Source: Chthonomonadaceae bacterium
GTDB lineage: Bacteria; Armatimonadota; Chthonomonadetes; Chthonomonadales; Chthonomonadaceae
Length of the DNA: 63,521 nucleotides
Direction: 5' to 3'
Assembly: GCA_025054835.1 (NCBI GenBank)
Contig: JANWZQ010000148.1
Coordinates: forward strand, 1-63,521
Part shown: one piece after another, positions 1 through 63,521 of the stretch
Position numbering within the stretch: position 1 is the first letter of the stretch
Layout: every line of letters starts with the position of its first letter
Translations under genes and position numbers: made by a program
Notes under the pieces: generated by a model
Told to the model about the DNA's origin: nothing
What the model saw: only the letters and a program-made list of their open reading frames with translations
Databases searched by the model: none

Positions 1-61
1 GGGAACGCGGGTAGATCCAGTTCTGTTCTCCTGCTGCTCCGTGCAGTCTCCTGTGCGGGCG

Positions 62-2569
62 TTACGGGTCACCCTGCGTGTCGAAGTTGCGGATGAGCAG
101 GTCCAGATCCAGCACATCTACCACGCCGTCATCGTTGAGATCCGCCCGCCCTCCATTCCAGCGGGCATCGCCCGGCACGGTGTCAAACGCCCCGATCAGC
201 AGGTCCAGATCGAGCACATCCACGGCATTATCGCCGCTGGCATCACCGGCCGGCAGCGCTATCTGCAGGCCGTTCGCATCGCCACCGCGCAGATCGGTGC
301 GCACGTTACGGGCCAGCCACTTGCTCCCTTTGATGTGCACCGTGTAACTGCGCTTCGGCAGGCCATTCACCTGAAAATCGCCGTTGGATTGAACCGACAC
401 GTTCCGGGTGAAGCCGGGAGAGCCATCCTCGGGACGGAACTCGAACGGTACGGTCAGTCCTGCGGCAGGCACTCGTCCCTCCAGATACAGACGGCCCGAG
501 AGCACGCGGTTCGGTATGCCGGTGGTGACGAGGATCTGACTGAGCACCGCGCTGCCACCGGAGACGCGCTCCACGCGCAGGCCGTGAACGCCCCGGGAGA
601 GGTAGACAGGGATCGGGGGCAGGATGGTCTGCGCATTCCCTGTGTTCGGGTACGCAACTGTGCCTGCAGGCAGGCCATCTATCAGGATACGGCACACGCC
701 GGGGGCGCTGGAGGCCAGGCGCAAAGCGATCTCGTAGTCACCCGGCTCGGTAGCGCGCACCGTGTACCCGTACCACCGATAACCTGCGCCCAGAGTGATC
801 GGGTTATCGTTGTTACCGGTCGCCCATCCGTCGTGATTGATGTGGAACCGTCCTGCCATGATGGTGGCCGGCAGTGCGAAGCCGACGGTTGGTTCCGGGC
901 GGACGGGGGCGGCCAGCAGTTCGTCAAAGGCCTCCTGCTTCGGCCGGGGTTGCGTGCCCACCACAGCGTCGAAGGGGAGAAGTCCGTGTGCCCCGTTGAC
1001 CCCCAGGAAGTGCACGAACAGTTCTCCGCCGGCTTTAAAGAACTCGTCCACGCAACGCTTATAGATCTGCTTCATGCGAGGGTCGCGCTGGGCGGCCTGT
1101 ATGGCGCTGTCCAGCCCGGCAAAATCATCGAGACCCGTTCCCGACTCATAAGCGACCCGCTTTAGCCCGAACATGCTACACCAGTAGGTATCCCGGGCCA
1201 TGGTCTGGTAGTGCTCCGGCCACGCCAGCGCGTACCCGTTGAGGATGCTATCTACCGTGGCGTTGGGATCGTTTTTAATGCTGTCCGGGTAGCCATGCAC
1301 GTAGGCCGATCCCCCCGCGCCCCACAGGTAATCTCGCACCGGACGCGGATTGGGCACGTGGTTGCCGTCGGCGTTGTTGTAGTACCGATCCAGGAACATG
1401 AGACCGGTGTAGATCCAGTGTTGCCATTCGGCCTGCGTCTCGAACAGCGGACGCACCCGGGTCATCATTGCCTCCGGGCCGAACTCTTCCCGGAAGATGT
1501 CCGAGATCTGCATGATGCGTCGTGCCCAGAAGCGAGGCACTGCAATGCCTGTGTCCACACTCTGATCCGGCTGGATGCAGGCCCCATCGAAATTGATGCT
1601 GGTGGCCGGATTGGTCCGCAGATCTTCCGTGGCGAGCTGGACCGCGTGCCCCCACTGGGCGAAGGCGAAGTTCCAGACCTCGTTGCTGTATTCCACGTAG
1701 ATCTTGCGCTCCGGCTCCAGAGTATCCCGTAGCAGGCGCGCCAGCTGGCGCACGTAGTCGTCGGTGGCAAAGATGGGGATGTTGACCCAGGCGTCCTTGT
1801 CAAGCAGGTTGCACAGCAGAATGAACAGCTCCCACGGCGCCCCTTTGCCCTGCCAGCCATAGCCGGGATCGCGCGCCGCACCGTAGTAGGTCAGTTCCTC
1901 CACGCGCCGGCGGTCGCTCCAGTGACGCTGGATGTTGAAGTTGGTCGCAACGAAATCCATCGAGCGCAACACCTGCCCGCGATTGTGCGCGGCCAGATAC
2001 TCGGTGGTGAACACAGCGTTCGGCGGGTAGCTCTGAGTGGAGCCGATGGCGATCGGCCGCATCAACTTCAGGTTCGTCACGCCGGAATTAAGCGGGCTGG
2101 AGGGCGTGCGCCGGGTGTTCTGCAGGCGGATCAGGATCGAAGGCAGATCGCTGTTGATCACCAGCCGGGCCGTGGTCGTGTTGGTGGCCGGATCGTACTG
2201 CACGTTCTGTATCCCCCCGGTCCACGGTGCAGACACAGTGGCCTGCCCGGAGAAGTAGAGGCGATACGTGCCCCGGATGCTACCCATGCGCAGGTGATTC
2301 TGGGCGAAGTAGCCGTCGAACACAAAGATATCGCAGTCCGTGGTAGGCATGCCATTGGCGTCGACCGGGCCGTCGCTCAAGGTGCCAACCTGCCAGATGC
2401 GAGCGTCACATTTGAACATGTCGGCCCACGCCCGCTCGTTGTAGGCGTTGGCTGAGATGCTGATACCGAGGTGATAAGGCTCCTGCGCGCGCGTCACAGA
2501 ACAACAGGAGGGCAACCACATCGCCACGCTACACAGGATCCCCACACAGCGAGAAGTCACAGATCTCAT
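62..2569 (-). CDS. Secreted glycosidase-like/carbohydrate-binding protein with C-terminal dockerin-type repeats
   Basis: An 835-residue exported protein. The start at 2569 was chosen because an AAAGGA ribosome site precedes it and a hydrophobic signal peptide follows directly (residues about 1-28). The central region contains YVEYSNEVWN, a sequence typical of bacterial cellulose-binding or glycoside-hydrolase-like TIM barrels. About residues 560-690 look like a beta-sandwich carbohydrate-binding module, followed by a short carboxypeptidase-regulatory-like beta domain. The last 55 residues hold two calcium-loop repeats, GDASGDNAVDVLDLDLLIG and ADLNDDGVVDVLDLDLLIR, which have the two-fold organisation of dockerin type I. 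A role in extracellular polysaccharide binding or cleavage is inferred. No catalytic acid pair could be assigned with certainty. Confidence 0.85.
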   Translation of the reverse strand: MRSVTSRCVGILCSVAMWLPSCCSVTRAQEPYHLGISISANAYNERAWADMFKCDARIWQVGTLSDGPVDANGMPTTDCDIFVFDGYFAQNHLRMGSIRGTYRLYFSGQATVSAPWTGGIQNVQYDPATNTTTARLVINSDLPSILIRLQNTRRTPSSPLNSGVTNLKLMRPIAIGSTQSYPPNAVFTTEYLAAHNRGQVLRSMDFVATNFNIQRHWSDRRRVEELTYYGAARDPGYGWQGKGAPWELFILLCNLLDKDAWVNIPIFATDDYVRQLARLLRDTLEPERKIYVEYSNEVWNFAFAQWGHAVQLATEDLRTNPATSINFDGACIQPDQSVDTGIAVPRFWARRIMQISDIFREEFGPEAMMTRVRPLFETQAEWQHWIYTGLMFLDRYYNNADGNHVPNPRPVRDYLWGAGGSAYVHGYPDSIKNDPNATVDSILNGYALAWPEHYQTMARDTYWCSMFGLKRVAYESGTGLDDFAGLDSAIQAAQRDPRMKQIYKRCVDEFFKAGGELFVHFLGVNGAHGLLPFDAVVGTQPRPKQEAFDELLAAPVRPEPTVGFALPATIMAGRFHINHDGWATGNNDNPITLGAGYRWYGYTVRATEPGDYEIALRLASSAPGVCRILIDGLPAGTVAYPNTGNAQTILPPIPVYLSRGVHGLRVERVSGGSAVLSQILVTTGIPNRVLSGRLYLEGRVPAAGLTVPFEFRPEDGSPGFTRNVSVQSNGDFQVNGLPKRSYTVHIKGSKWLARNVRTDLRGGDANGLQIALPAGDASGDNAVDVLDLDLLIGAFDTVPGDARWNGGRADLNDDGVVDVLDLDLLIRNFDTQGDP

Positions 2570-2665
2570 AGGTGGAGTTCCTTTCCGGGGTTCCCGTCTC
2601 ATGCTGCAGAGGATTCCCTCTACAGATTACCTGCATATTTCGTGCCGTCGGCGGGGAGTCCTGCA

Positions 2666-3625
2666 TCAGGCGCGCAGGTCTGTGGAAGGCACGAAGTCCT
2701 GTCCGGAGACCACCTGTGCGATCTGCGTCCAGATCTCCTGGTAGGTCGGGTAGCGTGGCTCGAATCCGAGTTCGCGCCGGATGCGCGCGTTGCTCAGGCG
2801 GTAGGAAGCGGTGAAGACTTCCAGTGTGAGCGCGCCGGCCAGCATGCGAGCCAGGAACGTCGGTACTGTGCGAGGTGGTGGGGCGCCCAGCACACGCGCC
2901 GCAAAGGGAAGCACCTCCTGCATACGTGCCGGCGCACTATCCGCGACGTTGTAGATCCTGCCAGCAGCGACGTCTGGACGGGCCAGCGCGCAGAGCACGG
3001 CCTGTACCGCATCGTCAACATGGATCAGGCTCAGGTAGGCGCTCCCGTCTCCGATGATCGGCAACAGGCCACGCCGCAACGCGGCCACGCTCTGTTGCGT
3101 ATGCCATGCATCCGCTGCCATCAGGGCGGCAAAACGCAACAGCACACCAGGAACCGATGCCGTGCGAACCTGCTCCTCCATGCGCAGTGTCGCCTGCAGG
3201 AACGGGTGTGTCGACAGAGGCGCTTCCTCATCGATCCAGTCCTCTCCGCGGGGCGCGCAGACGTAGCCGGCACTGGATTGCACAAAGAGACGGACGCTCA
3301 TCTCATGGGCCGCCGCCAGCAGGTTGGCCGTGCCCTCCACGCGCACCCGGTCGTTCTCCGCCCAGTCCTCTGGATGCACCCGGAGCCGGCGGGGAATGGC
3401 GGACGTCAGGTTTACGATGGCCTCCGGGCGCGCCTCGCGGACGGCCCGCAGGGTCGCATCGGCGTCCAGCACATCACCCCGCACGGGCGTTGCCCCTGTC
3501 AGGCTGACATCCAGCAAGCCATGGGGTGTGCGCGCCAGTCCGAACACAGTATGCCCTGCTTCCTGCAGTCGGGGAAGCAGGGCGCGCCCCATCACTCCGG
3601 TTGCTCCCGCTACCAGTATGCGCAT
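2666..3625 (-). CDS. NAD(P)-dependent epimerase/dehydratase-like protein (extended SDR, catalytic Tyr/Lys replaced)
   Basis: A 319-residue Rossmann-fold protein. It begins MRILVAGATGVMG, which supplies the GxxGxxG nucleotide-binding loop (G7, G10, G13). The start at 3625 has an AAGGGAG ribosome site. The strand following the loop, an acidic residue near D51 and a VNLTSAIPRR segment fit the extended SDR family. Where family members carry YxxxK this protein reads HPFLQATLRMEE, so the Tyr is F142 and the Lys is T146; the upstream SSAGY serine is kept. It may therefore be a binding or regulatory SDR rather than a standard epimerase. It lies 96 bp downstream of nothing co-directional, between a dockerin-type gene and a divergent gene, so context does not name a substrate. 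Confidence 0.85.
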   Translation of the reverse strand: MRILVAGATGVMGRALLPRLQEAGHTVFGLARTPHGLLDVSLTGATPVRGDVLDADATLRAVREARPEAIVNLTSAIPRRLRVHPEDWAENDRVRVEGTANLLAAAHEMSVRLFVQSSAGYVCAPRGEDWIDEEAPLSTHPFLQATLRMEEQVRTASVPGVLLRFAALMAADAWHTQQSVAALRRGLLPIIGDGSAYLSLIHVDDAVQAVLCALARPDVAAGRIYNVADSAPARMQEVLPFAARVLGAPPPRTVPTFLARMLAGALTLEVFTASYRLSNARIRRELGFEPRYPTYQEIWTQIAQVVSGQDFVPSTDLRA

Positions 3626-3845
3626 GCCGTGTCGCTCCCTTTCGATGCACCGTACCTGCAACGCGGACGTTTCTGCACCTACTTACGGATCAGGACGCCC
3701 GGGGTTCCATGCAGGGCGCAGGTGCCGGGGATCAGGGAACTACGGGCGCGGGTTGCAAAAAGGTCCGGAACAGGGGATAATCAACAGGGTGCCAGACACC
3801 CGCCCGGATACTTCCGGGAAGACATCAGCAAAAGGTAGGCATCCC

Positions 3846-5846
3846 ATGCGCCTGATAGCCTGTGCGGTTCTTTCGGCCCTGATCGGCCTGCTCCACGTGA
3901 CGTCCGGTTTCAGAACGCCGGTGTGCGCGGACGGCAAACGACCGCCGTCCTCCGGGGCCCGGGCGACAAAGCCGCCTGCGAAGAGCATGCTGGACGCTGT
4001 CCTGCGCGAGGCGATCCGCACCGCACCGGACGCTTCCGACTGGCCCAACCACGACTACGCGCGTCTGCTGGATCTCGGGGAAGTTCGCGTCGCCAGTGAC
4101 GGCACCGTGCGTGCCGTTTATCGGGAAACTTACAAGCTGTTCAACGAACGTGCACGTCATCTGGCCGAGGTCCACCTGCCGTTCAACTCCAGTTACCAGT
4201 CCGTGCGCGTACTCTCGGCACGCACCATCCGCAGAGACGGCACTGTGGTGCCGGTGCGACCGGCCGACATCCGGCTCTCGGCTGCCGTCAGCGACTTTCC
4301 CCTCTACGAGGATGCCCTCTACACCAGCTTCTCCATGCCTGCCATTGAGGACGGGTGCGTGATCGACTACACCTATGAGATGATCACCCGACCGTTGCTC
4401 ATTCCCGGGCACTTCTGGACCTACTGGGGCTTCTCGGGCCCGGAACCGGTGCAGTTGAGCCGGTACACCCTGCATGTGCCGGCCGACAGAGCGTTGCGCT
4501 TCAAAGTCTACAACGATCCGGGGCTCAAGCCCGTTGTCCGTAACGCGCCCGATGGCCGGACCCGCACCTACATCTGGGAGCGCCGGGGACTGGAACCGAT
4601 CAAACTGGAGCCCGCGATGCCGCCTCTGGCCGACGTACGCGTCTACATGGAGGTCTCTTCGCTGGGCAGCTGGGAAGAGATCGGCAGGTGGTTCTGGCAA
4701 CTGGCTCGATCGCAGATCAAGCCCACCGACCGGATCCGCGCCACCGTTGCGCGCCTGATCGAGGGCAGGAGCTCCGAGCGCGAGAAGGCCGCCGCTCTCT
4801 ACGATTTTGTGGCCAACCGCGTCCGCTACGTCGGCCTGGAATTTGGCCTCTCCGCCTATCGCCCGCATGCCGCGCCAGAAGTGCACGACAGGCTCTACGG
4901 CGACTGCAAGGACAAGACCACTCTGCTGGTGACCATGCTTGGCCTGGTCGGCATCGAGGCACGTCCGGCACTGGTCCGCACTGGCGACCCGCGCCCGGTA
5001 GAACCTGCGTTGCCCACGCTCAACGTGTTTAACCACTGCATCGCAGTCGCGCAAATCGAGGGGAAGGAGGTCTGGCTCGACCCCACTGCGGAGACCTGCC
5101 CGCTTGGCGATATCCCGGAGAGTATTCGGGGCGCGCAGGCGCTGGTCGTTGGAGACGAGGGGCCCCGGTTCCGTACCATACCGGTCTATGCTCCCGACGA
5201 AAACCGGGTGGAATGGGACCTGCAGGTGCGCCTCCAGCCCGATGGGGGGGCACAGACCGAGTTCTCGATGTCGCTCCGGGGCGCTGCCGCACAGGCCCTG
5301 CGGGCAACCGCGCGCTCCCTGCAACCGGACAAACGCAAGGAATGGATGCGCGCGCTGGCCACGCAGTTTGCGCCCGGCAGTCAGTTGAAGCGCTTCCAGC
5401 TGCCCGATGGCACAGACAAGACCGACCCCTTCACCCTGCAGCTGACCATCGACTCCCCGGCCTACGCCCGGCCGGTAGGCAGTCTCCTGTTGGTGCCCAT
5501 TCGCCTCACTCCCGGGCAGATGGAACGGCGCAACCCCTTTGCCACGCAGGACACCCGCGTCTGGCCCATCGTGGAAACCGACAATTCGCGCACGCGTATT
5601 CGCTCCACATTCATTCTCCCGGAGGGGTACCGGGTGGAGGAGGTCCCGGCGGATCTGAGGCTCTCCTGCGACGTGCAGCAGTTCGAACGCACGGTAGCTC
5701 GATCAGAGGACGGTAGAAGCGTGACCGTGATCGTGACCATCACGGAACGGGCAGGCAGCGTGCCACCCACCGACGTCGAGAAAGTGCGCGCCTACTACGA
5801 CAGTGTGCTGAAAGCGGCCGAGGACCAGATCGTTCTCAAACGCTGA
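3846..5846 (+). CDS. Exported DUF3857 / transglutaminase-like protein
   Basis: A 666-residue protein with an N-terminal signal sequence (MRLIACAVLSALIGLLHVTS). The ATG at 3846 follows AAAGGTAGG, whereas the long upstream in-frame extension overlaps the neighbouring gene's promoter region and has no protein character. Residues about 70-240 match the DUF3857 beta-rich domain. A transglutaminase-like core follows, with an apparent catalytic triad: C354 in YGDCKDKT, H397 in FNHCIAV and D412 in WLDPTAE. The C-terminal third is a DUF3858-like beta domain. Such proteins are periplasmic or surface-attached in Bacteroidetes, Planctomycetes and Armatimonadota; their substrate is unknown. It ends 27 bp from a convergent gene, leaving no room for a separate terminator. 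Confidence 0.9.
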   Translation: MRLIACAVLSALIGLLHVTSGFRTPVCADGKRPPSSGARATKPPAKSMLDAVLREAIRTAPDASDWPNHDYARLLDLGEVRVASDGTVRAVYRETYKLFNERARHLAEVHLPFNSSYQSVRVLSARTIRRDGTVVPVRPADIRLSAAVSDFPLYEDALYTSFSMPAIEDGCVIDYTYEMITRPLLIPGHFWTYWGFSGPEPVQLSRYTLHVPADRALRFKVYNDPGLKPVVRNAPDGRTRTYIWERRGLEPIKLEPAMPPLADVRVYMEVSSLGSWEEIGRWFWQLARSQIKPTDRIRATVARLIEGRSSEREKAAALYDFVANRVRYVGLEFGLSAYRPHAAPEVHDRLYGDCKDKTTLLVTMLGLVGIEARPALVRTGDPRPVEPALPTLNVFNHCIAVAQIEGKEVWLDPTAETCPLGDIPESIRGAQALVVGDEGPRFRTIPVYAPDENRVEWDLQVRLQPDGGAQTEFSMSLRGAAAQALRATARSLQPDKRKEWMRALATQFAPGSQLKRFQLPDGTDKTDPFTLQLTIDSPAYARPVGSLLLVPIRLTPGQMERRNPFATQDTRVWPIVETDNSRTRIRSTFILPEGYRVEEVPADLRLSCDVQQFERTVARSEDGRSVTVIVTITERAGSVPPTDVEKVRAYYDSVLKAAEDQIVLKR

Positions 5847-5873
5847 TCCCTGCGTGTAGGCTCCGGGGTGTGG

Positions 5874-7040
5874 TCATTCTTCTGCAAGGTGCCACGCAAA
5901 GCGCGTGCCGTCATCGGTGGCCGTTTCTTCCACGCCCATGGGACGCAGGTTGGGCAGATTCTTCCCCCAGCAACGTCGGGCCTCGCTCAGGTAGTACAGG
6001 TAGTTGCGCAACGGCACGTCCGGGGGGACACGGTGATCGGGCGTGGGAATGTAGCCGCCTTCTTCCACCAGCGGGGCCAGCCGCTCCACTTCCTGGGTGA
6101 TCTCCTCCCGGGTGCTGGCCAGGATCTGCTTGCTGAAGCCGCCGATCATGCGCAGATCCGTGCCGTACTCCTTCCGGTACCGGAGCGGATCGGCACCCCA
6201 TGCGCCGATCTCGAGCGGGAACATGGTGTTCACTCCTGCTTCCAGCCACAACGGTAGCAACTGCGTAATGTCCCCATCACAGTCCACGATCACGATATCC
6301 GTGCCATGCTGGCGGAGGAGCTCTGTGATCCGCCGGTACCGGGGGACCAGCACCTGCGCGAAGACCTTCGGCGACAGCAGGGGGCCGGCGCGGTAACACA
6401 TATCTTCCCACAGGAGCGCGTACTCGAATCGAATCCCTGCCTCCAGTGCTGGAGTGATGGCCTGGATCACACAGTCGGCGATGGTCTCCACCATCTCCTC
6501 GAACAGCGCGCGATCGTCGTAGATCAGCATGGAGACGCCTTCCAGACCCATCCAGTTCCGGATCCACCCGTAGAGGGAGCCCACCTGGATGCCCAGCGGA
6601 TAGTCCCGACCGGGGTCCAGATATTCTGTCAACAGCTGGGGCCAGTTTCGCGGGTAGCGGTGCGGGGCGCAACCATTCAACCGCCAGCGGAACTCGACTT
6701 CCCAACTGGCCCGGCCACGCAACGTGTGGCGGAGATGACGGGGTATCGAGCTGGCAAACTTGCTGCGTTCCTTGACCACCCCGTCGCTGTCCCGCACAAT
6801 CTCGGTCTCCCCGTGATCTTCCATCACGATGGCCCGGAAGGGCGGGTGCAGGCCCACGTTAATCGGCGCGAGGATCCACTGCGGATCCATTCCGAAGAAC
6901 GCGTCGGTGTCAACGTCGTGGGGCAGACCCTGTTCCTCCCAGAGGAACAGGGTCTCTTCCCAGAAACCGAAGTCCATAATCGGACTGCGGTCGCGGGGCA
7001 GGTAGTGCATGGTCGCGTGAAACCGTTCTCGAGCGTTCAT
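5874..7040 (-). CDS. Uroporphyrinogen decarboxylase (URO-D) family protein
   Basis: A 388-residue soluble protein beginning MNARERFHATMHYLPRDRSP, the usual opening of the URO-D superfamily. The start at 7040 is preceded by AGAGG. The C-terminal half carries the family pattern around IVDCDGDITQLLPLWLEAG, followed by MFPLEIGAWGADP and a TPDHRVPPDVP segment near the end. This lineage of URO-D-like proteins is usually not the haem enzyme HemE; relatives include corrinoid methyltransferases of the MtaA/CmuA type, and many are uncharacterised. No heme or corrinoid genes lie nearby, so a methyltransferase-like role is only a family-based guess. It is transcribed divergently from the thiolase across about 260 bp of regulatory DNA. 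Confidence 0.88.
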   Translation of the reverse strand: MNARERFHATMHYLPRDRSPIMDFGFWEETLFLWEEQGLPHDVDTDAFFGMDPQWILAPINVGLHPPFRAIVMEDHGETEIVRDSDGVVKERSKFASSIPRHLRHTLRGRASWEVEFRWRLNGCAPHRYPRNWPQLLTEYLDPGRDYPLGIQVGSLYGWIRNWMGLEGVSMLIYDDRALFEEMVETIADCVIQAITPALEAGIRFEYALLWEDMCYRAGPLLSPKVFAQVLVPRYRRITELLRQHGTDIVIVDCDGDITQLLPLWLEAGVNTMFPLEIGAWGADPLRYRKEYGTDLRMIGGFSKQILASTREEITQEVERLAPLVEEGGYIPTPDHRVPPDVPLRNYLYYLSEARRCWGKNLPNLRPMGVEETATDDGTRFAWHLAEE

Positions 7041-7215
7041 GCCGTGTGCCTCTCTGGCAGAAAGGGTTGCGCCGGCAGAGGTAGCGGCGCATGTGCGGGC
7101 CCTGCTCGCATTCAAGCCAGAGCACGCTTGTTTCCACTTGCAATGAGATTGGCGCAAAAACGGATCGTTGCGTATCCGCCAAACGAAGGATTTTTTTCCT
7201 CCAGGGCCAATTCAC

Positions 7216-7263
7216 TAGAGTGAGTGTTCCCCGTGTGCGCCACGTAGATAGAGTGAGATTTCC
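7216..7263 (+). promoter_or_regulatory. Pair of 15-bp direct repeats upstream of thiolase
   Basis: Two copies of TAGAGTGAGNNTTCC lie at 7216-7230 and 7249-7263. Thirteen of 15 positions agree and the spacing is exactly 33 bp, close to three helical turns. They sit in the divergent region just upstream of the thiolase start at 7302, so they could be tandem binding sites for a regulator. No regulator gene is adjacent, and no convincing sigma-70 promoter could be aligned here. Confidence 0.4.
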
Positions 7264-7301
7264 GGGGTCCACCGTCCCGGGGAAAGCGAGGGGTACGCAC
7301 A

Positions 7302-8477
7302 ATGCGAGAGGTGGTGCTGGTAGGAGCAACCCGAACTGCCATCGGCAAATCGCCACGCGGCACGCTGCGCCACACCCGTCCGGACGATCTGGGGGCGTTT
7401 GTGCTCTGTGCGGTTATCGAACGCGTTCCGGGGCTCGCCCCGGAGGAAGTCGAGGATGTGATCCTGGGGTGTGCTACACCAGAAGCCGAACAGGGGTTCA
7501 ACGTGGCGCGCGTGGCGGCCCTGCGCGCCGGATTGCCGGACAGCGTTCCGGGCATGACGCTCAATCGCTTCTGTGCCTCCGGACTGGAGGCCATCGCAGT
7601 TGCTGCCGCCAGGATCGCAACTGGCCAGGCCGACATCGTGATTGCCGGGGGCACCGAGTCGATGACCATGGTTCCGTTCATGGGGCCGGGCACACGCCCC
7701 AATCCCGTGTTGATGGAGCGTCGGCCGGATACCTACCTGAGCATGGGACTCTGCGTGGAGGGGCTGGCCCGGGAGTACGGCATCACCCGGCAGGAGGCGG
7801 ACGCATTCGCCCTGCAGTCGCACCAGAAAGCGGTAGCAGCACAGGACTCGGGCCGGTTCTCGGGGGAGATTGCTCCGATCACCGTCAAGGTGCAGGAAGG
7901 AGAAGGCGACGCAGTAACCGTGCGAGAGGTGCTTTTTGCCCGGGATGAGGGGCCGCGACGGGATACATCGCTGGACGCGCTGGCGCAGCTCCAGCCCGCC
8001 TTCTGCGAGGGAGGGATCATCACCGCAGGCAACGCCTCCCAGCGCAGCGATGGAGCTGCCGCCGTGGTGCTGACCACCCGGGAGATCGCCCGGGCACGTG
8101 GCTGGGAGCCGCTGGCACGCTTCGTGGACTATGCAGTGACCGCGGTGGCCCCGGAACAGTTCGGCATCGCTCCGGCCTACGCCATTCCGAAGGTGCTGCA
8201 TCGCGCCAGCGTCCCCCTGCAGGATGTCGACCTGATCGAGTTCAACGAGGCGTTCGCCGCGCAGGTACTGGCGACGCACCGGATCTACCCGCTGCCAATG
8301 GAGCGCGTCAATGTCAACGGTGGCGCGGTGGCCCTCGGGCACCCGCTGGGCGCAACCGGAGCCCGACAGACAGTCACACTGGTCCACGAGGCACGGCGGC
8401 GCGGGGCGCGTTACGGACTGGTCACCATGTGTGCCGCCCTGGGCATGGGGGCCGCCGGACTGTTCGCATTCGACTGA
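7302..8477 (+). CDS. Acetyl-CoA C-acyltransferase (thiolase)
   Basis: A 391-residue thiolase of the usual length. It catalyses reversible Claisen condensation or thiolytic cleavage of acyl-CoA. The catalytic residues are all visible: nucleophile C91 in [11 protein letters not shown]347 in [15 protein letters not shown] and C377 in [11 protein letters not shown]. The ATG at 7302 follows a GAGGGG ribosome site. The paralogue type (degradative FadA-like or biosynthetic PhaA-like) cannot be told from motifs alone; no hydroxyacyl-CoA dehydrogenase lies next to it. The next gene starts 37 bp downstream on the same strand, so the two are probably one transcript ended by the terminator at 9490. Confidence 0.95.
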
Positions 8478-8514
8478 GAGCAACTGCTTGAAGACTCAGA
8501 AAGGAGACGTACCG

Positions 8515-9468
8515 ATGGATCCACAGGGACAGAGCCGCCGACGTTTTCTTGCTACCGGGGCCGCCTCGGTCGCAGCGACGTCCGCGGCACTCGTGGAAGG
8601 CGGGGCGGAGCCGGCTGCACAACCCGCCCGCGTGATCACGCCCCCCGCAAAGCGACTGCTGTTATCGTGCAAACTGACCATGATCGCCAGAGAGATCGAC
8701 GGCAGGCAACTGTCGCTGGCCGAGCGGTTGAAAATGGCGGCCGAGGCGGGCTTCGATGGCGTGGATCTGGACGAGGCTGCGGCATACACGCCGGAGCAGG
8801 CACGCGAGGCAGTCCGGGAGTCCGGGGTGTTCGTGCACAACGCGATCAACCACGCACACTGGTCGCAGCGACTCACCAGTCCGAAGCCGGAGGAGCGGGC
8901 GCAGGCGGTGGCCAACCTGGAGCACTGCGTGCGCGTCTCTCATGCGGCCGGGGGAAGCGGAGTGCTGCTGGTAGTGGGGCACGGCAAAGACGGGCCCGCC
9001 GAGGAGATTGAGGAGCGGTGCCGTCAGGAAATCCGGAAAGTGCTGCCACTGGCCGCCGCACTGGGTCAGAAGATCCTTGTGGAGAACGTGTGGAACCACA
9101 TGATGTACAATCATGATGCCCCGCCCGAGCAGACTCCGGAGCGCTTCATCCGCTTTGTCGACAGTTTCAACAGTCCGTGGGTGGGCATGTACTACGATCT
9201 GGGCAATCACTGGAAGTATGGTCAGCCCGGCGAGTGGGTGCGCGCCTTCGGGTACCGTTGTGTGAAGCTCGACGTCAAAGGGTTCAGCCGCAAGGCGGAT
9301 AAGTTTGTCGACATCACCGCGGAGGAGGATGATCTGCCCTGGGCCGATGTGCGCAGAGCTCTGGAAGAGATCCACTTCACCGGGTGGGCTACCGCCGAAG
9401 TGGGCGGGGGCGATGTGAAGCGGTTGACCGTGGTACGCCAGCAGATGCAGAAGGCGTTCGGCCTGTAA
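8515..9468 (+). CDS. Tat-exported sugar phosphate isomerase/epimerase-like TIM-barrel protein
   Basis: A 317-residue protein of the xylose-isomerase-like TIM-barrel family. The N-terminus, with SRRRFLATGAASVAAT, is a twin-arginine signal, so the protein is predicted to be folded before export to the cell surface or periplasm. The ATG at 8515 has an AAGGAG ribosome site. Metal-binding positions of the family appear in ILVENVWNH (Glu), the YYDLGNHWKYG segment (Asp, His) and the late TAEVGGGD (Glu). Proteins of this type are abundant in Planctomycetes and Armatimonadota and usually have no assigned sugar substrate. It is co-directional with the thiolase 37 bp upstream, and an intrinsic terminator follows at 9490. 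Confidence 0.9.
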   Translation: MDPQGQSRRRFLATGAASVAATSAALVEGGAEPAAQPARVITPPAKRLLLSCKLTMIAREIDGRQLSLAERLKMAAEAGFDGVDLDEAAAYTPEQAREAVRESGVFVHNAINHAHWSQRLTSPKPEERAQAVANLEHCVRVSHAAGGSGVLLVVGHGKDGPAEEIEERCRQEIRKVLPLAAALGQKILVENVWNHMMYNHDAPPEQTPERFIRFVDSFNSPWVGMYYDLGNHWKYGQPGEWVRAFGYRCVKLDVKGFSRKADKFVDITAEEDDLPWADVRRALEEIHFTGWATAEVGGGDVKRLTVVRQQMQKAFGL

Positions 9469-9489
9469 CACGCAGATAGTCGGAATTTC

Positions 9490-9527
9490 ATGCCGGTCTT
9501 TCCCTCGTGAAATGACCGGCATTTTTG
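9490..9527 (+). terminator. Rho-independent terminator after the thiolase/TIM-barrel pair
   Basis: The arms ATGCCGGTC (9490-9498) and GACCGGCAT (9514-9522) pair perfectly, the loop adds a TTTC/GAAA inner pairing, and TTTTTG follows. It lies 22 bp after the TIM-barrel stop codon and separates that transcript from the Hsp70-like gene. Confidence 0.85.
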
Positions 9528-9646
9528 CGCCCGGCAGGACGAAAGGGCTTCTGTGACTAAGTACAGATATGTTGTTCCGCTGTACCCTGACTGGCAGTAC
9601 CGGAGAGGTGCTGCCCCGAACCTGAGAATGCGTGGGAGAGCCTGCG

Positions 9647-12088
9647 ATGGAGGAGAACGCACTGGATCTGGCGCCGTTGATGCGGGTGCAGGACCGGGAG
9701 AAGCCCTATCCCGTGCCCCCTTCCCTGCCGATGCGCGTGCTGGGGATTGACCTGGGCACTACCAACTCGACAGTCGCTGAGGTCCGCTGGGACCCGGGGC
9801 AGATGTATCCCTCGCCGGCCCGTTGCATCGATGTGGTACAACCAACCGATGCCGGAGAGTACATCCACATTCTGGTGCCCTCCGTGGTGGCTCTGTACAG
9901 AGGGCAGGTCTGGGTAGGTGAGGGCGCCAAGCGCCTCCGGGCCGATGCGAGGCGGGCTCGTAACAAAGACATCTTCTACGAGTGCAAGAACGACATGGGG
10001 CTCCAGCGTACCTACCATCGCGCCCCGGAAGGATTCCGACACGCCCGTGAGATCAGCGGGAAAATACTCGACTTTCTCAGGTCTGCAGCAGAGCAGGAAT
10101 GCGACCTCCCGCCTGAGCGTATCGTCGTCACGGTTCCTGCGTCCTTCCAGCTGGCGCAACGCCGCGACACACAGCTCGCTGCGCAAATGGCCGGGCTGGA
10201 CCTGCAGCCGGGGGATCTGCTGGATGAGCCCGTCGCTGCGTTTCTGGACTATCTTGTCACTCACTGGAGCGCGTTGCAGAAGGACCTGGAACGTCCGCAG
10301 AACCTGCTGGTGTTCGATTTCGGCGGGGGCACGTGCGATGTGGCCATTTTTCGCCTCACCCCGCAGAACAGAGGTGGGAACATTCATATCGCTTTTCTGG
10401 CCGTGTCGCGCTACCACCGGCTGGGTGGTGGCGACATCGATGCGGCCATCGTGCACGAGGTCCTGATCCCGCAACTGGCGGAGCAGCAGGGGCTGGACGT
10501 AATGCAGTTCGAGTTCCATCAGCGCAAACGGCAACTGGAGCCGGCCCTGCTGAGCGTGGCGCAGTCGCTGAAAGAGAAGCTCTGCATCGAGATCGATCGT
10601 CTGCAGAAATTCGACCGGTATCAGCGTGCAGACAAATCCGAGATCCGGCAGGTCCTCCCGGGAACATGGCCCTGCCCGTGCGATGGGCACGACAGAATGT
10701 CGCTGCAGTCGCCGGCCCTCTCCGCAGCGGAATTCGAGGAACTGCTCGAACCCTTCCTGGACACCGACCTGCTCTACGCGCGCAACACCGAGTACCACCT
10801 GACCTGCTCCATCTTCGCGCCGATACAGGACGCGCTGGACCGGGCACAACTGACAGCCGGGGATATCAATCTCTGCCTGATGGTGGGTGGGAGCAGCTTG
10901 ATCCCACAGGTGCAGGAGGCTGTGCAGCACTTTTTCCCGTCGGCGCGTGTGCTGACGTACGCAGACCGCGAAGCGACGCAGGTGGCGGTAGCCCGTGGGG
11001 CCGCCTACCATGCATTGACCCTGGCGCTTTTCGGTAGAGGGTGGATCCAGCCCGTCGCGCACGACACGATCAGTCTGCGCACGGAGAGCGGCCTGTTCGA
11101 GCTGGTGCCACAGGGCGCTACGCTGCCCTACCCCGGCGCGGAAGCGTTTATCGAGCGTACAGGGTTGCTGGTTCCGCAGACTGCGACGCAGGGAGAGGTT
11201 CCACTGCAGGTGGAGGTGGTCGCCGGCACCGATGCGCAGGAGCGCAAGGTATTTGCTGCCACCTGGAATATCCCGGGGCCGGTCCGGGAAGGTGACCCGT
11301 TGTTGCTCAGAGTGCAGATGGACGCCAATCAGTGCTTGCAGCTGCAGATGGCACTCCAGAACCGCCCGGACTCTTCCTTCGACCTGGTCATCGAGAACCC
11401 GTTGATCCAGGTGGTCAATCCGCATGCCGCGCAGTTGCGTATCGAAGAGAACGAAGAAGCGTTGCGCACCGGAGAAATTCCCGAGACACAGATACCTCAT
11501 GTGCTCCGACAGCTGGCGGACGACTACGCGGAGATCGGGCAGATCGACAGGTCCATCGATTACCTGAAGCAGATCCTGCGGCGCCTGCGCCGTCCGGATG
11601 CGGACCTGCTGAACCTCCTGGGCATTCGCTATGGGGAGAGGGAGGACTGGGAACGCGAGGAAAAGATGTATCGTGAAGCGGTACGTGTTTCGCCTACTTT
11701 TACTGGACCAATGTTCAACCTCGCCCTATCACAGTTCCGACGCAATCAGTTCGAAGAGGCGGAAGCAACTATCCGGCAGGCGCTTGCGATCGAGAAAGAC
11801 CCACCCTACATGGTCTTATTGGCGCAGATCCTGCGAGCACAGGGGAAAACGGACCAGGTGCAACCGACTCTGGAAGAAGCGTTACAGCTGTTTGGATCGA
11901 TAGAATTACTCACTGACTGGGAACTGGGCTGGTTCCTGACCGCAGCCAGTCAGCTCAACAGGCAGGATCTTGCCAGTGCTGCCCGGAAGGAGCGACGGCG
12001 GCGAGCACATGAGGACGCGGATCTGGCAGAGCATGCTGAGGCGGGCCTCCTGCCAAAGCTCGCTCTTTCACATGAGGCAGGATCATGA
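9647..12088 (+). CDS. Hsp70/DnaK-like ATPase fused to C-terminal TPR repeats
   Basis: An 813-residue protein. An N-terminal extension of about 30 residues precedes an Hsp70-type actin-fold ATPase: phosphate-1 loop GIDLGTTNS (33-41), phosphate-2 FDFGGGTCDVA (from about 222) and adenosine motif MVGGSSLIPQVQEA (from about 410). A reduced beta-rich substrate-binding-like region follows (about 460-600). The C-terminus (about 615-790) is helical with TPR periodicity (for example ADLLNLLGIRYGEREDWERE and PTFTGPMFNLALSQFRRNQF). Canonical DnaK has neither the extension nor TPRs, so this is a divergent chaperone-like protein. The ATG at 9647 has GGGAG upstream; an in-frame GTG lies at 9632. Its stop overlaps the start of the helicase gene by four bases, indicating translational coupling. 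Confidence 0.92.
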   Translation: MEENALDLAPLMRVQDREKPYPVPPSLPMRVLGIDLGTTNSTVAEVRWDPGQMYPSPARCIDVVQPTDAGEYIHILVPSVVALYRGQVWVGEGAKRLRADARRARNKDIFYECKNDMGLQRTYHRAPEGFRHAREISGKILDFLRSAAEQECDLPPERIVVTVPASFQLAQRRDTQLAAQMAGLDLQPGDLLDEPVAAFLDYLVTHWSALQKDLERPQNLLVFDFGGGTCDVAIFRLTPQNRGGNIHIAFLAVSRYHRLGGGDIDAAIVHEVLIPQLAEQQGLDVMQFEFHQRKRQLEPALLSVAQSLKEKLCIEIDRLQKFDRYQRADKSEIRQVLPGTWPCPCDGHDRMSLQSPALSAAEFEELLEPFLDTDLLYARNTEYHLTCSIFAPIQDALDRAQLTAGDINLCLMVGGSSLIPQVQEAVQHFFPSARVLTYADREATQVAVARGAAYHALTLALFGRGWIQPVAHDTISLRTESGLFELVPQGATLPYPGAEAFIERTGLLVPQTATQGEVPLQVEVVAGTDAQERKVFAATWNIPGPVREGDPLLLRVQMDANQCLQLQMALQNRPDSSFDLVIENPLIQVVNPHAAQLRIEENEEALRTGEIPETQIPHVLRQLADDYAEIGQIDRSIDYLKQILRRLRRPDADLLNLLGIRYGEREDWEREEKMYREAVRVSPTFTGPMFNLALSQFRRNQFEEAEATIRQALAIEKDPPYMVLLAQILRAQGKTDQVQPTLEEALQLFGSIELLTDWELGWFLTAASQLNRQDLASAARKERRRRAHEDADLAEHAEAGLLPKLALSHEAGS

Positions 12089-13323
12089 GTACTTGGCTGG
12101 TTCCTCGTAGCGAATTGACCCCGGACCAGCTCCGGGCCGTCGAACTGCCCCATAAAGAGCATCAGGTCATCTATGGCGCACCGGGTTCTGGCAAAACGAT
12201 GGTTCTGCTTCATCGGGCCCATGAGTTGCGACAGCGTATGGGCTCGTCATCGGACAAGTTCCGCATCGTGGTGTTTACCAGGGTACTCAAATCCTACATC
12301 CGCTCTGGCCTTGCACTGCTGGATTTGCCTGAGAGTTCCGTGACCACGTTTGACGACTGGTGCAGGAAGTTCTACGAGGCCCGCATCAGCAGGTACTTAC
12401 CATGGAACTATGAGGAGCGAAAGCCTGACTTCGAGGCAGTCCGACGGGCCGTAGCAGACTGGATTACAGAGCGCTCAACACCACCCCTCTTCGATTTTGT
12501 AATGGTAGACGAGGGCCAGGACCTGGACGGAATCTGCTTCGAGATACTCCGCCGCGTTGCACGGCACGTGACCGTTTGCATGGACCACAGGCAGCAGATC
12601 TATGAAGGCGGTTCTACCGAGAGTGAGGTGCTCCAGATCCTCGGGTTACGCCGCCGGCAGGTCACACTTCTGGATGCCTATCGTTGTTCGCCGTATGTAG
12701 CACGCCTGGCTGCACAACTGCTCAGGGTTCCAGAAGAGCGAGAACAGTACCTGAATCAGGTACGCACGGTGCAGAAGGAGCGTGAGACGCCTCTACTGTA
12801 CATTGCGAGCGATTTCGAGGATGAGAAGCAGCGTCTCATCGACGTCTTGCGCCAAAGACTCCTGGTCGATCAGCGGATTGCCGTGTTGTTTCCTCTGAAG
12901 AGGCAGGTGCATGGCTTCGCAACAGGTCTCAGGGAAGCAGGTATAGAAGTAGAAGATCAGGAAAACCTGCATTTTGCCTCCAGACGCCCCAAGTTGATCA
13001 CTATTCATAGCGCCAAAGGGCTCACCTTCGACACCGTTCTGCTGCCCCGGATCGTTCCGGCTTCTTTCCCCGAGGGAAAGTCAGGGGAAAAATTGCGCAA
13101 CTTGCTGTTCGTTGCCATCACACGTGCAGAACGCTGGGTCTATCTCAGCACTGTTAATAGCAAGGTACCTCCAATTGTCAGAGAGCTGGAGAAGCTTGCT
13201 GCAACACGACAGATCACAGTGCAGCGCTTCGAGGAAGCACCAGACATTGACGAACTGTCATCCCATGAATATCTGGATGAGTGGCACACGGTAGAAGACG
13301 AGGACGAACTGGACTTTCTATGA
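12085..13323 (+). CDS. Compact UvrD/Rep-type superfamily 1 helicase-like protein
   Basis: A 412-residue protein, much shorter than UvrD or Rep (about 670-720). It keeps the core SF1A motifs: Walker A GAPGSGKT (31-38), Walker B VDEGQD (141-146), DHRQQIYEGG (167-176), YRCSP (199-203), HSAKGLTFD (308-316) and VAITRAER (343-350). There is little room for full 1B and 2B domains, so it may be a minimal translocase or an ATP-driven sensor. No nuclease motif is visible. It is coupled by an ATGA overlap to the Hsp70-TPR gene. Base composition looks lower in GC than the flanks (33 of 60 bases in 12481-12540) and rare TTA leucine codons occur at 12397 and 12646, which suggests horizontal acquisition. 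Confidence 0.9.
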   Translation: MSTWLVPRSELTPDQLRAVELPHKEHQVIYGAPGSGKTMVLLHRAHELRQRMGSSSDKFRIVVFTRVLKSYIRSGLALLDLPESSVTTFDDWCRKFYEARISRYLPWNYEERKPDFEAVRRAVADWITERSTPPLFDFVMVDEGQDLDGICFEILRRVARHVTVCMDHRQQIYEGGSTESEVLQILGLRRRQVTLLDAYRCSPYVARLAAQLLRVPEEREQYLNQVRTVQKERETPLLYIASDFEDEKQRLIDVLRQRLLVDQRIAVLFPLKRQVHGFATGLREAGIEVEDQENLHFASRRPKLITIHSAKGLTFDTVLLPRIVPASFPEGKSGEKLRNLLFVAITRAERWVYLSTVNSKVPPIVRELEKLAATRQITVQRFEEAPDIDELSSHEYLDEWHTVEDEDELDFL

Positions 13324-13399
13324 TATCTGCCGGGCAGGCCCTGATGCGGATACAACACGAATGTCCGGGCGTACCAGAGCAGGTTGTTCTGCCATTACT

Positions 13400-13433
13400 C
13401 AGGTGGGGTGGTTCTCTTAAACCGTCCCACCTG
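13400..13433. terminator. Terminator hairpin between convergent helicase and TPR genes
   Basis: CAGGTGGG (13400-13407) pairs with CCCACCTG (13426-13433) and the inner bases extend the stem with GGTT/AACC. A T-rich stretch follows on the plus strand. It can serve the helicase transcript and, from the other side, the leftward TPR transcript. Confidence 0.75.
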
Positions 13434-13479
13434 CGTTCTTCTGTTGCCTCTTCCTGATGCCGCACGGCCATAACCACTG

Positions 13480-15138
13480 CTAGCGGGTTGCTTCCCCGGA
13501 AGACCCTTCCGGGTAGAGTGTGGAGGGAAGCAAGAAGAAACCGGCCCGGTAGAGTAATCGGCGGTTCAGGGTTACGATAAGCTCGAGGGGTGTGTCCGGC
13601 GTCTGACGCTCGAAGCGAGGGTCGGCGTCTTTCGCTGCGGTGAGCAGCCGGCTGACCATCGGCCCGTTATCCTTGAGGTCCCAGTAGATCGCCAGAGCCA
13701 TCAGAATATCCGGGGCTTTGCCGTCTTTGCGCTGTACCCACGTGAGCAGGGGTTCCGCATCAGTAAGTCGTTTTTCTGCCAGGTAGAGCAGGGCCTGCAT
13801 CAGTCGGGCGTTGAGATTGTCCGGCTCGTTCTTCAGGGCAAGGTCTGTGAGGTTGAGCGCCTGCTCGATTCGGTCCTGCCGCCGGGTCAGCAGCAGGCGC
13901 GTAGCGTAGTCAAGCAGGGGGCCATTCTGCAACGGAGCCAGAGCCAGTGTCCTCTCGATGGCCTGCAGGGACTCGCGGGGTTCTGTAGTCGATAACGCCA
14001 GCGCGTACCGGGCGTCTCCGGAGTCGGGCAACAACCCTACCGCATCCCGGGCGAAGGCAACCGCAGTGCGCCTGTTGCCAAGCGCGGCGTCGGCGTAGGC
14101 TGCGGTGATCAGGGCCGCGGGCACCTGCGCCGCGAGGTCTGGTTCTACCAGGGCACGCGCCTCGGCGAACTGTCGGGTGCGGAGCAACGCCAGCGCCAGC
14201 GTGGCACGCGTGGCCGGGTCATCCTTTTTCGCACGGATCAGGGGGCGCAACAGAGCCTGCGCCTCTGGAAGCCGATCGTCCATCGCGTAGGCGAGCGCCA
14301 GGCGGTTGACCAGCGCAAGAGGCGCATCGGGTTGACGGGCGGAGCGGGCGTATTCATTGACTGCCTCACGATAGCGCCCGGCAGCCATCAGGGCATCCCC
14401 CAGTGCAATGGCCTGCGCCGCAGCGTTCTCCGCACCTCGCTTCTTCTGTTCCTCCACTGCCAGATCTGCGGCCTTACGGTACAGGTCACGGGCCGCTGAG
14501 AAATCCGCAAAGAAATTCGCCACATTGTCCGGCAACAGAGCCTGCTGCACGCGGTAGGAGGCCAGCTCGCTCAGGGCAGCCGCGCTGGTCTCCAGCCCTT
14601 TTGCGCCCTGAAGCGCCGCAATCGCCTTTTTCCAGTCGCGGGCTGCGGCGTGCACACCCGCCATGGTACGGGAGGCGAGTAGATTCCCTTCTTCGGCCTT
14701 CAGAGCGCGGCGGCTGTAGCGGATAGCGTCGGCGGTGTTCTTGTTGCGCAGGGCCTCCTGCGCGCGCTGCGCGAGGGCGTCCGCCCCTTGATCCAGCTCG
14801 TTATCGATGATCAGGTTGAGCGTGATCCGCCGGGTGGCACCGGCGCTATCGTAGGCCGTGATGGAAAGGGTGTGCGGGCCTTCCGGGTCTTTGATAGTGT
14901 CCCACTCGAAAACGTAGGGGACGCTCTCGTCGGTGTAGCGCAGCTCGTCGCCAACGCGGAACTCAACCTTGTCAATCCCCTCTTCACTTTCGACCCGGAC
15001 CACGATACGGGCCACATCGGCGATACGATCACCGTCGTTGATTTCTGGCTTGAGGACGATGTCGGCACGGGCCGTAGCGGCCAGCAGAGCCAGGAGCACG
15101 GCCAGTCCCGTGCCATTCCAGAATGTGAGCAATTGCAT
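13480..15138 (-). CDS. Exported TPR protein with N-terminal Ig-like domain
   Basis: A 552-residue protein. The start at 15138 gives a clean signal peptide (MQLLTFWNGTGLAVLLALLA, cleavage near TARA-D); longer in-frame starts overlap the preceding gene. Residues about 28-120 form a bacterial Ig-like (Big) domain with GIDKVEFRVGDE and TLSITAYDSAG. The rest is a long helical array with TPR periodicity and many alanine-rich repeats such as NRLALAYAMDDRLPEAQALL and ATLALALLRTRQFAEARALV. The likely role is an extracytoplasmic scaffold. It lies 70 bp after the anchored protein gene, on the same strand, and probably in the same transcript as the DUF951 gene. Confidence 0.88.
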   Translation of the reverse strand: MQLLTFWNGTGLAVLLALLAATARADIVLKPEINDGDRIADVARIVVRVESEEGIDKVEFRVGDELRYTDESVPYVFEWDTIKDPEGPHTLSITAYDSAGATRRITLNLIIDNELDQGADALAQRAQEALRNKNTADAIRYSRRALKAEEGNLLASRTMAGVHAAARDWKKAIAALQGAKGLETSAAALSELASYRVQQALLPDNVANFFADFSAARDLYRKAADLAVEEQKKRGAENAAAQAIALGDALMAAGRYREAVNEYARSARQPDAPLALVNRLALAYAMDDRLPEAQALLRPLIRAKKDDPATRATLALALLRTRQFAEARALVEPDLAAQVPAALITAAYADAALGNRRTAVAFARDAVGLLPDSGDARYALALSTTEPRESLQAIERTLALAPLQNGPLLDYATRLLLTRRQDRIEQALNLTDLALKNEPDNLNARLMQALLYLAEKRLTDAEPLLTWVQRKDGKAPDILMALAIYWDLKDNGPMVSRLLTAAKDADPRFERQTPDTPLELIVTLNRRLLYRAGFFLLPSTLYPEGSSGEATR

Positions 15139-15208
15139 CGGTCTCACCTCAGAAGCGTTCTGGTATTTCGGGCCCGGGGTAGCGCGGCCCGGGCAGGAGC
15201 GTCCGGGG

Positions 15209-16618
15209 CTACCAGGCACGCAGGCGCAGGTGCGCCGGGGCATCCGGGATGCGATACGTGATGTCTCCCACATAGCGGTTCTGTGGGCAGGAGGCCACAC
15301 CCGGACCGGTCATCCGGAATATGGCACGGGCAGTCTGCCCGGGCGACAGCATTTCAAAGAAAACCGGGTCGTGCGGCTCACAGGTAATGCCGGGTGGCAA
15401 CGCGCCCGGATCCACGCCGATCCTGATCGTGCGGACGGTTTTCGATCCTGCGTTGGTCAGACTGACCTGAACACGCACGGTGGTAGTCTGCATGGGATCC
15501 TGTCTGTGCGCGAGTACCATGAGGCCGGCAGTCTCCGGGAGGATCGCGATGCGGGGAACGAGCCCGAGAAGCACCGCACTGGTCTCAGAGAGTGCGTCTG
15601 CCAGACGCTCCAGAGAGCCCATGAGAGGGATGCCCGTGGTGTTGGGAATGGCGTTCCGGGCCAGCAGGTTCGCCTGGACCGACTGGGCCTGCGCCGTCGC
15701 AAGGAGCATGCGATGCAGGGCAGAGAGCCTCCGAGAAGCACGGCGCGCAGGTCCGCTGTAGAGTGAGGCAGTGTTCAGTCGCCCTTCCTGCAACATGCGC
15801 CGGATGCGGCGCGCGGCAGCGGGGTTGGTTCGCGCCAGAGCGTGAAGATGCTGATGCGTCTCACGCCATGCGTGCGCGACCTCCTGCACCTGATCGGTAT
15901 ACCGCAAAAGGCACACCCCTCCCGGCTCCAGATAGGCCGGCTTGACGACCTCTGCAGAAGTGCTCAGGTCCTTCCCCTGCAGGCGTTCCAGTCGTGCCGC
16001 AGGGTGGACTGCAGGCTCCCGGGCGTCCTGCCGGACCGGTTGCAGGACGGCTCCCGGCGCCGGCTCTGACGGGAAAGTGAGGCGCTCGATCCGGAAAACA
16101 CCGCGCGGTAGGCGCACGCGCACCTCGAGCGTAAGAGGATACGGACCGGGGTTCGCCAGAAGCACCGCGACTCCCTCCGGGACATACGTGGCACATGCAC
16201 GGACCTCCCCTGCGGGCGGAGAAGACCGGGATACCACCCGCACCGGGAGTTGCTTGCCGTCCATGCGGGCCCAGAGAAACCAGTCCGGTTCCTCTTCGGC
16301 ATGCGGGGTGCCGGGTGCGAGCGTTCGTGATGGGGGCATCGCCACAGCCCCATCGGCAAACAGAGCGTGGATGACATCTCGGCTGGCCGGTTGCCGGTGC
16401 AACGCATTGACTTCAACGCGCACCGGGAGCGGTGTTGCTGCGGAGGGCTCCTGCACACGAAATGCAGCCGGTGTCAGCTGTACAGGAGAACTGGAGTCTG
16501 CCTCTCCACGCAGATGGCGTACAGCATACCCGGCGACAACCGTGGTGCCGACCGCAAGCAGAAGGCCTCCTGTCCAGAACGCGCTGCGCTCCGGGGCATT
16601 GATGCGATACGAGATCAT
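15209..16618 (-). CDS. Membrane-anchored extracytoplasmic protein of unknown function
   Basis: A 469-residue protein I do not recognise. One transmembrane segment lies near the N-terminus (about residues 14-33, FWTGGLLLAVGTTVVAGYAV). The remainder is proline- and arginine-rich and is predicted outside the membrane. The C-terminal 140 residues look like an Ig or NEW3-type beta domain, with VRVQVSLTNAGSKTVRTIRI and GQTARAIFRMTGPG. Its ATG overlaps the DUF951 stop codon by four bases, so its translation is probably coupled to that gene. An exported TPR protein follows. A surface or envelope function is inferred only from topology and neighbours. Confidence 0.8.
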   Translation of the reverse strand: MISYRINAPERSAFWTGGLLLAVGTTVVAGYAVRHLRGEADSSSPVQLTPAAFRVQEPSAATPLPVRVEVNALHRQPASRDVIHALFADGAVAMPPSRTLAPGTPHAEEEPDWFLWARMDGKQLPVRVVSRSSPPAGEVRACATYVPEGVAVLLANPGPYPLTLEVRVRLPRGVFRIERLTFPSEPAPGAVLQPVRQDAREPAVHPAARLERLQGKDLSTSAEVVKPAYLEPGGVCLLRYTDQVQEVAHAWRETHQHLHALARTNPAAARRIRRMLQEGRLNTASLYSGPARRASRRLSALHRMLLATAQAQSVQANLLARNAIPNTTGIPLMGSLERLADALSETSAVLLGLVPRIAILPETAGLMVLAHRQDPMQTTTVRVQVSLTNAGSKTVRTIRIGVDPGALPPGITCEPHDPVFFEMLSPGQTARAIFRMTGPGVASCPQNRYVGDITYRIPDAPAHLRLRAW

Positions 16619-16833
16619 CCTCGCGTGTTCTCCGGGGGCGTGAGGGAGGGCAACGCGACCACACGTCTGACGCGCCGCTCAAATTCCTCGCGCTCCAGCA
16701 TGACACGACGTCCGCACCGCGCGCAGAGGATACCGACGTCCGCTCCCGTGCGCGTGACGGTCCACTCATCACCACCACAGGCATGCGCCTTACGCAGCTG
16801 CACACGCATGCCGGGTTGCAGTTCGATCCGCAT
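16615..16833 (-). CDS. DUF951 family small protein
   Basis: A 72-residue protein matching the DUF951 (YyzM-like) family. The diagnostic pattern is a basic start, then HACGGDEWTVTRTGADVGILC, CGRRVMLEREEFERRVRRV; these give three cysteines of a likely metal or nucleic-acid-binding beta fold. The family is small, widespread in Firmicutes and relatives, and of unknown function; in many genomes it neighbours replication or mechanosensitive-channel genes, which is not the case here. It is the first gene of a leftward set with the anchored protein and the TPR protein. A TATACT -10-like element lies upstream at 16887-16892 without a clear -35 box. Confidence 0.85.
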   Translation of the reverse strand: MRIELQPGMRVQLRKAHACGGDEWTVTRTGADVGILCARCGRRVMLEREEFERRVRRVVALPSLTPPENTRG

Positions 16834-17209
16834 AGGGCTTGCTGGCCTGCTGTTGCGAGCAGGGAATACACATCGCTATTCAGACAAGTATACCCGAAAT
16901 ACAGGATCAGCGACGCCGTGGGGCGCCAGTGAGAGACTGTCGGGACCCGGTCGGCCCTTTTTCCTGACCTGCGATGCTGGCTGTAGAGGATGGCCCTGCG
17001 GGATATCGTGCCTGTAGAGGGCCGTAACAGCATGATATGCCCGGTGATCACGAGGACATCCGGGAACGGGTTCTGGCTCCACCAGAAGAATTGCTGTGTG
17101 CAACAGCATCGAATTGCTCTCCATATGGTGGCTGGCTCCGCCTGTCTGTCGCAATCACAGACTGGCAGGATTGCTCTGATAGGAGGAGTGCAAAAGGTGG
17201 AATATCACC

Positions 17210-17278
17210 ATGATGCCGTGCCTGCGATGTCAGCGTCAAAAGGTGCTGCGGTACAGGGAGTGGAAACCCGATGTATAG
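17210..17278 (+). CDS. Possible 22-residue CxxC peptide
   Basis: A very short frame with ATG at 17210, preceded by AAAGGTGG, and encoding MMPCLRCQRQKVLRYREWKP plus two residues. It has one CxxC pair and is strongly basic. Ribosome-site-like spacing is the only support; it could be chance or the decayed start of a zinc-ribbon gene. Confidence 0.15.
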   Translation: MMPCLRCQRQKVLRYREWKPDV

Positions 17279-17353
17279 AACAGGTCTCCTGGCAGAGGAA
17301 CCCGGACACAGGCTACACGGGCGACGCCGCACAGGCGGAAGGAAGACGAAGAA

Positions 17354-17443
17354 ATGGAGTTGCTGCTGCCAATCCTGTTGATACTGGTGGCCGTTGTCGA
17401 TGCAGCTGCTGCGACGCGGGCGCGCCCAACCGGTCGCTGGTAG
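17354..17443 (+). CDS. Possible 29-residue single-span membrane peptide
   Basis: The frame starts at ATG 17354 after a GGAAGG-like site and encodes a peptide beginning MELLLPILLILVAVVDAA with a short basic tail. The composition (one hydrophobic span followed by Arg residues) is typical of small membrane peptides, but chance in GC-rich DNA cannot be excluded. It lies 40 bp from the stop of a convergent gene. Confidence 0.22.
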   Translation: MELLLPILLILVAVVDAAAATRARPTGRW

Positions 17444-17483
17444 AACGCGTCCCTGTCCGGCCCGGTGCAATAGCACTCACGGT

Positions 17484-18746
17484 TCAGTAGAAGAGGAAAA
17501 CCCACCAGTTGCGCATGGGCAGGTCCTGGTCGTCGCGCGCCCGGGTATTGAGCCCGGGAAGGTTCTGCAACCAGTAGACGATCCACGGACCCATGCAGTC
17601 AGGAGCCAGCGCACGGTAGGGAGCGATGCGTTCCGGGGTGTAGGGCTCCGCGCGGTCCCGACCATCCTTGCCGTCGCGCAGGCGAAAATGTTCGATGTTT
17701 GAGAGGACCGGTTCCGGGTTGTCCATGTCGTACTCACGACGTGCGTTGGGCGGAAAGCGCACGTTGCCCGGGGGCGCAACATAGTTGCGGATAGCGAACT
17801 GCTCCCCCTTGTAACGATACAGAACGGTGTCGGGCGCAGGGTACGCAAGCTCGGTGCCGGGCTGACGGCCCTCCCATGTGGAGAACGGCGTGCGATAACG
17901 GGTCTTCAGATCCGCACCGGTAAATTCCGTGAAATAGCGTGTAAAATAGGGGATAGCGCGGGAACGGGCGATCTCTTCAAGAGATCGCCCGATGTTTTCC
18001 AGAGCACAGCCCACCCCGCGTTCCGGATTGATATGCACGATCCGCAGGCTGCGCCCGAGAAAAGGCAGATCCTGTGGTGCGCCAGTGCCCGCATGGACCG
18101 ACCTGCCGGGGATCTTGCGCAGACTGTCATCGTAGGCCTGCTTGAGCTCTACAACGCTGTGCGGGGCGCCAAAGCGGCCCTGCAACGCAAGGATCCAGAC
18201 CTCATGAACGAGGCCGTCACGGACAGCAGCCCCGAGCGTGACCGGGCGCCCGGGTCGATCCGGATGGGGAATGCGCAGCAGATGCGCGTACTCCTCCGTG
18301 AAGAGCACCTCGTAGCGGAAGTTATTGCCCTCTTTCCAGTCTGGAACGCGTGGATAGAGCGAGGAGTTTCCTTCCATCCGATCGCTTTCTGGCAGGGGAT
18401 GATCATCGGTGAGGTTGGCAATGTGTGCGATCCGATACTCCAGAAATGGAGTGGCCTGCGGGTCGCGATACCCGTGGTACCGGGAAGCCTCCCGGACGGC
18501 CGCAATGATCGCATCCACCCGTTTGCGCACCTCATCCTCTGTAAGCCCGTTGACGTAGTTGATAACCAGCAGACGCGGTTGCAGCTGCCGGATCTCCCGA
18601 TGGCGCAGGCGCAGCCAGTCGTCTGAATTGGCCCGACTCTCCGGGTTGGGCCAGACGCGGGTCGGGGCCTGCGATCCCGCCAGACCATGCGTTGCGGCCA
18701 GCAGACAGAGCACACTCAACACGTTCTGTATGGAGGAGCGCTTCAT
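17484..18746 (-). CDS. Secreted protein of unknown function
   Basis: A 420-residue protein with a signal peptide (MKRSSIQNVLSVLCLLAATH, likely cleaved near GLAGS). I do not recognise the family. The body contains LLVINYVNGLTEDEVRKRVD, a pattern seen in secreted proteins with an N-terminal alpha/beta unit, followed by EYRIAHIANLTDD, PFSTWEGR and a C-terminal ALAPDCMGPWIVYWLQNLPG. The late part resembles domains that describe a metal-dependent or glycan-processing enzyme, but no catalytic set could be defined. It is monocistronic, divergent from the Gfo/Idh/MocA gene, with about 140 bp between them. Confidence 0.8.
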   Translation of the reverse strand: MKRSSIQNVLSVLCLLAATHGLAGSQAPTRVWPNPESRANSDDWLRLRHREIRQLQPRLLVINYVNGLTEDEVRKRVDAIIAAVREASRYHGYRDPQATPFLEYRIAHIANLTDDHPLPESDRMEGNSSLYPRVPDWKEGNNFRYEVLFTEEYAHLLRIPHPDRPGRPVTLGAAVRDGLVHEVWILALQGRFGAPHSVVELKQAYDDSLRKIPGRSVHAGTGAPQDLPFLGRSLRIVHINPERGVGCALENIGRSLEEIARSRAIPYFTRYFTEFTGADLKTRYRTPFSTWEGRQPGTELAYPAPDTVLYRYKGEQFAIRNYVAPPGNVRFPPNARREYDMDNPEPVLSNIEHFRLRDGKDGRDRAEPYTPERIAPYRALAPDCMGPWIVYWLQNLPGLNTRARDDQDLPMRNWWVFLFY

Positions 18747-18888
18747 GGACTTCTCTCGTAACAGGGGCTATGGCGAGTGTAACAGATTCCGGCTAGCCTG
18801 TCAATGCGTGGCGCAGGGAAGGAATGCGACGGAACGCGGGCGAACGTAGCGGGCAAAAGTTCCACCGTATTCATGAGAGGTGACAGCC

Positions 18889-19917
18889 ATGGCAGAGCTG
18901 GGAGTCGGAATTCAGGGCGCGGGATGGGTGTCCGGGGAGCACATCCGGGCGTACTATCAGAACCCGCACACGGAGGTAGTTGCGATCTGCAGCCGGCGCG
19001 CAGAGGCCGCGGAAGCGCGCGCCCTGCAGGCAGGGTTGACCGACGTGGCGATCTACACCAGCTACGAAGAGATGCTGCGCGACCCGCGCGTTAACGTGAT
19101 CTCTATCTGTACCCCACCCCACCTGCACCCGACAGAAACGGTGCTGGCGGCGCGAGCTGGCAAACATGTGCTGATCGAGAAAGCGGTGGCCAACGACATC
19201 GAAAACCTCCGTATGATGCTGCAGGCCGTGCGCGAGGCCGGCGTGCGTACCGTGGTGAGCTTCGTGCTGCACTGGAACCCGCAGTTCCTGTGGATCAAAC
19301 GCATGCTGGACATGCAGGCAATCGGTCCCCTGTTCTACGCAGAGGTGGACTACTGGCACCATATCGGGCCGCAGTACGCGCAGTACCGGTGGAACGTGAA
19401 ACGTGAGATCGCAGGATCCGCGTTTCTCTCTGCAGGATGCCATGCGGTGGACGCGCTGCGGCACTTTGTGCGGGATGAGGTGGTAGAAGTGACGGCGTAC
19501 AGCAACCGGCGCAACCCGGAGTACGAGTACGACACCAACGTGGTGGGGATCGTGCGGTTCGCCAGAGGGGTGATCGGCAAGGTGTCGGTGTCCTTCGACG
19601 CGCAGTGCCCCTACGCGTTCAACATCGATCTTCTCGGGGAAAAGGGAACCATTCGCGACAATCGCATCTACGCCCGGGAGTTCTTCGCGGGCCAGACAGA
19701 CTGGGTGACGGTACCCACCATTCGTCCCGATAGCGGGGACGTGACGCATCACCCGTTCCAGGGAGAGATCGATCATTTCGTGGAGTGTATCCTGCAGGGA
19801 AAAGAGTCGTTTGTCAATCTGGAGGACGCGGCAAAGACGCACGCGGTCTGCTTTGCGCTGGACCGCAGCGCGGCTGAGGGGCGCCCGGTACGGCTGCAGG
19901 AGTTCCCTCTGAACTAG
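18889..19917 (+). CDS. Gfo/Idh/MocA family oxidoreductase
   Basis: A 342-residue NAD(P)-dependent oxidoreductase. The N-terminal Rossmann domain has GVGIQGAGWVSGEHIRAYYQ, and the family's EKP-type motif appears as LIEKAVANDIENL, with the proline replaced by Ala. The C-terminal alpha/beta domain has GCHAVDALRHF, supplying the usual Asp/His pair. The ATG at 18889 follows GAGAGG at good spacing; an in-frame GTG at 18880 would sit on the ribosome site. It opens a rightward run with a sugar-type MFS transporter and a glycoside-hydrolase-like protein, which fits oxidation or epimerisation of a sugar or inositol-like compound. The substrate is unknown. Confidence 0.93.
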   Translation: MAELGVGIQGAGWVSGEHIRAYYQNPHTEVVAICSRRAEAAEARALQAGLTDVAIYTSYEEMLRDPRVNVISICTPPHLHPTETVLAARAGKHVLIEKAVANDIENLRMMLQAVREAGVRTVVSFVLHWNPQFLWIKRMLDMQAIGPLFYAEVDYWHHIGPQYAQYRWNVKREIAGSAFLSAGCHAVDALRHFVRDEVVEVTAYSNRRNPEYEYDTNVVGIVRFARGVIGKVSVSFDAQCPYAFNIDLLGEKGTIRDNRIYAREFFAGQTDWVTVPTIRPDSGDVTHHPFQGEIDHFVECILQGKESFVNLEDAAKTHAVCFALDRSAAEGRPVRLQEFPLN

Positions 19918-19927
19918 TCCAGTGACG

Positions 19928-19953
19928 GGCCCTGTGCATTGCGGTACAGGGCC
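19928..19953 (+). other. Intercistronic hairpin between oxidoreductase and MFS genes
   Basis: GGCCCTGT (19928-19935) pairs with ACAGGGCC (19946-19953) around a 10-base loop. No T-run follows, so this is more likely an mRNA processing or stability element, or a weak pause site, within the operon. Confidence 0.5.
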
Positions 19954-19964
19954 GGGACACACCC

Positions 19965-21272
19965 ATGCAGCAGGCGGAGAGTCCGGCACCAGCAACTGTG
20001 TTTCAGGATCGCGCGGGGTGGTACTGGGGCATCTCCGCGTTCTGGTTCGCAAGCAGTTTCAAGTGGTTCCTCATACTGCAGCTGCTACCCGTGCAGGTGG
20101 CTCGACTGGTTCCCGCTGACCAGAAAGACCTGTGGTGGGGACGCATCAGCGGCGTTGGCGCCGTGGAGGCAATGATCGGTCCGGCCGTGTTCGGCTACTG
20201 GAGCGACCGGTGCCGCTCGCGCTGGGGGCGACGTCAACCCTTCATTGCGGCCGGCGCCGCGCTAACGGCGATCGCCATGTTCTGGCTGGCGCAGGCAGAT
20301 CGCCTGTGGATGTTCCTCATCGGGTACCTCCTGCTACAGATCTCCGATGACGTGGGCACCGGGCCGTACGCGGCGATCGTGCCCGACTACGTGCCGGAAC
20401 ACCGGCGGGGGCACGCAAGCGGCATTCTGAGCCTGCTGCAGTTGCTGGCGCAGGTGGCGGCGGCCGGAGCGGGCTTCCTGCTGGCCACACGCCCGCAGGC
20501 GATCTTCCTGCTGATCGCGGTGATCAATCTGGTGTGTGCGGCCATGGTGATCGGGACGTTGCGGGAAGACCGCCAGAGTGTTCCGCCAACCGTAGCGGCA
20601 ACACCGGTGCGGGCGGAAGGATGGAAGGAACGCTGGCGGCATGGGGTGGAGGCGTGGATAGCGCCCTGGCGATCGTCCGACTTCCGCTGGGTGTGGTTGA
20701 GCCGCTTCCTGAACGCACTGGGCTTCTATGTGATCCTGAACTACCTCGTGTACTACCTGCAGGAACGCGTGCAGGTGTTCCGGATCGGGCGCCTCACCCC
20801 GGGAACTCCCTTTGAGGCGGCGATCCTGCTGGCCCTGGTGATCGCGCTCTGCGGCGCACTCAGTGCGGCGTGGGGTGGGGGGCTGGCGGATCGTGTGGGG
20901 CGGAAGCGCGTGGTGCTCGGGGCCGGGTGGGTGATGTTCCTCACGCTGGTGCCATTTGCTCTGGTGCCGCACTACACGGTGATCGTGCTGCTGGCCCCCC
21001 TGTTCGGGCTGGGCTACGGGGCCTACCTGTCGGCAGCCTGGGCACTGGCCGCCGACACGCTGCCCAGCCGGGAGGATACAGGCAAGGACATGGGGATCTG
21101 GCAGATGAGCGTGACGGCGCCACAGGTGATCGCAGGGTTCGGAGTGAGCCTGCTGATCTACGCCGGCAACCAGTACCGGGCCGGCACGGGCTACACACTG
21201 GCGTTCCTGTTCGCGGCGTGTGTGTTCCTCGGTGGCGCGTTGCTGGTGCGGTTCGTCCGGGGCGCGCGATGA
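19965..21272 (+). CDS. MFS transporter (sugar/glycoside type)
   Basis: A 435-residue integral membrane protein with about 12 transmembrane segments. The MFS loop-2/3 signature appears as GYWSDRCRSRWGRRQPF and is echoed between segments 8 and 9 as GGLADRVGRKRVVL. The sequence style (FGYWSDR, RWGRRQPFI) is closest to sugar/cation symporters of the GPH or SLC45-like groups. It lies 47 bp downstream of the oxidoreductase and its stop overlaps an ATG of the next frame, so it is co-transcribed with the GHL10 hydrolase. Import of an oligosaccharide or glycoside released by that hydrolase is a reasonable inference. Confidence 0.92.
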   Translation: MQQAESPAPATVFQDRAGWYWGISAFWFASSFKWFLILQLLPVQVARLVPADQKDLWWGRISGVGAVEAMIGPAVFGYWSDRCRSRWGRRQPFIAAGAALTAIAMFWLAQADRLWMFLIGYLLLQISDDVGTGPYAAIVPDYVPEHRRGHASGILSLLQLLAQVAAAGAGFLLATRPQAIFLLIAVINLVCAAMVIGTLREDRQSVPPTVAATPVRAEGWKERWRHGVEAWIAPWRSSDFRWVWLSRFLNALGFYVILNYLVYYLQERVQVFRIGRLTPGTPFEAAILLALVIALCGALSAAWGGGLADRVGRKRVVLGAGWVMFLTLVPFALVPHYTVIVLLAPLFGLGYGAYLSAAWALAADTLPSREDTGKDMGIWQMSVTAPQVIAGFGVSLLIYAGNQYRAGTGYTLAFLFAACVFLGGALLVRFVRGAR

Positions 21273-21295
21273 CGAGTATCAGGGGAGAGGAAGTG

Positions 21296-22816
21296 ATGTC
21301 CTTCGGGGTACCTTTGATCGTGGCGATAAGCCTGCTGTGGAGCAGAGTGATCCAGGCGCCGGCACCCTCCGTGTCGGTGCCGCCTGTGCGGCGGGAGTTC
21401 CGGGCCGCATGGGTGGCCACAGTGGACAACATCGACTGGCCGTCGAAACCGGGACTTCCAGTTGAAACACAGAAGGCCGAGTTGCTGGCAATCCTGGATC
21501 GTGCAGCGCAGTTACGGCTCAATGCGGTGATCCTGCAGGTGCGCCCGGCATGTGATGCGCTGTACGCGTCGACGCTAGAACCGTGGTCGGAGTACCTGAC
21601 CGGCCGGATGGGACAACCGCCGGAGCCATACTACGATCCACTGGCGTTTGCCATAGAGGAGGCACATCGGCGTGGTCTGGAGCTGCACGCGTGGTTCAAC
21701 CCCTATCGCGCACGCCATCCCTCCGGAAAGTCCCCTATCGCGGACCAGCATATCAGCCGGACACGCCCGGACCTGGTGCGCACCTACGGTCGGTTCCTCT
21801 GGCTGGATCCGGGAGAGCCGGATGTGCAGGCGCACTCCCTGGCAGTGATCCTGGATGTGGTGCGCCGCTACGACGTGGATGGCGTGCACATCGACGACTA
21901 CTTCTACCCTTACAAAGAACGCGACGCGCAGGGGCGCGTGCTGGACTTCCCCGATGAACCCCGGTGGCAACAGTACCGCACTTCCGGGGGGCGTCTGAGC
22001 CGGGACGACTGGCGGCGGCAGAACGTAGACGCGTTTGTGGAGCGCATGTACCGCGTTGTGAAAGCAGAGAAGCCCTGGGTGAAGGTGGGGATCAGCCCCT
22101 TCGGGATTTACCGCCCGGGGTATCCGGAGCAGATCAAGGGCTTCGATCAGTATACTGAGCTGTACGCCGATGTGCGCAAGTGGTTGGTCAATGGCTGGAT
22201 GGACTATCTGGCGCCGCAGCTGTACTGGCCCATCGAGCAACGAGAGCAGAGTTTCGCCGTGCTGTTGCACTGGTGGGTCAGTCAGAACTCCCGGGGGCGT
22301 CACCTGTGGCCGGGGAGCTACACGAGCCGGGTAGGCGAGGCCCCGGGGCAGGGATGGCCTCCGGAAGAGATCGTATATCAGATCAAAGTGACGCGCGGTC
22401 AGGCGGGGGCAACAGGCAACGTGCACTTCAGCATGAAAGCATTGATGCAGAACCGGCGCGGGCTGGCCGATCTACTGGCCTCCGGCGTGTATGCGGAGCC
22501 GGCCCTGGTACCGGCATCACCCTGGCTGGGCAAGGAGGATCTGCCGGCGCCCGGGGTAGTCGTGCAACCGGAAGGCACAGGGGAGCAGCGTTTCCAGTGG
22601 CGTCTTCCGGAAGGGCATCGGGTGCGGTGGTGGCTGGTGCGCATGAAACGGGGAGACCGATGGGAGATCCGGATCCTCCCGGGGCAGACGACGGAACTGC
22701 GCCTCGAAGAGGACGTTGCGAGGGGCCGCGTGCAGGTGGTGGCAGTCACCGGAGTGGATCGCTATGGAAACGAAGGCCAGACAGGGATCTGGCAGGATGC
22801 CGCAGGCCGGCCATGA
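21296..22816 (+). CDS. Glycoside hydrolase-like GHL10 (DUF187/YngK-type) secreted protein
   Basis: A 506-residue exported protein with signal peptide MSFGVPLIVAISLLWSRVI. The start at 21296 follows GGGGAGAGGAA; an earlier ATG at 21269 overlaps the MFS stop and could also be used. The family block is complete: REFRAAWVATVDNIDWPS, LNAVILQVRPACDALY, HAWFNPYRA, DVDGVHIDDYFYPY, KVGISPFGIYRPGYP and LAPQLYWPIEQ. These match the GHL10 TIM barrel with its conserved Asp residues in HIDDYFYP. A C-terminal FN3-like beta domain (about 415-500) follows. The family is thought to act on glycans, with substrates mostly untested. Confidence 0.93.
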   Translation: MSFGVPLIVAISLLWSRVIQAPAPSVSVPPVRREFRAAWVATVDNIDWPSKPGLPVETQKAELLAILDRAAQLRLNAVILQVRPACDALYASTLEPWSEYLTGRMGQPPEPYYDPLAFAIEEAHRRGLELHAWFNPYRARHPSGKSPIADQHISRTRPDLVRTYGRFLWLDPGEPDVQAHSLAVILDVVRRYDVDGVHIDDYFYPYKERDAQGRVLDFPDEPRWQQYRTSGGRLSRDDWRRQNVDAFVERMYRVVKAEKPWVKVGISPFGIYRPGYPEQIKGFDQYTELYADVRKWLVNGWMDYLAPQLYWPIEQREQSFAVLLHWWVSQNSRGRHLWPGSYTSRVGEAPGQGWPPEEIVYQIKVTRGQAGATGNVHFSMKALMQNRRGLADLLASGVYAEPALVPASPWLGKEDLPAPGVVVQPEGTGEQRFQWRLPEGHRVRWWLVRMKRGDRWEIRILPGQTTELRLEEDVARGRVQVVAVTGVDRYGNEGQTGIWQDAAGRP

Positions 22817-23399
22817 GCCCGGGGCGACGGGAGCCCGGGGGTGGGGTGAGGTGCTCCGGACGCTCTTTGAAAATGGAGCGTGGCGGAACCCGCGTGGCGC
22901 GGAGCCCGTTGTGATCAGTGGCTTTGCGGGCGGTGCGCCGGGCCTGTGGTTCTCCCTCTCGTTTGTGGTGCTGGGCGGACTCAACCTGCTGGGAGCTTGC
23001 TCAACAGAGGCATGGCAGACGGGTGGGGACGGGTGCGGGCCTCCCGGGGCAGGCCGTCTGTTCTTTGGTGCTGTCCTGATGGCGATCGGGGGATGGTTGC
23101 TACGCACACGCTGGCAGATTGAGGAACTGGTGCCTCTGCCATTGCTCTGCCGGCGCATGGGGTGCACGGAAGCGGAGGTGCAGAGGCTTGCTACGGCACG
23201 GGGCGTGCGCCCCCGGTATGTGGTGGACGGCCTGGAGTACTACCATGCAGCGGATCTGATGGACGCCGAAGGATTGCTGCGCGCCTCGGCTGCGCCTGCA
23301 GGGGCGGAAGAGCTGCTCCGCGTAGCACTAGCAGGGCCGGGTGCGGAAGAGGCTCTGCTGCGCTCCTGTGCCGGGGAGGGGGCCATATCGGGCGAATGA
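22797..23399 (+). CDS. Small membrane protein with C-terminal helix-turn-helix-like region
   Basis: About 200 residues; the start is uncertain (ATG 22764, ATG 22797 or GTG 22851 are all in frame). Two transmembrane segments are evident, GAPGLWFSLSFVVLGGLNLL and RLFFGAVLMAIGGWLL, with a short cysteine-bearing loop between them. The cytoplasmic tail has LPLLCRRMGCTEAEVQRLAT then VDGLEYYHAADLMDAEGLLR, a pattern like excisionase or MerR-type DNA-binding wings. No family name can be given. It overlaps the GHL10 stop and its own stop overlaps the symporter ATG (23396-23399), so it is embedded in the operon. Confidence 0.7.
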   Translation: MPQAGHEPGATGARGWGEVLRTLFENGAWRNPRGAEPVVISGFAGGAPGLWFSLSFVVLGGLNLLGACSTEAWQTGGDGCGPPGAGRLFFGAVLMAIGGWLLRTRWQIEELVPLPLLCRRMGCTEAEVQRLATARGVRPRYVVDGLEYYHAADLMDAEGLLRASAAPAGAEELLRVALAGPGAEEALLRSCAGEGAISGE

Positions 23400-24760
23400 A
23401 CTTCCGGACGGAAGAAGAGCGAGGCGCGCGCAGGCCAGTCGTTCCACTGTACCTGCGTGTGCTGATGGGAGTGATCGCCGGGGCCGCGCTGGGAGTGACC
23501 TGCGGAAAACAACCGCTTCTTCCGGGTTTCTCCACACAGCAACTGGGCGAACTGGGGATCCTGGTGATTGACCTTCTCAAGGCGCTCGCAACGCCCCTGG
23601 TGCTGTTCGCGATACTGGATGCGTTCGTGCGCACGCAGATCCATGTACGGCACGGGGCGCGACTGGTGGCCATCTGCCTGGTCAACGTCTCCGTGGCCAT
23701 GAGCATCGGCCTGTTGATCATGAACACATGGCAGCCAGGGCGGGCATGGCAGGGAAAGTTCCAGCAGATGGAGCGCATGGCACCGGGTGCCGTGAGTGGC
23801 GAAGCGCTGCTGGCGAAGGCGCGTCAGGGTACACTGGATCCAGTGAGTAATATCCGGTCGTACGTTCCCCGGAGTCTGGTAGAGCCGATACTGGAGAACC
23901 GGATCATTCCCGTGGTGCTGCTCGGGCTGCTGGGAGGCGCGGCCCTGCGGCAGGTACGGCGCCGTCAACAGGAAACCGGGCAGGACAGCGTGCAGGTCGT
24001 GGAGCGGTTCATCGTCGCCACCTACCAGATCCTGATGCAAATGCTGGAGTGGGTGATCCAGGCCGTGCCGTTTGCGGTCTTTGCTGTGGTGGCGAAGGTG
24101 GTTGGCGAACACGGACTGGAAGTCTTCCAGATCCTCTGGCTCTTTCTTGCGGTGACCCTGCTGGGGCTGAGCATCCATGCGCTGGGGTACTATCCTCTGG
24201 TGGCGTGGCTGGTAGGACGCAAATCCCCGAGGGTGTACCTCGGGATCGGGGGCGAGGCTGTAATCACCGGGCTCTCCACCAACAGCAGCCTGGCAACGGT
24301 CCCGGTGACGTTGAGGGCTCTGGAGCGGATGGGCGTCTCCACGGCCTCCGCACGCATGGCGGCCTGTGTGGGCACCAATCTGAACAACGACGGGATCACG
24401 CTGTACGAGGCCATGGCGGCCCTGTTTCTGGCGCAGGCGTCTGGATACACGTTGAGCCTGCCGCAACAGCTGACGGTTGTACTCTCCTCCATCATGGCGG
24501 GGGCAGGAGTGGCCGGTATCCCGGAGGCCGGACTGATCGTGCTACCCCTGGTTCTGGGAGCTGCCGGGCTGCCCTCCAGCCAGATCGCGCTCTGGTTACC
24601 CCTCATTTTCACGGTGGACTGGATCATTGCCCGATGCCGGTCCGGGGTCAATGTGATGAGCGATCTGCTGGTGGCGATCCTGCTGGACCGTTTCCGGTCT
24701 GCAGAGGAGCTCGCCGGGGAAACGCCCTGTAGCATGCCGGTACCGGCGCGCACCGAGTGA
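23396..24760 (+). CDS. Dicarboxylate/amino acid:cation symporter (DAACS family)
   Basis: A 454-residue membrane transporter of the GltP/DctA fold. The hairpin-1 serine-rich motif appears as GLSTNSSLATVPVTLRALE. The NMDGT-like segment reads GTNLNNDGITLYEAMAALFLAQ, with Asn-Asn-Asp-Gly in place of NMDGT. Hairpin 2 is AGAGVAGIPEAGLIVLPLVL, followed by VDWIIARCRSGVNVMSDLL, the usual D-R-x-x-N-V substrate and cation site. A plasma-membrane uptake role for an acidic amino acid or dicarboxylate is likely. Its ATG overlaps the previous stop by four bases. The following metalloprotease gene begins about 45 bp after its stop. Confidence 0.92.
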   Translation: MNFRTEEERGARRPVVPLYLRVLMGVIAGAALGVTCGKQPLLPGFSTQQLGELGILVIDLLKALATPLVLFAILDAFVRTQIHVRHGARLVAICLVNVSVAMSIGLLIMNTWQPGRAWQGKFQQMERMAPGAVSGEALLAKARQGTLDPVSNIRSYVPRSLVEPILENRIIPVVLLGLLGGAALRQVRRRQQETGQDSVQVVERFIVATYQILMQMLEWVIQAVPFAVFAVVAKVVGEHGLEVFQILWLFLAVTLLGLSIHALGYYPLVAWLVGRKSPRVYLGIGGEAVITGLSTNSSLATVPVTLRALERMGVSTASARMAACVGTNLNNDGITLYEAMAALFLAQASGYTLSLPQQLTVVLSSIMAGAGVAGIPEAGLIVLPLVLGAAGLPSSQIALWLPLIFTVDWIIARCRSGVNVMSDLLVAILLDRFRSAEELAGETPCSMPVPARTE

Positions 24761-24804
24761 CCGATTTCTCCTTCATCCATTACACATCATCGCAGGGAGT
24801 CATC

Positions 24805-27294
24805 ATGGCAAGTACGGTACGACAATATGTACTGATGATCGCGGCAATGGGCAGTGTGCTGTTTGCGGGACCCGCAATTGCACAGGATCCATCGCCAGAG
24901 GACCCACCCCAGACACCCATGGGGCAGACAGGGCGCGGGGCCCCGGCGCGCCCATCCGGCGGACGCGGCACCCCTGCCGGCCCAAGAAAGTATGAAGACG
25001 TCGTTACGAAAGAAGCAAAGACTGAAAAAGGCGTCTTCACGGTGCACCGGATCGGTGACAGGGTCCTTTTCGAGATCCCCGGTAGTGCGTTAAACCGGGA
25101 GATGCTCTGGCAGACCGAGATCGCGCAGGTCCCGACCGGTTTCGGCTACGGGGGCACAGCGGTCGGTTATCGCGTGGTGCGCTGGACGCGCCGGGACAAT
25201 CGGGTGTTTCTGCGACTGGTCTCCTACAAGAGCCGGGCCAGCGAGCCGGGGGCCATTCAACGCGCCATTGCCGACGTGTCGCTCGAGCCGATCATCATGG
25301 CGTTCGACGTGGAGACTGAGAACAAGGACCGGGATCCGGTGATCGACGTGACGCGCCTGCTCACCTCTGATGTGTCGGAATTTGCCGCGAAGGGCCGGCT
25401 CGGGGCCTCCGGGGTAGACCCGGCGCGCAGCTATGTGGAGCGCGTGAAGGCGTTCCCGACCAGTCTGCAGATGCGCTCCTTCCTCACGTTCACGTTGCCG
25501 CAGAATCCCCCGGGGGGCACCCCTGCCGGTCCCGGACGGCGTGCGGGCGCGCCAGCGGGAGTGAGCAGCGTATCCGCTACCATGCACTACAGTCTGGTCA
25601 TGCTTCCGGAAAAGCCCATGATGGGCCGGCTGGCGGACTCGCGTGTGGGCTACTTTACCGAAAGTTTTCAGGACTTCGGCGCGGGCGAGAACCGTGTGGT
25701 GAACCGGGAGTACATCACCCGCTACCGTCTGGAGAAGAAAGACCCGAATGCGCCCCTCAGCGAACCGGTCACTCCCATCGTGTACTACATCAGCCGGGAA
25801 GTTCCGGAGAAATGGCGCCCCTACATCAAGCAGGGGGTGGAGGACTGGAACGAGGCATTTGAAGCGGCCGGCTTCCGTAACGCAATCGTCTGTCGCGAGG
25901 CCCCGAGCGAGCAGGAGGATCCGGACTGGGATCCCGAGGATGTGCGCTATTCGGTGATCCGCTGGGCGCCGCAGGCCGTGGCCAATGCCATGGGGCCGCA
26001 TGTGCACGACCCTCGTTCCGGTGAGATCCTGAGCGCACACATCATCCTCTGGCATGACGTGCTGAAACTGGCGCAGAACTGGTACTTCGTGCAGTGCGCC
26101 CCCCTCGACGTCCGGGCGCATCGCATCCCGTTCCCGGATGAGTTGCAGGGCGAGCTGTTGCGTTACGTGGTGGCACATGAGGTCGGGCACACACTGGGCC
26201 TCCGGCACAACCACAAGGCCAGTTCGGCCTATACAGTGGCGCAGCTGCGCAGCAAAGAGTTCACCGAGAAGTACGGCAATGAGGCGTCGATCATGGACTA
26301 TGGCCGCTTCAACTACGTGGCGCAACCCGGAGATAATGCGCGCCTGATACCGAAGATCGGCCCGTATGATAAATTCGCCATCGAATGGGGATATAAGCCC
26401 CTGCCCGGCAAAGTCCGCCCGGAAGACGAGAAGTACGACCTGGATCAGATCGCGGCGCGGCAGGTCAATGACCCGATGCTGCGCTTCGGGGGAGAGAATG
26501 CGACAGCAGAAGTGGATCCGACGGTCCAGACAGAGGATCTGGGCTCGGACCCCATCGAGGCAACCTACTATGGTCTCAAGAACATCGCCCGGGTCGTACC
26601 CCTGCTGATCCCGGCAACCACAAAGTTCGGGGAGGACTACACGCTGCTGCGGGAGATGTACGGTGAGCTCCTGGGGCAACGGCAACGCGAGCTCAATCAC
26701 GTGGCCAAGCTGATCGGGGGAGTGGTGGAGACCGACTACCATGCAGGCCGGGGGGGCGAAGTGTTCACTCCGGTACCGAAGTCCAGACAGGCGCAGGCCC
26801 TGCAATTCCTGCTCACACACGCGTTCCAGACGCCCCGGGAACTGCTGGTACCGGCCATCCTGAACCGCATCGAACCGAACGGCGCAGTGGACCGTGTGCT
26901 CAACAGCCAGCAGGCCCTGCTGAACAGTCTGCTGGCGGATGCCCGGGTGCGGCGCATGATCGACAACCAGGCCATGAATGGGAACCGGGCCTACACCGTG
27001 CTGGAGATGGTAACCGACCTGCAGAACGGCATCTGGAGCGAACTGGCGCAGGCTGCTCCCGTTGTGGATCTGTACCGCAGGAACCTGCAACGGACGTACC
27101 TGCAAACCGTCCGATCTCGCGTGACCGGAGAGGGTGCGGCGCAGAATGAATTGCGCCCGGTTCTGCTGGGCGCCCTGCGAGACCTTGCAGCGGCTATCGA
27201 CCGGGCGTTGCCGAAAACGGCGGATCGGAGCACACGCCTGCACCTGCAGGACTGTCGTGCGGAAATCGAACGGATTCTGAATCCGAAACCGTAA
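24805..27294 (+). CDS. Exported zinc-dependent metalloprotease (DUF5117/DUF4953 type)
   Basis: An 829-residue secreted protein. The start at 24805 has AGGGAG upstream and a signal peptide (MASTVRQYVLMIAAMGSVLF, cleavage near AIAQ). A proline/glycine-rich linker follows (about 28-65), then a DUF5118/DUF5117-like beta region. The metzincin-type site HEVGHTLGLRH gives H458, E459, H462 and H468, followed by a Met-turn-like SIMDYGRFNY. The C-terminal DUF4953 region is helical. The family is common in Bacteroidetes and Planctomycetes as large secreted proteases. It lies at the end of the rightward run and is closed by a strong terminator at 27309. Confidence 0.93.
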   Translation: MASTVRQYVLMIAAMGSVLFAGPAIAQDPSPEDPPQTPMGQTGRGAPARPSGGRGTPAGPRKYEDVVTKEAKTEKGVFTVHRIGDRVLFEIPGSALNREMLWQTEIAQVPTGFGYGGTAVGYRVVRWTRRDNRVFLRLVSYKSRASEPGAIQRAIADVSLEPIIMAFDVETENKDRDPVIDVTRLLTSDVSEFAAKGRLGASGVDPARSYVERVKAFPTSLQMRSFLTFTLPQNPPGGTPAGPGRRAGAPAGVSSVSATMHYSLVMLPEKPMMGRLADSRVGYFTESFQDFGAGENRVVNREYITRYRLEKKDPNAPLSEPVTPIVYYISREVPEKWRPYIKQGVEDWNEAFEAAGFRNAIVCREAPSEQEDPDWDPEDVRYSVIRWAPQAVANAMGPHVHDPRSGEILSAHIILWHDVLKLAQNWYFVQCAPLDVRAHRIPFPDELQGELLRYVVAHEVGHTLGLRHNHKASSAYTVAQLRSKEFTEKYGNEASIMDYGRFNYVAQPGDNARLIPKIGPYDKFAIEWGYKPLPGKVRPEDEKYDLDQIAARQVNDPMLRFGGENATAEVDPTVQTEDLGSDPIEATYYGLKNIARVVPLLIPATTKFGEDYTLLREMYGELLGQRQRELNHVAKLIGGVVETDYHAGRGGEVFTPVPKSRQAQALQFLLTHAFQTPRELLVPAILNRIEPNGAVDRVLNSQQALLNSLLADARVRRMIDNQAMNGNRAYTVLEMVTDLQNGIWSELAQAAPVVDLYRRNLQRTYLQTVRSRVTGEGAAQNELRPVLLGALRDLAAAIDRALPKTADRSTRLHLQDCRAEIERILNPKP

Positions 27295-27308
27295 CAGTGT
27301 GCACAGGC

Positions 27309-27343
27309 AAGGCCCCTGTTCCGGAAGGATCAGGGGCCTTTTT
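27309..27343. terminator. Strong bidirectional terminator
   Basis: GGCCCCTG (27311-27318) pairs with CAGGGGCC (27331-27338) around a 12-base loop, flanked by AA on the left and TTTTT on the right. It ends the metalloprotease transcript and is placed just before the stop of the convergent rtcB. Confidence 0.92.
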
Positions 27344-27346
27344 CTC

Positions 27347-28699
27347 TCAGTCGACCCCCTTCAACGAGGCAATCGGGGTCAGCTCGTAGGCCACACGGGC
27401 CAGCCCGGCCTGAACGACGGCATCGATGACAGCTCGTGCCGGCTTGTAGCAGTTGGGCGACTCATCGATAGGCACATTGCGCCCGGCGTTGACCAGCACA
27501 TTCAGCCGCTTCATCTGCTCGTTCACGTCTTTCTGCGAGAACCGCCTTCTGGCTTCGGAGCGAGAGAGGCGCCGCCCGCACCCGTGATTGACCGAGTAGA
27601 GGCTCTTCTCCGCGCCCGGCTCGGCGAAGAGAATATAGCTCTTATCCCCCATGCTACCCGGGATCAGGATGGGGTGCCCGGTCTTCTCCCACTTGGTGCC
27701 CCGGAGCATCGGGTGCCCGGCCGGGAACGCCCGGGTTGCGCCCTTGCGGTGCACCCAGGCTTTGCCGCCCAGAGAAGGCACTTCTTCCTCCTGCGCCAGA
27801 TTGTGCGAGATCTCGTAGACCAGTTCTGGCTCCTCGCCAAACACCTTCTCGAAGGCGTGCCCGACGGCCTCCCAGATCAGCAGGCGGTTGGCAATGGCAA
27901 AGTTGGCACCGGCAGCAACCGCATTCCTGTAACCCTCGTAGAGTGGGCTATCCGGCTCAAAGTACACGGCCTCGGCGCCCCCACGCACGTCCACACCACG
28001 CTGCTTCAGGTACTCCTTGCCCTGCTGGATGTAGTACGTCGCCAGTCCATGGCCGAACCCGCGAGAGCCGGTGTGCACCATCACCCAGAGGTGATCCTCC
28101 TGATCGTACTGCAACTCACAGAAGTGGTTGCCACCGCCCAGGCTCCCCAGCTGGCCGATGCCCCGCTGCAATGGCACGCGCGGAATGTCCCACTGGTCGC
28201 TGACGGGAATGAAGTCCCGCTCCGAGTTCTCCCGGTGCACGCCCAGTGCGTTCGCGCCCCGGCGAACGATCTCATTGAACTGCTTCTCCGAGAAGGTCCG
28301 GCCACTGCCCCGGCCCATGCCCATTCCCACCGTCTCCAGAACGCGTTCGGAAAAACGCCGCCGCAGGGTCTCATCCAGACCCTTGCCCTTGCTGACCCGC
28401 GAACGGAAGGCAAGCATGCCGCACCCGATATCGAAGCCTACCGGGGCCTGACAGAGCGTGCCACTGGTCGCCATCACACAACCAACCGGAACCACGTACC
28501 CGGTGTGTACGTCCGGGGTGATAACCACGTCCTGCACGCCGGGAAAGTTGGTCGCGTTGACAATCTGCTGGAAGATCTCTTCCTCGCACTCTGCGAAGAG
28601 CTCTGGAGACAGAAAGAGGCGTACCGGGACGCGGACACCCTCCCGCAGTTCATAGTAGTGTCCTGCTTCGTTCCACACGCACTGCCACTTCAAACTCAT
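27347..28699 (-). CDS. rtcB: RtcB family RNA-splicing ligase
   Basis: A 450-residue RNA ligase that joins 2',3'-cyclic phosphate (or 3'-phosphate) ends to 5'-OH ends using GTP and Mn2+. Metal-binding and active-site motifs are present: VGFDIGCGM (Cys), LGGGNHFCEL (His), MVHTGSRGFGH (His) and NHGCGRRLSRSEARR, which includes the guanylylated His. The start at 28699 follows GGAG; the longer upstream frame is not protein-like. No RtcR activator gene is present, and the partner cyclase RtcA lies about 6 kb away on the same strand, not in this operon. It could act in tRNA or mRNA repair. Confidence 0.96.
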   Translation of the reverse strand: MSLKWQCVWNEAGHYYELREGVRVPVRLFLSPELFAECEEEIFQQIVNATNFPGVQDVVITPDVHTGYVVPVGCVMATSGTLCQAPVGFDIGCGMLAFRSRVSKGKGLDETLRRRFSERVLETVGMGMGRGSGRTFSEKQFNEIVRRGANALGVHRENSERDFIPVSDQWDIPRVPLQRGIGQLGSLGGGNHFCELQYDQEDHLWVMVHTGSRGFGHGLATYYIQQGKEYLKQRGVDVRGGAEAVYFEPDSPLYEGYRNAVAAGANFAIANRLLIWEAVGHAFEKVFGEEPELVYEISHNLAQEEEVPSLGGKAWVHRKGATRAFPAGHPMLRGTKWEKTGHPILIPGSMGDKSYILFAEPGAEKSLYSVNHGCGRRLSRSEARRRFSQKDVNEQMKRLNVLVNAGRNVPIDESPNCYKPARAVIDAVVQAGLARVAYELTPIASLKGVD

Positions 28700-28950
28700 C
28701 GCAGTCTCCTTTCTCCAGAGTAACAGGTACGCGCCCGGCGCCAATTTGGTTGCCGCGAGAAATCGCAGGCCTTCCCTGCTGATGCGCCCGGAATTAAGAC
28801 CGACGTGGACTGTGAAAAGTTGCAGATCTGCGTGGGAAAAGAGGAGTCTGTGGGCGCCCGGAGTTGTGCGTGCGGGCAAACGGGGGGACCGATGACGCGA
28901 ACCGGGGCCATGCGCCGGACTTCCCGCGCAGATGGCCCCGGCGCGCACGC

Positions 28951-30069
28951 TCAATTCATGTGGATCACCGAGCGGATAACGTTTCCGGTCTCCATCTCGT
29001 GGAAAGCATCCTCTACGTCATTGAGGCCAATCACGCGGGTGACCATCCGATCGAGGTTCAGCTTCCCCTCCAGGTAAAGCTGGGCCAGCAGGGGAAAATC
29101 GTGCGAGGGAAGGGTGTCTCCGGCATGGCAGACCGCAAGGCCCGCTTTGTTCCAGTAGACGCCAGTAGCCATATTGCCGAGATTGAGCGTGACCGCATCG
29201 TTCTCGGCAGGGAAACCGATGGTGCAGGCCGTGCCGTTGTAGGCGAGCATGCGGACCGCCTGCTCGATGCACGCGGGAACGCCGGTAGCCTCGTAGGCGA
29301 ACTCCACGCCCCCATCCCACCCATCATCCGTGAGCCGGCGCACCTCGGCTACCGGGTCGACCTCACGGGCATTGACAGTGTGCGTGGCGCCGAAATCCCG
29401 GGCCCACTGCAATTTGACCGGGTTGATGTCGATAGCGATGATCTGACGCGCGTGCGCCAGTTTCGCCCCCTGAATAACGGAGAGCCCGACCCCGCCGCAC
29501 CCGATCACGGCCACGCGCGCGCCGGGCCAGACGTGCGTGGTATTCATCGTCGCGCCGACCCCGGTGATCACGCCGCAGGCGATCAGGCAGGCTTTATCCA
29601 GCGGCATCTCCGCGGGCATCTTGATGGCGGCCTTGCTGTGTACCACGGTATGCGTGGCGAACGTACCGCAACGCAACACCTGCGAGCAGGTGGCCCCATC
29701 GCGCTTGCGCCGGATGCGCGGTCCCGGGCGCAGGGCCATGTAGCAATGGCGTGGGTCCCCGCGGCGACAGGCCGGGCACTGATCACAGGGCGCGCGATAG
29801 GCCAGAACCACCGGATCTCCCGGGGCAAGATGCGTTACGCCCTCACCGACCTGCTCCACATAACCCGCGCCCTCATGACCGAGCATGATGGGGAACGGCA
29901 TGCCGTTCCCCTGCAGGTTCTTGATAGTCAGGTCCGTGTGACAGACACCACTGGCGACCAGACGCACAAGCACCTCACCGGGGCCCGGCGGGTCCAAAAC
30001 GATCTCCTCGAGCGTGGCCGGCTCGCCCGGCGCGTTCAACAGAACACCGTGTCCTTCCACAGCAGGCAT
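28951..30069 (-). CDS. Zinc-dependent alcohol dehydrogenase (class III-like)
   Basis: A 372-residue medium-chain dehydrogenase. The catalytic zinc ligands are C in SGVCHTDLTI, H in LGHEGAG and the third Cys in ACGVITGVGAT. The structural-zinc four-cysteine lobe is APCDQCPACRRGDPRHC. The NAD loop is VIGCGGVGLSV, followed by an acidic residue (AIDIN), indicating NAD preference. It is longest-related to the class III formaldehyde/glutathione or plain alcohol branch, and the exact substrate is unclear. The start at 30069 follows GGGAGG. It is monocistronic with a 250-bp upstream gap to rtcB on the same strand. Confidence 0.94.
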   Translation of the reverse strand: MPAVEGHGVLLNAPGEPATLEEIVLDPPGPGEVLVRLVASGVCHTDLTIKNLQGNGMPFPIMLGHEGAGYVEQVGEGVTHLAPGDPVVLAYRAPCDQCPACRRGDPRHCYMALRPGPRIRRKRDGATCSQVLRCGTFATHTVVHSKAAIKMPAEMPLDKACLIACGVITGVGATMNTTHVWPGARVAVIGCGGVGLSVIQGAKLAHARQIIAIDINPVKLQWARDFGATHTVNAREVDPVAEVRRLTDDGWDGGVEFAYEATGVPACIEQAVRMLAYNGTACTIGFPAENDAVTLNLGNMATGVYWNKAGLAVCHAGDTLPSHDFPLLAQLYLEGKLNLDRMVTRVIGLNDVEDAFHEMETGNVIRSVIHMN

Positions 30070-30403
30070 GGATGTTTCCTCCCGTAAACATCAGGGCCGA
30101 CGGCTCCGTCGGACACCTCGGCCACCTGTACCCGGTATTTCTGTGGTGTCCCGCAGACTTCCTGCCTCCATCACCCCGGTTCTTTCGATGCGGGATGGCA
30201 GGAAGCAGGCCTTCGCGTCAAGAATGACCCTGCGAGCGTCAGGAGTGCCTCCTGCTGGTAGCAAAAGCCGCTCTCGTTCGTAGTTCTACAGGGAGACGTG
30301 CCCCGGGCTTGCTGTGGGTGCCGGGCAGGCGCTCGCGGTCCGGAAAGGTCACGTCCATCGCATGCTTCCCGTACAGGGGGACATCGCAACAAGGAGCCAA
30401 GGA
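30070..30403. other. 334-bp divergent intergenic region (ADH / ferritin)
   Basis: Holds the 5' regions of the leftward dehydrogenase and rightward ferritin genes. No RNA gene or additional protein was recognised and no sigma-70 promoter stands out. An IdeR/Fur-like box for the ferritin was looked for and not found. Confidence 0.4.
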
Positions 30404-30892
30404 ATGCGAATCAGCACAAAAATGAACGCCGCGATCAACGCGCAGATCGGAATGGAACTGGCCTCATCCAACCAGTATCTGAATACAGCCGCTTACTTTG
30501 CGGGCCGTGCGCTGCGCAAGCTGGCCGAGTTCTTCTTCAAACAGTCCGATGAAGAGCGCGAGCATGCGTTGCGGCTCATCCGCTATCTGAACGACATGGA
30601 TGGCACGGTGGAAATCCCGGCTATCGGCGCTGCTCGTTCCAGCTTCGACAGCGCCGAAGAGGCGATCCAGCTGGCCTACGACTCGGAAGTGAAAATCACC
30701 GCCTCGATCAATGCCCTGATGGAGCAGGCCATCGAAGAGCGCGACTTTGCAACGCAGGAGATGTTGCGCTGGTTCGTCAACGAGCAGGTCGAGGAAGTCT
30801 CTACCATGGATGACATGCTCAAAATCGCCCGGCAGGTTGGAGAGCGCAATATCATCATGGTCGAGGCCTATCTGGTGCATGAGGAGGTCTGA
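30404..30892 (+). CDS. Ferritin (FtnA-like, non-heme)
   Basis: A 162-residue four-helix-bundle iron storage protein. The ferroxidase centre residues of bacterial ferritins are visible: a Glu in QIGMELASSNQYL, EEREHALRL (Glu and His), a Glu in the helix IEERDFATQEML, and QVEEVSTM with the family's Gln/Glu. The ATG at 30404 follows AAGGAG at good spacing; the upstream in-frame stretch is not conserved. It stores iron as a mineral core in the cytosol and detoxifies Fe2+ with O2 or H2O2. It stands alone and its 3' end faces the pilin gene 15 bp away. Confidence 0.95.
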   Translation: MRISTKMNAAINAQIGMELASSNQYLNTAAYFAGRALRKLAEFFFKQSDEEREHALRLIRYLNDMDGTVEIPAIGAARSSFDSAEEAIQLAYDSEVKITASINALMEQAIEERDFATQEMLRWFVNEQVEEVSTMDDMLKIARQVGERNIIMVEAYLVHEEV

Positions 30893-30907
30893 GAGGTCGG
30901 CTTCTGG

Positions 30908-31633
30908 CTAGCGGGTGCGAATATCGCGCAGGTACTGTACGTGCCCGTCCAGAAACAGACGATTACGTCCCCCCATGTGCACTGCGCGTCCCCTGAGAGG
31001 TCCCGGAACGGTCGACAGCGTGCCGGGAAAGTACGGATCCACGGCCAGTTCCACCTCGGCCGGGCTCTGCGGTCGGCCCGCATGCGGATTGCCCGCGGCC
31101 TGCAGATCCGCAACGGCCTGCAATTCCGTCTTGCCCCAGAGGTTGTCCAGAGGGATCGGATCGTCGGGGCGATCGAAACGCCACATCCAGTAGCGAGTGA
31201 TCACACCTGCAGGGCGCGGCGCCGTCCATTGCTCCACCTGCAGAGTCGCGTTCAACGCCCCGGCGACAGAAGGGCAGGACCAGATGTCCGCAGTCGCCTG
31301 GTAGGGATGCAGAACGAGCGCGGCCCATCCGGTGCGAGGGTCCGAGGCCGGCCACGTGTTCCATGGCCGGTATCCCCCGGGCAGGGAGCGCTTCAGATCC
31401 CGGCGGTCAGGCAGGCGTTCATCGTGGTCCTGCAGGTACAGGGCCAGAGCCATACCGATCTGACGCAGGTTGGCGATGCAGGTGGACTGTCGTGCTTTTT
31501 CCCGGACCTGCGCCAGTGCGGGCAGGAGGAGCGCCGCCACCAGCGTGAGAACAGCGATCACCACGAGCGTTTCAATCAGGGTGAATCCGCGGCCCCTGCA
31601 TGGGAGCACGGTCGGGCCTGTGGTTTCTGACAT
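30908..31633 (-). CDS. Type II secretion/type IV pilin-like prepilin (H-X9-DG type)
   Basis: About 241 residues. A class III prepilin leader precedes [20 protein letters not shown], with predicted cleavage between Gly16 and Phe17 by prepilin peptidase, and the hydrophobic helix follows. The C-terminus has [19 protein letters not shown], the H-X9-DG pattern that is very abundant in Planctomycetes and Armatimonadota pseudopilins. The start is uncertain: ATG 31633 gives a 16-residue leader, while a GTG at 31645 lies after GGAGG; both work. A GspE/PilB-type ATPase (45299) exists in the window but is not linked to it. Confidence 0.9.
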
Positions 31634-31767
31634 CGTTACGCGCACGCAACCTCCGGGTCCTCGGCGTGGTGTCAGGAGCAGGCATCCGAGAAGTTGTTTC
31701 CTCATTGTAGCATGACCCGGAGGGCGTTGCAAGCGGGGCCGGCATCTTGCAAGTGCCGACCATGCCG

Positions 31768-34746
31768 TCAGCTCCTGGAACCACGATCCTGACGCTGCTG
31801 CGCGCGGCGCCTGGCAGCGAGAAGCCGGGAGAAGCTATCGGAAGCGCCAGCACCTGCGACCCCATCAGGCGAGGCTGCTGACTCTTCCGGGGCTTTCCGG
31901 GGCGCTCGCGCCGTGACCGCAGGCGCGGGATCGGGCTGGGCGGTCCCGGACGACCCTGAGAGGGATGCGGGGTGCAATGGGCCGGCATCCGGCGCGTTCT
32001 TCATGGCGCCGCGAGCATTCTGCGTGGCGGCTTTCCGTTCCCGGAGCCGTGCCAGCGGCGAGGAAGTGGCTGGCGTGGTGCGGGACGCCCGTGTCCGGAG
32101 CCAGTGCCATGCCCGGAGCAGGTCCGGCAAACCGAAGGTCAGGCGGCGCACGGCGATATCCAGCGGGAACAGAAACAGCGCGGCGAAGAGCAGCGGCAGC
32201 GTGAGGTCCGAGGTCACACGAGCCGCAGGACGATCCGCGCCGAATACACTGGCCGGTGCCGGATCGTGTCGCCCTCCGCCGGTCTGCGCCAGCTGCGACA
32301 TCAGTGCCTCATTCGGACGGATATCCCGGTACTCGGGAGCGTAAGGAACCGAAAGCCCGAGCACCGCCACTGTCTCCTGTGCTCTCTCTGCTGGCTGGCG
32401 CCACACGTGCACCAGATAGGTGCCGGTCTCCGGCACGTCGAACCAGGCCTCGTACCGCCCCGGACCGATCCGGTGCAGGGACTCTTCCCGGACATCACTG
32501 ACCCCACCAGACCGGCTGCCCTGTCGGGCCGGCATCAGGATCTGCGCCCGGAGCGCGGAGCGGTCAACACGCAGGCTCGCGTGATCCGCCGTCTCGATCA
32601 CAAGGTGTCCGCGCCCCTCATTCACAGTAACCTGCGCCGTATACGCGTCCGGCGTGCTGGCGCGGAGCGTCCAGCGCACCAGCTCGGTCCAGAAGCGAGT
32701 GTAGCCACTCCATCCCAGCCAGTGCGTGGCCCACCGGTTGCGATCATCGGACGTGAAGGCTGCAACGCGGCCCAGCCCGTAGCGCCATGTGGCCAGAATC
32801 GGATCGCGCGCAGGGGAGACCAGAAGCACGTCCGCTGTAGGCTTCGGACGTGTCACATTGTAGCCGAGCAGGGGAGGGGAGGAACCCGGCATGCCCCCGG
32901 GCAGGATCTCTACGGTCCGGTCTGTCGGACGGGGCAGGAACGCCCCTTCCACGATAGGGCTGCTGGAGATCCGCTCGACCTCCTGCAGATAGATCCCCGG
33001 TATCTGTCGCTCATGCTGCACCACGTAGAAGCGGCCGCCAGTCGCCCGGGCAACGCGAGCCAGATCATGCGTGTAGATGTCCCGGGTTCCCGCTCCGATA
33101 ACGACCCCTGTTGCCGTGATCCGGTGGGCGCGCATTCCGTTGATGAGCGCGGTGTAGTCCGGGTCCTGCGACATCCCGTCCGTCAGGATAATGAGATGCT
33201 TGATTGGCGCACGCGCCCCCCTGATGGTCTCGTAAGCAAGCCGGACACCGCTGTAGACGCTGGTTCCCCCACCGATCGTGATCTTCTGGATCTCCGCAAC
33301 GATCTGGTCCGCTTTCTCCACCGGGGTGAGGGGCACCCGGACTTCCGCCGTATCCTCGAACGTGATGACTGCGATAGCATCTCCGGGCTTCAGGGCGCGC
33401 ACCGTGCGCACGGCAGCCTCCCGGGCCAGCTCCAGCTTGCTCCGGGGAGATCCCTCGGCCATGCTCCCGGAACGATCGATCGCCGTAGCCACGGCTACCG
33501 GGGGAAACCGTTGCAGGTTCCGGATGTCCATGCTGACGGGGAGCATCTGTTCCAGAACGGACTGCCGGTAGGCGCCGGTGCCGTAGCTCTGCTCGCCGCC
33601 GATCATAAGAAACCCGGTACCGAAGTCCCGCACTGCAGTGTGCAACGCATCCAGTTGCGCGTCGGAAAAGGCGAAGCGAGGCGCATTGGAAAAGAGCACG
33701 CCGTCGTAGCCCAGCAGCGCTGTCACTGTGTTTGGAAAGCTCTCAGGCGTGATGGCGTCCACCGTGATCTGCCGACGGGCCAGCGCCTGACGTAGATACC
33801 GGCTCTCCCCGGGGCGATCGCTCACGTAGAGCACAACGGGCCTCCCGCGCACCATTACGATGCCCTCTCCCCGGTTGTTTTCCTGAATGCTATCCTCCGG
33901 TGCATCCAGTGTCGCGGCATAACGGACAATCCCGGAGCGATCCACGCTCTGCGCGAAGGTGATCACGTTCCTGCCGGGCTGCAGGTCAACGGATCGCACA
34001 GACGTGGCAGGCCTGCCGTTGCGCGTGAGCGTGATCCGGGCCGTTTGCGCCGTACGCGTGGTGATGACGACGCGCACCGGGAACGGCTCTCCGACCCGGA
34101 CGTGCGCGGGGAGGACTACCCGCTCGACCAGGGCCTCGGCGCGCCGGGGGGCAGGCAGGGTCACCGTGTCCAGAACAATGCCTGCCGCGTTCAACCCGGG
34201 CACCTCGCTCAGGGCTCGCCCTGCGTTCTCGTTGCCGTCGGAAAGTAGAACGATCCGTCTGCCATGGTCGCGGGCCAGCGCTTCCAGCTCACTCCGCGCC
34301 AGACGCAGGGCCTGCGCGATATTCGTGGCAGTGGCAGGACCCGGATCCTCCGGGATCACCGGTTCCAGGGAGGGGCCTGGAAGCGCGCGGGTGTGCGGGC
34401 GCTCCGCAAAGGTGATCAGGCCTGCCCGGTCGTTCTGACGCATGCCCCGGAGTGCGTCCCGCAGGTAGGCCTCCATGGCCTTTCGTTGTTCCGGCAGGAT
34501 GCTGGCCGAGGTGTCAGCCACAAAGAGAACCGCCAGCGCATCGTGCTTACGAACCCATCGAGCGCCCGCAAGGGCCAGCACCAGCAGAGCAACGACCGCC
34601 AGACGCAGGATCAACGCGGCCCGGCGACGCGCCGGGCTGAGATCCTGAAACGTGCGTCGCTGTGCCCACCAGCAGAAGAAACCCAGCACGGGGAGCAACA
34701 GAAGGAACGGCAGATTGGCAACCTGGACAGGCATCGACTGCAGCAC
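31768..34746 (-). CDS. Large membrane protein with two von Willebrand factor A domains
   Basis: A 992-residue protein. Two N-terminal transmembrane helices (about 10-27 and 44-62) and one late helix near residue 850 give BatA/CoxE-like topology. The first VWA domain has the MIDAS DTSAS at 78-82, and a second VWA domain has [10 protein letters not shown] around 424 followed by IILTDG. Between them is a glutamine-amidotransferase-like domain with [15 protein letters not shown]. The C-terminal domain is Ig-like, and the tail is charged and disordered. The family appears in Planctomycetes and Armatimonadota near MoxR ATPases and BatA genes, which are not present here. Start is GTG 34746 or ATG 34734; both are in frame. 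Confidence 0.88.
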
Positions 34747-34832
34747 CCCGCCCCACAGTAGCGAGCTCTCCGGTATCCATACGCATCTCCCGGTGCGACC
34801 GGCGTCACCACATGGAGCTCGGACCGGATCGA

Positions 34833-34868
34833 AGGCCCCTCCAGTCCCTTCCTGTGCTGGAGGGGCCT
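34833..34868. terminator. Hairpin between rtcA and VWA genes
   Basis: AGGCCCCTCCAG (34833-34844) pairs over 12 bases with CTGGAGGGGCCT (34857-34868). On the leftward strand it follows the rtcA stop by about 175 bp, and the tail after the stem has only a weak T content, so it is a probable but imperfect terminator. The remaining 296-bp gap around it (34747-35042) shows no gene. Confidence 0.6.
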
Positions 34869-35042
34869 GAGGGCGTCACACGGCCCGCACTTCAGCCCTG
34901 TGTCGAAGTAGCATAGGGAAAATGTTCCGGATCGAGCGCGCCCTCAGTGATCGCAGCGTGGGGATCACTGTCAGATGCAGGGCCGGGCCCTCATTGCGGG
35001 CTGAAACCTGCATCCGCCAGAAGCACGCCAGAGGAAGCAATA

Positions 35043-36107
35043 TCATTCGGTGCGCGGCCGCACGATGACCTGTACGGGGGCTCCTGCAGGCTCCTGCAGA
35101 GCGTAGTCGATCAGCTGAAACTGCCGGGCCAGCCAGAGCGCGGTACGCAGGTGGCTCGTCGCCTGCGCAACGGTCCACTGACTTTCGCCACGGGCCAGCA
35201 CCGCAGGCAGAACCAGCTGATCCGCCAGATGATCGTCGCAGGCCGCGCCGGTCTTCCACCACTGCAGGAAGGCCTCACAGGGGGCCAGCGCGACCTTTTC
35301 CACGGGCAGGCCACGCCGCCCCATTCCGGTGAACCCGCCGAGGCCCCCTGCACACTCTGCAGCGATCAGGACCGTCGCGCCAGTCCCCGGAGAGGGCAGA
35401 CGCACCGGCTCGATGTCAACTGTGCGCCCGATGCCCTTCATAAACTGCGCGATAGCTGCTGCGCCCCGCTCCGCCACATGATCCGGCAGATTGGAGGTAA
35501 CAATCCAGGCCCGGAGGGAGCGCAGGCGCCCACGCTCCACCATATGGACGGGGGCGAGCGAGGCGTTTCCGTCTATCTGAACACGGATCTCGCCGCCTCC
35601 ACGCGGGTAGAAACCGGCAGCAGGACAGGTCAGTGTGGCCTGAAGCCCGACCCGCGCGAGGGCCGGCAGGTAGACCTGCTGCAGGTAGTCTGCTGTAGGA
35701 GCAGCCGGTACGTGCGTGCCTCCACCGATTGTGAGCTGTGAGGGGCCTCCTGCGACGCACAGGGGCAGCAGCACGGTCTGCAGCACCAGAGCGGTAGCGC
35801 CTGCAGTGCCGATTTGCCAGGCGTAGTGACCCGGCCTGACAGAGGTTGTCGGGACAAAATGCAGTCGCAGAGACCCCGGTGTATCGCCATCCAGACGGGC
35901 CGTACAGAGCTCCGCAATGGCCCGCACCGCGGTCAGGTGTTGGGGTTGCAGGCCCGGCTTCTCGCGCCCCGCGCGGATGTTCACAATCTCCACCGCGCGC
36001 CCGCTGATGGCGGAGAGCGCCAGCGCGTTCCGAATGATCTGTCCGCCCCCTTCGCCCGTAGCACCGTCAATCTGCAATACAGAGGACGATGTCTCTGAGG
36101 ATTGCAT
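35043..36107 (-). CDS. rtcA: RNA 3'-terminal phosphate cyclase
   Basis: A 354-residue RtcA. It converts 3'-phosphate RNA ends to 2',3'-cyclic phosphates using ATP through a covalent His-AMP. The GATGEGGGQIIRNALALS N-terminus is diagnostic, the central insert domain follows, and the C-terminal segment has HLADQLVLP and then TSHLRTALWL, in which H319 is the expected nucleophile. The start at 36107 is preceded at some distance by GGAGGAG. RtcB ligase, the functional counterpart, lies 6 kb away on the same strand. The 5' end faces the VTC gene across a 520-bp region. Confidence 0.95.
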   Translation of the reverse strand: MQSSETSSSVLQIDGATGEGGGQIIRNALALSAISGRAVEIVNIRAGREKPGLQPQHLTAVRAIAELCTARLDGDTPGSLRLHFVPTTSVRPGHYAWQIGTAGATALVLQTVLLPLCVAGGPSQLTIGGGTHVPAAPTADYLQQVYLPALARVGLQATLTCPAAGFYPRGGGEIRVQIDGNASLAPVHMVERGRLRSLRAWIVTSNLPDHVAERGAAAIAQFMKGIGRTVDIEPVRLPSPGTGATVLIAAECAGGLGGFTGMGRRGLPVEKVALAPCEAFLQWWKTGAACDDHLADQLVLPAVLARGESQWTVAQATSHLRTALWLARQFQLIDYALQEPAGAPVQVIVRPRTE

Positions 36108-36628
36108 CGGTAGGTGATCTCCTCCCGCTCCGGTCCCGTGTTGCTTCTACCCCTGCACTGGCCGCATGCTCGGCTCCGGATGGAACCTGAAATTCCTGAG
36201 CCCGGCGGATTGTTCTCGCGACAGCGGCGCACCGAACACCCCGTGTCTGCTGCCCGCCTTGTTCCCATGGCGAACAACAGGCGTCAGAAATTGCCAGAAA
36301 AAGATGACAATAAGTATGTCACAGGAGTTGCGCTGACAGGTTCAGAAAATGGGCAGATAGTATGCCGTGAACATGTCGCATGCACTGTCGTGCCGGGCCC
36401 GGCAGCACAGGAGCAAAAATGCCGGTAGAATGGGCCTGTCCGGGTGTAACAGCCGGGCCCGATGATTGTCAGGGAAAAGTAGTCGACGTATCTGTGCGGG
36501 CAGCGTTCCGCAGGCTTCCGCAGACCCCGACAGTACCGGGCACGGGACTTCGGAGGACAGCATCATCGAGCGCCCGGAGCAGTGTGCGCGCAGTATACGC
36601 ATAACAGTCTTCACAGAGGAAATGGACC
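36108..36628. other. 521-bp divergent intergenic region (rtcA / VTC gene)
   Basis: No conserved gene is recognised. The middle (about 36260-36390) is noticeably lower in GC. A perfect palindrome TGCCGGGCCCGGCA occupies 36391-36404. A weak TAGTAT-like -10 element occurs near 36357. A 53-codon frame starting near 36270 has no ribosome site and no family resemblance, so it was not called. Confidence 0.4.
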
Positions 36629-37408
36629 GTGTCCCCAGAGCCTACTGACATCCACGCGTGGCCTCCGGACGTGCCGCGGGTCTCTCCTTCCCTGCTTCCC
36701 GACGCGATGACGGGCGCCTGTTATGAGGTCAAGTTCCTGGTGACTCCAGAACAGGCGGGGGGCGTTACGGAGTACATAACGCCCCATCTGCATCGCGACC
36801 CTCACGCAGGGGACGACCGGGGCGGTGCGTACCGGGTACAGAGCCTGTATCTGGATACGCCGGCCTTCGATGTGTATTACCGGAGCGAAGGGTACCGTCG
36901 CCAGAAGCTCCGCCTGCGCCGTTACGAGGAGGAACCGGTGCTCTATCTGGAACGCAAGATCCGCACAGGAGCACAGGTTCGCAAAGAGCGCACACGCGTG
37001 GGAATGGAGGCTCTGGCGCGCCTTGCTGCCGGAGAGAGTGCTACGGAGTGGCCCGGCTCCTGGTTTCAGCACTGCCTGATGGAGCAACAGCTGGTCCCGC
37101 GTGCCCTGATCCGCTACGAACGTTCTGCCTTCATGGGGGTAGGTGAGAATGGTCCTGTACGGGTGACGCTGGATCAGCAGATCGCGTGCGTGCCGGTCTC
37201 GGAATACCGTCTGGATACCCCTTCCAGGGAGACCCCCTTGCTGGCCGGACAGGTCGTTCTCGAGCTGAAGTTCCGCGTAGCAATGCCCACGCTGTTTAAA
37301 TGCCTGGTGCGGGATCTGGACCTGACACCGTGTGACGTATCGAAGTACCGGCAGGGGGTCGAGGCCTGCGCGCTCGTCCCCGGGTTGCAGGAACCACCCG
37401 ATGCCTGA
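36629..37408 (+). CDS. VTC-domain polyphosphate polymerase-like protein
   Basis: A 259-residue protein with the VTC (vacuolar transporter chaperone) triphosphate-tunnel fold. Beta-strand signature residues appear in CYEVKFLVTPEQAGG (K of EVKF), VQSLYLDTPAFDVYY, KLRLRRYEE, YLERKIR and PRALIRYERSAF, and the basic residues of the tunnel are kept. The bacterial family makes or handles polyphosphate from ATP at the membrane. Start is GTG 36629 after AGAGGAA. Its stop overlaps the start of the DUF4956 gene by eight bases, and that partnership is well known in bacteria. Confidence 0.9.
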   Translation: MSPEPTDIHAWPPDVPRVSPSLLPDAMTGACYEVKFLVTPEQAGGVTEYITPHLHRDPHAGDDRGGAYRVQSLYLDTPAFDVYYRSEGYRRQKLRLRRYEEEPVLYLERKIRTGAQVRKERTRVGMEALARLAAGESATEWPGSWFQHCLMEQQLVPRALIRYERSAFMGVGENGPVRVTLDQQIACVPVSEYRLDTPSRETPLLAGQVVLELKFRVAMPTLFKCLVRDLDLTPCDVSKYRQGVEACALVPGLQEPPDA

Positions 37409-38078
37409 AGCGTTCTTCAAGGGGTTGATCGACGGGCCGCAGGTTCCGGCAGGAATGCTGCTGCTGCGGCTCCTGCTGGCCGGTGCGCTGGGAGGCGTGG
37501 TCACCGGCATCTACGTGTGGACCCATCGTCGGGATGGAACGCTGGTGCCCGGTTTTCTTTCCACGCTGGTGCTGCTGTCCATCCTGATCGCGATGGTGAC
37601 ACAGGTGATCGGGGACAACGTGGCGCGCGCTTTCAGTCTTGTCGGTGCACTCTCCATTGTGCGGTTTCGCACCGTGGTGGAAGACACTCGCGACACAGCG
37701 TTTGTGATCTGCGCCGTGGTGGTGGGAATGGCGGTCGGTGCGGGGCACCCGGAGGTCGCCCTGATGGGCCTGCCAGTGGTTGGAGTGGCAGCCGCAGCCC
37801 TGCGTCCGCGCGCTCTCCACACGGATGCAGGGCACGCGGCTTACTGGAACGTCAGCATACGTACCGGCCTGGGAGCATCACAGGATGAGCAGCTGGCAGA
37901 TCTCCTGGCACAACACTGCCTGGAGTACCGCTTGCAGGCCGTGCTGACCAGCAGGCAGGGGGCCGCACGAGAGTTGCTGTACCGCGTGCGATTGCGCCCG
38001 CAGGTGCGCCCCATGGATCTGTTCGACGCGTTGAACCTGCAGGAAGGAGTGCAGTACGTGGAGCTGCGCGAGGGATAA
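37401..38078 (+). CDS. DUF4956 membrane protein, VTC partner
   Basis: A 225-residue protein with about four transmembrane segments in the first 130 residues, starting with LLLRLLLAGALGGVVTGIYV. The DUF4956 signature is visible as ARAFSLVGALSIVRFRTVVEDTRD. The C-terminal cytosolic domain has a ferredoxin-like pattern (YRLQAVLTSR, ELLYRVRLRP). It overlaps the polyphosphate polymerase gene by eight bases and is taken to be its membrane anchor or channel partner. No CotH-like kinase or other frequently associated gene is present. Confidence 0.88.
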   Translation: MPEAFFKGLIDGPQVPAGMLLLRLLLAGALGGVVTGIYVWTHRRDGTLVPGFLSTLVLLSILIAMVTQVIGDNVARAFSLVGALSIVRFRTVVEDTRDTAFVICAVVVGMAVGAGHPEVALMGLPVVGVAAAALRPRALHTDAGHAAYWNVSIRTGLGASQDEQLADLLAQHCLEYRLQAVLTSRQGAARELLYRVRLRPQVRPMDLFDALNLQEGVQYVELREG

Positions 38079-38090
38079 CCGGCGTCGGAA

Positions 38091-38675
38091 CTACGTGTAA
38101 CTGCTGCCGGGCGTGTGGAGCGGGATCTGCCGGGAGCAGAGAGGGCACTCCTCGGGGGCATAGGTGACGGCGTGCACGGTGAGCAACGCTTCCAGTCGAT
38201 GCCCGATCACCACGTTGCCGCCGCTCCGATCCACCAGCACCGCTGCACCGACGATCCGGGCCTCATGGCGTTCTGCCAGTTGCACGCACTCCCGGAGCGC
38301 GCCTCCCGTGGTGAGGACGTCATCCACAAGAAGCGTGCGCGTGCCGGGCGGCAGTTGAAGCCCGCGCCGCAGAGTGCGCTCGCCCATCTCTTTTTCGGCA
38401 TAAAGAGCACGCACGCCCAGCTGTCGGGCCACTTCAAACGCAATCAAAATGCCCCCGGTGGTAGGACCCAGCACAACCTCCACGCCGTCGTCACGATAAC
38501 GGCGCGCGATCTCGGCGCAGAGGCGCTCCACGTGATGCGGCCACTGCAGAACCCAGAACTTCTCCCAGTACTCAGCGCTGTGGCGCCCGGAAGAGAGGCG
38601 AAAGTGCCCGTTCAGGAGCGCACCGGCATCGAGAAATATCTGGCGGACCTCTTCAGCAGTCAACACCGTTGCCAT
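38091..38675 (-). CDS. pyrE: Orotate phosphoribosyltransferase
   Basis: A 194-residue PyrE catalysing orotate + PRPP to OMP in pyrimidine synthesis. The PRPP loop is VVLGPTTGGILIAFEVARQL and LLVDDVLTTGGALRECVQLA, with DD of the DVLTTGG signature; HFRLSSGRHSAEYWEKFW is the N-terminal orotate-side segment. A CPLC pair near the C-terminus is a feature of one branch of the family. No Shine-Dalgarno is visible before ATG 38675. It stands alone without other pyr genes. The 66-base leader carries an intrinsic-terminator-like hairpin listed separately. Confidence 0.94.
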   Translation of the reverse strand: MATVLTAEEVRQIFLDAGALLNGHFRLSSGRHSAEYWEKFWVLQWPHHVERLCAEIARRYRDDGVEVVLGPTTGGILIAFEVARQLGVRALYAEKEMGERTLRRGLQLPPGTRTLLVDDVLTTGGALRECVQLAERHEARIVGAAVLVDRSGGNVVIGHRLEALLTVHAVTYAPEECPLCSRQIPLHTPGSSYT

Positions 38676-38692
38676 TGCGTTGCCAGCAGGAG

Positions 38693-38735
38693 AAAAACGC
38701 TGCCGGGTAGGACAACACCGATGAAGCCGGCAGCG
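38693..38735 (-). terminator. Intrinsic terminator in the pyrE leader (attenuator candidate)
   Basis: Read leftward, CGCTGCCGG (38735-38727) pairs with CCGGCAGCG (38706-38698) and TTTTT follows at 38697-38693, which ends 18 bases before the pyrE start codon. No leftward gene lies upstream, because the next gene is divergent, so the hairpin lies within the pyrE leader itself. Confidence 0.75.
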
Positions 38736-38747
38736 CTGTTGCGCCAT

Positions 38748-38777
38748 AGTATGGAGGATGACCGGAGAAATTGTCAA
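38748..38777 (-). promoter_or_regulatory. pyrE promoter
   Basis: On the minus strand TTGACA (38777-38772), an 18-bp spacer and CATACT (38753-38748) resemble a sigma-70 promoter. The predicted start near 38741 gives a leader of about 66 bases that contains the terminator hairpin. The -35 box lies inside the 5' region of the divergent dioxygenase gene. Confidence 0.7.
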
Positions 38778-38789
38778 CAGGAGGAGCCG

Positions 38790-39575
38790 ATGTCCTTTCG
38801 CTACACCGAGCGTCATCGAGAAGAGTATCTGTGGCAGGGATACACCGTTTTGCGCGGGGTGATCCCGGCCCGTCTGCTGACCGACCTGCGCCGGGAAACG
38901 GATAAGGCGCGTGCGATTGCCCGCCGGTTGCACGGGCCACAGGCGCAACGATTGCAACCCGTGTACGCCTACGAGGAGTTGAACGCGCAGGTGTTCCGGG
39001 ACTTTCTGGAGCTGGAGGGGTTGCGCGCCACGGTCGAGGGCATTCTGGGCAAGGAGCACCATGCTAGCGAGATCATGGGCGTGCTGCTGGAGCCTGCGGA
39101 GCGCGCGTGGTGCACGCACTGGCATCGCGACTGGGGATACAACGTGCCGCATGTGAACCTGGACGTGTTCTTCGAGGCCGTGAAAAACCTGCGAATGTTC
39201 AACCAGTTGAACGCGGCCCTGTACGAGGATCACTCCCTCTGGGTCGTTCCCGGAAGCCACAATCGTCGGGATACGCCCGGGGAGCGCGCGGTGTTCCCGG
39301 TGGTGCCGCCTCCGGGGCCGGAGCTGCCGGAGGACATGACTGCCGAGGAGCGTGAGCTAGCCTGCCTCACTTATGCGCGCCGGATGCCGGGCGCCGTGAA
39401 CGTAGGCCTGTTCGCAGGGGACGTGGCTTTCTATCGCTCGTGTCAGTGGCATCTGGGCAGCTACGTGCCCTACGTGCGACGGGCCACATTGCACGATGGT
39501 TTCTACTGTGCCGAAGATGACGCGTGGCGGGAGCAGGTACGACGATGGCAGGCAGAGGCGAGGAGCAGAGAGTAA
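38790..39575 (+). CDS. Phytanoyl-CoA dioxygenase (PhyH) family protein
   Basis: A 261-residue Fe(II)/2-oxoglutarate oxygenase of the PhyH fold. The HxD of the iron facial triad is in THWHRDWGYN, and the distal His is likely in SCQWHLGSY after a GDVAFYR segment; an Arg for 2-oxoglutarate is expected near YVRRATLH. The ATG at 38790 follows AGGAGG. Phytanoyl-CoA-type oxygenases are numerous in Armatimonadota and Planctomycetes, with diverse, mostly unknown substrates. It ends before a strong hairpin at 39661. Confidence 0.9.
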   Translation: MSFRYTERHREEYLWQGYTVLRGVIPARLLTDLRRETDKARAIARRLHGPQAQRLQPVYAYEELNAQVFRDFLELEGLRATVEGILGKEHHASEIMGVLLEPAERAWCTHWHRDWGYNVPHVNLDVFFEAVKNLRMFNQLNAALYEDHSLWVVPGSHNRRDTPGERAVFPVVPPPGPELPEDMTAEERELACLTYARRMPGAVNVGLFAGDVAFYRSCQWHLGSYVPYVRRATLHDGFYCAEDDAWREQVRRWQAEARSRE

Positions 39576-39660
39576 ATGCGCGCTCTCCTGCCAGCACTGG
39601 TGCCGGGTCCATCTTCTTCTTCGTGAGGACGCGTTCGTACCGACGGTACCGGAAGAGACG

Positions 39661-39698
39661 CCATCGCCCGCCTCCGGGAATACGGAAGCGGGCGATGG
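39661..39698. terminator. Terminator hairpin between dioxygenase and ahcY
   Basis: CCATCGCCCGC (39661-39671) pairs perfectly with GCGGGCGATGG (39688-39698), with an additional TCC/GGA pair inside. It lies between the convergent ends of the dioxygenase and ahcY genes and can stop transcription from either side, although the T-tract is short. Confidence 0.75.
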
Positions 39699-39722
39699 TT
39701 CCTGCGTGCGCCCTGACGGAGG

Positions 39723-41150
<1,428 letters not shown>

Positions 41151-41171
41151 GTTTCGCGTACCTCCGCCTTT

Positions 41172-41200
41172 ATTATAGCACAGTATATTCGAGAATCATG
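41172..41200 (-). promoter_or_regulatory. ahcY promoter
   Basis: A perfect TATAAT -10 box reads on the minus strand at 41177-41172. The -35 position (41200-41195), 17 bp away, reads CATGAT, which is weak and falls inside the dyad, so activity may depend on the state of the bound regulator. Confidence 0.7.
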
Positions 41201-41211
41201 ATGCATTGATA
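41186..41211. promoter_or_regulatory. Inverted repeat, candidate operator of the SahR-like regulator
   Basis: A 26-bp imperfect dyad with the perfect core ATCATGAT (41195-41202), symmetric outer ends TAT/ATA and matching single positions between. It covers the ahcY -35 region and lies between the two divergent promoters. ArsR-family regulators bind palindromes of this size. Confidence 0.7.
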
Positions 41212-41216
41212 AATTT

Positions 41217-41246
41217 TTGCCAGCCGCCGGGCGTTCCGGTCATAAT
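41217..41246 (+). promoter_or_regulatory. Promoter of the ArsR-methyltransferase gene (leaderless)
   Basis: TTGCCA (41217-41222), an 18-bp spacer and CATAAT (41241-41246). Transcription would start near 41253, adjacent to the ATG at 41254, and no ribosome site is present, so the mRNA is predicted to be leaderless. Confidence 0.6.
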
Positions 41247-41253
41247 AATCGGC

Positions 41254-42219
41254 ATGGAAGTGCTGAAAATGTTGCGATTGCTGAGCGACCCGGGGCGCGT
41301 GCGGGTGCTACGCCTGCTGGCACAGGAGGAGCTGAGCGTGGCCGAGCTGCAGGAGATCCTGGGCATGGGGCAGAGCCGGATCTCGATGCAACTGGCTCAG
41401 CTGCGGCAGGCCGGACTGGTCGCGGTGCGCCGATCCGGGCAGAAAAGTCTATACCGGATGACCCTGCCTGCCGGCGTGCAGGCCCTCGTGCGCGAAGTGC
41501 TGGAGCGCAGCAAGGAGGAAATCCCCCGGAGTGCGGAAGATGACGAGGGACTGCAACTGGTGCTGGAACGGCGCAGAGACCACCTGCGTAACTACTTCGA
41601 CGCGCTGGCGGGCCGGTTCGGGCGCCACTACGTGCCGGGGCGCAGCTGGAAAGCGCTCTCCGAGATGCTGCTGTACCTGTTGCCCCCGCTGGTGATTGCC
41701 GATATCGGTGCCGGGGAGGCAACGATCTCACTCCTGCTAGCACGATCCGCCAGAAAAGTTATCGCGGTGGACAGCTCCCGCCGCATGGTGGAGTACGGCC
41801 GCAGCCTGGCAGAACGGCATGGGATTGCCAATCTGGACTACCGGCCGGGTGACATGGAAGACCTGCCAATCGAAGAGGCAGAGGTCGACGTGGCGTTGCT
41901 GCACCAGACGTTGCATCACGCGTTGCATCCGGACCGTGCGCTGGCGGAAGCGTGGCGCGTGTTGCGACCCGGCGGACGTGTGATCGTTCTGGACCTCCTG
42001 AAACACGATGTGGAAGCCGCACGGGAGCTGTATGGCGACATCTGGCCGGGGTTCTCGCAGGCGGAACTGGCCGGGATGCTGCGAGAGCAGGGTTTCGCAT
42101 GTATCGATGTGGCTATCGTGGACCGGGGCACGGAGCAGCCGCGCTTCGACACGTTGCTGGCGGTCGGAGTGAAACCTGTCGGCGCAGAAGGGTGTGTCTC
42201 AAACCAGAGCGCGACTTGA
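41254..42219 (+). CDS. ArsR-family regulator fused to a SAM-dependent methyltransferase (SahR-like)
   Basis: A 321-residue two-domain protein. Residues about 5-80 form an ArsR winged helix (ILGMGQSRISMQLAQLRQAG is the recognition helix region). Residues about 140-245 form a class I methyltransferase with motif I IADIGAGEATISLLL, and the acidic residue of motif II in VIAVDSSRRM. The fusion and its position back to back with ahcY match SahR, the repressor of SAH recycling genes in Proteobacteria, which senses SAH. The start at 41254 has no Shine-Dalgarno and the upstream promoter leaves no leader. A longer TTG start at 41206 would overlap the dyad. Confidence 0.85.
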   Translation: MEVLKMLRLLSDPGRVRVLRLLAQEELSVAELQEILGMGQSRISMQLAQLRQAGLVAVRRSGQKSLYRMTLPAGVQALVREVLERSKEEIPRSAEDDEGLQLVLERRRDHLRNYFDALAGRFGRHYVPGRSWKALSEMLLYLLPPLVIADIGAGEATISLLLARSARKVIAVDSSRRMVEYGRSLAERHGIANLDYRPGDMEDLPIEEAEVDVALLHQTLHHALHPDRALAEAWRVLRPGGRVIVLDLLKHDVEAARELYGDIWPGFSQAELAGMLREQGFACIDVAIVDRGTEQPRFDTLLAVGVKPVGAEGCVSNQSAT

Positions 42220-42244
42220 TGCAGATACCCCCGGGGGGTATAAT
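42216..42244 (+). promoter_or_regulatory. Promoter of the copper operon
   Basis: TTGATG (42216-42221), a 17-bp spacer and a perfect TATAAT (42239-42244). The CsoR-type palindrome lies within the spacer and touches the -10 box. Confidence 0.85.
42225..42241. promoter_or_regulatory. CsoR-type operator
   Basis: A perfect 17-bp palindrome, ATACCCCC-G-GGGGGTAT. This GC-core, AT-flank form is the known operator style of copper-responsive CsoR repressors. Its location over the spacer and -10 box predicts that apo-CsoR blocks polymerase binding and Cu(I) releases it. Confidence 0.88.
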
Positions 42245-42275
42245 AAAGCGCAACGTTGTGTGCCAGAGGCGGAGT

Positions 42276-42566
42276 ATGGACACCGAGCAACGCCAGCAGT
42301 ACCTGATGCGCCTGAACCGGATTGCCGGGCAGGTGAACGGGATCCAGAAGATGGTGCAGGAAGATCGCTATTGCGTGGACATCCTGACGCAGATTGCTGC
42401 TGTGCGCTCTGCGCTGGACGCGCTGGGCGTGGAGTTACTGGTGCAGCACCTGCAGTCGTGTGTGATCGGACACGGCACCGGAACAGAGCACCCCTGCGCC
42501 ACGCCAATGACCGCGCAGGAGCTGGTCCAGGAAGTCCGAACCGTGCTCCACCGCTTTCTGAAGTAA
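42276..42566 (+). CDS. csoR: Copper-sensing repressor CsoR (DUF156)
   Basis: A 96-residue four-helix repressor of the CsoR/RcnR family. The Cu(I) ligands Cys-His-Cys are visible: C in DRYCVDIL, then H and C in QHLQSCV. RLNRIAGQVNGIQKMV is the characteristic basic first helix. It is the first gene of csoR-copZ-copA and has a perfect operator and promoter just upstream. The start at 42276 gives the family's usual length. It is expected to repress its own operon until Cu(I) binds. Confidence 0.95.
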   Translation: MDTEQRQQYLMRLNRIAGQVNGIQKMVQEDRYCVDILTQIAAVRSALDALGVELLVQHLQSCVIGHGTGTEHPCATPMTAQELVQEVRTVLHRFLK

Positions 42567-42602
42567 GCGTGTTTGTGTGGCATGCAGAAGGAGGCCATTG
42601 TC

Positions 42603-42830
42603 ATGCAGACGACCACCGTATATGCCCCGGACATCGAGTGCGAGGGATGTGCGAACGCGATCCGCAGAGCTGTGGGAGGTCTCGCAGGGGTTCTGGAGGT
42701 GCAGGTGAATGTCACGGCCAGAACCGTGTCGGTGCGCCACAACGCGGAGGTGGCACGCGAGACCCTTGTGGCGGCACTGGAGCGAGCCGGCTTCCCGGTC
42801 TGTGAAGCGACTCCTTCCCCGGAAAGCTGA
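42603..42830 (+). CDS. copZ: Heavy-metal-associated domain copper chaperone (CopZ-like)
   Basis: A 75-residue ferredoxin-like HMA protein. The metal site is CEGC (family pattern MxCxxC, here IECEGCANAIRRAVG with an acidic replacement before the first Cys). The rest has the beta-alpha-beta pattern of HMA domains (VLEVQVNVTARTVSVRH). It would carry Cu(I) to CopA in the cytosol. The ATG at 42603 follows GGAGG at 8 bp. It is followed by copA 12 bp after its stop. Confidence 0.92.
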   Translation: MQTTTVYAPDIECEGCANAIRRAVGGLAGVLEVQVNVTARTVSVRHNAEVARETLVAALERAGFPVCEATPSPES

Positions 42831-42842
42831 TTGAGGCTGGCA

Positions 42843-45170
42843 GTGAGCGCGCATGAACGTGTACACGGCATGGCCCCGTCTCCGGCAGCAGAACCGGAAA
42901 CATCGGTAGCGCGTGCCGAGCTTGTCATCACGGGAATGACCTGTGCTGCCTGCGCCCGCCGCATCGAGCGGCAGCTGAGCCGGGTGCCCGGAGTGCGACA
43001 GGCCGGCGTCAACTATGCCACAGCACGGGCTACCGTGGAGTACGAGAACGGAGTGGCGGACCTGCCCCGGCTGATCCAGACCATAGAGGCAACCGGCTAC
43101 GGTGCCTGTGCACTGCCCGGGAGCGAGGAAGAGGTTGTAGCGGACCCGGAGCAGACAGCGATCCGGGACCTGCGCCGGCGGTTCCTGGTAGCAGCGTTGC
43201 TGTCGCTGCCTGTTCTGATGATCGCGATGTCGCACGGGCGGGTTCCATGGCTGCACTTTTCCGGGGTGAACTACCTGCAACTGGTGTTGACCACACCGGT
43301 GGTCTGGTACGGGGGCAGTCCTTTTTATCGAGCGGCGTGGAAGGCGTTGCGGCATCGTGCCGCGGACATGAACACATTGATCGCGGTGGGTACCGGGGCA
43401 GCCTATCTGTACTCACTGGTAGTGACGTTCTTTCCACACAGTCTCGCTGCGATAGCCGCCACGTCCGGGCATCATGCCGGCACAGCAGGTGGCGACGTCC
43501 CGGTCTACTACGAGTCGGCCGCGATGATCCTGACGCTGGTGCTGGCCGGGCGTCTGATGGAGGCACGCGCCCGGGCCGGGACGTACGCGGCGATCCGCCG
43601 GTTGATGGACCTGCAGGTACGTACCGCACGGGTGATGCGTGACGGGCAGGAGGCCGAGATCCCGGTGGAGGCTGTGGCGCCCGGCGACATCGTGCTGGTG
43701 CGCCCCGGAGAGAAGATCCCGGTGGATGGCGTGATCCTGGACGGCTGTTCGTCGGTGGATGAGGCGATGCTCACGGGCGAGAGCCTGCCAGTCGATAAAC
43801 AACCGGGGGATGCGGTGTTCGGTGGAACGCTCAACCGGATGGGCGCGTTCCGATTCCGGGCCACAAAAGTGGGGCGAGACACTGCTCTGCAACAGATCAT
43901 CCGTCTGGTACAGGAGGCGCAGGGTTCGCGCGCGCCGATTGCGCGTCTGGCCGACACCGTCAGTGGCCTCTTCACCCCGCTGGTGCTGGCGCTCGCGGCT
44001 CTCACATGCGCGCTCTGGTACCTGCTGACTCCGGGACCGGAACGTCTCACGCTGGCCCTGGTCAGCAGTGTTTCCGTGTTGATCATCGCCTGTCCATGCG
44101 CCCTGGGACTGGCGACGCCAACGGCCATTCTGGTAGCAACCGGGAGAGGAGCGGAACTGGGGGTCCTGATCAAAGGCGGGGAAGTACTGGAGACCGCGCA
44201 TCGAGTGCAGGTGATGGTGCTGGACAAGACGGGTACGCTCACGCAGGGACGCCCGGCGCTCACGGATGTGTTCCCTGCTGCCGGGTGGACGGAAGCGCGC
44301 TTGCTGCAGCTGGCCGCCTCTGCAGAACGGAGCAGCGAACACCCGATCGGAGAGGCCATCGTGCGTGCCGCGCAGGAGCGCGACCTGTCACTGGCGGACG
44401 CCGCGAACTTCCAAGCAACAACCGGGCACGGTGTGGAGGCCGAGGTAGAAGGACACCGGGTGCGTATCGGCAACCGGCGGATGCTGGCCGGGCATGGCCT
44501 GTCTCCGGAGGCACTGCTGGCGCAGGAGGAGCGCTGTGCTGCAGAGGGCCGGACACCCGTGTATGTGGCTGTGGATGGGCAGCTGGCAGGAATACTCACC
44601 GTTGCAGACCCGGTGCGACCGGAAGCGCCAGCAGCCATACGGGCGCTGCAACGCCAGGGAATCGAGGTAATCATGATTACCGGGGATAACCCGTGTGTGG
44701 CGCAGGCAGTGGCCCGGCAGCTGGGCATTTCCCGCGTGCTGGCAGAAGTCCTGCCAGAGGGCAAGGTGGCGGAGATCCGGCGATTGCAACAGGCCGGTAA
44801 GATCGTGGGCATGGTGGGGGATGGGATCAACGACGCGCCCGCACTGGCACAGGCCGACGTGGGCATCGCTATCGGTGCGGGCACGGATGTGGCACTGGAG
44901 GCGGCAGACATCACACTCATCCGGAGTGATCTGCGCGATGTGGTGGTCGCTGTGGCGCTGTCCCGGGCGACGTTGCGCATCATCCGGCAGAACCTCGTCT
45001 GGGCATTCCTCTACAATTTCCTCAGTCTTCCTGTGGCCGCAGGGATGTTCTATCCGTGGACGGGCTGGCTGCTGTCGCCCATGCTGGCCAGTGCAGCCAT
45101 GTCCCTCTCCAGCCTGTCCGTGGTGGCTAACAGCCTGCGGTTGCGCCACTTTCGATCGACGTTGACATGA
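42843..45170 (+). CDS. copA: Copper-translocating P1B-type ATPase
   Basis: A roughly 775-residue P1B-1 ATPase exporting Cu(I). One N-terminal HMA domain has the motif [12 protein letters not shown]. The core includes the phosphatase motif TGES ([11 protein letters not shown]), the transport-site [12 protein letters not shown], the phosphorylated Asp in VLDKTGTLT, the HP pair [10 protein letters not shown] and [18 protein letters not shown], with eight predicted membrane segments. The start is uncertain: GTG 42843 has TGAGG 6 bases upstream, TTG 42831 directly abuts the copZ stop, and ATG 42870 is possible. It completes the csoR-copZ-copA operon. Confidence 0.95.
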
Positions 45171-45196
45171 GGCAGAACGGTACGGCTGCTGCGCGT

Positions 45197-45225
45197 TTGA
45201 CGCCTGCCGGGCGCTATGTTATAAT
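45197..45225 (+). promoter_or_regulatory. Promoter of the GspE/PilB-like gene
   Basis: TTGACG (45197-45202), a 17-bp spacer and a perfect TATAAT (45220-45225). Predicted transcription start near 45232, leaving a 5' leader of about 67 bases. Confidence 0.88.
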
Positions 45226-45240
45226 TCCTGAACATGAGAG

Positions 45241-45268
45241 GGCCGGCATAGCGCCAGGAACGCCGGCC
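45241..45268 (+). other. Leader hairpin of the GspE/PilB-like gene
   Basis: GGCCGGC (45241-45247) and GCCGGCC (45262-45268) form a seven-pair stem with a 14-base loop. It overlaps a five-codon frame starting at ATG 45234 (MRGPA, stop 45249-45251) two bases after the predicted transcription start. No T-run follows. Confidence 0.5.
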
Positions 45269-45298
45269 TGCTGACTTGCTGGAAGGAGCGGGACGTTC

Positions 45299-46558
45299 AT
45301 GACACAGGTGGGTGTGCGAGGGCCGCAACAGTTCAAGTTGATCATTCGCCAGGACGGAGTCGCGCGCGAGATGGGGGGCGAGCTGACCGAGGCCGTCAGC
45401 GCGGTGGACTACCTGCTGAAGAAAGCGCTCGACCTGGGGGCTTCGGATGTGCATCTGCAACCGGAGCGCGGGCGTCTGCTCGTCCGGTATCGTATCGACG
45501 GGGTGATGCACGACGTCGGGCAGTACAGCCCGGACATCATCCCCAACATCATTGCGCGTCTGAAGCTGGCCGCCGGGATGCACATCGATGAGCGACGCGA
45601 ACCCCAGGATGGGCGTCTGGACATGGAGTACGGCACGCGCAAGTTAAGCGCGCGCATGTCCTGCCTGCCGATGCTGAACGGAGAGAAGATCGTGATGCGC
45701 CTGCTCGATCCGGTGGGCGCTAAGGTGGAGCTGGAAAAACTGGGCATGCCCCCGGACGTGCTGAAGAAGTGGACCAGCGTGGTGCAGTCCTCCTACGGGA
45801 TGGTGCTGGTCACAGGGCCGACCGGAAGTGGTAAGACCTCCACGCTGTATGCATCCATCAACAAGCTGGATCGCGAACGGCGCAACATTGTGACCGTGGA
45901 GGACCCGGTAGAGTACGAGTTCTCGGACCATATCACGCAGGTGCAGGTGACCGAGCGTATGACGTTCCCCCGGGTGATGCGCGCGTTCCTGCGGCAGGAC
46001 CCGGATGTGATGCTGGTGGGCGAGATGCGGGACCCGGAGTCGCTCTCCATCGGGATCCAGGCCGCGCTGACCGGGCACCTGGTGCTGTCATCCCTGCATA
46101 CCAACAACGCCATTGAGACCATCGGACGCATGATCGATATGGGGGCAGAGCCCTACCTGATCGCCTCGACGTTACAGGGGGTGATGGCACAGCGCCTGGT
46201 GCGCACCATCTGCACACGGTGCAAGCGTCCGTACCAGCCGGACCCGGATGAGCTGATCGAGATTGGCCTGGATCCGGCCCGCGTCCAGGGCTTCACGTTC
46301 TACAAGGGAGCGGGTTGCGAGGAGTGCCGTAACACCGGGTTCCGGGGGCGGATCGGATTGTTCGAAATCATCGTCAGCACACCGGAACTGCGCGAGATGA
46401 TCGCCCGGCGCGCCAGTGTGGCCGACATCACCCAGTACGTGCGGACCAAACAACAGATGCGCACCATGCTCGAGGACGGCTATCAGAAGATCGCTCAGGG
46501 GGTCACCACGCCCAAGGAGGTGTTCACCGCGGTCTACTCCACCATGTCGGTCGGTTGA
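45299..46558 (+). CDS. GspE/PilB family secretion/pilus ATPase, short N-terminus
   Basis: A 419-residue hexameric ATPase of the type II secretion or type IV pilus family. Walker A is GPTGSGKT, the Asp box LDRERRNIVTVEDPVEYEF, and the Walker B-like segment follows as DVMLVGEMRDPESL with HTNNAIETIGR (His box). The zinc tetracysteine motif is split as CTRC and CEEC (ICTRCKRPY...GCEECRNTGFRGR), which places it in the GspE/PilB branch rather than PilT. It lacks the usual N-terminal domain of about 150 residues. GGAAGGAG precedes ATG 45299. It is unlinked to other pilus genes and its 3' end overlaps the CDF gene by 25 bp on the other strand. Confidence 0.93.
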   Translation: MTQVGVRGPQQFKLIIRQDGVAREMGGELTEAVSAVDYLLKKALDLGASDVHLQPERGRLLVRYRIDGVMHDVGQYSPDIIPNIIARLKLAAGMHIDERREPQDGRLDMEYGTRKLSARMSCLPMLNGEKIVMRLLDPVGAKVELEKLGMPPDVLKKWTSVVQSSYGMVLVTGPTGSGKTSTLYASINKLDRERRNIVTVEDPVEYEFSDHITQVQVTERMTFPRVMRAFLRQDPDVMLVGEMRDPESLSIGIQAALTGHLVLSSLHTNNAIETIGRMIDMGAEPYLIASTLQGVMAQRLVRTICTRCKRPYQPDPDELIEIGLDPARVQGFTFYKGAGCEECRNTGFRGRIGLFEIIVSTPELREMIARRASVADITQYVRTKQQMRTMLEDGYQKIAQGVTTPKEVFTAVYSTMSVG

Positions 46559-47526
46559 GTCGCCGGCTGTGCGCCCCTCCGCGGGGAAGCGCCATGTGCC
46601 TCCTGCTGATGGCGCATCTCGGCATGGTAGGGTTCGATGTGGATGTTGACCTCAATGGAGGGAAGCGTGGCGCGGATGTGATCCTCCAGCTCCTCGGAGA
46701 TTGCGTGTGCCTCCACCAGGGTGTGGCTATCGTCGATCTGCACATGCACATCCGCATGGCGATACGGACCGGACTTGCGCGTACGCAGTTTGTGGTAACC
46801 CAGCACGCGCGTATCGGCCTCCAGCAACGCCCGGATCCGCGCCTCTTCTTCCGGGGGCAGGCGCCTGTCCAGCAGCAGATGGTAGGAGTTGCGGGTCAAC
46901 CGGAATGCGGCGTGCAGGATAACAACGGAGATCAGCAGGGCCGTGATCGGGTCGAAATAAGTCTGCCCGGTGACCCGCACCAGCCCGAGACCGACGAAAA
47001 CACCCAGCGAGGTCAGCACATCCGCGCGCAGATGTTCCGCGTCGGCCAGCAACGCCTGTGAGTCCGTGGCGTATGCCACGCGGAACAGATAGCGCGACAT
47101 GCCGATGTTCACCACCACGGACACTGCCATGATGGCCATGCCCGCGTCAGGCATCAGAGAATGGTCGCCGGGCGCCCGCAGCTTTTCAATCGCCTCATAG
47201 ATGATGAAGGCCGCGGCCACAAAAATCAGCAGGGCTTCCGCCATGCCGGAAAGACTCTCGATCTTGCCGTGTCCATAGGGATGCTCCTCATCCGGTGGCT
47301 GATCCGAGAAACGTACCGAGAAGTAGGCAATCCCGGAAGCCAGCAGATCCGTGGCCGAGTGCAGGGCCTCGGAGAGCACACTCACCGAGCCTGTCCAGAG
47401 ACCAACACCCAGCTTCAACGCGACCAGCACGCTGTTGGAGACGATGGAAAGACGTGCGGCATGCGTCTTGTGCTGCTGCATCTGTGCCGTTGCGTGCTGG
47501 CGCGGCGCTTCTGTTTCCTTGCTCAT
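46534..47526 (-). CDS. Cation diffusion facilitator (CDF) family transporter
   Basis: A 330-residue membrane protein with six transmembrane segments. The family signature is SVSVLSEALHSATDLLASGI and the motif HPYGHGKIESL; an Asp pair in TM5 is expected in the region GVFVGLGLVRVTG. The C-terminal cytoplasmic domain is ferredoxin-like with HADVHVQIDDSHTLVEAHAI. Export of Zn2+, Fe2+ or Mn2+ is likely; the metal cannot be set from sequence alone. It overlaps the GspE gene tail to tail by 25 bp. Confidence 0.93.
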   Translation of the reverse strand: MSKETEAPRQHATAQMQQHKTHAARLSIVSNSVLVALKLGVGLWTGSVSVLSEALHSATDLLASGIAYFSVRFSDQPPDEEHPYGHGKIESLSGMAEALLIFVAAAFIIYEAIEKLRAPGDHSLMPDAGMAIMAVSVVVNIGMSRYLFRVAYATDSQALLADAEHLRADVLTSLGVFVGLGLVRVTGQTYFDPITALLISVVILHAAFRLTRNSYHLLLDRRLPPEEEARIRALLEADTRVLGYHKLRTRKSGPYRHADVHVQIDDSHTLVEAHAISEELEDHIRATLPSIEVNIHIEPYHAEMRHQQEAHGASPRRGAQPATQPTDMVE

Positions 47527-47838
47527 TCCTGCTTCAGCAAATCAACACCGGTGGCGCTCCGCCAACGATTGTAGCCGAATTCCGTCCGGGCAGGCAAGCC
47601 CGGCGAGCAGGCGTGTACGGGCAGACGATTGTCCCTCTGCTCTGACATCAGGAAGCAGGGAACATCCTGTGTGCGAAGCGCTCCCGCAGAATTATGCCAT
47701 GCGTGGCAACAGATCTCATGTTACGGCCGGCAAAAAATCCTCTGAAACCGGGCCGGGCTCTGTTACGTCAGGGGATACGAAGAGCGATGCCCGGCCGGCG
47801 CCGGTCGGGAGGTAAAGCGGAAGTCATGGAGAAACGGC
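47527..47838. other. 312-bp divergent intergenic region
   Basis: Between the leftward CDF gene and the rightward membrane protein gene. It is rich in GCCGGC and GGCCGG motifs that can pair in several ways (around 47727-47812), but no riboswitch, RNA gene or protein gene was recognised. Confidence 0.4.
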
Positions 47839-48765
47839 ATGTCCCACAACCCGTCTGACCCCGGAACGCTTCCGGGCAGCGACCATCCGGACGAGGCAGG
47901 CACTATCGCCATGCGCGATGGTGCGCCGGGCGGGCTCGATGCGGAGCAGGTGCTTCAGGTCCTGCGGGAGGAGGCCAGAAACTACCGTATCCAGCAGTCC
48001 GCACTCCGGGGCGTGCAGCTGGTGTTCCTGACGTTGATCGCGCTCCTGGTGGTGGCCTGTGTCAGCATCTGGCTCAAGAAAGGCCGCCTCGCGTTCGATG
48101 ACTTCAGCTACTTCTTCGTCTTCATTTCCCTGCTGGGCGGCATGGCCGCCGTAACCCCGCGCCACAAAGAGGCCGCCACCCGGATGGCACAGCTACAGGA
48201 CACCCGGGCGGTCGGCCTGCTGACGGAGACCCTGGAGACCAGCGATCGGGACCTGCGTCATGTGGTCCAGCAGGCTCTGCCCGGTCTGCTGCGCCGCCTG
48301 CAAGCTTCCGACGCGCATCTGCTGGACGCACACCAGCGGAAGATCCTGAACCGGTTGCTGCGCCGGGCACGTCAGGAGAAGAACACGGAACTCGCCCTGG
48401 CGGTACTCAAGGCCTACGAACAGGTCGGAGATGCGTCCGCTCTGCCAGAGGTCGAGCGCCTGGCGAGTGTACCGGACCCGAAAGATGCGCGGTTCCGGCA
48501 GGTGGTCGAAGCCGCGCGCGAGTGCCTGCCGTACCTGAAAGTCCGGGTCGAGCAAGAGCGCGCAAGCCAGACGTTACTGCGCGCGTCCAACCCTGCGCAC
48601 ACGGACAGGGCCGCATCAGACGCCCTGCTCCGCCCCGCGCAGGAGGCAGGAGCAACGCTCCCGGAAGAGCTCCTGCGCGCCACCGATGCACAGGTCCCCC
48701 ACCATGCTGTGCCCTCTTCGGACACCACGACGCTGATCCAGCGTGCTGGAAACAACACTCCGTAA
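47839..48765 (+). CDS. Membrane protein with C-terminal HEAT-like helical repeats
   Basis: A 308-residue protein of unknown function. Two transmembrane helices are visible, GVQLVFLTLIALLVVACVSI and FSYFFVFISLLGGMAAV. From about residue 110 the sequence is a helical repeat array of the HEAT or PBS-lyase type (TRAVGLLTETLETSDRDLRH, LALAVLKAYEQVGDASAL, and so on). The tail is disordered. This pattern, a two-span anchor with a cytoplasmic HEAT array, is known in Armatimonadota and Planctomycetes without an assigned function. No co-transcribed neighbour is apparent. Confidence 0.8.
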   Translation: MSHNPSDPGTLPGSDHPDEAGTIAMRDGAPGGLDAEQVLQVLREEARNYRIQQSALRGVQLVFLTLIALLVVACVSIWLKKGRLAFDDFSYFFVFISLLGGMAAVTPRHKEAATRMAQLQDTRAVGLLTETLETSDRDLRHVVQQALPGLLRRLQASDAHLLDAHQRKILNRLLRRARQEKNTELALAVLKAYEQVGDASALPEVERLASVPDPKDARFRQVVEAARECLPYLKVRVEQERASQTLLRASNPAHTDRAASDALLRPAQEAGATLPEELLRATDAQVPHHAVPSSDTTTLIQRAGNNTP

Positions 48766-49071
48766 CCTCTCCCGGGCACAACTTGTCCTGAACTGGTAGC
48801 CAGAGTGCGTTCGATGCGCCATCGCAGGACCGTCTCTCCGGTAAGGAACTGCTCCCGATAGACGTTGCGTGTGTTTCTGCTCAACCCTCTACCTTCCGCA
48901 TCCCCGCTAAAGAAACAGGGCCAGACTGCCAAATATTGTCCGGCAATGATACATGGACTGCATTCCCGGGAAGCTCCAGCAAGTATCCGTGCGCTTCCTG
49001 AAAACTGGACAAAGCAGTCCCGAAATATGCTTTCTTGCGGGGAAGATCACCGCCTCGCATGGAGGGAGTAA
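48766..49071. other. 306-bp region upstream of the chemoreceptor gene
   Basis: No gene is recognised. It contains the 5' region of the chemoreceptor gene, which has a GGAGGGAG ribosome site immediately before ATG 49072. A few AT-richer patches near 48930-48950 and 49020-49030 could host a promoter, but none fits the consensus well. Confidence 0.4.
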
Positions 49072-51045
49072 ATGGCAACAGGTACAGGCACGTTTTCGAT
49101 CCTGGAAGCCCGTAAACGGCAGGATGCCTTTTTCGCACGCCTGCTGTGGGCACACTTTGCGCTGTCGCTGGCTCTGGCGTTCTGGTACCGTACTTTCCCG
49201 GAAGCACTGGTGATCGGGTTACCGGCGGCACTGGTGCCCGCGTTTCTGGCTCGAACGCGCCCCGGAGAACGGATCACGCGCTGTAGCGTGGGGGCCGCAC
49301 TCATGATCTACTCCGCGCTCTACATCCACCAGACACACGGCCTGACCGAGATGCACTTCCATGTGTTCGCCTCGCTGGCCTTTCTGCTGGCCTACCGCGA
49401 CTGGCACTGTGTGGTTACCGCGGCCGGAGTAATCGCCGTGCAACACCTGAGCTTTGGAGTGCTGCAGGCCTCGGGCGCGCCCGTGTTCATCTACTCCACT
49501 GGCCTGCACTGGCTCACACTGACGCTGATCCACGCCGCCTTCGTCGTCTTCGAGAGTACCATTCTGGTCTACCTGAGCCTCGTTGGCCTGCGCGAGTGGC
49601 AGCAAGCCGAGGAGCTGGGCCAGTTCCGTGCCGCTCTGGGAAACAGCCGTCTGATGGACAACGACCTCACGTTCCGCATGGAATGGCCGGACAACTCCCC
49701 GCTGGCGCCAACCGCGGCCTCCATCAACGCGCTCGCAGAGCGCTTGCAGACCGGGATTGCTGCCGCCAAGTCCGATGCATCGCGGATTGCCGGGCAGGCT
49801 GCAGAAGCACAGGAGAGCACAGAGCGGGTGTTGCACGGCAGCGAAAGTGTGCTGGCCTCTACCCGGGATGTGAGCGCGGCCATCACATCGCAGGCCGAAC
49901 AGTCCACACAGGTTGCTGCCCGAATGAACGAGACTGCAGAACTGACGCGCCAGCTGGTAGAAAACATCGAACGTCAGATGCAGGTGATCCATGCCATGGA
50001 ACAGGCCATTGCGGATCAGCGGGAACGCACTGCCGCAGTAGTGCTTGCCAGCACGGAACAGGCGAATGCTACGCGTGAGACGCAGACGGCCGCAGAGGAG
50101 GCCATCCGGGTTGCCAGACTGGTGGCGGAAGCGGCACAGCAGGCCGAACGCACAGCGCAAATCGCCAATGAGGAAGCCGCACGGGGCCGGGAGGAGCTGG
50201 CCTGCGCCGTGGAAGAGGTCGCGCAGAAGGTCGATCGCCTCGGTGCGCGCTCGCAGGATGTGGGCGAAATTCTCAAGACCATCGAGCAAATCGCCGAGCA
50301 GACCAACCTGCTCGCCCTCAACGCCGCCATCGAGGCCGCGCGCGCCGGAGAGCACGGCAAGGGCTTTGCCGTGGTAGCCGATGAGGTGCGCAAACTCGCC
50401 GAGCGCGCTGCAGAGGCCACCCGACGCATCGGAGGACTGGTGCAGGAAATGACCCTGGAGATCCAGCAGGCTCTGGAAGCGATGCGCGGCGAGAATGGCC
50501 AGAACGGCCTCAGCGACCGAACCAGTGCGGTACTGGATCGGGTGGAAGGAGCGTTCCGGGACGTACTGCAGGAATTCCTGCAGGTGCAACAGACTGTAAC
50601 GCGGGTACAGGAGGCTGGACAGAAGTCGGCAGAGCTGGCGGCGCGCATCGCCGTGCTCGCCAGCCAGAATCAGGAAGCGGCGCAACAGAGCGATGCCATG
50701 AACCAGGCACTGGTACAGCACCTCGAAGTTCTGCAACAGCGACTCGCCAGCCAGTCAAAAGCAGCCGCGGCAACAGCCGATCAGACACAGGCCGTCAACG
50801 ACGCCATGCACCATATCGCTGCGACCGGCCAGCAGATCACCGCGGCCGTGGGAGAAGTCGAGTGCGCCGCCAGAGCGCAGGTGACCACCTTGCAGGCGAT
50901 GGCAGAACAGATTGCCCGGATGGCCCGTGTGGCCATGCAGGTGCAACAGTCCATGGCACGCTTCCGCACCGAAGCCATGGAGGCGCCTGCGTCTGAAGAC
51001 ACGCCAGCCGCGGCAGATCCGCGGGAGATGCGAGCCGCAGCATGA
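49072..51045 (+). CDS. Methyl-accepting chemotaxis protein with six-TM histidine-rich sensor
   Basis: A 657-residue chemoreceptor. Residues about 20-180 form six membrane segments rather than a periplasmic sensor; they include [20 protein letters not shown] then [20 protein letters not shown], with histidines placed in or near the membrane. A long coiled-coil region follows (from about 190), then the hairpin tip [18 protein letters not shown] with [15 protein letters not shown]. There is no HAMP domain evident. The His-rich membrane part suggests binding of a metal, heme or quinone, a type seen in Proteobacterial receptors with the same YRDW pattern. Its stop overlaps the next gene's ATG by four bases. 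Confidence 0.93.
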
Positions 51046-51677
51046 AGCAACAATCCTTCCCGGTAGTACCGGCTATTGTACTGGCCTGGGGAGCGGTAAC
51101 GATCGGGGCGTTCTGGCATATGGTGGCACGGTACCTGCGGCCCGTAGAACCGCCCGCAGGTGCCGCGACCCTGTATCCGGAACAGGCTCCCCGGTCGCCA
51201 GTCACAGTGCTGCATACAGATCAGGGGCCGGTCTCCCTGCGTGGCCCCATGCCCGTCACCCTGCTCAACTTCTGGTCGCCAGACTGTCCCTGTTCTCGCT
51301 TCATGGAAGGCCACGTGCGCCGGCTGGTAGCCACACACGCAGAACAGGTGCGTTTCATCACAGTCGTGGAGGGTAATCCGGGATCAGAGGCCGACACCCT
51401 GATCGAGAAATGGCGACAGCGGGGCATTTCAGCACCCGCCGCCACCGATCCTGACGGCGCAATCGCACGCGCCTTCGGTGTATGGGCTGCGCCGGCGGCC
51501 GTGGTGCTGGACGTGCGCGGGCGTGTGGTTTTCGTGGGCGCGTACAACGCCGCACGTTACTGCGATGACCCGCGCACCGCCTTCGCCGCGCAGGCGCTCA
51601 ACGCAGTGCTGCACGGCGAGCAGGTGCCTCGCCCCCGCACACCTTTCTACGGCTGTCAGGTCCTGCCGGCACGTTGA
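51042..51677 (+). CDS. Membrane-anchored thioredoxin-fold protein (redoxin-like)
   Basis: A 211-residue protein with one N-terminal membrane segment (about 10-28) and a thioredoxin fold outside the membrane. The active-site region reads [11 protein letters not shown], a CPC pattern in place of CxxC, as in the DUF6436-like redoxins; the cis-Pro region is [19 protein letters not shown] tail adds another Cys. Expression is coupled to the chemoreceptor gene by an ATGA overlap, so the two may form a redox- or metal-responsive pair. No heme or copper maturation gene is nearby. Confidence 0.85.
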
Positions 51678-51689
51678 GAAATGCACACG

Positions 51690-52643
51690 CTACAGAGGGC
51701 CGGGGCCGTACCGCTGCAGATCCTCCCGGAGCTTGAGCACGGCAAGATCCTTGGCCTTCGACTCCAGCATCACATCAAAGGGCCGCAGACCGGCGGCGCG
51801 CTCCATGAAGTAGAGGAACTCGAACGGATTGATGTAGTCCGCATGCAGACGCAGGTCCGGCGCAGCACCGTAGTGTTGCATCGCGCTCGCCTTACCGCTG
51901 CGGCGCGCTCCCTGCATCGACTCGGTGCGTGGCGAGCTGTAGTGGATCTTGGGAATAACTCCTGCAGGCCAGGTGTCCAGAGCGCCCGCAAGCGCATCCC
52001 GTAGAGACAGGCGTTTCTCCACCGGGTTGTTGCACAGGTGGTGCAGATTGTCAAACACCACACGAATGCCGCACAGACGGTGGACCTCCAGCGTATCGGC
52101 CACACAGTAGATGGTATCGTCATTCTCCACCACTAGACGGCGGCGCGTCACCTCCGGCAGGCAGGCGTACCGTCGCGCAAACCGCTCTATCCCTGCCGTC
52201 TTGTTCCCGTAAGCCCCGCCAACATGCGTCACCACAACGGCTTCAGGGCCCAGACCCATCGCCTCCAGGATCTGCGCCTGCGCGTTCAGCTCACGGATCG
52301 ACTTCTCCGCTACCGTCTCATCCTCCGCATTGAGCACCACATACTGTGACGGGTGAAACGAGAGCCGGAGATCATACTGCCGGGCCTTCGCGCCAAGCAC
52401 GGCCAGTTCCTCCAGACTCTCCTCGATCTGCTGATGGAACTGCGGCAACTCCGGGTGAGTCAGGTAGGGCGCAATGTCGCTGCTCATGCGATACATGCGG
52501 ATGTCAACCCGGTCCAGATACTCGAACACCCGATGCAACAGGGCGATGCTATGACGCAGATGCGGCCCGCTCTGCCAGCGCCGCGTATCACACTCTTTGA
52601 GACCACCCTCTCCCAGCACCTTGACAGCAAATCCAATGCGCAT
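51690..52643 (-). CDS. uvsE: UV DNA damage endonuclease
   Basis: A 317-residue UVDE of the TIM-barrel AP-endonuclease type. It nicks DNA 5' to UV photoproducts in an alternative to NER. Metal ligand motifs are present: SFHPSQYVVL, VVVTHVGGAYGNK, LVVENDDTIY (Glu), VVFDNLHHLCNN (Asp, His, His), KIHYSSPR and LHADYINP. The start ATG at 52643 gives the family's usual N-terminus, MRIGFAVKVLG. It is convergent with the redoxin gene with 12 bp between. Confidence 0.96.
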   Translation of the reverse strand: MRIGFAVKVLGEGGLKECDTRRWQSGPHLRHSIALLHRVFEYLDRVDIRMYRMSSDIAPYLTHPELPQFHQQIEESLEELAVLGAKARQYDLRLSFHPSQYVVLNAEDETVAEKSIRELNAQAQILEAMGLGPEAVVVTHVGGAYGNKTAGIERFARRYACLPEVTRRRLVVENDDTIYCVADTLEVHRLCGIRVVFDNLHHLCNNPVEKRLSLRDALAGALDTWPAGVIPKIHYSSPRTESMQGARRSGKASAMQHYGAAPDLRLHADYINPFEFLYFMERAAGLRPFDVMLESKAKDLAVLKLREDLQRYGPGPL

Positions 52644-52792
52644 GCGTCCTGCCCTGTACCTCTGATCTGCCCCTTCCTACGCACGGACACGCGGTTTTCA
52701 TGCAGAAATCGCCGAAACAGAGCCCGATGCAGCGCGTCTATCATGCGGCCTGTCCGAGGCGCCAGACAGTGGTGAAGAGAGGAGGCAGAGTG

Positions 52793-53386
52793 ATGTGCTG
52801 GTTAAAAACCCGTGCCGGAGCACAACATGCTCCACGGTACGCGGTACTGGTAACGCTGGGGATGGCGCTCATCTGCGGAGGGAACACCGGAGCCGCCGCC
52901 CGGGAAGCCCCCCGCGCCACCCTGGCAGACACCCCACCGGAACGCGACGTCCGTAACCGCATCTGGCTCTATCTCGAAGACCAGACGCAACAGGAGACAC
53001 GGGAGCTGGAGCAACGACGCAGAGAACTGCAAGACCGCCTGAACGCGTTGCGCAATCGAGCGCGCGATCCGGCGTACGAAGAGGCCATGAAAATCGCGCA
53101 GGAAGCCCTGCAACTGGCGCAGAAAGCGTTGGAAGAGGCCGTCTCCCGGTATCCCGGACAACCGCGCTTCTTCTACTTCTATCGCGACGGCAGAGAGTTC
53201 CGATGGGACGAACGCACCCGGCAGGATCTGCAGCAGTGGCAGCGGGAGTTGCGAGAAAAGCTGCGCGAGTGGCTGCGCCGGCCGGGGAACCTCGATCCCC
53301 GGGAACGCACAGAACCCGATCGCTCCGACAGAGACAGACGCTCCCGGCCGCAGAAATCCGGCTCATCCGGGAAACTGTACGCCTGA
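52793..53386 (+). CDS. Exported coiled-coil protein of unknown function
   Basis: A 197-residue protein with a signal sequence (MCWLKTRAGAQHAPRYAVLV then TLGMALICGG). The ATG at 52793 follows AGGAGG. The mature part has a long charged helical region (RNRIWLYLEDQTQQETRELE, QRRRELQDRLNALRNRA) and a second, RQDLQQWQRELREKLREWL, so it is probably a coiled coil or a helical rod. The tail is rich in Arg, Asp and Ser. No family is recognised; similar small exported helical proteins are common in Armatimonadota. Confidence 0.75.
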   Translation: MCWLKTRAGAQHAPRYAVLVTLGMALICGGNTGAAAREAPRATLADTPPERDVRNRIWLYLEDQTQQETRELEQRRRELQDRLNALRNRARDPAYEEAMKIAQEALQLAQKALEEAVSRYPGQPRFFYFYRDGREFRWDERTRQDLQQWQRELREKLREWLRRPGNLDPRERTEPDRSDRDRRSRPQKSGSSGKLYA

Positions 53387-53501
53387 AGCGTTCAGCAGGA
53401 TCCCCGGCAGACCGTGAAGCAACCCGGCATGGCAAAGACCCTGCGGTGACTGTCCGGGCGTTCAGTGGCGGCTGTGCCGGGCCCGCACGGAGCCACAACT
53501 G

Positions 53502-54248
53502 ATGAATGCACCGGAGCGCCTGCACTTCATCTGGCAGGGACTGCTGGATGTGATCTACCCGCCCGTCTGTCTGATCTGCGGCGAGCGCCCACGCGAACCG
53601 TTCTGCGAGGCCTGCCGCAGCGCCATCCAGCCCCTGTCCCCGCCATTCTGCCCGCGTTGTGGCTCGGCGGCGGTACCGTCCGGTCAGAAAATCTGTGCCG
53701 CCTGCGAGGCTGGAGGAGAACCCCCTTTCCAGTGGTTGCAGGCAGCAGGGCAGTACGCAGGACCGTTGCGCGAGGCGATCCATCTGCTCAAGTACCGTGG
53801 CAAAACGGCGCTGGCCGAGCCTCTCGGGCAGATGCTCATCGCATCCTGCCTGTCTCCCGGCTCCCGGTTGCATGCTATCGCCGGACTGGCAGGCTTCAAC
53901 CGTGTGGTCCCGGTGCCCCTGCACCCCGCACGATGGCGCCAGCGCGGATTCAACCAGTCCGAATTGCTGGCGCGTGTGGTGATGCAGGAACGCGGGTGGC
54001 CGGTAGACACAATCGGGTTGCGCCGGACACGGCGCACCACCCCGCAGGTCGGACTCTCGGCCGGCCAGCGGGCTGCCAACGTGCAGGGCGCGTTCGCCCC
54101 GCGCACCCCGAACCACTTCGCCGGACAGTCCGTGCTCCTGATCGATGACGTGCTGACCACCACCGCCACCGTACGGGAAGCGGCACGCGCACTGCGCGAG
54201 GCCGGGGCCACCCGGGTCTGCGTGGCCGCCCTGGCGCAGGACCTCTGA
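53502..54248 (+). CDS. comF: ComF family phosphoribosyltransferase-like protein
   Basis: A 248-residue ComF. The N-terminal double zinc finger has CLICGERPREPFCEAC and CPRCGSAAVPSGQKICAAC. The PRTase domain has the PRPP loop VLLIDDVLTTTATVREAA and KYRGKTALAEPLG. ComF proteins are linked to DNA uptake in competent bacteria and to other purine- or pyrimidine-like functions in others; no com genes lie here. It overlaps no neighbour; the next gene is convergent at 21 bp. Confidence 0.93.
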   Translation: MNAPERLHFIWQGLLDVIYPPVCLICGERPREPFCEACRSAIQPLSPPFCPRCGSAAVPSGQKICAACEAGGEPPFQWLQAAGQYAGPLREAIHLLKYRGKTALAEPLGQMLIASCLSPGSRLHAIAGLAGFNRVVPVPLHPARWRQRGFNQSELLARVVMQERGWPVDTIGLRRTRRTTPQVGLSAGQRAANVQGAFAPRTPNHFAGQSVLLIDDVLTTTATVREAARALREAGATRVCVAALAQDL

Positions 54249-54269
54249 GCCACCCGGATGCGCCCGCTG

Positions 54270-55169
54270 CTAGCGGTTCTCCAGCAGGCCTCGCTGGCGC
54301 ATCCAGCTGGCGCAGAGCAGAGGCCATGTGCCCACCGGTGTGTTCTTCGCCCCGAGCCCGAAGCCGTGCGGGCCGGTCTCATACAGATGAAACTCCACGG
54401 GAACGCCGTGCTTGCGGCAGGCCTGCACGAACATCAGGCTATTCTCAAAAGGCACCACCCGATCCTCTACCGAGTGCACCAGAAACGTCGGCGGGGTCCG
54501 ATCGGTCACCTGGCGCTCGAGACTCAGCGCCTCGATCTGTTGCGCGCCCGGCGCGTCGCCCAGAAGGTTCTGACGCGACCCCCGGTGCGTGAACGGGTCG
54601 CTCATGGTGATAACCGGATAGATGAGAACCGCAAAATCCGGCCGGGAACTCTGGCGATCTACCGGGTCCGGCGCAGTCGGGTTACCGGGCGTGAAGCGGG
54701 TAGCCGCCGTTGCAGCCAGGTGCCCCCCCGCGGAAAAGCCCATCACGCCCACACGTCCCGGATCGATCTGCCACTCTGCTGCCCGGGACCGAACCAGTCG
54801 GATTGCACGCAACACGTCATCCTGCATTGCCGGATGCCGGTAGCGTGGCCCGAGCCGATACTTCAACACCACGCCGGTCACACCCAGCGTGGTAAGCCAC
54901 TCGGCAACCGGACGCCCCTCATGAGGCGCAAGGATCCCGTAACCCCCACCGGGGCAGATCACTACCGCCGTCCCGTTCGACTGCCGCGCCGCCGGGCGAT
55001 AAACGGTGATCTCCGGGACGTCCTCCGGAGTCTCCCCCGGAGCCCCGGGCGCGCCGTGCGGCCAGAGCCGCACCGTCTCCGGCTGTTGCCGCGCCGTCGC
55101 CAGCAGAGCCAGCGCGCCGATCAGAACTCCGGAGCACAGCAACGACATAATAACCGTGCGTTTTTCCAC
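54270..55169 (-). CDS. Secreted alpha/beta hydrolase (esterase/lipase, BD-FAE-like)
   Basis: A 299-residue hydrolase. The start is GTG 55169 after GGGAGG; the next in-frame ATG is 55148. A signal or membrane segment follows (MSLLCSGVLIGALALLAT). The nucleophile elbow GFSAGGH gives the Ser, the oxyanion region is VVICPGGGYGILAPHEG and the Asp/His are in VHSVEDRVVPF and GPHGFGLG. The pattern HGAPGAPGETPEDVP and YRPAARQSN is the BD-FAE or carboxylesterase type, known on plant polysaccharides. Its ribosome site overlaps the end of the purQ region, and both are leftward. Confidence 0.93.
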   Translation of the reverse strand: MEKRTVIMSLLCSGVLIGALALLATARQQPETVRLWPHGAPGAPGETPEDVPEITVYRPAARQSNGTAVVICPGGGYGILAPHEGRPVAEWLTTLGVTGVVLKYRLGPRYRHPAMQDDVLRAIRLVRSRAAEWQIDPGRVGVMGFSAGGHLAATAATRFTPGNPTAPDPVDRQSSRPDFAVLIYPVITMSDPFTHRGSRQNLLGDAPGAQQIEALSLERQVTDRTPPTFLVHSVEDRVVPFENSLMFVQACRKHGVPVEFHLYETGPHGFGLGAKNTPVGTWPLLCASWMRQRGLLENR

Positions 55170-55188
55170 GTCACGTCCTCCCTGCATC

Positions 55189-55941
55189 TCACGCCACAGC
55201 CACCGCCGACAGAACAAGCGACTCAAACACGCCCCGACCGTCGGCGGAACCCAGGATCTTCTCGCTGGCGCGCTCCGGATGCGGCATCATACCCAGCACA
55301 TTGAAGCGTGCGTTGGCGACGCCCGCAATGGAACCCATAGATCCGTTGGGATTGCTCTCCGGAGTGAGCTCCCCGCGCGCGTTCACATAGCGAAAGAGAA
55401 CCCGCCGCTGCGCCTCCAGCTCCTGCAACGTTGCCTCATCGCATACGTAGCGCCCCTCCCCGTGCGCGATCGGAATGCGCAGTACCTGCCCCTCCGAATA
55501 AGCACAGGTAAAAGGAGTATCGGCATTCTCCACCCGCAACGACACGTACTTGCAGAGGAAGCGACAGCTGGTGTTGCGTACCAGAGCGCCCGGCAGCAGA
55601 TGCGCCTCACACAGGATCTGGAAACCGTTGCAGATGCCCAGCACGGGCTTCCCGCGCTCCGCATGCGCGCGCACAGCATCCATGATCGGCGCAAACCGCG
55701 CCACCGCGCCCGTGCGCAGATAGTCGCCATAAGAGAAACCGCCGGGCAGAACCACTACATCAAAACCCTGCAGATCCCTCTCCCGGTGCCAGACATACTC
55801 TGCCGGACGGCCCAGCACGTTGCGGATCACATGCAACGCGTCCTGATCACAATTAGACCCGGGAAAGCGGATCACCGCAAACTTCGGCCCGCGGCGGACT
55901 GCCGGGCCGCTACCACGGCCAGACGTTCCCTGCGCACTCAT
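55189..55941 (-). CDS. purQ: Phosphoribosylformylglycinamidine synthase subunit PurQ (glutamine amidotransferase)
   Basis: A 250-residue class I glutamine amidotransferase that supplies ammonia to PurL for FGAM formation. The nucleophile Cys is in [19 protein letters not shown], and the catalytic His/Glu are in [10 protein letters not shown]. The family's [16 protein letters not shown] begins at about residue 22, so the start at 55941 carries a short extension; it overlaps the purS stop by four bases (ATGA), which supports that start. The synthase subunit PurL is not in this window. Confidence 0.96.
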
Positions 55942-56183
55942 GAAATCACCTCAAAGTGATAATCCTCGATCACCGGGTTGGCCAGCAAACGCTCGCACAT
56001 CTCGCGAACGCGAGCGGCCACGTCCCCGTTGGCCTCCTCATTCAGATCCAGTTCCAGATACTTGCCGATACGCACCCGCCCGACCTCGGTGTACCCCAGA
56101 GAATGCAACGCGTCCTGCACCACACGCCCCTGCGCGTCCAGCAGGCTCGGCTTCAACGTGACCACCACGCGAACCTGTGTCAT
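55938..56183 (-). CDS. purS: Phosphoribosylformylglycinamidine synthase subunit PurS
   Basis: An 81-residue PurS, the small bridging subunit of the PurSQL complex. The family's [20 protein letters not shown] and [18 protein letters not shown] are clear, and the length is usual. It is directly followed by purQ with an ATGA overlap. The complex is completed by PurL, which must be elsewhere on the chromosome. Confidence 0.96.
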
Positions 56184-56315
56184 CTGTGCTCCTTATCTCC
56201 CCTCATGCGCGTGTTCCAGGCACGCGCTCCACGTTCATCGTACCTCAACCGCGTGCCCGCGTCCATGCCCCACAATCCAGCAGACACAACAACCCCCTTT
56301 TTCTTCCAGAAACAG

Positions 56316-56344
56316 TTGACAGATCGCACACAATATAGTATACA
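56316..56344 (+). promoter_or_regulatory. Strong sigma-70 promoter of the sigma-region-4-like gene
   Basis: A perfect TTGACA -35 (56316-56321), a 17-bp spacer and TATACA (56339-56344). Predicted start about 56351, giving a leader of about 38 bases with a GGAGG ribosome site. Confidence 0.9.
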
Positions 56345-56388
56345 TTTGTTTGCTGTATTCCCACTCCTGTTCTCCCCGGAGGTATCCC

Positions 56389-56979
56389 ATGCCCCTCGAA
56401 AAAGCGCGCAACACGACCGTGCTCTCCGCACAGGAACTGGAGCGTGAAGCCGATCGTCTGCTGCGTCAACTGCCCCGTGACCCACAGTGCCCCACCTACA
56501 CCGAGGCGCAACTGCGCCGCTACCGGCATACCCATCAGGTGCTGCGACTGGACAGTCTCGCGGAGTCCGTGGAAACCACACGGCCCTCGCAGTCGTTTCT
56601 GGATGAATTGCACTTCCTGGCGGCCATCACACCACTGGAACGACGGGAGCGCATCTGCCTGCGCGGATGGCTCCATGGATGGACGCAACGCGAGATCGGG
56701 CAGATCTGGTGGCGCGTGCTGGACCGCGTCTCGCAGCAAACCGTGTCCCGCCTGCTGCGGTCGGCCCTGCGCAAACTGCTCAGCGCACGCGGACTGACCT
56801 TCGACCAGTTCAGCCGGCGCACCATCTATCGCCGCCCCTCACGACCGCGCGACTGGCGCAGCGTGGTGTGCCCGTTCTGTGGCGAAGTGTTCGCTTACGG
56901 ACTGGGTGACGGGCGCTACTGCAGCACGGCCTGCCGGGAACAGAGCGCCCGACGAACCAGACCACGACGCGCCATTTGA
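56389..56979 (+). CDS. Sigma-region-4-like DNA-binding protein with C-terminal zinc finger
   Basis: A 196-residue protein of no named family. Residues about 75-130 form a helix-turn-helix closely resembling sigma-70 region 4: ITPLERRERICLRGWLHGWT, QREIGQIW and SQQTVSRLLRSALRKL, with a short insertion between the two helices. The C-terminus has CPFCGEVFAYGLGDGRYCST ending in a further Cys, a four-cysteine zinc finger. Sigma region 2 is absent, so it is probably a regulator rather than a sigma factor. It has a strong promoter and GGAGG ribosome site. The stop codon lies inside the tRNA promoter. Confidence 0.85.
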   Translation: MPLEKARNTTVLSAQELEREADRLLRQLPRDPQCPTYTEAQLRRYRHTHQVLRLDSLAESVETTRPSQSFLDELHFLAAITPLERRERICLRGWLHGWTQREIGQIWWRVLDRVSQQTVSRLLRSALRKLLSARGLTFDQFSRRTIYRRPSRPRDWRSVVCPFCGEVFAYGLGDGRYCSTACREQSARRTRPRRAI

Positions 56980-57004
56980 CGCGCCACGCCACACCGGATA
57001 TAAT
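56976..57004 (+). promoter_or_regulatory. Promoter of the tRNA gene
   Basis: TTGACG (56976-56981), a 17-bp spacer and a perfect TATAAT (56999-57004). Predicted start about 57011, six bases upstream of the mature tRNA. The -35 box overlaps the stop codon of the preceding gene. Confidence 0.9.
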
Positions 57005-57016
57005 GAAGGGGACGTA

Positions 57017-57090
57017 CGGGGGGTAGCCCAACGGCAGGAGGCACGGGACTTAAAATCCCTTCAGTGAGGGTTCGAATCCCTCTCCCCCGA
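57017..57090 (+). tRNA. tRNA with UAA anticodon and short variable loop (Leu-like)
   Basis: A 74-nt cloverleaf. The acceptor stem is CGGGGGG (57017-57023) with TCCCCCG (57083-57089), discriminator A57090 and no encoded CCA. The D stem is GCC/GGC (57026-57028, 57040-57042) with the loop GG at 57033-57034. The anticodon loop CTTAAAA (57049-57055) has anticodon TAA at 57051-57053; the anticodon stem CGGGA/TCCCT has a C-T mismatch at its base. The variable loop TCAGT has five bases. The T stem and loop GAGGG-TTCGAAT-CCCTC is canonical. UAA reads UUA (leucine), but bacterial tRNA-Leu normally has a long variable arm, so the identity is uncertain. Confidence 0.88.
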
Positions 57091-57107
57091 TGGAACGCGT
57101 TCCCGGA

Positions 57108-57139
57108 ACAGGGCCTGCAGTGCTCCCTGCAGGCCCTGT
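57108..57139. terminator. Long-stem terminator after the tRNA
   Basis: ACAGGGCCTGCAG (57108-57120) pairs perfectly over 13 bases with CTGCAGGCCCTGT (57127-57139) around a six-base loop. It closes the tRNA transcript and lies 15 bp from the stop of the convergent lipoprotein gene, so it could stop both. Confidence 0.8.
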
Positions 57140-57153
57140 GCGTGTCTCAGATG

Positions 57154-58836
57154 TCACCGACGCACAGTCCACTCACGGTCTACCGCAGGAACCCGCACCT
57201 GCTGACGTGCGCCATCCGGCCAGCGCACAGTGAGCGTGACCGGGCCGGAGTACGTGCCCAGACCGAAATGCGCAACAGGATCGCGCGCCGCCAGAACACT
57301 CCCGTTCGTGCGCACCTCACGCACCTGCTTCCGGCCCCCGGCCTCCAGAGTGACCAGGGCACCCAGACCGGCCCGGTTCCTGCCCGCAGCGTTGAGCCGC
57401 ACCGTGAGCCAGTGGCCCGCAGGCGAACGGTTCTCCAGCAAAACGGCCGGGCCGTTCAGATTGCAGATCAACACATCGATCCGACCGTCGCGATTGTAAT
57501 CCGCGAAAGCCATGCCCCGCCCCACGATGCGCAGGCCCGCCGCATCGCCGGCAGCCGCGGACACGTCTGCAAACAGGCGACCCTGCTCGTTGCGGAACAC
57601 CTGGACCGGCTGCGCGTAATCCTGCGAGGCATCAAACTGATTCACGTTGTCGCGCACGTGCCCGTTAGTCTGGATCAGATCCAGCCACCCATCGTTATCC
57701 AGATCATAAAAGCCGATCCCGAAACCCACGTAGGGCATGGTCGGCGGCCCGATACCCGTGAGATTGCTGGTAACTGTGAACAGACCGTCCCCATCGTTGT
57801 GGTAGAGACTGATGGCCTGCGCGAAGTAGGTCGTCACAATCAGATCCAGCCGGCCATCGTTATCGTAGTCGCCAGAGTCCACGCCCATGCCCCCCTGCAA
57901 ATGTCCCTGCGCGTCATAGGCGGTTCCGCTGGCCGGCCCGATGTTCCGCCACTGCCCCTGCTGCAGAGTCCAGAGATCCCCGGGCATCATGTCATTGGCC
58001 AGATAGAGCGCCGGGCGCCCGGTCTGCAACAGATCCGATGCCAGAACACCCCACGTCTTGCCCGTGTCTCTCCATGGCACCGCGCGGAAACGCACGCCAT
58101 CCACATTGAGAAACAACCTGCCCGACAGCGCCCGGTAGACCTCCGGGCCACAGGCCGAACGCGTCCGACCAACCTGACAGACCTGCTGGGTGTCCGGGCC
58201 AAAATGCAGGTACTGCGAGACGAACAGATCCAGCCGGCCGTCGCCGTTCAGATCCGCAAAGGCCGCACTCTGACTCCACTCAAGCCCCCCGATGCCGCTC
58301 TGCGCCGTCACCTCCGCAAACAGCGGACGGGCCCCCCGCCCCCGATTGCGATACAGCGCAAAGCAGCGGTAGCCCGTCAGAAACAGATCCGGGTAACCAT
58401 CATCGTTGTAATCGCCGGCAGCACACCCGACCCAGAACCCCTTCTGCCGCAGTCCGCTCTGCGCGGTCACATCCTCGAACGTACCGTCGCCCCGATTGCG
58501 GTACAGCGCCACCCGGTCCGGCCCCGCCAGTAACGCATCCGGCCACTGATCGCCATCAAAATCCAGAAAAGCGCAGCCACCGGGAGCCGTCTCCAGAATC
58601 GTCAACGGTGTCTTCCCGTTGTAGCCCAGCGCGAACCGGATCCCCGCCCGCTCCGCCACAGAAGCAAAGCGAATTGGACCGCCATCCGAAGGAGCCTGTG
58701 TCCTGCTGGCAACTGTGCTGCTGGCAACCGCCTGCGAGGGGGATGGGGGAGCCGATGGGCTTGCACATCCCTGGAGCGCGCCCAGCACTGCCAGCGCAAC
58801 AAGCGCAGGACCCCGTGAAGACATTGCTGCCATCAT
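57154..58836 (-). CDS. CRTAC1/UnbV-type FG-GAP repeat lipoprotein (copy A)
   Basis: A 560-residue lipoprotein. The N-terminal signal ends in LGALQGC, a lipobox with lipid-anchored Cys. The mature protein has FG-GAP/VCBS repeats with calcium-type loops: DFDGDQWPDAL, GDYNDDGYPDLFL, DLNGDGRLDLFV, GDYDNDGRLDLIV, DLDNDGWLDLIQ and DYNRDGRIDVLI. The C-terminal ASPIC/UnbV domain follows (from about 470), including WPDGARQQVRVP. These are extracytoplasmic beta-propellers of unknown ligand. Its start overlaps the stop of the preceding TPR gene by four bases. It is closely similar in layout to copy B upstream. Confidence 0.93.
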   Translation of the reverse strand: MMAAMSSRGPALVALAVLGALQGCASPSAPPSPSQAVASSTVASRTQAPSDGGPIRFASVAERAGIRFALGYNGKTPLTILETAPGGCAFLDFDGDQWPDALLAGPDRVALYRNRGDGTFEDVTAQSGLRQKGFWVGCAAGDYNDDGYPDLFLTGYRCFALYRNRGRGARPLFAEVTAQSGIGGLEWSQSAAFADLNGDGRLDLFVSQYLHFGPDTQQVCQVGRTRSACGPEVYRALSGRLFLNVDGVRFRAVPWRDTGKTWGVLASDLLQTGRPALYLANDMMPGDLWTLQQGQWRNIGPASGTAYDAQGHLQGGMGVDSGDYDNDGRLDLIVTTYFAQAISLYHNDGDGLFTVTSNLTGIGPPTMPYVGFGIGFYDLDNDGWLDLIQTNGHVRDNVNQFDASQDYAQPVQVFRNEQGRLFADVSAAAGDAAGLRIVGRGMAFADYNRDGRIDVLICNLNGPAVLLENRSPAGHWLTVRLNAAGRNRAGLGALVTLEAGGRKQVREVRTNGSVLAARDPVAHFGLGTYSGPVTLTVRWPDGARQQVRVPAVDREWTVRR

Positions 58837-60050
58837 TGCGCTTCCTGCGCGCTGGCGGGCCCCTGTAGCTGCCGCAGGCGCCTCTGAAGCGCAGAGTCCC
58901 CCGGCCGGATCTGCAGAGCCGTCTTCAGGCTATCCTCGGCACCGTAGCGATCATTCAACTGCAGTTGCAGCTCTGACAGCTTCACATAGAGGGACGCGTC
59001 ATCCGGGCGCCCACCCAGCGCGATCCGGATCTCATCGATGCGCCGTTCCAGATCCTGTCGCCGCCGATAGATCTCCAGCAGACGATCCGCCTCTCGAACG
59101 CGGTTCAATCGCCGGTAGGTGCGGCTGAGCGCAAAGTAAACCTCATTCTGATTGGGCGTGGCGCGCACCGCCTGCTCCAGATGACGCGCCGCAGCCGCCC
59201 AGTTCCCCCGCAACCGCTCCAGTTCGCCCCGCATATAGGGCAGCAACGGATACTGCGGGTCCAGCTGCTCCACACGCGCAATGGCCGCCGCTGCCCGCTG
59301 CAGATCCTCCGGATTGCGATGGTGCGCCAGCAGCATGTTGGCAAAGTTCACCTGAATCCGCAGGTTCCGTGGGGCGAGTTCGGCAGCGCGTTGCGTGGCC
59401 GCAATGCCATTCTGAACCTCGCCCACGGCCACATCCACACTGCCTTTCAGGGCGAGAAAGGAAGGATCCTCTGGCCGTTGCCGCAGTGCCTCCTCAATCG
59501 CCGCCTTCGCTTTTGCCGATTGCTGCATCTGCAGGTAGCAAACGGCCAGCTGAAACCAGGCCTCGGGGAAATTCCGATCCACTGCAACCAGCGCCTCGAA
59601 CTGCTCCGAAGCGTGCAGGTAAGAGCTGCGACGCTGATACAGCCGCCCCAGCGCCATGCGCGCCAGCGGAAAGTTCGGATTATGCGCCACCGCCGCCTTC
59701 AGCACCTGAAACGCCTCGGGGATGCGATCGGACGCCAGCAACACCTCACCCAGCGCCGTGGCCACATAAGGATCAGAGGGGCGCAGAGCAAACGCCTGCG
59801 TCAACGGCAGCGCCGCCAGCTTATCCCCGTGCCGCGCCAGCCGCAGACCGATCTCACGCCAGGCCTCAAAATCCTTCGGATCCGCGTCCGCCTTCCGGCG
59901 CAGAGTCACCAGATCCATGCGTTGATAACGCCACGCCTTGCTCCAGGGCCCGAACCACCAGACTGCGCCGGCACCCAGAATCAGAACACCCAGCACACCG
60001 GCGGGAACCTGCCAGCGTAGCTTCCGCGAAGCGAGAACCGATGTGGCCAT
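58833..60050 (-). CDS. Membrane-anchored TPR protein (first of pair)
   Basis: A 405-residue protein with an N-terminal transmembrane helix (about 15-34, VPAGVLGVLILGAGAVWWFG) and a TPR array covering most of the rest (for example DPYVATALGEVLLASDRIPE, FPLARMALGRLYQRRSSYLH, and FPEAWFQLAVCYLQMQQSAK). The array is predicted outside the membrane. Its ATG at 60050 has a GGGGA site; it lies 9 bp after the preceding TPR gene and overlaps the CRTAC1 copy A start by four bases. It is assumed to work with that lipoprotein. Confidence 0.88.
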   Translation of the reverse strand: MATSVLASRKLRWQVPAGVLGVLILGAGAVWWFGPWSKAWRYQRMDLVTLRRKADADPKDFEAWREIGLRLARHGDKLAALPLTQAFALRPSDPYVATALGEVLLASDRIPEAFQVLKAAVAHNPNFPLARMALGRLYQRRSSYLHASEQFEALVAVDRNFPEAWFQLAVCYLQMQQSAKAKAAIEEALRQRPEDPSFLALKGSVDVAVGEVQNGIAATQRAAELAPRNLRIQVNFANMLLAHHRNPEDLQRAAAAIARVEQLDPQYPLLPYMRGELERLRGNWAAAARHLEQAVRATPNQNEVYFALSRTYRRLNRVREADRLLEIYRRRQDLERRIDEIRIALGGRPDDASLYVKLSELQLQLNDRYGAEDSLKTALQIRPGDSALQRRLRQLQGPASAQEAQ

Positions 60051-60059
60051 ACGTGTCCC

Positions 60060-61343
60060 CTACGGCGTCGCGGCAGGCGTCACCGGATCCGCCTCCATGC
60101 GCAGACGCCCCCTGCGCGATAGCGCCGTCAGCGCCCGATACCGGCAATCATCGCGAAGCGCAACCATCGCAGCATCCTGCGAGTGCCGCTCCAGAAACGT
60201 CTCACACACTTCCGCAGCCTCCCCGTAAAGGCCTTTCTCCTGCAGCGCGCGCACCAGAGCGATCTGTGCCTCTCGATCCTCCGGGCGCGCCCGGGCCGCC
60301 GCGCGCAGGCGTTGCAGGGATGCATCCGGGCGATCCAGTCGCGCCAGCCGGGCCTGCAACCGCGCAGCGCGTTCACGATCTCCCTGCCGGGTGTACACCT
60401 CCCGCAACGCCTCCAGCGCCTCACGGTAACCCGGCTTCAACTGCACCGCCCGCTCCAGAGGCGCCTGCGCCTCTCGCCAGCGCTGCCGTGCCATCAACGT
60501 GCGGCCCAGATAGTAAAAGCTCTCACCGTTCGGCGTTTCCTCCCGATCAATCAACGCGCGCAGCATTACCTCTGCGGTCGGGAGCGCCTCCGGCGCCTCT
60601 GACTGAGCCAGCAACAGGCGCGCCATGGCATGACGGAGCACCGGCTCCGGATACTGTGGAGTCAGGTTGAGTCGCTTGCGCAACAGCGCCTCCGCCTCCG
60701 CCTCCCGCTTCAAGCGATGCCCCAGCTCCTCAATCACCAGAAAGATATCCTCCTGCTTGAGGTTCATCGCCACAGAGAGCTGCGCCAGATCCCACGCCTC
60801 CTGCAAGCGCCCCCGGCGCAGGAGGCAACGCGGAAACGTATCGCCGTAACTGGCCGCCAGCATCGTGTCCCGGGCCAGATCGTACTCGCGCACAGCGTCC
60901 GTGTAAAGTCCGGCCTGCGCGTACACCTGCCCCAGCGCCAGCCGTGCCCGTTTATTCTTCGGATCCAGCGCCAGCACCCGGCGATATGCCTCCACCGTCT
61001 CCAGCGCATGCCCCGCCGGGGCCGCACAGCGCGCCAGCCCGTACCACGCATTGACCGACTGCGGCTGCAACCGCACCAGCCGCTGCATCAACTGAAAAGC
61101 TTCCTCGTTCTCCCCGCTCTTGAGATGCTTGTACGCCAGATGATACAGCAGATCCACGTCATCCGGCCGACTCTGCAACTCCTGATGCAACACCTCCGTG
61201 GGTGCACTGGCCAGATGATTGAGCCGCATGGCCTGATTGATACGCGCCAGACCGAAGATGATCCCGACAATCGCTGCCACGATCAACAACGGGCGCAACC
61301 AGGGCCGGGATGGCATTGAAAACTGCTCCATATCCTCTCTCAT
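60060..61343 (-). CDS. Membrane-anchored TPR protein (second of pair)
   Basis: A 427-residue protein with a membrane helix at about 15-32 (LRPLLIVAAIVGIIFGLARI) and TPR repeats over the rest (DDVDLLYHLAYKHLKSGENE, SVNAWYGLARCAAPAGHALE, NGESFYYLGRTLMARQRWRE and so on). It is similar in architecture to the gene at 58833 but longer and divergent in sequence. The ATG at 61343 overlaps the CRTAC1 copy B stop by four bases (ATGA). It sits between the two FG-GAP lipoprotein genes in the leftward operon. Confidence 0.88.
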   Translation of the reverse strand: MREDMEQFSMPSRPWLRPLLIVAAIVGIIFGLARINQAMRLNHLASAPTEVLHQELQSRPDDVDLLYHLAYKHLKSGENEEAFQLMQRLVRLQPQSVNAWYGLARCAAPAGHALETVEAYRRVLALDPKNKRARLALGQVYAQAGLYTDAVREYDLARDTMLAASYGDTFPRCLLRRGRLQEAWDLAQLSVAMNLKQEDIFLVIEELGHRLKREAEAEALLRKRLNLTPQYPEPVLRHAMARLLLAQSEAPEALPTAEVMLRALIDREETPNGESFYYLGRTLMARQRWREAQAPLERAVQLKPGYREALEALREVYTRQGDRERAARLQARLARLDRPDASLQRLRAAARARPEDREAQIALVRALQEKGLYGEAAEVCETFLERHSQDAAMVALRDDCRYRALTALSRRGRLRMEADPVTPAATP

Positions 61344-63034
61344 GGCTCACGAATCGTCAGCTCCCGGTTGACAGGCGGACGGGAGAGCACCGTCTTTCGA
61401 CCACTCGGCCAGCGTACCTCCAGCCGCTCCGGTCGAGCCTTCCCCAGGCCAATATGCACACGCGGATCGTTAGAAGAGAGATAACTCCCGTCCGTCCGCG
61501 CCTCCGCCAGATAGGTCCGACCACCAGCGACCACACGGACCTGCGCGCCAATCCCCATCCGATTGCTGCGCGTGCCCTCCAGCTTCACACGCACCCAGTT
61601 GCCGGTCCCGGTCATGCGATTGATCAACACACGCACCGGGCCCTCCAGATCGCAGACTACCAGATCCTGCAGGCCATCGTTGTTCAGATCGCCAACCGCC
61701 AGCCCGCGCCCGACTGCCGGCGTACTGAAACCGGGACCGGCCTCCGCGGTCCGCTCCACAAAAGTCCGCCCCTGCTGGTTCATAAACAGCTGGATCGGCT
61801 GACGGTAGGCCGAAAACTTATCGATCAACTCCTGATTGTCGTGAATGTGCCCGTTGGCCACAGGCAGATCGAGCCACCCGTCATTATCCAGATCCACCCA
61901 CTTGACACCGAAACCGACATAAGGACGCGAGGGCTGATCCAGACCCGCTTCCACATTCCGATTCTGAAACACCCCGTCGCGCGTTGCCGCGTACAGACTG
62001 GTAGGCTCAAAGTGAAACGTGGTCACAATCAGGTCCAGCAAACCATCCCGGTTGTAATCCCCCCAGTCAATTCCCATCGCCCCCTGCACCTGCCCCGCAG
62101 CCGAGAGCGCGACCCCCGTCATCACCGCCTCCTCACGGAACGTGCGCCCCTTCTCATTGATAAACAGGTCGCCCGGCATCTCATCGTTGGCCAGATAGAA
62201 ATCAGACCACCCGTCGCCATTCACGTCAGCGAAAGCCACGCCAAGGCACTTCCCTTTCGCCTGATCCACGCCCATCTGCCGGGTCACATCCTTGAAACGG
62301 AAACCACCGAGGTTGCGATAGAGACTGCCAATCTGAGGATCGTAGAAGAGCGGACCACAGGAGGCCTGCAGCTTGCCGTAATCGCACAGCTGCACCGTTT
62401 TATCGTGGAAAATCACGTAGCGACCGATGTAAACATCCAGCCGGCCATCGTTATCGATATCCGCAAAGCTGGCACTGGTATGCCACGATGTGGGCGAGGG
62501 CGACTCCAGACCGGACTGCCGGGTCACATCCACGAACCGGAAATTCCCTCGATTGCGATACAACCGGTTCACACCGTAGCCCGTCACCAGCAGATCGGGC
62601 CGGCCGTCATTATCCAGATCCCCCACGGCGCAGCCCATATAGTAGCCCGGCGCCTCCAGCCCGCTGCCCGCGGTCACATCCTGAAATCGCTCGTTGCCCA
62701 GATTGCGGTAAAGCGCGCAGCGCCCCGTGTTGCCGGTACCCTCCTGCCCGACAAGGAACAGATCCATCCACCCGTCCCCGTCGAAATCCGCAATGGCCAC
62801 ACCGGCTGCCATCACCTCCAGCACCACCAGCGGAGTTTTGCCCCCGTGCCCCAGTGCAAAATCGATCCCCGCGGGACGGGCAATGTCCTCAAACCACCCG
62901 GATGACCGGCCGGCGCTCTGCGCCACCGGAACAGCAGGCGGCGGAACCGAGGCAGGGGTCGGGCGACACCCGGAAACACCCGGCAGCGCCATCAGCGCGC
63001 AGAGCAGGCCCCCGAACAACAGGCGAACGTTCAT
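61340..63034 (-). CDS. CRTAC1/UnbV-type FG-GAP repeat lipoprotein (copy B)
   Basis: A 564-residue lipoprotein. The signal ends in LPGVSGC, a lipobox. FG-GAP-type loops include DFDGDGWMDLFLVG, DLDNDGRPDLLV, DIDNDGRLDVYI, DVNGDGWSDFYL, GDYNRDGLLDLIV and DLDNDGWLDLPV, and a C-terminal ASPIC/UnbV domain ends in REP with WPSGRKTVLS. It shares repeat order and domain layout with copy A, so a duplication is likely, though internal sequence has diverged. The start is ATG 63034 (alternative 63070). The stop overlaps the next TPR gene's ATG. Confidence 0.93.
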   Translation of the reverse strand: MNVRLLFGGLLCALMALPGVSGCRPTPASVPPPAVPVAQSAGRSSGWFEDIARPAGIDFALGHGGKTPLVVLEVMAAGVAIADFDGDGWMDLFLVGQEGTGNTGRCALYRNLGNERFQDVTAGSGLEAPGYYMGCAVGDLDNDGRPDLLVTGYGVNRLYRNRGNFRFVDVTRQSGLESPSPTSWHTSASFADIDNDGRLDVYIGRYVIFHDKTVQLCDYGKLQASCGPLFYDPQIGSLYRNLGGFRFKDVTRQMGVDQAKGKCLGVAFADVNGDGWSDFYLANDEMPGDLFINEKGRTFREEAVMTGVALSAAGQVQGAMGIDWGDYNRDGLLDLIVTTFHFEPTSLYAATRDGVFQNRNVEAGLDQPSRPYVGFGVKWVDLDNDGWLDLPVANGHIHDNQELIDKFSAYRQPIQLFMNQQGRTFVERTAEAGPGFSTPAVGRGLAVGDLNNDGLQDLVVCDLEGPVRVLINRMTGTGNWVRVKLEGTRSNRMGIGAQVRVVAGGRTYLAEARTDGSYLSSNDPRVHIGLGKARPERLEVRWPSGRKTVLSRPPVNRELTIREP

Positions 63035-63089
63035 ATTCCAGCACGGGCTCCTGAAATAACGTCGGCTCATTTCTTCTACGCGGAGGAGC

Positions 63090-63521
63090 CTACCGCGGTA
63101 GCAGGCCCTGCTTCTGCAATTCCTTGATATAAGCAACCGCCTCTTTATCGATCGCCGGATCGCGCGGACCCAGTCGCTGATAAAGGTCATACTGCTGGAG
63201 CGCACCCTCAAAATTCCCGTATCGCCGATACACCCGCCCGAGGCGCAGGTGTAACTGACGGTTGTTCGGATCGTTGCGCAGGCGGTTCTCCAGATTATCA
63301 ACCTCGAAGCGCGCAGCACGCAACTCCTGCGAAGCCTTCATCAGCTTCTGGCCCTCTGCCCTCTCGCCAACCTGCACCAGACAGCGGCCCAGATGGTACA
63401 GCGGCTTATCGTTGGAAGGGTCCAGCTCCACCGACTTCCGGTAACGTGGAATGGCCGCCCGATAATTCCCGGCGCGCTCATAGAGCCGACCCAGCTCGTA
63501 GTAACCCTCCGCCATCTTCGG
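63090..63521 (-). CDS. TPR protein, 5' end beyond the window
   Basis: The C-terminal part (about 143 codons visible) of a TPR protein. The visible sequence EGYYELGRLYERAGNYRAAI, DKPLYHLGRCLVQVGERAEG and RQLHLRLGRVYRRYGNFEGA has TPR periodicity. The reading frame runs to the window edge without a convincing start, so the beginning is outside the window. It is the first visible member of the leftward CRTAC1/TPR operon and ends 55 bp before the CRTAC1 copy B start. Confidence 0.85.
   Translation of the reverse strand, partial: PKMAEGYYELGRLYERAGNYRAAIPRYRKSVELDPSNDKPLYHLGRCLVQVGERAEGQKLMKASQELRAARFEVDNLENRLRNDPNNRQLHLRLGRVYRRYGNFEGALQQYDLYQRLGPRDPAIDKEAVAYIKELQKQGLLPR

Follow-up and report, generated by a model that had tools for sequence, protein, structure and literature searches.

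The arrangement of an Hsp70-like gene with a TPR tail immediately upstream of a compact UvrD-type helicase gene raises the question of whether the two constitute an acquired, self-contained system, and of what such a system might do. The window in which they lie is a stretch of 63,521 nucleotides from a Chthonomonadaceae bacterium (phylum Armatimonadota). Both open reading frames and the four-base overlap between them, described in the initial annotation, are present (Table 1). The ATG at 9647 is preceded by GGGAG, with an alternative in-frame GTG at 9632. The ATGA overlap, which also occurs at loci L024, L027, L051 and L052, probably couples translation of the two genes. The terminators placed at either end of the cassette both fold strongly (9484-9530: -18.2 kcal/mol, z = -4.5; 13393-13445: -23.4 kcal/mol, z = -6.1). 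The G+C count of 33 in the 60 bases at 12481-12540, from which a compositional shift had been suggested, is exact; when GC is computed for 9647-13323, the shift holds for the helicase gene (0.549, z = -3.8) but not for the Hsp70-TPR gene (0.615, z = -1.0), the reference being the 35 long ORFs of the window, of which many are probably spurious. Foreign origin can be read neither from the normal GC of the Hsp70-TPR gene nor from the TTA codons to which attention had been drawn: their share of leucine codons (2/49 in the helicase and 3/101 in Hsp70-TPR, against 18/1749 in the long window ORFs) is uninformative and carries no weight.

Table 1. Features of the Hsp70-TPR/helicase cassette, in window coordinates except where residues are given
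Feature	Position	Strand	Size or basis
Intrinsic terminator of upstream gene, cassette left border	9490..9527	+	RNA fold, then TTTTT
Hsp70-TPR gene	9647..12088	+	813 aa
Hsp70-TPR domains	residues: nucleotide-binding ~30-465; beta substrate-binding ~472-583; TPR solenoid ~594-792		Pfam, alignment, AlphaFold
ATGA stop/start overlap, Hsp70-TPR/helicase	12085..12088	+	4 bp; sequence
Compact SF1 UvrD-type helicase gene	12085..13323	+	412 aa
Helicase motifs	residues: Q motif; Walker A 32-38; DEGQD 142-146; KGLTF 311-315; TRA 346-348		
Candidate docking peptide: acidic-hydrophobic free C-terminus of helicase, VEDEDELDFL	13291..13320	+	pattern across relatives
Intrinsic terminator, cassette right border	13400..13433	+	14-bp stem, RNA fold

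The TPR tail attributed to the chaperone is confirmed by Pfam, which identifies HSP70 (4e-32) and TPRs at about residues 606-750, and by the predicted solenoid. The best solved-structure matches are to DnaK, and the AlphaFold model has a mean pLDDT of 65.8, rising to about 90 in the TPR part. The description of a 'reduced substrate-binding region' is correct insofar as the alpha lid is missing, its place being taken by the TPR helices, but the beta domain is retained, aligning to that of DnaK and being all-beta in the prediction. In the alignment the ATPase site appears intact, the DnaK-equivalent residues D35, K95, E194, D224, T229 and D231 being invariant. The nucleotide-binding domain, ATPase residues and beta substrate domain are common to DnaK, HscA and Hsp70-TPR (alignment and model), whereas DnaK and HscA have an alpha-helical lid where Hsp70-TPR has its repeats, and dnaJ or grpE do not adjoin the latter. 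The window protein is only 27% identical to a DnaK of the phylum and scores 117 bits against a DnaK cut-off of 648. No PADLOC model matches it. A HEPN-like N-terminus is found on the distant Hsp70 of Antarctobacter (L048).

The helicase (Pfam UvrD_C, 1.8e-14; UvrD-helicase, 5.9e-12) is best matched by PcrA/UvrD profiles, with HelD also matched, and its catalytic residues are invariant across 13 relatives, including helicases paired with kinases. The SF1A motifs of UvrD, Rep and PcrA are present, but the 1B and 2B domains are minimal: residues 103-131 and 221-306 align opposite about 110 and about 278 residues, respectively, of UvrD/PcrA-type helicases. By this alignment the protein is reduced to its RecA-like core, with the 1B/2B insertions nearly absent, as the earlier remark on the lack of room for accessory domains had anticipated. 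An AlphaFold model built from three sequences (mean pLDDT 53.7) was left out of the fold comparison. The free C-terminus carries an acidic-hydrophobic pattern that recurs in 10 of 11 Hsp70-paired helicases and in none of 219 background ORFs, a pattern defined after the tails had been seen and a background counted after the removal of two family members. This makes it a candidate docking peptide. The idea that in genus g4 the tail had moved onto the Hsp70 (ends EEDFSF, TDDFSF and DYFIW) failed the same pattern test.

The genes make up a single pair that is both conserved and mobile. Among 291 genomes of the phylum, Hsp70-TPR is found in 12, in contrast to the universal DnaK, and the helicase in eight, all eight adjoining Hsp70-TPR (hypergeometric p about 4e-13, relatedness ignored). 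Four g4 genomes have Hsp70-TPR alone, while no genome has the helicase alone; in G014 the helicase has a stop at codon 57 and Hsp70-TPR is open, although an error is possible in this draft assembly. The same adjacency occurs outside the phylum in a Nitrospirota MAG (L031) and a 'Proteobacteria' MAG (L032), and plasmids carry distant versions in Persicobacter (L036) and in Antarctobacter (L048), the latter between IS6 and IS256 elements. On a prophage-like contig (L054), Hsp70-TPR is followed by the helicase, into which the contig extends for 30-odd codons before ending, and the pair is immediately preceded by genes for an S24/XRE-type repressor and a thermonuclease-like protein (both named by eye); the prophage evidence comprises this contig, which is short, and part of a second one from that sample. 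Scanning the viral collection with the helicase profile gave weak SF1 matches only, a broader Hsp70 scan of it gave mostly DnaK-level matches, with L054 the sole true member, and the phage collection yielded only Hsp70 matches at DnaK/HscA level. Neither an absence of co-occurrence elsewhere nor a housekeeping distribution, either of which would have spoken against a two-gene system, is observed: adjacency is conserved and presence is patchy. None of the papers searched describes the pair, in keeping with the suggestion that the system is undescribed.

The window Hsp70-TPR shares 50% identity with the Nitrospirota copy, compared with 37-41% with copies from its own family, and a tree in which the family's copies form a single clade is rejected (p-AU = 2.5e-11). 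Because the window protein does not group with those of its own family, the pair is likely to have been transferred horizontally. Its presence varies inside genera; g2 contains both intact and remnant copies, and in g16 either the pair or other genes lie between colinear flanks. An empty-site comparison for the window found the upstream neighbour in only one of 16 relatives, away from the place of the downstream neighbour. The interpretation of the locus as an acquired cassette is upheld by the patchy distribution and the rejection of vertical descent; the composition shift is confined mainly to the helicase gene. As the g4 Hsp70-TPR clade is nested among helicase-bearing lineages, the helicase has probably been lost in that genus, where the solitary Hsp70-TPR copies are intact and without decay.

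The suggested clustering with defence genes is found at three of nine chromosomal loci (a raw tally), the window not among them. At L031 the pair is flanked by an Eco57I-type methylase on one side and an HKD-SNF2 helicase on the other, and an integrase is close by. An HKD-SNF2 helicase and a methylase precede it by 42 bp at L052, as do a type III methyltransferase and a ResIII helicase by 43 bp at L053. The neighbours at the other six, including the window, are ordinary metabolic or structural genes, and no defence genes or mobile elements were detected among the flanking ORFs scanned beside the window pair. The solitary g4 copies likewise have housekeeping surroundings, near LysRS and GroEL (both named by eye) and an endonuclease III-type gene. 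Compact helicases also occur beside a protein kinase resembling PD-T4-6 on plasmids of Rhizobium (L050) and Cupriavidus (L049), and one of these pairs adjoins Hachiman HamA. An Hsp70 that accompanies a HEAT protein on a Priestia plasmid, CoCoNuT-like in appearance, was set aside.

It is about evenly balanced whether the pair was acquired by horizontal transfer as a defence-type module of two genes, directed against phage or other mobile DNA, that works as follows. Hsp70-TPR would be sensor and keeper, and the helicase effector. The helicase may dock onto the chaperone through its C-terminal tail, gripped by the TPR groove or possibly the beta domain. When the beta domain binds a polypeptide associated with the invader, in a step coupled to ATP turnover, the helicase would be released, or loaded onto the DNA of the invader or onto replication/transcription complexes, there to strip proteins or unwind strands and so block propagation. 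At the three loci with an adjoining methyltransferase and restriction-helicase/nuclease cluster, the pair might supply substrate to that cluster; the window pair would act alone or with host nucleases. The anti-phage role is a presumptive one. It is favoured by the strict co-occurrence of the two genes, their transfer and their gain or loss within genera, the prophage-like and plasmid copies, the restriction-type neighbours at three loci, the PADLOC models nearest to the helicase, the kinase-paired helicases, the HEPN-like N-terminus in Antarctobacter and the pattern of the helicase tail. On the other side of the defence reading, the pair lacks a nuclease or other classical killing domain, the Hsp70 gene shows no shift in GC, and six of nine chromosomal loci lie among ordinary genes. 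In addition, g4 keeps Hsp70-TPR without the helicase, in housekeeping surroundings, so the chaperone must be of some use by itself.

Those ordinary neighbours at most chromosomal loci, g4 included, would suit a DNA repair or stress module, in which the chaperone remodels protein-DNA complexes such as replication forks or RNA polymerase while the helicase clears or unwinds, like HelD, PcrA or UvrD, the pair having spread as a beneficial accessory. The profile matches to PcrA/UvrD and HelD and the SSB-like pattern of the helicase tail agree with this, but repair genes are not usually so patchy (3-4%), nor do they commonly undergo transfer, occur on prophages and plasmids or have neighbours of restriction type, and this explanation seems unlikely. 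The one-way dependence, with the helicase always accompanied (8/8) and Hsp70-TPR alone in four g4 genomes, invites comparison with toxin-antitoxin systems: free helicase would be harmful and Hsp70-TPR its dedicated chaperone or antitoxin, the pair being maintained through addiction or as an abortive-infection switch. The probable helicase loss in g4 and the G014 stop codon fit this reading, and the chaperone-first order and overlap may recall a toxin-antitoxin arrangement. However, an ATPase of 813 residues makes an expensive antitoxin, toxins are not usually SF1 helicases, the G014 stop may be an assembly error and the solitary g4 copies are intact rather than decaying. Such a restrained effector is also improbable.

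The four g4 genomes with Hsp70-TPR alone, together with the intact ATPase site and beta domain, are compatible with a plain accessory chaperone for which the helicase is merely a client and which has no immune role, but this leaves mobility, defence-gene clustering and the kinase-paired helicases unexplained and is very unlikely. Should the defence reading prove true, the sensor or regulator at the centre of a bacterial immune system would be an ATP-competent Hsp70 and not a degenerate accessory, and chaperones would gain a direct immune role testable with two genes. The helicase's acidic-hydrophobic free C-terminus and the one-way dependence, both previously unreported, yield precise, cheap predictions. 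More tentatively, and with rather doubtful prospects as a whole, the pair may belong to a class of immune modules that share one compact UvrD core helicase and exchange its keeper (Hsp70-TPR, protein kinase or fused NERD nuclease), with an active Hsp70 sensing the invader and the acidic-hydrophobic helicase tail docking to the TPR solenoid, the mirror image of the EEVD-TPR link in eukaryotic chaperones; NERD-, kinase- and Hsp70-linked compact helicases would then fall into one module family.

Among known systems, the pair is closest to CnuD/CnuH of CoCoNuT, GajB of Gabija and ArmD of ARMADA, and is a member of none. CoCoNuT Type III, a predicted defence operon, encodes the Hsp70-HEAT protein CnuD and the SF1 helicase CnuH (PMC11090510), so that an Hsp70-like NBD/SBD with helical repeats is likewise encoded beside an SF1 helicase. 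By contrast, the repeats here are TPR; the Walker-A-like motifs of CnuD are degenerate (PMC11090510) but the ATPase residues of Hsp70-TPR are intact; and CnuH is UPF1-like (PMC11090510), whereas the present helicase is a UvrD-like core only, best matched by PcrA/UvrD. CoCoNuTs centre on a McrB-like GTPase and a McrC homologue (PMC11090510), and neither a McrB-like NxD GTPase nor a McrC/DUF2357 homologue was found in the flanking ORFs scanned (window, L031, L052 and L053). In ARMADA Type II, which is experimentally validated, the UvrD-family helicase ArmD is accompanied by a methyltransferase and an SNF2/RapA helicase, and a YprA helicase is required (PMC12458937). The combination of UvrD-type and SNF2 helicases with a methyltransferase is also present at L031 and L052, as SNF2-HKD and an Eco57I-type methylase where ARMADA/DISARM-like systems have an SNF2 helicase and a PglX-like methyltransferase, but ARMADA has no Hsp70, and a YprA-like helicase was absent from the stretches seen at these loci and from the scanned window neighbours.

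In Gabija, as here, a UvrD-type helicase is the smaller gene of two, and the window helicase matches GajB (E to 3e-21 with models, about 1e-8 with solved GajB), although NERD+UvrD matches are better; solved GajB is about 80 residues longer, and its partner is the ATPase-TOPRIM nuclease GajA, in whose absence the present helicase adjoins Hsp70-TPR. The nearest PADLOC model, ahead of GajB, is the candidate C3a187 (NERD+UvrD), which matches over helicase residues 24-359 and therefore points to the same compact helicase core, but has a NERD nuclease fused in one protein where the pair has a separate Hsp70-TPR. The kinase pairs at L050 and L049 resemble the Hsp70-TPR pair in helicase size, motifs and overlapping or abutting two-gene order, and differ in their PD-T4-6-like upstream partner and in a helicase tail, IFGKF or IFGKE, that is not acidic.

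The two genes that the initial annotation had proposed as an Hsp70-TPR and helicase system are present where it had placed them, overlapping in an ATGA, and the terminators said to bound them both exist and fold well. Their adjacency proved to be conserved across genomes: a profile search of 291 genomes of the phylum detected the Hsp70-TPR in 12 and the helicase in eight, in all of which (8/8) the helicase lies directly behind an Hsp70-TPR, while the intergenic distance in all close relatives is -4 to +3 bp. Beyond the phylum, the pair is found in a Nitrospiraceae MAG (50 and 49% identity), in a MAG labelled Proteobacteria and on a prophage-like contig, directly 3' of S24/XRE-type repressor and thermonuclease-like genes (neighbours named by eye); this contig stops within the helicase gene, which begins MTWLIPLEELSIEQIRAVE. 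Distant versions are carried by plasmids of Persicobacter, with the helicase matched by profile (E = 7.5e-28), and Antarctobacter, flanked by two transposases or IS elements. Behind each plasmid pair is a third co-directional gene, for which no Pfam or PADLOC matches were found. The Hsp70-TPR occurs without the helicase in one genus of the phylum (g4), adjoining a LysRS, GroEL or cyclase-type gene.

Positions and gene orders of the pair, its relatives and their neighbours
Locus	Positions	Feature	Detail
Window	9647-12088	First ORF, Hsp70 then TPRs	Pfam, HSP70 4e-32
Window	12085-13323	Second ORF, UvrD-type helicase	Pfam, UvrD N- and C-terminal helicase domains
L031, Nitrospiraceae MAG		Eco57I-type methylase, pair, HKD-SNF2 helicase, integrase	
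L031	2-4286	Upstream of pair: protein with type I specificity and HATPase regions; VRR-NUC plus HIRAN protein	
L052		Methylase, HKD-SNF2, pair	Same direction; HKD-SNF2 to Hsp70 42 bp
L053		ResIII helicase, type III methyltransferase, pair	Methyltransferase 1016 bits; 43 bp apart
L053	1-2370	UvrA-like protein, UvrA interaction and DNA-binding domains	Oriented divergently to pair and to type III restriction genes
L048, Antarctobacter plasmid	5446-8325	Hsp70, N-terminal stretch resembling Swt1-like HEPN; compact helicase after	E 1e-4, under curated cut-off
L048	9507-10877	Third gene	
L036, Persicobacter plasmid	11569-13359	Third gene	
L049, Cupriavidus plasmid	5582-8146	PD-T4-6-like kinase and compact UvrD helicase	Unnamed third protein next, seemingly shared with L050
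L050, Rhizobium plasmid	5589-8149	PD-T4-6-like kinase and compact UvrD helicase	As L049
L035, Priestia plasmid	6530-11481	Operon of unnamed protein, Hsp70 and HEAT-repeat protein	DprA, HNH genes nearby

Judged by alignment, the helicase is an SF1 enzyme reduced to its core. The suggestion that it lacks room for the usual accessory domains was borne out, with residues 103-131 replacing about 110 residues (1B), and 221-306 about 278 (2B), of solved UvrD/PcrA-type helicases; the Q motif, Walker A, DExQD, motif III D/Q, motif V KG and motif VI R are invariant across 13 relatives. The Hsp70-TPR has DnaK as its top solved-structure matches and retains invariant ATPase residues (D35, K95, E194, D224, T229 and D231, corresponding to D8, K70, E171, D194, T199 and D201 of DnaK). 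Its beta substrate domain is alignable to DnaK and predicted to be all-beta, but at residues 594-792, where DnaK has its lid, the model places eleven helices, most of whose length scores a pLDDT of about 90.

The Hsp70-paired helicases have a tail in which acidic residues precede a hydrophobic free C-terminus (EDELDFL, NKLLDLL, NDLIDLL, DDEVSLF, EEEISLF, DVDIAAF, EEDISVL, IDFVDVL, DDIDIL, SIDDLF and DDELFF). A simple pattern, set after the tails had been seen, matches 10 of these 11 against 0/219 background ORFs, two matches that were family members with other start codons being excluded. Known peptides of a similar kind are that at the C-terminus of SSB and EEVD, the latter read by TPR domains, and given this likeness it is hypothesised that the tail docks to the TPR solenoid. 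The solitary g4 Hsp70-TPRs end in DYFIW, EEDFSF, TDDFSF and QDEFSF, faintly like the helicase tails.

Phylogeny and distribution argue that the pair is mobile. In the Hsp70 tree the window copy falls apart from those of its own family and clusters with copies from a distant family, from other phyla and from the prophage-like contig. Constraining the family's copies to monophyly is rejected (p-AU 2.5e-11, and 1.2e-4 with those of the order); the helicase tree is compatible with this but poorly resolved. In draft assemblies of genus g16, the pair is present in two genomes, and in a third the colinear flanks, 85-91% identical, enclose other genes, named by eye as two-component genes and one for a metallo-beta-lactamase-type protein. 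In those of genus g2, likewise drafts, the pair is intact in one genome; in another the Hsp70 frame is open but a stop interrupts the helicase, and a third retains just 40-odd codons from the start of the Hsp70. Neighbours are ordinary at six loci (the window, L024, L027, L029, L051 and the Proteobacteria-labelled MAG).

We favour, at about even chances, a defence-type module in which the Hsp70-TPR would act as sensor and keeper of the helicase, the putative effector. A restrained effector also fits, being consistent with the one-way dependence of the helicase on the Hsp70-TPR, and may be the same system viewed as a toxin-antitoxin pair. A repair or stress module seems unlikely, and a plain dedicated chaperone more improbable still.

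Among PADLOC models, a NERD+UvrD candidate comes closest to the helicase, the match being confined to the helicase part, followed by GajB. A helicase just as compact, ending in IFGKF or IFGKE, lies behind a protein kinase related to PD-T4-6 on the plasmids of Rhizobium and Cupriavidus, and the Rhizobium pair adjoins Hachiman HamA and a DEAD/DEAH helicase. Together, the model matches and kinase-paired helicases suggest, from few kinds of neighbour, one effector-like helicase with interchangeable partners. The Priestia operon is possibly a CoCoNuT relative. No description of the pair was found in the literature searched, which was open-access only, so an unseen one is possible. CoCoNuTs are without the defining parts of the pair, although Hsp70-like proteins and SF1 helicases do co-occur in these predicted defence operons (PMC11090510); ARMADA, likewise without them, protects E. 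coli with a UvrD-family helicase, an SNF2 helicase and a methyltransferase (PMC12458937).
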